A DNA stretch of 29,487 bases from a virus. Of the stretch, positions 1-29,487 are shown in pieces. The notes under the pieces were generated by a model. That model saw only the letters and a program-made list of their open reading frames with translations. It was not told the DNA's origin and did no database searches. Where the stretch lies: IMG/VR virus record IMGVR_UViG_3300025168_000435, positions 1-29,487 of that record. One strand, 5' to 3'. Made by a program: the position numbers and the translations under genes. Within the stretch, counting starts at the first letter, position 1; every line of letters starts with the position of its first letter.

Positions 1-3000
1 AAGATGTCCAACGGGAGTGAATCATCTTCATTTTCAGCTTGGTGAGCCATACCTTCTACAAGGTCAGCAGTTACACCAAGGAAACTAGCCCAAGGGTCCA
101 AGCGTTTGTAGCTAATCCAGCCGTCATCTGTTTTAATTGAGTATGGTTGGTTACCTGCGCTCAACCATATTTGTCTTTGTTGCGAATCTCGCGGTCCACC
201 GCCAGTTAACTTACCGGCAGTAATAGCTCCCAATGCAGTAACAGTCATCATACTTCCAGTAACCAGACGTCCAACGGCATCAGCCTTTAGATTAGGGTCA
301 CCACCGTAGATAGCTTGGTCATACTCAGGCTTAAGCTTAGACTTAACTAGCTTCCACCCGTCAAACATTGGGCTAAACTGACGGTCAACAAACCATGTAG
401 CTAGGTTTGTCGGGGTGTTAACGAAGGGTACAATCAAACGTCCTACTGGATGCTTGGCAAGTCCTCTTTGAAGGGCTGCACCGGCTCCTTGTATTGCACG
501 AGACGCTGGGTTGGCACCTAAGTTCGGGTTGTTAGCTGATGTGAATGTAGCTTCACGTGCAAGACGTAGACCTTCTTTGGCAACATTGCCGAGGTCGTTG
601 TCCCACATATCATTAAAGAGTTCAGTAGCTTTCTCACGGATGAGATACTTAGCATCATCACCTGCTTCACCTACTTGTTCACGTGCCATACGTTCAGCTT
701 TGTTCCACATAGTACGGGCGCTATACATCTTCCCGTCCTCAGTCATAAGGTCGAACTTCTTCTGCACCCATTTCTGCTGTGCGACTCCATCAGAAGGATG
801 AACGTCTTTAGCTTTCTGAGTTAAATCAGCGAGTACGTGAGCACGATAGTTTGTCTGTTTAGCGAACTCATCGACAGCTCCCAATGCTCGGAGAGGGAAG
901 GTTCCAACACCATGTAACCAATTCATAACAGTACCAGCAGCAGTGTTATCTAACCCAGCTACTTCAGCTACATTAGTTCTACCCCGGTGCATACCTGTTG
1001 CATCAGTTAGTGAAGACCTGCCGCCTGGGTCAAGCTGACTTGAACCTTCACGTAGGACTACGGGTATCATCCCTAGACTTTCCATTGCTTGTCTTGGGAG
1101 GTTTGCAAGCATAGCTAATTGTTGCTTTGCGTTAGCATCAGTAACAAGAGCACGACCAATCATCTTCTCAATAGGCATGATGATTGTATTCATCCATGAG
1201 CCCATTGCGTTAACCGTCTGTGTCTTAACGCCAGATAGTAGTGATGAGTAGTAAGCTTCCATTAACACGTGACCCCAGCCCATCTTGTAGCGGCTGTTGG
1301 ATACACGCATTGCGTTGACATCGCCCTTCTCTATAGCAAGGACGGTTTGTTCATACCACTTCTCGCCGTCAACTTTACCGTTTTCGATAGCGCCAACTAG
1401 CTTAGTGAACTCTTCGGTTTCTACACCATCGACATACTTGCCCTCGAGTTCAGTGGTAGTAATTGCAGAACCCTTACCTTTACGTCTACGTGATGCAAAC
1501 GCACGAGCTAAGGATTCCATGTTTGTAATAACAGAATCAGACGCAGCACCTAGTTGTTTCTCAACAACCATTGCTTGAGCAATCATCTGTGGGGGAGGTT
1601 CTTTACCTTCTTTCTTCAGGTCACGTATGGTGATGATGTTCTGCTTATGCTGACGTAACAGCGCAGCTTCAACATCTTGCATCGCATAGATATGAGTAAG
1701 TGAATCTTCAAACACTCGTTGACCACTTGTAGCAATCTCAGCGAGAGCTTCTGTGCCCTCAACATTAGATGTCTCATAAATTGTATGAGCACGTTGTTCA
1801 GCAGCAATAAGCTTTTCTTCATACGACATAGCTTTGAAGCGTTCATCATTACGACGTAGGTCACGTGCTTTGATAAACAAGTCACGCGCTGTGTCATCAC
1901 TAGATACAAGGTCTGGTCGGCCCTCGAGGTCACTAGGTATGCTATAGACTTCACCAATGTCAGACGCAGTTGAATCTAGGTAGACAACACTGCCATCCTC
2001 ATTCACGACGTTACCATCATACTCAGGAGCACGTTGAGCAGCTTTCTCTGCTTTAGCTTTACGTGCAGCACCTGTGTTGTCAGGCTCTTGGAATAACTTA
2101 TCAGCCTTACCCATACGTTCGAGGATTGCTTCTCTGTTGTTACGGCTTAAGCCTATAACATCTTTAACCTTTACATCCTTACCACTGACTCCATCTGGGA
2201 AGGGCCAACCCGATTGTCCACTTACATTAGCCGATGCGCGGCGAGGGTGAAAGGTGTCGTAATCAGCGCCACTAAAGGTTAATAAGACTGGCACCTCTTT
2301 GACACCACGTTCGTGCATGGCTGCCATACGGTGACGGCCTTCGTGACTGTCAGCTCCTTTAATAGTGCTTCCACTACCATCACCACGAATATATAAACGC
2401 GGTGTAGCAGTAGGGTCCCCGAAGGGAGTAGAAGACTCAGGGTCACTCATCTTGTCGTAGTCAAACTCACCATACACTGCGTCTGGACCATCCATCTTGT
2501 CGGTCCCAAGTTTCTCACCCGGTTTTGGCTTACGGTATTTTCTTTTAGCTGTGGCGATAATACTCTGAACCCCCTCCTCGCTTGGCGTAGTAGCACGAAT
2601 AAAGTCCAATGGGGCTATCCATGCAACTGCAGATGTGCTGCCATCATCAGAGTGGTGACCAGCAGTTGAGCGTTTAATTAACCAATCTAATCTATCAGGT
2701 TTCCACGCAACGGTTTCAGCCATTGACATAGGCTCTGCCCCCTTCCCACCACGTTCAAACAAAGCGTCAAACACTTCTTTAACTTTAGGGTCAATCTTAA
2801 CGTCCACTGCTGACCCAGCAACGCGACGATAGATGTCAAGCATAGCTGTAGCTAACGTCTGGAAGACACCACGTAGACCTTGAGGTGCGCCTTCAGGAAG
2901 GGCCCCTTCTCTTACGTATAGTTCAAACCCACGTGCGAACTTCTCTTCACCGTTTACGTCCCAGCGTCCATCAGTAGCGCCTACCCATTCATCTAGTATC

Positions 3001-6000
3001 GTACGTTCGGCTGCAGTGAAACCACCGTCAGCTTCCGGCATACTATAGTAACGTCGGCGAACAACGTGTCCCATCTCGTGAACAGCAGTTGAGGCATCAG
3101 GATTGTTTAGCCCACGAATGTAAGCCTTACCATCTTCACCAAACTCGGTGACACCTTTAGCTGTATCGTATGGGTCAACTGCCTTACCTTCGTCTTGGAA
3201 AAGGAAGTCACTCTTCTTGCCATACTTAGGCTTCTTAGCGAGGACTAAAGGTCCAACTTGGATTACACGCTCGGCACCAATGACAGGCTCTTGTGTGGTC
3301 CTATCGTAGAAGTATGAGTGACGCTCTGGGTCAAACCCAACTTGCACATACTCTGGGTCATTAAGTGCAGCCTTGGCTTCTGCCATAGTTGCTTTCTTTG
3401 TTCCATTCTCAAACGCTCCATCAATGGTAGCGAATGGAGACTTAGCTCCACCTTTGGCTACCCGGAGAGATTGTGTTTCTTTAGCACCAAACGTGGCGTC
3501 AGTAATGACAGCGACAGCTCGGTGTGAGATTGGTTTGCCATCAGCACCATGAATCGTTGGGACCCATGTGCCATGATTTGAATACGCTGGGATGTCTAAA
3601 CGTAGCCCAACTTGTTGTCCATCTTTGATGGGTGCATTTACTTTATCAACCTGACCTTTCTTTAGAGCAGACTTCATTTGAGGAGCAGTAGCAGCCGGAG
3701 GTATAAACTTATACGGGGCCACTGGCTTCAACTCATTGACTAGAGTCTGGTACTCACTTGCTGTTACTCCACCTTTCTCGCCAATAGTGGCTGCGGCATC
3801 TTGCAGTGCAGCTGAACGGCCCTGCTGAACGCTAGTGTCTTGGAATAACGAGGTAGGACGCAATGTTGCCGCACGACTACCCATGTGTGGGGACTTCGTG
3901 TCGAACATGAAGGTGTCCTCTACAGGAATATCTAGAAGTTTGACGGCCCATGCTTCAGCCTCTGCCTTGGAGTCAAAGGCTCTTACGAACTTATCCTCCG
4001 TTCTGCCTTGATAAAGGTCACTTAAAACCCATCCCTGCATACCTTCTGAAATATCGAACCTATCCGTTGATGGAGGGGCAGCTTCACCCACACCGTTCTT
4101 CTTAGCAAACTTCTTAGCAAGCTTAGGAATCTGGCGGCCGTATATAACATGAGCTGGGTCTTTGTCAGTACCTCTTAAAGATGGGAAAGCATCAATCTTC
4201 CTCCGGCCTAAGCCGGTAACTTCTCTAGCTGATTCTACATCAGCAAAGCGGATACCATCGTAGCCTTCTTCAGCAGCAAGCTTGAACATACGTTCAACAC
4301 CACTGTTTAACCATGTCTTAACGAAAGGGTGGTCTGGGGTTGGCTCGGCAGTTATCTTCTTCTGAATAGTAAGTAGCTTATCCCTCTCTGCTGCAGCGGC
4401 GCGGAGTTCCTTATTAATCTCCTCAAGGTTACTTTGCTGTTTAGCCCTAGAATCCCTACTTGCATACTTCTTCTTTCTTAGGTTGGCAGCTTCGTCCTGC
4501 AATCGCGCAACATCTTTCTTGGCTCTCTTAAGGTTGCCAGTAACTTCTCTTGCCTCCTCTACAGAAACTCTAGGCTCACCTTCCCAACGACCTTCCTGAC
4601 CTTGACGAGTCCAATCACTTTGCATCTCAAAGACATAAAGTATTTTCTTATCGCCTTCTATTTTGTCACCAAAGCGAACATGGAACATGGTGTTATCACC
4701 AAAGTTATGTACAGCTTCAGATGGCATCTTGGGTTTTGGGTACCGCGCGTTTATGCGACCCACATCAGCAGGAGCATCATCCTTCCAACGAACAGCAAGC
4801 TCGCGGTAATTCCCTACACCTTCTGGAACCCACGCATCATACTTCGTATTGCCCGGGTCATACTCGCTCACAAATTCATCAATAATCTCGGTCCTAATGG
4901 AATCATCTCGGAGAATCTCTTCGATGTCGGGGCCCCTGCCAGGCCAAAGGTCTTCATACATAGCAACAAGCTCTCCATCTGTTGCCGTATGTAGTTCGTT
5001 TCTATACTCCTCTACCTTTGCATCTCGCATACTAGGGTCCGACTCCGGGCCGGTAGGGAATATTTCTTCCTCTACCTCGACTGGCTTGAAGTTCGCCTTA
5101 GCGTCACCCACGGTTGCATTAGGGTTAGACTCAAGTAACTCATTAAGCCCAGTGAAGTCCCACTCAGCGTTCTTACCACCGATAGACTTCTTGACGTTAG
5201 CAAGTGAGTCATTATCGTTGAACTTCAGTAGACCGTCGTAGGTCGTATGGAAGAACTTGGTTGTATCTACTTGGAACAAACGTGCACCACCAGCGGCTTG
5301 ACCAACAATCATGTGTTCAGGTCCAAGCCCAAAGTGGGCAGCGTGTGCAGCAAGAGCTGAGGCTGTTGGGCGGTCAACATCAAAGGATTCCATCCAAGGA
5401 CGAATCTCCTCTTCTGTGTATACCTTAGCGGCTTCTTCGTTGGCTTTGTTTACATCACCAGTTTCTTCAAACTTCTTACGGCCAGCCTTCAGAGCACGTA
5501 GAGGTATCAATAGACTGTCTACAGCGAGACCAATGCCTAAACCTTCAATGGCGTTCTTAAGGCGCCCAGTTAGCTCGCTGTCTTCCTCATCAGAAGCAAG
5601 GAACTCGGAGATAGGGTTAGCAAGTGAAGGTGAAGACTGAATGAGGTCCGATAGTCGGCCCTCGTTTCCTTTGAAGAACATAAGGTCTGTAGCTGCACCT
5701 TGTAGGCCAGCGGTAACCAGTTCATTACGGATAGTCCCACCCTTTAGGAAGGCACGAGGTGTGCCACCCATTAAACCTTTGCCGGCCTTTGTGGCCTTAA
5801 GTGCACCAGCGGCCTTAGCGCCTACACCAGCACCACCCATCATAAAGCCGGCACCAAAGTTGACGATGCCATCAACAACCCCACCAGCCATGGTCTTAGA
5901 TTCACCTAAGCCAAAGTTGTCCGGGATGTCATAGTCAAGGCCAAAGATAGTTGGTAACTCAAGGACGCCCTCAACGGCGCCAGCGACGCCTCTAGGTACA

Positions 6001-6116
6001 CCCATGGCTATATCGCCAACGGTTCCCCAGAAACCTAGTTCTTCACCTAAAGCCTGACGGCCTGATTGGTCAAAGTAAGTTTCGTAGATGTCATCTGTAT
6101 TTTCGTTCGATTTCAT
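1..6116 (-). CDS. gp16-like internal virion (ejection) protein D, C-terminus cut by window edge
   Basis: The frame is open from an ATG at 6116 to the left edge, about 2,038 codons without a stop in the parts I translated. It follows the gp15-like gene with 2 nt between stop and start, and no clear Shine-Dalgarno. T7 gp16 (1,318 aa) forms part of the ejectosome and carries an N-terminal transglycosylase; I see no such domain here. The N-terminus (residues 20-90) is glycine-rich and hydrophobic. Residues about 445-640 resemble a phage polyvalent-protein domain: NYREL near 450, EMQSDW at 497-502, and after a charged coiled-coil-like insertion (about 515-590) HPFVKTW at 596-602 and GYDG near 620. 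A zinc metallopeptidase motif HEMGH lies at 1013-1017 with a possible third ligand in EEKFARGFELY from 1057. A ParB-like SHEGRHR lies at 1257-1263. Identity as gp16 rests on position and size; the domain calls are by motif only. Confidence 0.85.
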   Translation of the reverse strand, partial: MKSNENTDDIYETYFDQSGRQALGEELGFWGTVGDIAMGVPRGVAGAVEGVLELPTIFGLDYDIPDNFGLGESKTMAGGVVDGIVNFGAGFMMGGAGVGAKAAGALKATKAGKGLMGGTPRAFLKGGTIRNELVTAGLQGAATDLMFFKGNEGRLSDLIQSSPSLANPISEFLASDEEDSELTGRLKNAIEGLGIGLAVDSLLIPLRALKAGRKKFEETGDVNKANEEAAKVYTEEEIRPWMESFDVDRPTASALAAHAAHFGLGPEHMIVGQAAGGARLFQVDTTKFFHTTYDGLLKFNDNDSLANVKKSIGGKNAEWDFTGLNELLESNPNATVGDAKANFKPVEVEEEIFPTGPESDPSMRDAKVEEYRNELHTATDGELVAMYEDLWPGRGPDIEEILRDDSIRTEIIDEFVSEYDPGNTKYDAWVPEGVGNYRELAVRWKDDAPADVGRINARYPKPKMPSEAVHNFGDNTMFHVRFGDKIEGDKKILYVFEMQSDWTRQGQEGRWEGEPRVSVEEAREVTGNLKRAKKDVARLQDEAANLRKKKYASRDSRAKQQSNLEEINKELRAAAAERDKLLTIQKKITAEPTPDHPFVKTWLNSGVERMFKLAAEEGYDGIRFADVESAREVTGLGRRKIDAFPSLRGTDKDPAHVIYGRQIPKLAKKFAKKNGVGEAAPPSTDRFDISEGMQGWVLSDLYQGRTEDKFVRAFDSKAEAEAWAVKLLDIPVEDTFMFDTKSPHMGSRAATLRPTSLFQDTSVQQGRSAALQDAAATIGEKGGVTASEYQTLVNELKPVAPYKFIPPAATAPQMKSALKKGQVDKVNAPIKDGQQVGLRLDIPAYSNHGTWVPTIHGADGKPISHRAVAVITDATFGAKETQSLRVAKGGAKSPFATIDGAFENGTKKATMAEAKAALNDPEYVQVGFDPERHSYFYDRTTQEPVIGAERVIQVGPLVLAKKPKYGKKSDFLFQDEGKAVDPYDTAKGVTEFGEDGKAYIRGLNNPDASTAVHEMGHVVRRRYYSMPEADGGFTAAERTILDEWVGATDGRWDVNGEEKFARGFELYVREGALPEGAPQGLRGVFQTLATAMLDIYRRVAGSAVDVKIDPKVKEVFDALFERGGKGAEPMSMAETVAWKPDRLDWLIKRSTAGHHSDDGSTSAVAWIAPLDFIRATTPSEEGVQSIIATAKRKYRKPKPGEKLGTDKMDGPDAVYGEFDYDKMSDPESSTPFGDPTATPRLYIRGDGSGSTIKGADSHEGRHRMAAMHERGVKEVPVLLTFSGADYDTFHPRRASANVSGQSGWPFPDGVSGKDVKVKDVIGLSRNNREAILERMGKADKLFQEPDNTGAARKAKAEKAAQRAPEYDGNVVNEDGSVVYLDSTASDIGEVYSIPSDLEGRPDLVSSDDTARDLFIKARDLRRNDERFKAMSYEEKLIAAEQRAHTIYETSNVEGTEALAEIATSGQRVFEDSLTHIYAMQDVEAALLRQHKQNIITIRDLKKEGKEPPPQMIAQAMVVEKQLGAASDSVITNMESLARAFASRRRKGKGSAITTTELEGKYVDGVETEEFTKLVGAIENGKVDGEKWYEQTVLAIEKGDVNAMRVSNSRYKMGWGHVLMEAYYSSLLSGVKTQTVNAMGSWMNTIIMPIEKMIGRALVTDANAKQQLAMLANLPRQAMESLGMIPVVLREGSSQLDPGGRSSLTDATGMHRGRTNVAEVAGLDNTAAGTVMNWLHGVGTFPLRALGAVDEFAKQTNYRAHVLADLTQKAKDVHPSDGVAQQKWVQKKFDLMTEDGKMYSARTMWNKAERMAREQVGEAGDDAKYLIREKATELFNDMWDNDLGNVAKEGLRLAREATFTSANNPNLGANPASRAIQGAGAALQRGLAKHPVGRLIVPFVNTPTNLATWFVDRQFSPMFDGWKLVKSKLKPEYDQAIYGGDPNLKADAVGRLVTGSMMTVTALGAITAGKLTGGGPRDSQQRQIWLSAGNQPYSIKTDDGWISYKRLDPWASFLGVTADLVEGMAHQAENEDDSLPLDI

Positions 6117-6118
6117 AT

Positions 6119-8683
6119 TTAATTTTTATTCTGTCCGGGTAAATCTCGCATAAAGAAACTCTGAAGTACCACGCCTTGAATGGCTTTAACCTGTTCTATT
6201 GGTGTGCGCCCACTGGTAGCAGCGTCACGTTCAATTAAAGATTTAACGTTAGGAGAGAAGGCGTTTATTATCTCACCCCACTGCGCGTCAGTTGTGGCTT
6301 CATACTCATCCCAACTATTAACCATAGGGAAGAAAGCCGGGTGAATAAGGTCATGGTCCACCTCAACGGTTCTATCTCCGTATTGAAGTTGGCCTGTTTG
6401 TATTTCTTCGAGAGATAGACCACTTCGGTCAATACTCTCATCAGTAATAGAGCTAACCCCTGCTTGACGAAGTGCAACTATGTCACCATCTTCGTCCGGA
6501 GTTTGTGCACGTATTGTCCTCTCGAATACGGCCTTATCATGTTGGATTCTTTCAACCGACTCTTTATAGGTTTTATTGTCTTCATACCCCTCCGTTTCTG
6601 TTGAAGACCAAACATCATGGTAAAGACCTCCTAATTCTTTTTTGGTTAGATTGACGTAGTTGTCTGTATTGTCATACGGCCGTTGTGGTACATAAGAGCC
6701 ACCACCTACACGGTCAGGACCAAGGAAGCCAGCTAAGGTGTTATCCTCTGTTGACTCACTGTCAAACAGCCAGTTACCTATGGCATCTATCGGGCCTGTA
6801 TTATTCGTAGCAACACCACGAGCTTCACTTAGGCCCCCCATCAGTTGGCCTTGAGCTTTATCTAACTCAGCCTGACTTTCATTTAGTTGGTCCAGTCGTA
6901 CTTGTTCCGCACCAGAAAGGTCATCTTCTTCTTTCTTATCCTGTAACTCAGCTTGAGATTGTAAATCCGCTTGCTGCTTAGTTATTTGACCAACCGGTTG
7001 AGCCGTTTGTTCAGCCGCGAATCGTGCGGTTAGACGTGCGTCAACTAAACCTGCAATCGCGGCAAAATCTCCAGTCATTGGTACACCACCTTCAGAAGTA
7101 GCAGACCAATCCCTTACGACTTCTAATATTATTTGGTTAGCCTCAGACTGAAATTCTATTTTACGCATTACCGCTGCAGTGTATCGGCCGTCATTCATGC
7201 CAAACATTTCCTTGGCGTCAGCTATCTGTGAATCAAGTTGAGCAAGGTATGTACCAGCAACTGTTTCTCCTAGAATACGTTTACCGGAATCTCTGTAGAA
7301 ATCAGTCGCTATCTTTTCGGTGTTCAAATACAAACCTGATTGGTTGATTAAATCTGATGTATGCTCGGGAGTTAAACCCTCGATTTCACTTATGAATGTG
7401 TTGATTTCTGTTTGACTGGCACCGTTAGCAATTCGATTTCTAATTTCAGTAAGGTTACGAGCTGATATTTCATTTGCGGCTACAACATCTCTCCTAGACA
7501 TTGAGTAAGCAGTATTATCATTGGTGGTCATTTGTGTTTTTAAGTCATCAAAGGCTTTATACTTTAGCTCCTCAACAATCTGCGGTGGGTAACCCTGCAG
7601 CTCTTGCTCAATATAAGCTATAAACTCATCTCTATTGGCTTCAGTAATAGGTGCACCATCCTCTCCACCAGTGTATAAGTATCTATACATTGCACCATTA
7701 GCGGCATTCACTACTTCTGAGCGATTACCTGTACTACGAGTATCCTGAACTTTCTCAGCCTGTATTAGTTGTTGTTCTAAGTTCTGTATGAGCTCTTCCT
7801 TTCTAGCTTTTCCTAGCCCATTTAACTTGAAGGAATCAGATTGAACCGCTGTCAGTAACTCTTGAACATCATCAACGTCACCCATGTTTGCATTATTCTT
7901 TGCAAACTCAGTAATAGCGGCCACCTGGATGTCACCCATCTGGTCAGGCTGTAACTGTATAGCTTCAGAGTCAGACTCATAGAAAGCTCCAGAGTGAGCG
8001 TTAAGTGCGGCCACAAGGTCACCTTCGCCACCACCCTCAGACCACTCTAGGAGAGCATCTTGTTGGTCCTCAGTCCACGCTTCGACATTCTCATTGAACA
8101 TCTTCTTCGTGTGGGCTTTGGATACCTCACCTTCCCATGTAGCATTAATCTTTCCTACAGAATCACCTTGAATCGAACGGAACCACATGTTTTCCGCGGT
8201 GGAACTTGGGTAAGCCCCAACTACGGTGTTATAAGCTTGCTCCTGTATAGCAGCGAGGTCGGTATCAGGATTGTTTCCAGCCGCAATTAGTTGACGGTCA
8301 AGCTCAAGCTGGTACGCTCTACTGAATTGAACAGCTTGTTGACGAGCGTGGAACTTATAGAACTCTACGTCACGACCAGAGAGGTCTCCGGTTTCATTAT
8401 ACTTAGCTAAATCAGCGTTGACTTTATCTTTGTATGGTTGCTCTTGCTTACTAAACTCTAATGCAGCAGCTTGTGCTTCCACATCGCGGTCTTCTTGACC
8501 AGCTTCGTGCATCATCTTTAGACCTTTAGATAGGTCTTTAAGTCCTGCACCTAGTTTATAGAAAGGGTCATCCTCAACTCGCAACTCACGAGCTTTATAT
8601 GCTTGGACAAAGTTGTCCGAGATACGTACTTTTTGCTCATCAAACTGTTGAGCTTCTTCGTTATAAGATATGCGTTTAGCCAT
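6119..8683 (-). CDS. gp15-like internal virion protein C
   Basis: An 854-residue protein, mainly helical and polar, rich in Gln, Glu and Ala, with no signal peptide or membrane segment. It lies between the gp14-like and gp16-like genes, the position of T7 gene 15 (747 aa). In T7, gp15 is part of the internal core stacked on the portal and is ejected to form the trans-envelope channel with gp14 and gp16. A charged segment near residues 590-625 (repeated Gln/Glu/Asp/Leu) could be a coiled coil. The ATG start lies 9 nt after the gp14 stop and has no obvious Shine-Dalgarno, so translation is probably coupled. Assignment is by synteny and length; I see no diagnostic motif. Confidence 0.85.
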   Translation of the reverse strand: MAKRISYNEEAQQFDEQKVRISDNFVQAYKARELRVEDDPFYKLGAGLKDLSKGLKMMHEAGQEDRDVEAQAAALEFSKQEQPYKDKVNADLAKYNETGDLSGRDVEFYKFHARQQAVQFSRAYQLELDRQLIAAGNNPDTDLAAIQEQAYNTVVGAYPSSTAENMWFRSIQGDSVGKINATWEGEVSKAHTKKMFNENVEAWTEDQQDALLEWSEGGGEGDLVAALNAHSGAFYESDSEAIQLQPDQMGDIQVAAITEFAKNNANMGDVDDVQELLTAVQSDSFKLNGLGKARKEELIQNLEQQLIQAEKVQDTRSTGNRSEVVNAANGAMYRYLYTGGEDGAPITEANRDEFIAYIEQELQGYPPQIVEELKYKAFDDLKTQMTTNDNTAYSMSRRDVVAANEISARNLTEIRNRIANGASQTEINTFISEIEGLTPEHTSDLINQSGLYLNTEKIATDFYRDSGKRILGETVAGTYLAQLDSQIADAKEMFGMNDGRYTAAVMRKIEFQSEANQIILEVVRDWSATSEGGVPMTGDFAAIAGLVDARLTARFAAEQTAQPVGQITKQQADLQSQAELQDKKEEDDLSGAEQVRLDQLNESQAELDKAQGQLMGGLSEARGVATNNTGPIDAIGNWLFDSESTEDNTLAGFLGPDRVGGGSYVPQRPYDNTDNYVNLTKKELGGLYHDVWSSTETEGYEDNKTYKESVERIQHDKAVFERTIRAQTPDEDGDIVALRQAGVSSITDESIDRSGLSLEEIQTGQLQYGDRTVEVDHDLIHPAFFPMVNSWDEYEATTDAQWGEIINAFSPNVKSLIERDAATSGRTPIEQVKAIQGVVLQSFFMRDLPGQNKN

Positions 8684-8692
8684 GATTATTTA

Positions 8693-9184
8693 TTAGTCGC
8701 TCATAAGCATGCCACCGATGCTCAACAGTTCACCTAGACCGAAACCAGCTGGCGGAGCGCCAACCTGTGACCACCCTTGGTTTACCCTGGATTCCATAGC
8801 AACATGAGATTGAGTAGCCATTGAGTTAATATTGCGGCGAGACATTAAAGCTGCACGTCTAGCGTTAACATCTGTCTTCAATGCAGCCCGGATGTTATCC
8901 ATCTTCGAGGCAACAACATTACTCTCGCCAGCAGAGACGCCTTCTATGGCTGCTCTCTTGTTAAGTTTGGAGGCTATACCTTCAGCGTTGTTTGCAATGA
9001 TGCCAGCCTCCTGTTGACCCCTTGCGGTCAAATCCTTTAGGGAGTCATAGTAAGCCTTCTTTGCGTTGCGCTCGTTAATCTCTGCGTATTGCTTTCTATT
9101 TCGCCAGTTAGCTTTATCTGTCCCTGCCTTACTCATTCCGCTTATCATGGCACCCCCAGCACTCATTAATCCTGCTTCACACAT
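8693..9184 (-). CDS. gp14-like internal virion protein B
   Basis: A 163-residue protein that starts MCEAGLMSAGG, followed by a long helical Ala/Asn/Arg-rich body and a Gly-rich hydrophobic tail (GLGELLSIGGMLMSD). T7 gp14 (196 aa) likewise starts with a short hydrophobic segment containing an early Cys and has a long helical body; it inserts in the outer membrane during DNA ejection. The start is supported by a strong Shine-Dalgarno (GGAGG, about 8 nt upstream of the ATG) in the end of the gp13-like gene. Stop and start of the two genes are adjacent. Called by position, size and composition. Confidence 0.85.
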   Translation of the reverse strand: MCEAGLMSAGGAMISGMSKAGTDKANWRNRKQYAEINERNAKKAYYDSLKDLTARGQQEAGIIANNAEGIASKLNKRAAIEGVSAGESNVVASKMDNIRAALKTDVNARRAALMSRRNINSMATQSHVAMESRVNQGWSQVGAPPAGFGLGELLSIGGMLMSD

Positions 9185-9634
9185 TTAATTATCCTCCGGA
9201 GAGAAGCTCACGAAAACAAAATCTGAGTCGGGTTGAGCTTCCCCGATGTCAAACCCCATCCAACGTAGCCACTTAAGGTGCAGCTCGTTGTCTTTATGGG
9301 CAAAGTTGAAAATGAAATTGTAATCTTTGGTTATACGTTCAAACCACCACTTGCAATTACGTAAAAAATACACAGAAGCTTTCTCAATATCCTCAGTACC
9401 TAACAACCAGATTCTACAAGCCCCATCCAAGTCCGTAGGGACAATCCCAAACATCGCTGCAGGGGTGCCATCAACATGGAAAGTCATAGGTTGTGAACTG
9501 GCGTAGAAACCATCGACCAACGCTTCAATAAACATAGGGCCACCACGTGAAGCTTCAATCTCCACGCTATCAGCGTAGCGTAGGTTTTTGCCGATGTAGA
9601 CGGCATCCTCTAAGATAGAAGCTAGAACTCTCAT
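9185..9634 (-). CDS. gp13-like internal virion protein A
   Basis: A 149-residue protein directly after tail tube B, which is where T7 gene 13 (138 aa) lies. The pattern fits that family: an N-terminal region on position or constraint, a central glycine-rich strand (MTFHVDGTPAAMFGIVP), then WLLGTEDIEKA, a Trp-rich helix and FNFAHKDNELHLKWLRWMGFDIGEA near the C-terminus. This resembles the acetyltransferase-like (GNAT) layout seen in such phage proteins; catalytic activity is not implied. T7 gp13 is needed for virion assembly but is not a stable virion part. The ATG overlaps the gp12 stop (TAATG) and is preceded by a GAGA stretch. Confidence 0.85.
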   Translation of the reverse strand: MRVLASILEDAVYIGKNLRYADSVEIEASRGGPMFIEALVDGFYASSQPMTFHVDGTPAAMFGIVPTDLDGACRIWLLGTEDIEKASVYFLRNCKWWFERITKDYNFIFNFAHKDNELHLKWLRWMGFDIGEAQPDSDFVFVSFSPEDN

Positions 9635-12048
9635 TATATTCTCTGCGACCTCGCTGAGTAGGACCCCTCGAAGTAGGCTGTGGATATTGTGCTAGGCAGG
9701 GGAGAGTCGTTAATAATTTTAATAGTTATATCTTTGGCTCGACTTCGGATTGCATAAGAGAAATCACCTGAACTAATTGGGTTGGAACCTATGAGTAACC
9801 CCGAGGCACCCAATGTTCTACCGGTGAATGGATATGAATAAGCCGTGCGTTGAGATGGAGTGACTTCAACACGGAAGTAACCAGAGTCTGAGTATTCTAC
9901 AGTGCCTCTACGTAGTTGTAAGCGTCCTTCGTGGATAACTTGGTTTTGTGCATCTCTGAGAGCAGGGGGAGAGAACTCATACGTCATCGTATATTTCTCA
10001 CCAATCCAAACAGATGTAGAGCTATAGTTGCCCTCAACATAAAGATTAACCTGGTCAGCAACCTGGCTTGTAACATTAAGTATGCTTCCCCCGGTCACCG
10101 AGCTAGTGCCCCGAGTGACTACTTCCATACTAACATCAGCACTAATCTTATACGGCAGTACAAACTTAGTTCTGTCTGTTGTCGCGTCATAAGTAACAGT
10201 AGTATCTGTGTCCTTAATGCGGCGGTCTATGTGAGTTAAATATGTGGAGTTGAGGTCAATCTGTTTAGCTTGAAAACTTATCTTCTCAAGGTACCAAGCG
10301 TCAGACCGACGGTTAACCATATACAGTGCGTTGTTAGCAAACATCATCCCCCTGATGTTAGAACTATCAAAGGTAAACTTGGACCAACTTGATTGGACTT
10401 CCTGACCACCACTGGCAAAATACTTATATACATATAATGAGCCGGCATCGTCAGACGATAAGCCACACATTAGGTTTTCGGTGTCGAACGTGGATAGCTT
10501 TCGGAGGTCTCCAGGGATATATCGAGGTATGTGAAGTGTAATCTCGGTATCAATATATTGGCCCTCAACATTGGTTGAAGGTGTTAATTGATACACACCA
10601 CTATACTCACCTCGCTCAAACCCAAAGAAGATACGGTTCGAGGAGATGACTGGACTTGCTGTATTTGCAGAACGGTAACTTGAAAGCAGTGTAGCCTGAA
10701 CACTATCGTTAGAAAGTATTGGTGTGCCGGTTACTTTGAACTGGTCATTATCACCAAAGACGATTAAGTCATCTTGGAAGGACACAGCGCTATGTAAGTT
10801 GACAGCGTTGGAGTGGTTAATAACCAGGTTCATACAGTCAGAGGCTAATGAGTCCACTACCGAAACTGTGAAGAAGTTGAATAACTCTCCAGCTTCGGAC
10901 ATTGAGATGACGTCATTACTAATAAAACCGACTCGGTTCTTGTGGAAGAATATATCCCTTATCTTGCCTCCAATAAAGCCGGGGTTTTTATTAGTCGCAG
11001 CATCACCGGCAGTCCGATTGCCCCAACTTAATGTTTCGACATCTGTCCCGTCAGCTTGGCCAAAAGTATAGGTACCATCACCATCACTACTTAAAACATG
11101 CGGCATAGTGGAGGCATCTAATTTATACTTAATGTTTGGGCCTACAGTCTCAACCCAGTTACCCTCATCCATCACACCACCTGTAGTTGTTTCTTTACCA
11201 ACAAACTTTACATAGTAATCATCAAAGGTGGACTCAGGAGCTCCAGAGATTTGCAAGATATACCCATGAGGGCCGTAGACCGGCAGGGTGTTAAACTCTT
11301 GTACACTGTCATGTATACTTGTGATGTAATCATCACCATTGGTATGACTAACTGAGACCTCCACTTCAGTCGTTGTGTTTGTTCTATATATGAAAATAAC
11401 TGGGCCCTTTGACGTAGCTGTTATGTTTGCGTATACGTTAATAGCCGCAGCAATAGTAGTGGCGTCTGTCTCTATTTCACCAGTGTCGCTGGTAGAACCG
11501 CTTGTCCCAGATACGGTCCATTTATATGAACCATCACCAGCACTCCCCTTTAGGAAGATAAGGGTATGGCCGCCAGATGTACCACTAACCAAATCAGCAT
11601 TCTCTGCGGAAAGGTCGGCTGCCATTGCAGTGGTCTTATCAGGGTTAACAATGTAAGTAACATCAGCTAACGTGAGAAACTTATACTCAGCGGTTGTACT
11701 TGTAGTTGCTAAATAAGACTCACCGTCAGGCTTAGTAACTGTCTTTGCTGCCCCATCAAGACCATACACAGCCAACTCACCGTCTTCGATAAGTATAGTG
11801 TGCTGCTCAGATGAGCCACGGTCAACGAAATGAACACCATCTATTGTGGTGCTTGTAGAAGGTGCGACGTAATCTTTTAGTTTGGCAATAGCCTCGGTAG
11901 GTGGACGCTTCTTTAACCCATCAACAATGGACGAATAACCATTCTCCTGGGATTCAGCAAAACCCTCACGACGGATGGTCGTAGGTTGTTGACTAACCCC
12001 ATTGAAGATGCCTCGAGTGGGAAAGGAAATTAGTGCGTCTCTTGCCAT
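9634..12048 (-). CDS. Tail tubular protein B (gp12-like)
   Basis: An 804-residue protein, close to T7 gp12 (794 aa), which forms the conical tail nozzle. The N-terminus has the family signature: FPTRGIFNGVSQQP at residues 9-22 and a stretch on KKRPPTEAIAKL near 47-58. A conserved stretch in the middle (GGKIRDIFFHKNRVGFIS, then VINHSNAVNLHSAVSFQDDLIVFGD) is typical of this family. The rest is rich in Ser/Thr and beta strands, as expected for a nozzle protein. It starts at an ATG overlapping the stop of the gp11-like gene (TAATG), so the two are probably translationally coupled. Confidence 0.95.
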   Translation of the reverse strand: MARDALISFPTRGIFNGVSQQPTTIRREGFAESQENGYSSIVDGLKKRPPTEAIAKLKDYVAPSTSTTIDGVHFVDRGSSEQHTILIEDGELAVYGLDGAAKTVTKPDGESYLATTSTTAEYKFLTLADVTYIVNPDKTTAMAADLSAENADLVSGTSGGHTLIFLKGSAGDGSYKWTVSGTSGSTSDTGEIETDATTIAAAINVYANITATSKGPVIFIYRTNTTTEVEVSVSHTNGDDYITSIHDSVQEFNTLPVYGPHGYILQISGAPESTFDDYYVKFVGKETTTGGVMDEGNWVETVGPNIKYKLDASTMPHVLSSDGDGTYTFGQADGTDVETLSWGNRTAGDAATNKNPGFIGGKIRDIFFHKNRVGFISNDVISMSEAGELFNFFTVSVVDSLASDCMNLVINHSNAVNLHSAVSFQDDLIVFGDNDQFKVTGTPILSNDSVQATLLSSYRSANTASPVISSNRIFFGFERGEYSGVYQLTPSTNVEGQYIDTEITLHIPRYIPGDLRKLSTFDTENLMCGLSSDDAGSLYVYKYFASGGQEVQSSWSKFTFDSSNIRGMMFANNALYMVNRRSDAWYLEKISFQAKQIDLNSTYLTHIDRRIKDTDTTVTYDATTDRTKFVLPYKISADVSMEVVTRGTSSVTGGSILNVTSQVADQVNLYVEGNYSSTSVWIGEKYTMTYEFSPPALRDAQNQVIHEGRLQLRRGTVEYSDSGYFRVEVTPSQRTAYSYPFTGRTLGASGLLIGSNPISSGDFSYAIRSRAKDITIKIINDSPLPSTISTAYFEGSYSARSQRI

Positions 12049-12650
12049 TAACTTACGCGGTCAATAGGTGAACCTCGACGGATAGCGTTGTATGTATCCA
12101 TGTTGTCAAAGATAGAGTGGTTAGCAGTCCACCCTTCGTATTCAATAAGAGAGTTCCATGCGTACCTCTCGTCCATTGAAGTGAACTGGTGGTGAGTCAC
12201 TGAGCCAACCATACGGTCAGATAGAATACGTGCAGCACGAATGGTGACATATTGTTTCGCTACGTGAGGTAGGTCTTCAAAAGCTAACCCATATACAACT
12301 GTAGCTTTAATCTCATCAGTAAACTCATACGTATGTTCCTTGCGGTCATACAAGCTGGTGCCACGCATGACAATATCTATGTCCCCTGCGTTATGAGACT
12401 CAAGGTCTAACCTTAAGATAGAACCACTGACGGTTATTTTATTGTCAGCAGCATCGGGAGTGAACTCAACGTCGAACTCTGTATTGAAGTGCCAACCCTT
12501 AGCTTGGGTATCTCGGCTTACTTCAGTCAGTAAGTTCAACGCTATCGTTGTGTCTGCTGGTAGTGAACCAGTTAGGGAATTAACCGGTGACTCACCAATA
12601 GTGGCAAGCATCGTGTTAATGGCTTCGAGTTTTGTTAGAGAAGATAGCAT
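12048..12650 (-). CDS. Tail tubular protein A (gp11-like)
   Basis: Taken from the ATG at 12650 this is 200 residues, almost the length of T7 gp11 (196 aa). The protein begins MLSSLTKLEAINTMLATIGESPVNSL, the usual N-terminus of the family, and contains DTQAKGWHFNTE near residues 46-57. gp11 makes the ring between portal and nozzle. The frame stays open upstream to a GTG at 12710, but that would put 20 extra residues through the terminator hairpin, so I reject it. No good Shine-Dalgarno precedes the ATG. The gene follows a terminator-like hairpin, so it may need its own promoter or read-through. Confidence 0.93.
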   Translation of the reverse strand: MLSSLTKLEAINTMLATIGESPVNSLTGSLPADTTIALNLLTEVSRDTQAKGWHFNTEFDVEFTPDAADNKITVSGSILRLDLESHNAGDIDIVMRGTSLYDRKEHTYEFTDEIKATVVYGLAFEDLPHVAKQYVTIRAARILSDRMVGSVTHHQFTSMDERYAWNSLIEYEGWTANHSIFDNMDTYNAIRRGSPIDRVS

Positions 12651-12666
12651 AATTATATAGGGAGAT

Positions 12667-12699
12667 AAAAAGGAGGAAGCAGCGTGAGCCACTTCCCCC
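12667..12699 (-). terminator. Hairpin terminator between capsid and tail tube A genes
   Basis: On the minus strand an 8-bp arm (GGGGGAAG with CTTCCTCC, one G-T pair) continues through four more pairs (TGGC with GCTG, two wobble) to a TCAC loop. Five Ts follow directly. The site is 47 nt after the capsid stop. T7 has its main RNA polymerase terminator T-phi in the same place, between genes 10 and 11, where it raises capsid mRNA relative to the downstream genes. The structure is read from the sequence; function is inferred. Confidence 0.75.
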
Positions 12700-12745
12700 A
12701 AAACACACACACAATCAAAGGAGAGAACCCCTTATGAGTGTTTTA

Positions 12746-13759
12746 TTATGCGGCAAGCTTGAACCAACCAGCAGCATCTTGGCGTAGTGGTGCAGTACCA
12801 ACAGCCATCTTTGCTACGTATAGTGAGCCCTGACGCTCGACCAAGTACTGAGACTCGATAGAGATGTCCTTAAGCTTGACAGTTGCCACAGCTTCTTCGT
12901 GACCGAAGACGCCAGCATACGGTGAGTAATCCGTAGTAGCTTGGTTCTTGTTACCAGCTGCTACGGTGTAAGATACACCAACGTCATCGACGTGGTTTGA
13001 CTTGTAAACTCTGATGCCAGCAATTTCCATTACAGTGCCTTCAGCAAGTGAGCCCTTACCTGAGTAATCCAGGTTGATGCCATCACCGACAACTCCAGCC
13101 TTCTGGATTAAGCGGTAGTAAAGCTCAGGGCCTAGAACAGCAAAGCGACCATCTTCAGGTAGGTCATTAGCATCCATCTTTTCAGCAGCGGAATAGAAAG
13201 CGCCAATCATACCTGCAACAGTTACAGCAGCCTTAGTGGTAGCACCAAGGTCTACATTATCCATACCACCTTGAATCGGGTCAGAAGCTCCACCCGTAGC
13301 TGATTGGTACATCGCACGAATGATATTCTTATCCAACTCTACAGCTAGGGCCTTGCCTAACTCAGAAGTAAATGGCCCACGGTAATCATAGTGTGCCTTA
13401 GCTTCATCAAGTGAATCAATGAAACAAGAGCTTACGAGCAGGTCATCAATCTTGACGAGCTTCTCGTTCACTTTCATAGTGGAGAGGTAATCTGTACTGC
13501 CAGCATCTTGGTCAGTAATCAACGACTCACCAGGAGTGTGATACTTAGCAGCAGCTTTGCCAGTCAGAGGGAATTGAGCCGAACGGCCCGAGGAGATGGT
13601 TCTTGTACGGGTAAGAGGGAGCATCAGGTTCTTTTCAGAGAACGCTGTAGCAACTTCACCAGCAAAAACCTTGAGGAACATAGCGTTATCAGTAGCCCAC
13701 GTTCCGGTATGTGCACCGGAGCCGCCAGCCTGACCGCCTAGAGAGACTTTCATAGACAT
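12746..13759 (-). CDS. Major capsid protein (gp10-like)
   Basis: A 337-residue HK97-fold type capsid protein; T7 gp10A is 345 aa. Family features visible are the early KVFAGEVATAFSEKNL (residues 29-44), RTISSGRSAQFPLTGKA (54-70), a DIDD-like KIDDLLVSSCFIDSLDEAKAHYD stretch, and the C-terminal half with RLIQKAGVVGDGINLDYSG, VMEIAGIRVYKSNHV and YLVERQGSLYVAKMAVG. The start has a good Shine-Dalgarno (AAGGA, 7 nt before the ATG) in a 111 nt leader, the longest spacer of the structural region. A terminator follows. No frameshift site producing a longer capsid form was recognised. Confidence 0.97.
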   Translation of the reverse strand: MSMKVSLGGQAGGSGAHTGTWATDNAMFLKVFAGEVATAFSEKNLMLPLTRTRTISSGRSAQFPLTGKAAAKYHTPGESLITDQDAGSTDYLSTMKVNEKLVKIDDLLVSSCFIDSLDEAKAHYDYRGPFTSELGKALAVELDKNIIRAMYQSATGGASDPIQGGMDNVDLGATTKAAVTVAGMIGAFYSAAEKMDANDLPEDGRFAVLGPELYYRLIQKAGVVGDGINLDYSGKGSLAEGTVMEIAGIRVYKSNHVDDVGVSYTVAAGNKNQATTDYSPYAGVFGHEEAVATVKLKDISIESQYLVERQGSLYVAKMAVGTAPLRQDAAGWFKLAA

Positions 13760-13870
13760 GAAATTATCCTTGGTTTAGGAGATTAAAAAAAAATTAGTTA
13801 GAAGTTTGCTTTTGCTTTCTTGGAAGTTGTCCACCGTAGTGGGCTACCGGTAATTACGTAAGCGGATTGC
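13760..13870 (-). promoter_or_regulatory. Capsid gene leader, possible phage promoter region
   Basis: This 111 nt spacer is the only sizeable gap between scaffold and capsid genes. On the minus strand it holds a small hairpin (CCG-g-TAG paired with CTA-CGG around CCCA), which includes CCCACTACGG, weakly like the CACTA core of T7-group promoters. A run of nine Ts and the capsid Shine-Dalgarno AAGGA follow. T7 phi10, the strongest late promoter, lies at this place, so a promoter is expected here, but I cannot define one from a single example. Confidence 0.35.
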
Positions 13871-14596
13871 CTAGATGTTGGACTGACTGAGTTTCTGAGC
13901 TACGGATTCACGATAACCGGAATCAGTTTTGTAGCGTGGGTCACCCATTGCAGCCTTCACTTCGGCAAGTGATTGGAAAGAGCCAGAGCCGCTAACGGCC
14001 TGGTTGCCTTGAACTAAATTAGGAGCCTTACCGACAGCTTTTGTGTACTGAGCGTGTAAGCCCTGTATCGCCATCCGTGCAGTCTCGGTGTTTACTTCAA
14101 GAGCTTTATCAAAGGCGTCAATTTCGGCCGATGATAAAGATTGCTGTGCCCATTGTGCCATCTCTTTGTAAGCATCTTCGCCACCCACTGTTGCCATGAG
14201 GGTATTGGCTTGTGCTTGAATGACGGCCTTTTGACCTTCAGCATAGTTGTCTACAAAGGAGCGAGGTAAACCCATCTTCTCCATCTCACCATATTGTTCA
14301 TCGGTGAATGAGAAGTCTTGGTCACGCCACGCCTCTGAGAATTGATTTAGTTTGTCTTCGCTTAAAGATTGAACTTCAGCTTCTCCAGAAGATTCATCCC
14401 CAGAAGAAGCAGACTCTGAACCTTGCTTACGCTCCAGTTCACTATACGCTTCAGCGAGGTCTTCAGGATTGCTAAACTTTTCCGGCAACCACTCTGGACG
14501 TTCGCCCATAGATTGGTCACCTGTATCAGTAGCTTGACTTTCAGGTTGTTCAGTAGATTTCTCATCGATTTCAATTTGGGCTTGTTCAAATTCCAT
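13871..14596 (-). CDS. Capsid scaffolding / assembly protein (gp9-like)
   Basis: A 241-residue acidic, Gln/Ser/Glu-rich protein between portal and capsid, the position of T7 gene 9 (307 aa). The N-terminal third is low-complexity and acidic and includes RPEWLPEKFSNPEDLAEAYSELERK (about residues 33-57), a signature of phage scaffolds of this type. The middle has EKMGLPRSFVDNYAEGQKAV and the C-terminus is a basic helix (RYKTDSGYRESVAQKLSQSNI) as expected for capsid-binding. The protein acts inside the procapsid and leaves before packaging. The ATG lacks a strong Shine-Dalgarno and follows the portal stop by 5 nt. Confidence 0.93.
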   Translation of the reverse strand: MEFEQAQIEIDEKSTEQPESQATDTGDQSMGERPEWLPEKFSNPEDLAEAYSELERKQGSESASSGDESSGEAEVQSLSEDKLNQFSEAWRDQDFSFTDEQYGEMEKMGLPRSFVDNYAEGQKAVIQAQANTLMATVGGEDAYKEMAQWAQQSLSSAEIDAFDKALEVNTETARMAIQGLHAQYTKAVGKAPNLVQGNQAVSGSGSFQSLAEVKAAMGDPRYKTDSGYRESVAQKLSQSNI

Positions 14597-14601
14597 TGTG
14601 T

Positions 14602-16149
14602 TTATTCAGTTTGTGTTTGTTGTGAAGCAGCTATCATACCTTTAGCTCCCTCTTGGATTACGCCCGGTGCTGCTTGTTGCATCATCTGAGCCATCTGAGC
14701 TTGCTGCTGTTCGGCGGCAATATCTTCCTCGGTGCGGACCAAACCATCAGGGTCAATACCTAACGATGCAGCGCGACGAGTGAGATACTCAGAGATGTCG
14801 ATGTAGCTACTAATAGCTTCCGGACCAAAGATTTGACCAACACCTGAGATGAAAGCATCCAGGCGATTAAGGTCTTGACCTCTACCTAAAGCATCCACAC
14901 CCGTGATTATCATCGGGGCAATGTATTCCTTTGGTAGTTTTGGCAGCTTACCTGATTTAGTTAGCTGCTCCAGCAGACGAGTGACCAGTGGTAACTGGAG
15001 TGTCGCTGCTAGTTGAGAGTAGACTGAGCTATGCTGTCTCTCGATGGACTGTTGGACTAACCTTACTTCCTCTGCTGTTACACGTTCGGCATTACGTATG
15101 GTGTCGGTGGTCAATAGGAACGCATAGTTAAGACGCTCTTGTATTTTGTTGACAGTCTCAAAAGCAATACGGAAGTCAGCAAACTTGCCAAGCTGCAACA
15201 CTGACACATCTGTAGCATTACCTTCACGTATAGCCCCATTAGGTGCTTCGGCAATAGTCCGGGCACGAGTTGTACCATTAGGTGAGACTAAGAATAAACA
15301 GCGAGCTGCTGCTGCTGACCCCTCAACGAGAGCTTTCTGTAAAGCCTCGATTGACATTAGGTCACCAAAGTATTCTTCAACTAGAGAGCGCCCGTAATCT
15401 AGGCCATCAACTACGTGCATACGTAGAGCCATGTATGGGTTCTTATCTAGTGGGAACTCACCCTCGGAGCCGGGTATTAACTGCCCGTAAATCTCCTGGT
15501 GGATGTAATACTTATCCCCATCTCTATAGCAGCAAGTATATAAATCACACTCCTGCTCATTGTCCTTACCATGCACCTCGATGATTTCACGAGTTTCTTT
15601 TGGTAGCGCCGTGTGGGCTATAGTTTCCTTGGTGATAACCTTGAGTATGTTCCCACTAGCATCCCTTTTGATGCAGTAGTTATTTAAGTTAAACATACGT
15701 AGAGAGTTATCTGGACGAAGATAGAGTAGGCAATTTCCAGCTACTATTAAATGCTTTAACGCTTCTGATAAGGATGGCCTAAAATTAGCTATCTCTATCT
15801 CCTTCATTACCGCACGTTCCATACGTGATAACGAAGAGTCTATCTCAGACTTTATTTCATCCAACCCATCCAACTCATTTAGAGCTTTGTTGTCTAACGT
15901 GAGACGGAAGAACGGCTGGTCCTGTGGGGGCAGTAGTGCAAGCAGCAGAGCTGCACTTAGGTTGTTAACTCCACGTGCTCCTATACTATTGTAAGGGGTC
16001 TCAAGACGTGACGAAGAGTTAAAACCCTCGTCTACAAATAGAGAGGGTATAGTTAACTTAGCACAATCCCTGGCACGTTGTAGTACCGGGAGACGCTCTG
16101 TTGATAGCTTCTCGTATTGAGAAGAAAGGGAGCCAGTTGAATAGTTCAA
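14602..16149 (-). CDS. Portal / head-tail connector protein (gp8-like)
   Basis: A 515-residue portal protein; T7 gp8 is 536 aa. Recognisable stretches are the N-terminal LSTERLPVLQRARDCAKLTIPSL, ARGVNNLSAALLLALLPPQDQPFFRL (about residues 59-84), the central LKHLIVAGNCLLYLRP and the C-terminal ERVTAEEVRLVQQSIERQHSSVYSQLAATLQLPLV stretch. The last 60 residues are Gln/Met/Ala-rich. It forms the dodecameric ring at the packaging vertex. The only start that keeps the conserved N-terminus is a TTG, 2 nt past the stop of the 7.3-like gene, without a clear Shine-Dalgarno; this suggests coupling to the gene upstream. Confidence 0.95.
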   Translation of the reverse strand: MNYSTGSLSSQYEKLSTERLPVLQRARDCAKLTIPSLFVDEGFNSSSRLETPYNSIGARGVNNLSAALLLALLPPQDQPFFRLTLDNKALNELDGLDEIKSEIDSSLSRMERAVMKEIEIANFRPSLSEALKHLIVAGNCLLYLRPDNSLRMFNLNNYCIKRDASGNILKVITKETIAHTALPKETREIIEVHGKDNEQECDLYTCCYRDGDKYYIHQEIYGQLIPGSEGEFPLDKNPYMALRMHVVDGLDYGRSLVEEYFGDLMSIEALQKALVEGSAAAARCLFLVSPNGTTRARTIAEAPNGAIREGNATDVSVLQLGKFADFRIAFETVNKIQERLNYAFLLTTDTIRNAERVTAEEVRLVQQSIERQHSSVYSQLAATLQLPLVTRLLEQLTKSGKLPKLPKEYIAPMIITGVDALGRGQDLNRLDAFISGVGQIFGPEAISSYIDISEYLTRRAASLGIDPDGLVRTEEDIAAEQQQAQMAQMMQQAAPGVIQEGAKGMIAASQQTQTE

Positions 16150-16151
16150 AA

Positions 16152-16361
16152 CTAGTAGTTGGTGTTCATGCCACCATAGTTAGATAACCGTAGTCCAGCA
16201 ACACCTTGCCCAGCTACAGTATCCTTTCCACCTACGGTCTTAACACCTGCTTTCTTTTTGTTACCAACACGTAAGGCAGTCTTAGAGAATATCTCCTTCG
16301 GTGGTAAAGGGTCTATGACAGGAGGAGGGGGAGCTTTAGGGGTGGAGTTAAACAGGCACAT
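16152..16361 (-). CDS. Small proline-rich virion protein, gp7.3-like
   Basis: A 69-residue basic protein that starts MCLFNSTPKAPPPPVIDPLPPKE, with a lysine-rich middle and a C-terminus GLRLSNYGGMNTNY. Short proteins with an early MC and a proline run are common just before the portal gene of T7-like phages. T7 gp7.3 (99 aa), a tail component needed for adsorption, also ends in a Ser/Gly-rich GGGIN tail. The ATG lies inside the end of the preceding gene (14 nt overlap). Function is assigned by position and composition and is tentative. Confidence 0.6.
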   Translation of the reverse strand: MCLFNSTPKAPPPPVIDPLPPKEIFSKTALRVGNKKKAGVKTVGGKDTVAGQGVAGLRLSNYGGMNTNY

Positions 16362-16545
16362 CGTCGTTATCTAATATGGTATTTTCTTGTTCCTTCTTAA
16401 CCATTATTAAGAAGTCAATAACACTACGCTGCCCTGCCTTGAACCATACTTCACGTTCGGGACAAGACAGGTCGGGGTAGCGGTCTGGATACAGTTTATC
16501 CAGAGCGTCTAAGAGATTGCTAGGGATTATCGGTAAGTTTTCCAT
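16348..16545 (-). CDS. Small conserved-type protein of unknown function
   Basis: A 65-residue acidic protein with LLDALDKLYPDRYPDLSCPEREVWFKAGQRSVIDFLIMV at residues 11-49. Small phage proteins with a 'P.R.PD....ERE.WF.AGQR.VV..L' pattern are frequent near replication or head genes of T7-like marine phages, but no role is known to me. It overlaps the gene before it by 26 nt and the one after it by 14 nt, so it is embedded in the same operon. No membrane segment or signal peptide. Confidence 0.65.
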   Translation of the reverse strand: MENLPIIPSNLLDALDKLYPDRYPDLSCPEREVWFKAGQRSVIDFLIMVKKEQENTILDNDDVPV

Positions 16546-16852
16546 GAGACTTTAGGAAGGCATACAATAACACTGAGTAATTGATTACGTCAAGGATGGT
16601 ATCCTCAATCTTTTCGTCCTCTACTTGGGGCTTATTACCGTTCATTAGTGTGGATAGCCTAGACATTTTATCTGTCAGACGGACCATAAAGCCTAGTTCT
16701 GTGGTGGTAATGCCCATACTTTCCACACGAGTGAAGTTAGCAAAGGGTGTATCGCCACTTGAACCAGCGTAATCGTGGTTCTTCTTTTTCATCAACGCAT
16801 GCGCAGATGTACATAATTCACTATGCAGTTGTAGCAGTTCTGTCGTATTCAT
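16520..16852 (-). CDS. Nmad1 / DUF1599-like protein
   Basis: A 110-residue protein from the ATG at 16852, which has a GGAGAG Shine-Dalgarno 5 nt upstream; the longer frame to 16912 adds 20 residues read through the exonuclease gene and lacks a better site. The pattern KKNHDYAG (residues 23-30), TPFANF (35-40), GITTTELGFMVRLTDKMSRL (47-66), DEKIEDTILDVINYSVLL (79-96) matches the nucleotide modification associated domain 1 family (DUF1599). That family is named for its association with phage base-modification genes; its reaction is not settled. It sits between the exonuclease and the morphogenesis genes and overlaps the exonuclease end by 32 nt. Confidence 0.8.
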   Translation of the reverse strand: MNTTELLQLHSELCTSAHALMKKKNHDYAGSSGDTPFANFTRVESMGITTTELGFMVRLTDKMSRLSTLMNGNKPQVEDEKIEDTILDVINYSVLLYAFLKSHGKLTDNP

Positions 16853-17597
16853 TGTATCTCTCCGGTGTCCATAAGTTGATATTGCCGGTGACGAAATCAT
16901 AGTCACCACCACGTAGAATGTAAGAAAGACGAGCTTGAGTAAGCGCGTCCTCTGGAGTTAAACCAGCGTCCTCAAATAGAGAGACCACTGTACTCCACAT
17001 CTCGCTCGGTGGAGCTACGAGCATCTTTCGTTTAGCGGTCATCACGCCGACACCAGGACAGCCTTTGAAGTTATCCGCAGTATCCCCACATAGAGTCTGG
17101 ATGAAGTGAGTGTATACAGCCTCATGTGGTGTCACTTGAATTACCCCACGCTCTGACTGTGCTGGGTTGTAGTGTAGGCCTGGGACTGTCATTAAGTCTT
17201 TATCTGAAGAGCACATAATGTCCCCCTCGGTTGCCACAATACCTAGTAAGTCATCAGCCTCGAGATGTTGAATAGTTAAGCAGGAATACTTAGCGGTAAT
17301 CGCCTCCCGTAATGGGGCAAGTAAGACCGGCTTACGTTTACCTGAACGATTAGCCTTATACTCTGGGAAGAAATCCTTACGGAATATGTCCCTTCCCGAG
17401 AAGCATATTAGAACGTCATCAACCCCAGTAGTCTCTTGGACTTTTTGGACCTGCTCATTGAACGAACTCTTAGCTTCATTGAGGTCACCGTAGAGTGTCC
17501 AGAAGTCTTTGGAGGAATCCCAGCAAACCTCGGACTCTGCGCCGAAGGATGCCCGGTAAAGGAAGATGTCACCATCTATAATTAAACGTGTATTCAT
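16821..17597 (-). CDS. 5'-3' exonuclease (gp6-like, FEN/PIN fold)
   Basis: A 258-residue FEN-family nuclease. Metal-binding acids are visible: D8 (IIDGD), R/K arch region FRKDFFPEYKANR (72-84), E113-A-D115-D116, S131-D132-K-D134 and GDTADNFKGCPGVG (171-184), which begins the helix-hairpin-helix DNA-binding part. T7 gp6 (300 aa) removes RNA primers, degrades host DNA and recombines phage DNA. The ATG follows the DNA polymerase stop by 2 nt, the same order as in T7-like marine phages. Confidence 0.93.
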   Translation of the reverse strand: MNTRLIIDGDIFLYRASFGAESEVCWDSSKDFWTLYGDLNEAKSSFNEQVQKVQETTGVDDVLICFSGRDIFRKDFFPEYKANRSGKRKPVLLAPLREAITAKYSCLTIQHLEADDLLGIVATEGDIMCSSDKDLMTVPGLHYNPAQSERGVIQVTPHEAVYTHFIQTLCGDTADNFKGCPGVGVMTAKRKMLVAPPSEMWSTVVSLFEDAGLTPEDALTQARLSYILRGGDYDFVTGNINLWTPERYNEYDRTATTA

Positions 17598-17599
17598 TA

Positions 17600-19423
17600 T
17601 TAGTGGGTCTCAGCCCAGTTGTTTCCTATCTTAAAATCACCATCAAGAGGACAGCGAAGGTTAAAGAATTGCCCAGCTTCTCTGAACGATTCCACAATTA
17701 TTTCTCCCACTTGTTCAGCAAGAGGTTCACGAACTTGCACCTGAAGCTCGTCATGTATGTGTGCTACTTGAGCAGCATCACTCTTAGTAAATCCGGCAGC
17801 ATGGAACTTCTCATGTGCTAAGACTGTTGCCTTCTTCATGCACACTGCGGCGCCACTTTGCAGGAGAGTATTCAGTGCGGAGTGTTCGGAACGACAGCTC
17901 AACGGTCTACCGTCAAGACCTACTAAAGTTCCACGCTCTGAGAACGCTTGTTTAACCTGAGTCAGTAGCTGCTTCAATGCCGGCATCCCATTAAGGAATC
18001 GGGTCTGAAGCTTCTTACCCATCGCCGGCGAAACACCAATGGTCTCACCTATCTTGGCTGGTCCACCACCATAAAGCGTACAGTAAATTAGAGTCTTTGC
18101 TTTGTTGCGGCCGTTAGGGTCACTCCCCAAACCTGCAGCATTTTGATTAACGGAGTGGATGTCTCCCTCAAGTATCGCTTCGATGTAGTCATTGGACCAA
18201 CGCCCGGTGTAATGAGCGAGGATGCGTAGCTCAACTTGAGCGAGGTCTGCACCAACTAACTTATACCCAACTGGTACAGTGAATAGCTCACGACTCTCTT
18301 TTCCATAAGCCGAACCTACAGAGGTAGCTTGTGCAACATTAGGTCGGCTATGAGTACAACGCCCTGAGACGGCACCATTGTGATTTATGCGGCCATGTAT
18401 ACGTCCATCTTTCTCGAGCTTTAACCAAGCAGCATCACCATCACCAATCATACCAAGCCGTTTAGTAATCATCAGGAACTCATTAAGAAGTTTAGCCTCT
18501 GGGAACTTTAGTCTTGATAAAGTTTTCTCATCTACCTTTGCTCTACCATCCGGCGTGAACTCGGTTGGCTTCCACCCATAATGACTAATTAAAGCATTAG
18601 CTATTTGGACTCGACTGTTGGGGTTAAACTCAACACGCTTCACCTTGAACGGACCAGGTGTAAGTGTCTTACGTTCCTTCGCAGGGCAATCACCTTTACG
18701 TATAAACTTCTCACCGCTTGTAGGACTCAGCCAATACTGCCGCGTCTTCATTGTGGTTTCGGTAGCTGGGAAGACAGCAATCAGCTCGGACTCTATCTCT
18801 GCACGACGCTTCACTAAGTCTGCGTAGAGTATGTGAGCCCGTTCAATGTCAAACGCAAAACCTGTTTGCTGCTGTTCATCTAGGATTTTTGCGAAGGGTT
18901 GTTCTAATTCAATACAAGAAAGAGGGAGGGAGGACACATCTTCCCAAAGTTTTTCAGTTACCTCGAGGTCTTGAAGACAATACTCTCCCATCTCTGGCGA
19001 ATACTTCTCCCATGGGTTTTCCATAGACTCACCATACTCACCCTTGTAGCACCCTAGACGTAGGCCCCATGCTTTCAATGAGTGGCTACCTATAAGTTTG
19101 GGTTGGTAATCAGCACGACCATAGTCATCCTTCTTTATGTCTGCATGTTTAACTCGTGCCAGTATTAGTGTGTCACGTATGCTCCCACCAAACGTCCACT
19201 CTGGGTAGAGCTTTTGAATAACCGGGATGTCATATCCTTGTATGTTATGGCCAATCAAAGTCTTGGCTTGGGATAAAGCTCCAAGGCCTTCTTTAATCTG
19301 ATGTGGTTCAAATAAATGTTTCTCCCCGGTATCTAAATCAAGTACACCAATGCAGTGAATAGTGGATACGGTAGGGAGTAACCCATTTGTCTCTAGGTCA
19401 AAGATTAGTGTGTGGTCCTTCAT
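17600..19423 (-). CDS. Family A DNA polymerase with 3'-5' exonuclease (gp5-like)
   Basis: A 607-residue replicative polymerase, shorter than T7 gp5 (704 aa). The exonuclease domain starts at once with FDLETNG (D9, E11) and has D65 (HNIQGYD) and YCLQD (D152), so proofreading acids are present. Polymerase motif A is ADLAQVELR (D393), motif B is RNKAKTLIYCTLYGGG (R439, K443, Y447) and motif C is HIHDE (D558). Y447 is at the E. coli Pol I 762 position, as in T7 (Y526). A long thioredoxin-binding insertion like that of T7 is not evident. Its ATG overlaps the primase-helicase stop (TAATG). Confidence 0.96.
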   Translation of the reverse strand: MKDHTLIFDLETNGLLPTVSTIHCIGVLDLDTGEKHLFEPHQIKEGLGALSQAKTLIGHNIQGYDIPVIQKLYPEWTFGGSIRDTLILARVKHADIKKDDYGRADYQPKLIGSHSLKAWGLRLGCYKGEYGESMENPWEKYSPEMGEYCLQDLEVTEKLWEDVSSLPLSCIELEQPFAKILDEQQQTGFAFDIERAHILYADLVKRRAEIESELIAVFPATETTMKTRQYWLSPTSGEKFIRKGDCPAKERKTLTPGPFKVKRVEFNPNSRVQIANALISHYGWKPTEFTPDGRAKVDEKTLSRLKFPEAKLLNEFLMITKRLGMIGDGDAAWLKLEKDGRIHGRINHNGAVSGRCTHSRPNVAQATSVGSAYGKESRELFTVPVGYKLVGADLAQVELRILAHYTGRWSNDYIEAILEGDIHSVNQNAAGLGSDPNGRNKAKTLIYCTLYGGGPAKIGETIGVSPAMGKKLQTRFLNGMPALKQLLTQVKQAFSERGTLVGLDGRPLSCRSEHSALNTLLQSGAAVCMKKATVLAHEKFHAAGFTKSDAAQVAHIHDELQVQVREPLAEQVGEIIVESFREAGQFFNLRCPLDGDFKIGNNWAETH

Positions 19424-21039
19424 TAAAATTCAAAGTCGGCTTGAGTTGCTGGGGCAGTCGGTACAAACTGCATACGGTCCTTATCAAAATTAAGTGTCTG
19501 CATCACGCCAGTGTCCCCAGAGAATCTGTTCTTGAGGCATCGTGCTAATACATGGTTAGGATTCTCTTCATCCTGTTGGTCACGCTCGAGGCCAATGCAG
19601 ATGTCAGCAAGCCCAGCAATTTGAGTGGAACCTCGAAGGTGACTAAGAGATGTACGGCCGCCTTCTTCCATAGGCCTACCCTCAACACGTTTAAGGTGAC
19701 TCACTACGATGAGACCTATGTTTAGATTCTCTACCGCTTGACGTAGCTTAGTCATCACAGCGTCAATCCGCCGACGTTCATCACCTTGGTCTGCAGCCCC
19801 GGATAGCATCAGAGTGATGTGGTCTAAGAAGATATACTTGTAACCAGCATGAGCTAAGAACTTAATCTTACTCATCATGTTGTCTGGGTCTATGGAACCA
19901 AAGTGGTCGTAAAGAACAATGTTGTCCTCACCGAACACATCATCAAAAGCCTTGTCCAACTCATCTTGGTCAAGGTCATAGTTCAAGTGTAAAGCTTTGT
20001 GAGTATGTATACCTAGAAACTGTAAGGCCGACTGTCTTACATTCTCCTCGAGAGCAATGTAGGCGATGGGTGTTTGCTTACTTAGGTGGTATGCAATCTC
20101 GCGGCACAGTGTGCTCTTACCTATGCCGGTGCCGGCGGTAACTACAACCAGCTCTCCACGACGTAGGCCGTAAGTGGTTTTGTTAAACCCTTCCCATGGG
20201 TACTCGTGACTCTCGGCTTCAGAGAAGTCAGTGACTGCTGCATAAATTTCTTCCTTGAAAACTAAACCGTCAGGTCGGTGAGGTTTTGCTGACCACATGA
20301 CACTGACAAGTTCAGACTCACGACCAGCGACAAGCATGTCATTTACATCCTTCATGCCTTGAGGTAGTTGAGCGATGTGCGCTTTGCCTGGACTTAGTAA
20401 CGCTGCACATTCAACGGCAGCATCACGCCCCGGCTTATCCTCATCGAACATAAAGATGACTTTGTCGAATAACTCAACGAACTCAATGTTGTTACAGATG
20501 GCACGTGATGCTGACTGCGCCCCATTCGGGATACCAACCACCGGCCACTTCAAGTTTTGTACTTGCGCCATTGAGCATGTATCAATCTCACCCTCACAGA
20601 TAACCAGTTGTTTGCCACCTGACCAGAGGTGCTGGCCAAACAGTGTCATCTTCTTGGCTTCCCCCACGATGGAGAAGTTCTTGTTAGAGTCACGTAACTT
20701 CTGAGCGACTACACGTCCGTCACCATCTCGGTAACTAGCTACTTGATACTTATCAGTAATGCCATAGCCATACTTGCGGCATGTGTCCTCTCGAAGTTTT
20801 CTTTTGGGTATGTCTCCATACTCCACAGATAAAAAGTTTTGTGTGCTTGTGGGTGTCATTGGTTCTGGTGTTGTTTTGTTTTGTGTCTGTTTATGTATCG
20901 AACAACTGAAGCAGTATTCGTGGTCTGTGTAGACAGCCCTTGCATCACTGCTCCCACAGTCTTCACAAGGGCCATGCTTTAAGAACCTACTATCTTCAGT
21001 TTCATTTCGACGCTCGGCTGTGTGTGTTTCTCCGCCCAT
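19423..21039 (-). CDS. Bifunctional primase-helicase (gp4-like)
   Basis: A 538-residue fusion of primase and replicative helicase. The N-terminal zinc module has C25, C28, C43 and C46. The Toprim part shows CEGEID (E149) and FMFDEDKPG (D199, D201). The RecA-like helicase domain has Walker A GTGIGKST at 303-310, Walker B YIFLDH at 402-407 and VVSHLKR. The C-terminal tail ends in DFEF, a terminal Phe as in T7 gp4, which contacts the polymerase. The ATG has a good Shine-Dalgarno (AGGAAAG) although it lies 61 nt inside the preceding resolvase gene. Confidence 0.96.
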   Translation of the reverse strand: MGGETHTAERRNETEDSRFLKHGPCEDCGSSDARAVYTDHEYCFSCSIHKQTQNKTTPEPMTPTSTQNFLSVEYGDIPKRKLREDTCRKYGYGITDKYQVASYRDGDGRVVAQKLRDSNKNFSIVGEAKKMTLFGQHLWSGGKQLVICEGEIDTCSMAQVQNLKWPVVGIPNGAQSASRAICNNIEFVELFDKVIFMFDEDKPGRDAAVECAALLSPGKAHIAQLPQGMKDVNDMLVAGRESELVSVMWSAKPHRPDGLVFKEEIYAAVTDFSEAESHEYPWEGFNKTTYGLRRGELVVVTAGTGIGKSTLCREIAYHLSKQTPIAYIALEENVRQSALQFLGIHTHKALHLNYDLDQDELDKAFDDVFGEDNIVLYDHFGSIDPDNMMSKIKFLAHAGYKYIFLDHITLMLSGAADQGDERRRIDAVMTKLRQAVENLNIGLIVVSHLKRVEGRPMEEGGRTSLSHLRGSTQIAGLADICIGLERDQQDEENPNHVLARCLKNRFSGDTGVMQTLNFDKDRMQFVPTAPATQADFEF

Positions 21040-21389
21040 TCTTTCCTGCCTTTAACGGCTATGATTTGATTGTCATCAACGATGATTAAACCTTGGATGC
21101 TATCTTGAATCCCTTTAAGTAAGTTATCTACATCACATCGTGGGTAATCTAACTTCGTTGACTTTGGTTGTTGTAGTCGGAATGTAAATTCACACTCGAC
21201 TGTTTGTGTTAGGGGTAAATCTTTTCGACTTACCCCAGATTTTATTATGGCCTCTTCGATAGCTGCTGGTGCTGCCTTGCGGAATGCTGTGTAACGCTTC
21301 CCGTAATAGGTGCCCCATTTGCTTATCCTTGGCCGGCTGGCTGGTACTGGTGATATTGGTATACTGAACTTAAGTGACTTACGTCTCAC
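20979..21389 (-). CDS. rusA: RusA-family Holliday junction resolvase
   Basis: A 136-residue protein with the RusA pattern: basic N-terminus with SPVPASRPR, then CDVDNLLKGIQDSIQGLIIVDDNQIIAVKGRK. D86, D88, K92 and D105/D106 match the spacing of catalytic D70, D72, K76 and D91 in E. coli RusA. RusA dimers cut four-way DNA junctions. In T7 this slot is held by endonuclease I (gp3), which has the same resolving job but a different fold, so this looks like a functional replacement. The GTG start shares one base with the SSB stop (TAGTG), and the end overlaps primase-helicase by 61 nt. Confidence 0.85.
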   Translation of the reverse strand: MRRKSLKFSIPISPVPASRPRISKWGTYYGKRYTAFRKAAPAAIEEAIIKSGVSRKDLPLTQTVECEFTFRLQQPKSTKLDYPRCDVDNLLKGIQDSIQGLIIVDDNQIIAVKGRKEWAEKHTQPSVEMKLKIVGS

Positions 21390-22018
21390 TAAAAGTCAGC
21401 GCCACTAAAGACGTCGGCTGCTGGTGCTTCCTCCACACCTGCGTATCCGTCTTCAGCGTCAAACAATTTTTCACCCATGTCACCGCCCGGTGTGTAGGTC
21501 TTAAGGTCGATGAGTTGCACAATCTTCATACGAAGCGTCATCCCAACTTTACCTGCGATGTTCCAGCAGTATGGCTCAAAGGCGATACGTAATACTGAAC
21601 CACCACCCACCTTATCGACGGGCTTTTGGATTGGTTGGTTTTGTGCTGACTTCCAGACAATGGAGTTTATCCATGTCTCACCGGTCTTATTATTCTTACC
21701 CTCTGCCTTAAGCTTAAACTTAAAAGCAGTCTCGCCAGTAGGTTCCTGGGTGTCCTTATCCAATACCTCTGAGTAAGGTATAGCATCATGCTTCTTAAGC
21801 TTGCGGCCTTCCTGCTCGGAGAAACGCTTTAGTTCAGCGTTGTGAAAAGCTTCAAGACTTGCTTGGAACTTAGCACTGTCCTCGACAGACGGAATAAGTT
21901 GAACCTTGTACTCAGGAGCGTTGCCGTATTTAGCGGCATACTCATGGTCCGGTTCGTTAAGGTAAGGGAAACGTGCAACGCCTCGAGGGCTTGCTTGAAG
22001 ATTGTGTTTTGCGCTCAT
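21389..22018 (-). CDS. Single-stranded DNA-binding protein (gp2.5-like)
   Basis: A 209-residue protein of the T7 gp2.5 family (T7: 232 aa). It opens with ASPRGVARFPYLNEPDHEY, has an OB-fold-like core (GETAFKFKLKAE, GGGSVLRIAFEPYCWNIAGKVGMTLRMKIVQLIDL) and ends in an acidic tail (residues about 186-209) with a final Phe (SGADF). In T7 the acidic tail and terminal Phe dock on polymerase and helicase. The start has a good Shine-Dalgarno (AGGAG, 6-7 nt before the ATG), placed just after the RNA polymerase stop. Confidence 0.94.
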   Translation of the reverse strand: MSAKHNLQASPRGVARFPYLNEPDHEYAAKYGNAPEYKVQLIPSVEDSAKFQASLEAFHNAELKRFSEQEGRKLKKHDAIPYSEVLDKDTQEPTGETAFKFKLKAEGKNNKTGETWINSIVWKSAQNQPIQKPVDKVGGGSVLRIAFEPYCWNIAGKVGMTLRMKIVQLIDLKTYTPGGDMGEKLFDAEDGYAGVEEAPAADVFSGADF

Positions 22019-22027
22019 GTGTAACTC

Positions 22028-24388
22028 CTAGTTAAAGAAATAGAGAGAATTAAAAACCGAAGATGGGAGCATATTTCCAAGCTTCGGGGGTTGCGGGAGG
22101 TCAACTCCCGTCAACTGTTCACACAATTCGGCGCGGAACTCAGCGAGTACATCCCTATCAAAAAGAGACGAGGCTGATTCTCGGACGGCTTGAGCTAGTT
22201 GAGGTAAATCTGCGGCGTGACATCCGTAACTATCGTGCACCATTGAGAAGTGCGTTACGTTTGTTGCATTACAAATTGTCTCTACCATTAAAGCTGCGTC
22301 GAAAGAGTGTGTGAAGTTCGCAGTTATAGTTTGTCGTTGTCTACGACTGCTTATGACCGGAGTAGGTTCCTGGACATAAGATACATGATAGCGTTTCCCA
22401 AGATTAGTTCTTACCTTTCTTGCGCTTTTCTTAAAATAAAGGTTGGTAACTTCAAGCCCTGTTGGAACGGTCCATGTGATGGGTTTGGCTTCTTGAGTCG
22501 CAAGTGTTGCACAAAGTTGAAGGTAGTCCTTACCCTCTAAGACTGCAGGTATGTGGTTAGGTAGTACCTTCCAAAGAAGTTGAGCAAGATAGTTGGCACC
22601 AACAAAGTCGTTCTTCCAGTTAGGAACAAGGCCATCTTCACGCTGCTTCTGAAGCCAATCAAAGATAGTTCGAGAGACACCCTGTAGTGTGGCCGAGTAA
22701 GGCACAATCATTACGGCACCCTTGACGGTGCTTCGGTCAATGCCTATGCGGCGCCACTCTTGTGAGTAGAACCCATCATCTAGTTTACTGATAACATCAT
22801 CAGCTACAGCTCGGTATAAGTCCTGTGGGGTCTCAGAGTACGTGCAGTTAGTTGCTACGCCAGTCTCCTCATCTCTCCGAATCAACGCCCAAATCTGACA
22901 GCCATTGTTTGTACCATCAACATGGCATGGTAGGTAACTCGGGGTCTTTGGTTCGCAAAGGATAGAGTGGTACTCAATAAGCCAAGCTAAGAACTGGAAG
23001 GGTTCTTTAGCATCAACCCAAAAGCTCATGTAGTTTAATGGGTCATGCCCGGCGTTGAAGATAAGCTTTGTGTTTTCCTCAACCCATGCAACACGCTCAT
23101 CAAGAGTTAAACTAGAGTGACCATAGTGATTGGCACCCTTCACCTTGTAAGCCTTGAAGTGTTCTTCTTCAGTAAGTGGTTTACCTTTAGAGAACTGAAG
23201 GAGACCTCGAGATAAATCATCTCCTTGGTTGTTTAGTCCAACCGGTACGGAATACATCCGACCTCTGAAGTCTAACTGTTGAGGTAAGAAGAACTCTGAT
23301 ACTGAACTGAACTCCTCTGCTTGTTGAATGAGTCGAGCAACAGTTAGCTTCCTGGTCTTCATCTTATTGTTTGTTGCAATAACACGTGCCTTCTCCGCAC
23401 CATATTGTTTACGTGCTTCCACGTTAGTGCTGATGTCTGTTGGTACTGTTGGGAAAGGGATAGGTTCACGCATAGGTAAACCAGTGACGGCGATGTTGTT
23501 CTTGTATAAGTGTTGAACCACTTCAAGCATACGTCCATTGACTGACCAGCCGGTGTCCTGCACTCGGTTGATAGCGTCATAAACTTTAGGCATCGCCTCC
23601 GGTGTAAACTTAGAGAGGTCACGTTGTGACTTAACAAGTGTAAGTGGTGTGTCAATGTAGCCACCAACATCCGGTGCACCCCACGACAACGGTTGAACAA
23701 CCATTGGTGTGTACAGTGGGCGCAACTCCTCACGAAAACCATGAGCCTTCTCTAGCCAATCAACCATCGCATCAGTAGGAACAACCACGCTACGGTTACG
23801 GTTACGCCTTGCGTCATAGCTGGTCTGCACTTCGACAACACCAGTTGACTTAATGAACAACTCAAGGCCGACAACACCGGCCCTTATCTTTTCATCAATA
23901 GTCCATGCGTTGCTTTCAATGTTGATTGCCTTACGTAAAGCACCAAGTAAGAACTCACCTTGGCGTCTGCTGCCTCGGTCAGTCCATGTTGACTTCTGAA
24001 TGAGTCTAAATGTTTTAGGGTCTTGAATGCGGAAGGCTTCAAGTCGTGCCTCTTGTGACAGTGCGGTGCCTATTGAAAGATGCAGAGCAGTGATTGATTT
24101 AGCAGTGGTGATTGAGTTAAGTACCGCACGACTGATAAGTAGAGCAGTAGTCTGAGAAGGTAAGGCAGACATTAGTGGTAAAGCGGCGTGACCTCTGCCA
24201 GCTCTACGTCCGGCGTGTTCTTTCCAGCCGTCTAACTCTTGTTCTACAAAGGGAGTCAACCGAGACAACGAAAGACGGCCAACAGCAGTCTCTGTTTCTT
24301 CTTCATTCTCCTTATAGTGGCTAACTGTGGTGCGGTACCTATGCTTTGCCTTATCCTTAGCAGCTTGTTCTAGTTCTATTTCGTCCAT
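22028..24388 (-). CDS. T7-type single-subunit RNA polymerase (gp1-like)
   Basis: From the ATG at 24388 it is 786 residues; T7 gp1 is 883. It transcribes the phage middle and late genes. In this numbering the catalytic Asp of CHVDGTNNG is D491, the fingers show TVKGAVMIVPY (K556, Y564) and the second catalytic Asp is D719 in HDSYG. The conserved QQLDFRGRMYSVPVG lies near 371-385 and the protein ends SLYFFN, the aromatic foot usual in the family. The frame is open 13 codons further upstream, but MDEIELEQAAKDKAKHR is the likely start. It is the first gene after attP, as in marine T7-like phages with an integrase. Confidence 0.95.
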   Translation of the reverse strand: MDEIELEQAAKDKAKHRYRTTVSHYKENEEETETAVGRLSLSRLTPFVEQELDGWKEHAGRRAGRGHAALPLMSALPSQTTALLISRAVLNSITTAKSITALHLSIGTALSQEARLEAFRIQDPKTFRLIQKSTWTDRGSRRQGEFLLGALRKAINIESNAWTIDEKIRAGVVGLELFIKSTGVVEVQTSYDARRNRNRSVVVPTDAMVDWLEKAHGFREELRPLYTPMVVQPLSWGAPDVGGYIDTPLTLVKSQRDLSKFTPEAMPKVYDAINRVQDTGWSVNGRMLEVVQHLYKNNIAVTGLPMREPIPFPTVPTDISTNVEARKQYGAEKARVIATNNKMKTRKLTVARLIQQAEEFSSVSEFFLPQQLDFRGRMYSVPVGLNNQGDDLSRGLLQFSKGKPLTEEEHFKAYKVKGANHYGHSSLTLDERVAWVEENTKLIFNAGHDPLNYMSFWVDAKEPFQFLAWLIEYHSILCEPKTPSYLPCHVDGTNNGCQIWALIRRDEETGVATNCTYSETPQDLYRAVADDVISKLDDGFYSQEWRRIGIDRSTVKGAVMIVPYSATLQGVSRTIFDWLQKQREDGLVPNWKNDFVGANYLAQLLWKVLPNHIPAVLEGKDYLQLCATLATQEAKPITWTVPTGLEVTNLYFKKSARKVRTNLGKRYHVSYVQEPTPVISSRRQRQTITANFTHSFDAALMVETICNATNVTHFSMVHDSYGCHAADLPQLAQAVRESASSLFDRDVLAEFRAELCEQLTGVDLPQPPKLGNMLPSSVFNSLYFFN

Positions 24389-24479
24389 GATGTTTAGCCA
24401 CATACTCTGCCACAAAAGTGGCCACACTTACCGCAAAATGGTAGCGGCTGTGGATTAAGTGTCTGGTGTAGTTGTGAGA

Positions 24480-24502
24480 AAAAAGTGTGGCGTGTGGCTG
24501 AT
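24480..24502. repeat. Left arm-type repeat pair of attP
   Basis: Two adjacent 11-bp words, AAAAAGTGTGG (24480-24490) and GTGTGGCTGAT (24492-24502), each recur exactly inverted at 24607-24633 on the other side of the tRNA half. They begin one base from the core. Inverted copies around a core are what integrase arm-binding sites look like. Confidence 0.65.
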
Positions 24503-24503
24503 A

Positions 24504-24547
24504 CAGGTACCTGAAACCTGCGCGTATACCAATTCCGCCACCTGGGC
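24504..24547 (-). other. attP: Probable attP core: 5' half of tRNA-Leu(CAG)
   Basis: On the minus strand 44 nt read as a tRNA-Leu gene from position 1 to the end of the anticodon stem: acceptor arm GCCCAGG (24547-24541), TG, the D-arm with GGCGGAATTGG, and a perfect anticodon arm CAGGT-TTCAGGT-ACCTG (24520-24504), anticodon CAG at 24513-24511. The variable arm, T-arm and 3' acceptor strand are missing, so it is not a working tRNA. It lies about 110 nt after the integrase stop. In cyanophage P-SSP7 a 42-bp match to host tRNA-Leu follows int in the same way. Crossover in the anticodon loop is the usual choice for tyrosine integrases using tRNAs. Confidence 0.85.
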
Positions 24548-24606
24548 CCATAGAAACCACCACTTTCTGAGTGTTCCACGGTGTGATGACCACTGGTATA
24601 GGCCAC

Positions 24607-24633
24607 ATCAGCCACACAATTACCACACTTTTT
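24607..24633. repeat. Right arm-type repeat pair of attP
   Basis: ATCAGCCACAC (24607-24617) and CCACACTTTTT (24623-24633) are exact inverted copies of the left arm words, here 5 bp apart instead of 1. A shortened further copy of the same word, CCACACTTA, lies at 24422-24430. The pair ends 22 bp from the integrase stop. Confidence 0.65.
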
Positions 24634-24655
24634 ATCTCTGAGTAACATTAGTTAT

Positions 24656-25699
24656 TTATGCCAGTGCATCTAGTTTTTGAATGGCCATAACTGAGTTCAG
24701 TGGGCTTAGGTGACTGTAACGCAGAGTTGTTTTTATATCTACGTGACCAGCCAAGTTAGCAACCACTGGTAGACTCTCACCATGCTGCACTAAGAGGCTA
24801 CAGAACGTATGTCGGCACGTGTGCCATATAAAGTCTTTATCTTCATGCTTACCTAGTATTTTCCTGAGACGCTCCCAGGCGGAACGGCAGGTGCTCTTAG
24901 AGAGACGAGTAAACGGCCCGTCTTGTTGGTACTGAACGTCCACCCCACGTGGATAGACAGCGCTGAATGCTCGGCGTGTCAGTGGGATGGTGCGGTCTGG
25001 GCTACTGGTGTGTTTACCACCATGTATGAATACAGCATGGTCATCTCCCCATGGGCGTATGTCCTTAAACTCAATGGTCAATGCTTCCATCAACCGAAGG
25101 CCAGTGTCGCACATGAATTGAAAGAGCCGGGCATAGTCCCCGTCACCAAGTGTGTTAAAGGCAGTGATGATTTTCTCTTGCTCCGGCATACTGTAATAAC
25201 TGATACGAGTTAAGCGTTCCGGCCTACGTTCTATCGCAGGACGCCGGCGAACCCAACCACGTTTATAAGCATGTCGAAATAAAACAGACAGGCAGCTTAA
25301 CTTTCTGTTAATCGTGCCATCAGCTTTGCCCTTCTCTCGGAGATGCAAGACAAAGTTATCAATACTAACTTCATCTATTTCATCCATCTTCTTAAGTGGG
25401 CCAAAGTAATCCACCAGAGCATGAGTGTTAAGTACAGCAGTACGTTCCCCACGTTGACCGGACCAACGGTGTGTTATCACATCGTCGATACAATCTTGTA
25501 ATGTTTTACCTTGGCTACGTGCCTTGTAGACTCGCATGTCTACGGTCTTACCATTCATAACATCAGCTTCAGTCTTGGCTGCCCAAGCTTCAGCATCATG
25601 CTCAGTCTTGAATGATTTCCTTAAGCGGCCGTTAGGTAAGCTCGAGTGTCTTACTTGAGCTTCCCAACTGTTGCCGCGTGGTGTTACTGATTTAGTCAA
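24656..25699 (-). CDS. int: Tyrosine integrase
   Basis: A 347-residue phage integrase. The catalytic set is complete: R202 (CDTGLRLMEAL), K229 (HGGKHTS), H293 and R296 (HTCRHTF), H319 (LAGHVD) and nucleophile Y328 (TLRYSHL). Residues 1-50 look like an arm-binding N-terminal domain (GNSWEAQVRHSSLPNGRLRKSF, then EAEAWA-like text), and 65-160 like the SAM-type core-binding domain. The start is a TTG with a perfect AGGAGG 5 nt upstream; no ATG fits. The enzyme would act on the half-tRNA site just downstream. No excisionase was recognised nearby. Confidence 0.95.
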   Translation of the reverse strand: MTKSVTPRGNSWEAQVRHSSLPNGRLRKSFKTEHDAEAWAAKTEADVMNGKTVDMRVYKARSQGKTLQDCIDDVITHRWSGQRGERTAVLNTHALVDYFGPLKKMDEIDEVSIDNFVLHLREKGKADGTINRKLSCLSVLFRHAYKRGWVRRRPAIERRPERLTRISYYSMPEQEKIITAFNTLGDGDYARLFQFMCDTGLRLMEALTIEFKDIRPWGDDHAVFIHGGKHTSSPDRTIPLTRRAFSAVYPRGVDVQYQQDGPFTRLSKSTCRSAWERLRKILGKHEDKDFIWHTCRHTFCSLLVQHGESLPVVANLAGHVDIKTTLRYSHLSPLNSVMAIQKLDALA

Positions 25700-25704
25700 C
25701 TTGT

Positions 25705-25710
25705 CCTCCT
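25705..25710 (-). promoter_or_regulatory. Shine-Dalgarno fixing the integrase TTG start
   Basis: AGGAGG on the minus strand, 5 nt before TTG at 25699. It is the strongest ribosome-binding site in the right half of the window, where most genes rely on overlaps or AT-rich leaders. Confidence 0.8.
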
Positions 25711-25763
25711 ATGTTGTGACGTGTGTTTTTAATGTTGTGGGTATGGGATTTCAATACCCTTAT
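25711..25763 (-). promoter_or_regulatory. Spacer upstream of int: small hairpin and repeats
   Basis: The spacer holds a hairpin GGGTAT...ATACCC (25739-25759, 9-nt loop) directly after the preceding stop, one copy of the word ACCCACAAC (minus strand, 25742-25734) and two direct copies of CACAACAT 21 bp apart (minus strand, near 25739 and 25718). Such a layout fits a promoter or operator for int, but no sigma-70 boxes are convincing. Confidence 0.35.
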
Positions 25764-26045
25764 TTATTTTAATGGCATGCTATCAATCATAAAGATAGGT
25801 GTGCCGGGGCCAGCAAACAGGCCAGCAATATTGAATGCGTAGTATTCACTAGCCTCCTCTAAATCCATCTCTGATTCTCTCATTAGTTCAGTGATTATTT
25901 TATTGACGCAGTATATTAAAACGTAATGGTCATGGGGAAAGGTGCTACCAATCCCCACGATACAATTATTAAAGCCCTCTAAAATTATGGCGTCATCAGA
26001 CAGTGACTCTCTATCGAGGTAGTCTAAGTTATCAAAGGTATTCAC
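25764..26045 (-). CDS. Conserved phage protein of unknown function
   Basis: A 93-residue acidic protein. The pattern DDAIILEGFNNCIVGIG (residues 17-33), YCVNKIITELMRESEMDLEEASEYYAFNIAGLFAGPGTPIFM (45-86) belongs to a small protein family seen in many marine and other tailed phages; I know no function for it. The GTG start shares one base with the lysozyme stop (TAGTG), so it is probably coupled to it. Confidence 0.8.
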   Translation of the reverse strand: MNTFDNLDYLDRESLSDDAIILEGFNNCIVGIGSTFPHDHYVLIYCVNKIITELMRESEMDLEEASEYYAFNIAGLFAGPGTPIFMIDSMPLK

Positions 26046-26485
26046 TAGCGTATAGCTGCTAGAAGTACCTTCACACGTTGAACGTAGGGTTCAGTTGCCT
26101 TCTTCTGAGGGCCACGAGGGCCACCGTTGAAGGTAGCAGCAAGGTGCTCTACGTTATCCAATGGGTTCAACCACTGACCATAAGCCCAGCGTTGAAAGTA
26201 GGCATCAGCTATACGCTGGGCATACTCAACATCTCGGACGTCTGAGAAAACACCACTGATTGTGTCATCATACTCGGTGGCGTCATACCAGAATGCGTAT
26301 GTTATCTGCAGTGGGCCATACTCACTGAAAGAACCAAGAGCATTAGCTGGGTTACGATGTCCTCCAGTCTCTACTACTTGAATAATTTGTAGGAACGTGA
26401 GTTGGTCTTGAGTTAAGAATGATTGGGCCTCCGGTTTAGAACACGATGAGGCTATGAGAATTAAAATTACGAAGATGGGTTTCAT
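26045..26485 (-). CDS. Lipoprotein with lysozyme-like (transglycosylase-type) domain
   Basis: A 146-residue protein. Residues 1-15 are a lipoprotein signal: MKP, hydrophobic stretch, lipobox ASSC with C15. The rest fits a lysozyme-like family: helix with VVETGG (E39 is the candidate catalytic Glu), PANALGSFSEYGPLQIT (46-62), FWYDAT, and the C-terminal AATFNGGPRG (116-125) followed by TEPYVQRV. It would be exported and lipid-anchored facing the periplasm. It lies in the early region just before int, not in a late lysis cassette. The role could be superinfection blocking, envelope remodelling or lysis; the sequence does not decide. AT-rich leader, no Shine-Dalgarno. Confidence 0.8.
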   Translation of the reverse strand: MKPIFVILILIASSCSKPEAQSFLTQDQLTFLQIIQVVETGGHRNPANALGSFSEYGPLQITYAFWYDATEYDDTISGVFSDVRDVEYAQRIADAYFQRWAYGQWLNPLDNVEHLAATFNGGPRGPQKKATEPYVQRVKVLLAAIR

Positions 26486-26492
26486 TTTGTTT

Positions 26493-26852
26493 TTAGTTTT
26501 TATTTAGGTAGTGAGTCGCACTGTTATGTGAATTTGCCTTTAGTGAGGCACATCCAGTTGAACATGTACGGTAGTGAGTTGGGCCATTGAAAGCCCGGCG
26601 GCAGACATCACATACCTTTGGATATGTAGCGACGTCCTCCACTTCTACGAGGGCACAGTTTGGGCAAGGTGAAGATGCAGCAAGTTGCCGGCAATCAGAG
26701 CACTTAACAATAGGTACTTCTACCCAGCTGCCATCGAACTCATCATCCGGATTCTCAACAGGCACTAGGCATGTGTTTTCTCCGGCATTCCACATAGCAC
26801 CAGCTAAGATGATGCTACGTGGTCCTCGCCCTATTGGGTTATTCTTCTTCAT
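26493..26852 (-). CDS. Small double zinc-ribbon protein
   Basis: A 119-residue protein with two Cys sets: C51-x2-C54-x8-C63-x2-C66 and C81-x2-C84-x12-C97-x3-C101. These look like a zinc ribbon followed by a second finger of the CDVCRRAF...CSTGC kind. The N-terminal 45 residues are unlike anything I know. A nucleic-acid or protein binding role is possible but unproven. It starts inside the end of the gene before it (14 nt overlap) with a GAGG 4 nt before the ATG. Confidence 0.7.
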   Translation of the reverse strand: MKKNNPIGRGPRSIILAGAMWNAGENTCLVPVENPDDEFDGSWVEVPIVKCSDCRQLAASSPCPNCALVEVEDVATYPKVCDVCRRAFNGPTHYRTCSTGCASLKANSHNSATHYLNKN

Positions 26853-27042
26853 CAGCCTCGACAGTTGCTAGAGCTGTTGTTAAGTCACTCAGTCTAATTT
26901 GCTGGCTCGGGTAGATGTCCTCGAGTGGCAGCTTGTTAGCTTTTAGTAGCTGATATTCAGCATCCTTTAAGGAGCAGATTGTAGCCTCGTCATGCCACGT
27001 GGTGCCCCTATCATCGACGGTTACGACTATGAGTTGTGCCAT
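26839..27042 (-). CDS. Small early protein of unknown function
   Basis: A 67-residue acidic protein (IVVTVDDRGTTWHDEATICSLKDAEYQLLKANKLPLEDIYPSQQIRL in the first 50 residues, DEEE tail). Not recognised. Its ATG overlaps the stop of the gene before it (TAATG) and it runs 14 nt into the zinc-ribbon gene, so it is part of the early operon. Confidence 0.6.
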   Translation of the reverse strand: MAQLIVVTVDDRGTTWHDEATICSLKDAEYQLLKANKLPLEDIYPSQQIRLSDLTTALATVEADEEE

Positions 27043-27272
27043 TAGTCCATGTATTGGTTAATCTTAACGGCAGCAAACAGTCCGGTTATAAAGATAGCCA
27101 TCTGTTTCTTAGTTAAGCCGGGAGTTAAGTGCACCTTGCCACGACGAAGACGGACGGAGCCGTCACCCCAGTCAGTAATGAAGCTGGAGTTAGAGATGTA
27201 AGCAAGTTGAGTAAGTGCTTCTTCGATGTTGGCCTTTGATGGCCTATCAATTAAGTGAAAGTGTGATGTCAT
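27042..27272 (-). CDS. Small early protein of unknown function
   Basis: A 76-residue basic protein. It has ADWGDGS-like TDWGDGSVRLRRGKVHL in the middle (residues 33-49) and LTKKQMAIFITGLFAAVKI at the C-terminus, an amphipathic or weakly hydrophobic helix. Not recognised. An ATG with an AAATAAA leader, no Shine-Dalgarno. Confidence 0.6.
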   Translation of the reverse strand: MTSHFHLIDRPSKANIEEALTQLAYISNSSFITDWGDGSVRLRRGKVHLTPGLTKKQMAIFITGLFAAVKINQYMD

Positions 27273-27273
27273 T

Positions 27274-27363
27274 TTATTTTATTATTAGGGAAGCTAAGGA
27301 AGCTATGATGATGAGCCCCAGTATTACTTGGAGCTCCTCCTTATCCGGTGTGTAGTCAGTCAC
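27274..27363 (-). CDS. Putative 29-residue single-pass membrane peptide
   Basis: From a GTG at 27363 the frame reads MTDYTPDKEELQVILGLIII then ASLASLIIK and stops. The second half is one hydrophobic helix long enough to cross a membrane, after a charged N-terminus. The GTG shares a base with the stop of the preceding gene (TAGTG), the same junction used by the resolvase and the 93-residue gene. It fills a gap that is otherwise empty. Too short for certainty; no Shine-Dalgarno. Confidence 0.4.
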   Translation of the reverse strand: MTDYTPDKEELQVILGLIIIASLASLIIK

Positions 27364-27596
27364 TATGCTAGTGAGTCACCCCGGGGATTTTGTGTTGAGT
27401 AGTGCGCCTCGTCTGAGCCGTAGCGCTTGCCGCCGTCCGGCTTTTCTAGGCATCGACGTGCTCGCTTGTAGAGCTCGAGGCAACAGCGTGTCTCGAATGC
27501 GTCAGGGCCAAAGGTACGGTAAGCTGATGCAAAGGCATCACCAAGTGCTAATGATGTCTCATGTAGCTGAATTTCTTTTATTGAGGTGTGTGGCAA
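27363..27596 (-). CDS. Small early protein of unknown function
   Basis: A 77-residue protein, mostly helical (ETSLALGDAFASAYRTFGPDAFETRCCLELYKRARRCLEKPDGG, residues 13-56), with three Cys. Not recognised. The best start is a TTG at 27596, 4 nt past the preceding stop, without a Shine-Dalgarno; the start is therefore uncertain. Confidence 0.5.
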   Translation of the reverse strand: MPHTSIKEIQLHETSLALGDAFASAYRTFGPDAFETRCCLELYKRARRCLEKPDGGKRYGSDEAHYSTQNPRGDSLA

Positions 27597-27600
27597 AATG

Positions 27601-27777
27601 TTATTTTGTGTTAGGTTTAGATGGTATTGCTACCACTGTAAGTTGCTCTTGAATCGAGCCACTGGTCTTAGAGATTTTAAGCCAGTGTGTTAGGCATAAG
27701 TGATATGTGCCTAGTTTTCTATCTGCTACCGAGATGTGGTCTCCTGTTTGACGGCAGCGCTTCCAGCTGCACTTCAT
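27601..27777 (-). CDS. Small Cys/His protein of unknown function
   Basis: From the ATG at 27777 it is 58 residues and begins MKCSWKRCRQTGDH, with HLCLTHW at about residues 26-32. C3, C8, C28 and H32 could bind one zinc. The ATG overlaps the stop of the gene before it (ATGA) and has GGGAGAAGG just upstream; the longer frame adds only four residues. Confidence 0.6.
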   Translation of the reverse strand: MKCSWKRCRQTGDHISVADRKLGTYHLCLTHWLKISKTSGSIQEQLTVVAIPSKPNTK

Positions 27778-27935
27778 GCCTTCTCCCACTCTTCGTCACC
27801 TTTAATCCACGCCATGGCCAAGCAGATGTTCTCCCACTTTTCATCACTGATTAAACCAGCTTCTCGGGCGGTGTGTAAGGCATCCCAAATGATAGCCTCA
27901 GATTGTGGGATACTAAAGTTTGTAGGCCAGCTCAT
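27774..27935 (-). CDS. 53-residue early protein of unknown function
   Basis: The frame starts MSWPTNFSIPQSEAIIWDAL and ends DEEWEKA. It is acidic and Trp-rich (five Trp in 53). It overlaps its neighbours on both sides by 4 nt (ATGA), which is strong support for a real gene. Not recognised. Confidence 0.65.
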   Translation of the reverse strand: MSWPTNFSIPQSEAIIWDALHTAREAGLISDEKWENICLAMAWIKGDEEWEKA

Positions 27936-28186
27936 ACCTGCAGCCCCTGTAGTTCTATTTCCCGTAGGGTTATATCATAATAACGCTCACGCATTATGTC
28001 TAATTTCTCCAGCGCGTGGATGGCATGCCGCACGTCACGTACGTAGGCCTCGCAATTTAGCCTGTTGTATATATCGGCATCCTTTGCGTACGCCTCGACT
28101 ATTTCAATCGAGCCGTTTAGTGTGGTGATGGCGTCGAGTAATGGAACATCGACGTCGCAGAGTTCTTGTAGTAGTGGGTTGGTCAC
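27932..28186 (-). CDS. Small early helical protein of unknown function
   Basis: An 84-residue acidic protein predicted to be almost all helix (LLDAITTLNGSIEIVEAYAKDADIYN, AYVRDVRHAIHALEKLDIMRERYYDITLRE). Not recognised. The only suitable start is a GTG at 28186 after a very AT-rich leader. It is the first gene after the structured non-coding stretch. Confidence 0.55.
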   Translation of the reverse strand: MTNPLLQELCDVDVPLLDAITTLNGSIEIVEAYAKDADIYNRLNCEAYVRDVRHAIHALEKLDIMRERYYDITLREIELQGLQV

Positions 28187-28213
28187 TGTTTTATTATTTT
28201 ATTTTGGGTTGAT

Positions 28214-28330
28214 GATGGAGCCGGGATTCGATACCCGAAATCTTCCGCCTTCCGGTCGGCTGCACTATCCGGGGATTAATTATTTCCCCTTATTACTAAG
28301 GCCGCTAAGCCCCACTTGTGCCACTCCATC
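28214..28330 (-). ncRNA. tRNA-like structured element, 117 nt
   Basis: Read on the minus strand, GATGGAG (28330-28324) pairs perfectly with CTCCATC (28220-28214), and a flanking T-A makes 8 bp. The 3' strand is directly continuous with a T-arm-like hairpin, TCGGG-TATCGAAT-CCCGG, one base longer in the loop than a real T-loop. TG follows the 5' strand as in tRNA positions 8-9. Inside are CCTTA-GTAA-TAAGG, an overlapping GGGGA...TCCCC and CCGaCC-GGAA-GGCGG. No 7-nt anticodon loop is found and the length is well above a tRNA. Could be a degenerate tRNA, a structured RNA or an mRNA leader element for the next gene. Confidence 0.5.
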
Positions 28331-28340
28331 ACTGCCGCAA

Positions 28341-28365
28341 CCCCGGCTAATCTAATAGCCCGGGG
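28341..28365 (-). other. Strong hairpin after the 70-residue gene
   Basis: CCCC-g-GGCTA pairs with TAGCC-GGGG around a TTAGAT loop: 9 bp with one bulged G, extendable by CAA/TTG. No T-run follows on the minus strand, so it is not a normal intrinsic terminator; it could be an RNase III-type processing site or protect a 3' end. It stands 10 nt before the tRNA-like element. Confidence 0.5.
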
Positions 28366-28390
28366 CGTTGGTCTTGGTTGTGGGTTGTAT

Positions 28391-28603
28391 TTATCCTTCC
28401 TTGGTTGTTGCGTCGAAGTATCGCAAAATGCTTATCATCGAGAAGCTATTTCCAACGATGGAATTAAACTCGTCGATGTACGCATGGTATTTAATCATTG
28501 TTTCCACTAAGTCTTTAGGCAATAGGGCGAAGGCCTCTAATGCTTCCGGGTTATCCTTGTACTTTCTGTCTAACACTGATTTTATTATGTCAATTTCTTT
28601 CAT
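28391..28603 (-). CDS. Small early protein of unknown function
   Basis: A 70-residue protein, largely helical: KEIDIIKSVLDRKYKDNPEALEAFALLPKDLVETMIKYHAYIDEF then a short hydrophobic tail. Not recognised. It has an ATG with a CATAAAATAAA leader and no Shine-Dalgarno. It is bounded on both sides by spacers carrying the repeated word ACAACCCACAACC. Confidence 0.6.
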   Translation of the reverse strand: MKEIDIIKSVLDRKYKDNPEALEAFALLPKDLVETMIKYHAYIDEFNSIVGNSFSMISILRYFDATTKEG

Positions 28604-28732
28604 TTTATTTTATGGGTTGTGGGTTGTGGCGGTGCCGTTAGTAGGGCCTTGGTTATCTTATCGGCAGATACTAACGGCGTTTTCCATTAAATGTTGTATT
28701 ATTTTGGATTATTTTAAATTCTTAGTTTTGGG
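28604..28732 (-). promoter_or_regulatory. Spacer with 10-bp inverted repeat
   Basis: GCCGTTAGTA (28634-28643) and TACTAACGGC (28669-28678) are perfect inverted copies 25 bp apart. The inside contains ATCT...AGAT, which could form a second short stem. Next to it are two tandem copies of GGGTTGT (28614-28627). The rest is A/T-rich. A terminator, operator or processing site is possible; I see no clear promoter boxes. Confidence 0.5.
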
Positions 28733-29487
28733 TTATACAGCGAATACCATCTTGCCTAGTCGCTGCTGCACTTTGCGGCCACCTTTGACCGAAAGCCATC
28801 CTATGGTCCCGGGTTGGTCTAGAAATCTAGCGTCGGTATCATCGTGACTAGCTACATAGACCCAGTACCGGTGGTACCCTAGCACCATAGCGGCTAAGTC
28901 GATTTTACTTTGTTCGGACTCCGGGGCTTGATTGACGATGGCCGCCACTGATAGGCCTTTGTCTAGAGCTAGTTTCGCTCCAGTGCGGCTATCGGCGGCC
29001 TCTGAGGCGCTGAAAGTGTAGTGCATGTTATCCCGGCCATCATATTTACGGATACGTGATACGCTCTTAGTGTAGTCGTACCACTTAACGGCCGGGAATA
29101 GCTCCGGCATTTTCCAGAGCTCAGCTAGTCCCAAGTCAGAGGTTCCGTCGAGACGTACGGCCGCAAGTTCTCCGGCCTTTGCTGCTCTAGTCTCTAGTAG
29201 TGCTACTTCACCGACTATCATACGACGCATTAAGTCCGGCGCTGCATGGTATAGGGCCGTACGCCACAACCGGGCATTCTTTGCCGGAGTGATGCGCATT
29301 TTGCCGGAGTCTACTAGACAACCGGCCTTACATCCCTCAGTAGCCCAAGGGCATACATCTAGACGTTTACCGTTTCGAGTGATGCCGGCAGCGTCTGAGG
29401 GTTCAAGGTATAGGATGGCCGTATGTATACCGGCAGTCCGGCCTTTGTCTACTTTGTAGCTAGTGCCTAGTAGTTTTATTTTGCCTT
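28733..29487 (-). CDS. GP88-family phage protein, start beyond window edge
   Basis: The frame is open to the right edge, about 251 codons visible. The first part has CPWATEGCKAGC, a clustered-Cys motif, then DSGKMRITPAKNARLWRTALYH. The body contains KWYDYTKSVSRIRKY and the C-terminus WVYVASHDDTDARFLDQPGTIGWLSVKGG. This matches the GP88 family named from a mycobacteriophage gene and common in early regions of other phages. Its function is unknown; the Cys cluster suggests metal or Fe-S binding. The internal ATG at 29299 cannot be the start, since the conserved Cys motif lies before it. Confidence 0.8.
   Translation of the reverse strand, partial: GKIKLLGTSYKVDKGRTAGIHTAILYLEPSDAAGITRNGKRLDVCPWATEGCKAGCLVDSGKMRITPAKNARLWRTALYHAAPDLMRRMIVGEVALLETRAAKAGELAAVRLDGTSDLGLAELWKMPELFPAVKWYDYTKSVSRIRKYDGRDNMHYTFSASEAADSRTGAKLALDKGLSVAAIVNQAPESEQSKIDLAAMVLGYHRYWVYVASHDDTDARFLDQPGTIGWLSVKGGRKVQQRLGKMVFAV

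Follow-up and report, generated by a model that had tools for sequence, protein, structure and literature searches.

A viral genome segment of 29,487 nucleotides (the whole stretch analysed, hereafter the window) carries at one end a gene for a very large gp16-like protein, and we consider it probable that this is a T7-type ejection protein whose middle constitutes an exchangeable bay for the delivery of effectors. The conserved gp16-type ends of the protein enclose approximately 1,100 residues of polyvalent-protein cargo, in the order companion region, NYRE/QSDW domain, L5-gp82-like domain, zincin and ParB-like cassette. Within this larger cargo of the gp16 chassis lies a single polyvalent-type domain that has no name and contains a hairpin of variable length; its existence is real and supported. 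A previous interpretation, made by a model from the letters of the DNA and hereafter the sequence-only reading, had proposed a split polyvalent-type domain here; the domain stands, but to call it split is misleading, and the cargo is larger than had been described, the zincin, the L5-gp82-like domain and the ParB-like cassette downstream of the module having been missed. The features referred to below are as follows, with residue numbers counted in the gp16-like protein.

3..6116, minus strand: gp16-like ejection (internal virion D) protein gene, 2038 aa, 3' end of the ORF open at the contig end; assigned from PHROG 6651 and the annotation of relatives
5058..6044, minus strand: conserved gp16-type N-terminal region, residues 25-353, partly common to simple gp16s of 970-1550 aa
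5052..5264, minus strand: companion region, residues 285-355, FFHTTYDGL...EWDFTGL, resembling the FYS/GVKxEElxWtGL...VTKxEV that precedes the module elsewhere
4098..4829, minus strand: NYRE/QSDW/GYDG module, residues 430-673, a predicted alpha/beta domain with enzyme-like invariant residues
4329..4610, minus strand: variable helical hairpin, residues 503-596, between QSDW and HPFVKTW
3840..4097, minus strand: C-terminal tail of the module, residues 674-759, ending in SLFQ (in relatives ...ITPxMRxxVxxGQPLFQ)
3207..3806, minus strand: L5-gp82/PHROG_586-like domain, residues 771-970 (PF25735, E 6e-5, below the curated cut-off)
2745..3170, minus strand: zincin-like metallopeptidase domain of polyvalent type, residues 983-1124, with HEMGH (3066-3080) and the E1058 helix
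2112..2726, minus strand: ParB/Srx-like cassette, residues 1131-1335, HEGRHRMAAM, absent from the near-identical phage L002
3..1463, minus strand: conserved gp16-type C-terminal region, residues 1552-2038, homologous to internal virion protein D of pelagiphages and roseophages
6119..8683, minus strand: gp15-position ejection gene, 854 aa
8693..12710, minus strand: neighbours in T7 order, namely gp14-like, gp13-like, nozzle (gp12) and tail tube A (gp11) genes

The ejection gene and its genome setting

The genome in the window is T7-like and encodes an RNA polymerase, an integrase, a gp2.5-like ssDNA-binding protein, a primase/helicase and a DNA polymerase, together with portal, scaffold, capsid, tube A, nozzle, gp13-like and gp14-like genes. 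The gp16-like gene is the last on the minus strand and occupies the gp16 position, after the gp11- to gp15-position genes, as in a T7-like genome; its 854-aa neighbour at the gp15 position has no significant family match among Pfam and PHROG profiles. The protein matches PHROG 6651, 'internal virion protein', at E 5e-41, and tblastn pairs it with pelagiphage and roseophage proteins annotated as internal virion protein D. Gene order and the PHROG match support its identity as a gp16.

The contig end cuts the reading frame, which gives an observed length of at least 2,038 aa, and alignment with L002 puts the full-length protein at about 2,286 aa. T7 gp16 has 1,318 aa and an annotated endolysin domain. 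The sequence-only reading was thus correct in contrasting a protein of more than 2,038 residues with the 1,318 of T7. It also recognised no N-terminal transglycosylase, and a Pfam scan taken up to E=1 likewise gave no such profile; the N-terminal transglycosylase of gp16 is phage-specific (PMC8954989). In common with T7 gp16, the protein has its place in the gene order after the gp13/14/15-position genes and a C-terminal region that answers to PHROG 6651 and to the internal virion protein D annotations. It differs in being much longer, with about 1,100 residues of inserted domains, and in having neither the transglycosylase profile nor any significant direct similarity to T7 gp16, for which reason it is called gp16-like here and not T7 gp16.

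The NYRE/QSDW module

The motifs of the module occur in the order that had been read from the letters, with slightly different numbering (436-673): NYREL at 436-440, HVRFGDK at 479-485, EMQSDW at 497-502, HPFVKTW at 596-602, GYDG at 618-621 and IPKLAKKFAKK at 663-673. An independent profile, built from 64 non-gp16 relatives and containing no gp16 sequence, gives the window protein 93.6 bits (E 7e-28), whereas none of 990 composition-matched shuffles exceeds 6.8 bits. Querying with the module stretch retrieved three further gp16-like proteins and a protein of 4,453 aa (L005), and an alignment-based search found at least 339 related stretches in viral contigs, 80 of which were kept, as well as 41 in bacterial and archaeal genome contigs that are probably in part prophages or phage contigs.

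Ten residues, namely Y437, E439, H470, E497, Q499, S500, D501, P597, W602 and Y659, are invariant in all 69 module sequences. In the gp16-borne clade, E496 is replaced by F and the otherwise conserved R633-Y634 pair is lost, so that the module may have changed in specificity there or lost its activity. The gp16-borne form also lacks a stretch of about 70 residues found after GYDG in most relatives, and the spacing from Y619 to Y659 is 40 residues in the window vs about 100 in most relatives.

The module has no family in Pfam, NCBIfam or the PDB, and a PDB sequence search with its profile gave nothing significant; it could be one of the 40 LPDs of Iyer et al. that never entered Pfam. The sole match to it among Pfam, NCBIfam and PHROGs is phrog_7348, a profile of 2,564 positions labelled endolysin. 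This label was rejected as evidence for a role in lysis; phrog_7348 matches other module carriers.

According to the sequence-only reading, a coiled-coil insertion splits the domain. The interval between EMQSDW and HPFVKTW is 95 residues long in the window and 46-132 residues long in 68 relatives, being absent in none, and it is therefore a variable loop of one domain and not a special insertion. The idea of a coiled coil peculiar to the window protein was accordingly dropped. In the AlphaFold2 (AF2) model, the interval forms a hairpin of two helices (519-548 and 554-589), and the module as a whole is predicted to be an alpha/beta domain (pLDDT 82.7, pTM 0.75). An ordinary gp16 helix bundle, named beforehand as the outcome that would count against a polyvalent-type domain, was rejected on this model. 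The same structural picture emerges for L019, a natural relative with a shorter hairpin (pLDDT 84.6, pTM 0.82). Foldseek against a library of viral structures returned 17 matches at E <= 1e-3, all 17 of them to large phage proteins, some of which are named polyvalent, ART-PolyVal or LT_GEWL proteins; against the PDB, the module model had no match at the 1e-3 level.

Relationship to polyvalent proteins

It was also proposed from the sequence that the module resembles a domain of polyvalent proteins, and this is borne out by its homologues, which occur in carriers of PBECR, ART-PolyVal and LPD domains and underlie the score of 93.6 vs 6.8 bits. L005 additionally bears PBECR5, 2H and RadC domains, and a Pfam scan of 16 further carriers found LPD22 in five, ART-PolyVal in four and LPD3 in two, with InPase, MuF_C, PBECR1, SLT, GGDEF and GNAT in one each. 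The profile search suggested for the module upheld this reading with one reservation: homology to a polyvalent-protein domain was found, but no curated profile matches the module, and the polyvalent link is drawn from homologous regions of polyvalent proteins that carry no annotation. The companion suggestion, that the same module be sought in gp16s of related phages, led to three such proteins besides the window's.

In the polyvalent proteins described by Iyer et al. 2017 (PMC5512222), a single late-gene phage polypeptide of very large size unites several domains that are unrelated to one another. The window protein is alike in holding disparate domains (the module, the zincin and the ParB-like cassette) in one polypeptide between the gp16 ends, and its ties to the known polyvalent network run through the module homologues and the zincin profile. 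A further likeness is the zincin hub, together with the occurrence of the module alongside PBECR, ART-PolyVal, LPD22, LPD3, InPase and RadC. No curated polyvalent-associated Pfam domain (LPD, PBECR and so on) matches the window protein itself, for which Pfam gave only PF25735 (Phage_L5_gp82), below its cut-off; possession of a curated Pfam domain is a convenience of the library and lies outside the definition of polyvalent proteins. The difference is in the chassis: in the window the domains are housed by an ejection protein of gp16 type that retains the conserved gp16 ends. Iyer et al. 2017 (PMC5512222) use neither 'gp16' nor 'internal virion' in their main text, and no paper connecting polyvalent proteins with internal virion proteins or pelagiphages was found in the open-licence literature.

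Other domains of the cargo

The companion region scores weakly in the window against its profile (9.1 bits), with 14.1 bits in L002, 69 bits in gp34 of phage HTVC028P and 6.7 bits for the best shuffle. Under a strict pattern, FYS...GVKxEElxWtGL...VTKxEV lies upstream of the module in 49 of 99 carriers, gp16-type proteins included. The L5-gp82-like domain recurs in hypothetical proteins whose genes adjoin that of the portal, both in a Manatee Spring podovirus and in Roseobacter phage CRP-9.

The zincin scores 70.4 bits against an independent profile, vs 7.3 for the best shuffle, and its motifs HEMGH (1013-1017) and EEKFARGFE (1057-1065) fit the carrier consensus HExxH...ExxAxxFE. Bordetella phage BPP-1 Bbp10 and Xanthomonas phage CP2 relatives have a zincin segment homologous to that of the window, with 29-34% identity; a counterpart of the gp16-type ends was not detected in either. 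The succession of NYRE module, PLFQ and HExxH is the carrier consensus and is also seen in L010; the window keeps this order of module, LFQ and zincin with one extra domain in between. In the ParB-like cassette, the candidate arginine-pocket motif HEGRHRMAAM and its surroundings align with a phage protein that has an ART-like part; the cassette has no Pfam or PDB match, and a search with it against phages and the PDB gave none.

Variation among gp16-type proteins

The phage L002/L006, whose DNA is 94-97.5% identical to the window, has a complete gp16-like gene of 2,113 residues. The window and L002 proteins are 92-100% identical over most of their length, interrupted by patches of 28-38% identity at residues 361-440, 55% at 521-560 and 52% at 681-720. 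The 205-residue ParB-like cassette is present in the window and cleanly absent from L002. Within the aligned part of the L002/L006 phage, gaps in the DNA alignment are confined to gp16, at residues ~355-461, 537-572 and 1130-1339. Cassette gain or loss and local hypervariability are, like the homology and the domain order, direct observations, and judging from the sequences, replacement confined to such stretches would be expected of an effector engaged in conflict.

Among 39 viral loci with a gp16-type C-terminal region, the simple forms measure about 970-1,550 aa and the largest protein reaches 2,938 aa. The module occurs in three of these loci besides the window, and the module-bearing gp16s form one clade (support 0.994). 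Between the same conserved ends, the inserts of large gp16s differ from locus to locus: a DUF3293/SAM-lyase-like domain in L138 (8e-15), a weak methyltransferase match in L133, and NADAR (6e-5) and DUF4326 (8e-5) in L164, both below curated cut-offs.

The Pelagibacter (SAR11) phage HTVC028P offers a different arrangement. Its gp34, the gene before the gp16-like gp33, contains both the companion (E 1e-20) and the NYRE/QSDW module (E 5e-48), and hence has in common with the window their presence in the ejection gene block, adjoining or within a gp16-like gene. It differs in being a gene of its own (954 aa), unfused to gp16, in which a zincin was not found. Comparison of the two indicates that the putative effector can be either a separate gene of the ejection block or fused into gp16.

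Proposed mechanism and alternative explanations

These observations are most likely to mean that gp16 serves as a chassis for delivery, in which the effector bay can be exchanged. Its conserved ends would do the usual work of gp16, namely packaging in the inner core, bridging of the inner membrane and binding of the incoming DNA. For T7 gp16, a review locates the C-terminal part in the cytoplasm of the host and describes it as binding DNA (PMC8954989); by analogy, direct similarity to T7 gp16 being undetectable, the portion beyond the N-terminal region would also reach the cytoplasm. We infer that the cargo is injected, entering the cell with the first DNA and acting before phage gene expression. 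The NYRE/QSDW domain would most likely be an enzyme with a host factor as its target, which it might modify in the manner of an acyltransferase, a suggestion drawn only from its conserved polar residues; the helical hairpin and the linker before the module could diversify to determine which target is recognised. As for the zincin, it may set the cargo units free or act on the host; release of the units is what Iyer et al. propose for the zincins of polyvalent proteins (PMC5512222). The virion RNA polymerase of N4 is a precedent, being likewise an injected phage protein of giant size in which a zincin accompanies other activities (PMC5512222), but differing in its chassis and in its RNA polymerase, which the window gp16 lacks. 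The protein that delivers the DNA would then probably deliver early weapons against the host as well.

A more modest role, in which the polyvalent-type middle is structural and thickens the inner core or the ejection channel with no host effector role, appears improbable. It would suit a virion core protein, as gp16 is by gene order, and a gp16-borne clade without some family-typical residues. On the other hand, the module also accompanies PBECR, ART, InPase and GGDEF domains in proteins of quite another build and can stand in a gene of its own, simple gp16s manage without it, and the presence or absence of the ParB cassette between near-identical phages suggests that at least this part is dispensable for assembly. 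Similarly hard to favour is a scheme that gives the leading function to the zincin, as a maturation protease cleaving at domain boundaries (e.g. near the LFQ motifs) during head assembly, with the middle pieces never reaching the host. The HEXXH domain is indeed of the type for which Iyer et al. 2017 (PMC5512222) proposed autoprocessing, and LFQ ends three window domains (at 757, 972 and 1341) and is 2.4-fold over the dipeptide-based expectation in module carriers. However, homology among the module tails accounts for part of this excess, and LFQ is missing from the domain boundaries of many carriers, which leaves LFQ a weak candidate for a general processing site; moreover, the N4 virion RNA polymerase, whose zincin is of broadly this type, goes into the particle without processing (PMC5512222).

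A narrower form of the effector-bay explanation, and compatible with it, holds that the module is a divergent GNAT acetyltransferase acylating a host protein or nucleic acid on entry. Polyvalent proteins are known to contain GNATs; GNATs dominate the top of the non-significant PDB lists for both separately predicted models, window and L019 (best single-hit probability 0.60); and in profile comparison W602-R633 aligns in register with GNAT alpha3-beta5-alpha4. Nevertheless, neither model has a PDB match with E below 0.1, the hhalign probability is 1.3-1.7%, and the canonical Q/RxxGxG/A pyrophosphate loop is not seen in the module. This identification is unlikely as matters stand, and the GNAT-like fold of the models, being below significance, is treated as a lead only. 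Returning to the effector bay, a broader generalisation is conceivable at slightly less than even confidence: NYRE/QSDW might be an uncharacterised enzyme family widespread in early-delivery proteins of phages, and T7-like gp16 a recombining chassis for varied effectors (the NYRE/QSDW enzyme, zincin, ParB-like, NADAR, SAM-lyase-like) directly behind the DNA channel, with a rapidly diversifying specificity loop.

Implications

The finding joins the DNA ejectosome of podoviruses and polyvalent effector proteins, subjects treated apart in the papers cited. If the proposal is true, homologues of gp16, to which a partly cytoplasmic location in the host is already assigned, lend themselves naturally to protein delivery, and anti-defence effectors may be sought in the variable middle of gp16 in marine T7-like phages. 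As a widespread domain that has enzyme-like invariants but belongs to no curated family, the module offers structural and biochemical studies a defined target. A practical system for them should be the SAR11 isolate HTVC028P, in which a separate gene encodes the module.

Domains and probable cargo of the gp16-like proteins

The NYRE/QSDW/GYDG module also occurs outside gp16-like proteins, both in an isolated SAR11 phage, where it shares a separate gene of the ejection block with its upstream companion region, and towards the C-terminus of stand-alone open reading frames of about 730-830 aa in many IMG/VR contigs (L020, L031, L032, L041 and similar).

L203:3865-6729, gp34 of Pelagibacter phage HTVC028P, companion and module

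In HTVC028P, the gene directly after tail tubular B carries the annotation acetyltransferase.

The only library profile with a good match to module carriers is PHROG 7348, labelled endolysin, and a giant module-bearing protein of Microcystis phage Mel-JY33 (L204) is annotated as a lysin; both are probably mislabelled.

Within the gp16-like protein of the window, three different domains are each trailed by the tripeptide LFQ, and one of these sites borders the gain or loss of the ParB-like cassette.

Window 3840-3848, minus strand, LFQ at residue 757, after a domain
Window 3195-3203, minus strand, LFQ at residue 972, after a domain
Window 2088-2096, minus strand, LFQ at residue 1341, after a domain

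Among module carriers, LFQ is 2.4-fold over the dipeptide-based expectation, an excess to which homologous tails contribute in part.

Other gp16-like proteins carry different domains.

L164:5840-12682, NADAR and DUF4326 domains
L140:3466-9459, weak nucleoside deoxyribosyltransferase-type match
L138:420-7496, DUF3293/SAM-lyase-like domain (E 8e-15 and 8e-5)

The L164 domains, together with the weak L140 match, suggest NAD/ADP-ribose-related cargo in ejection proteins, and the L138 domain is possibly anti-restriction cargo.

Elsewhere in the window, an integrase gene (24656-25699) adjoins the T7-like RNA polymerase gene.
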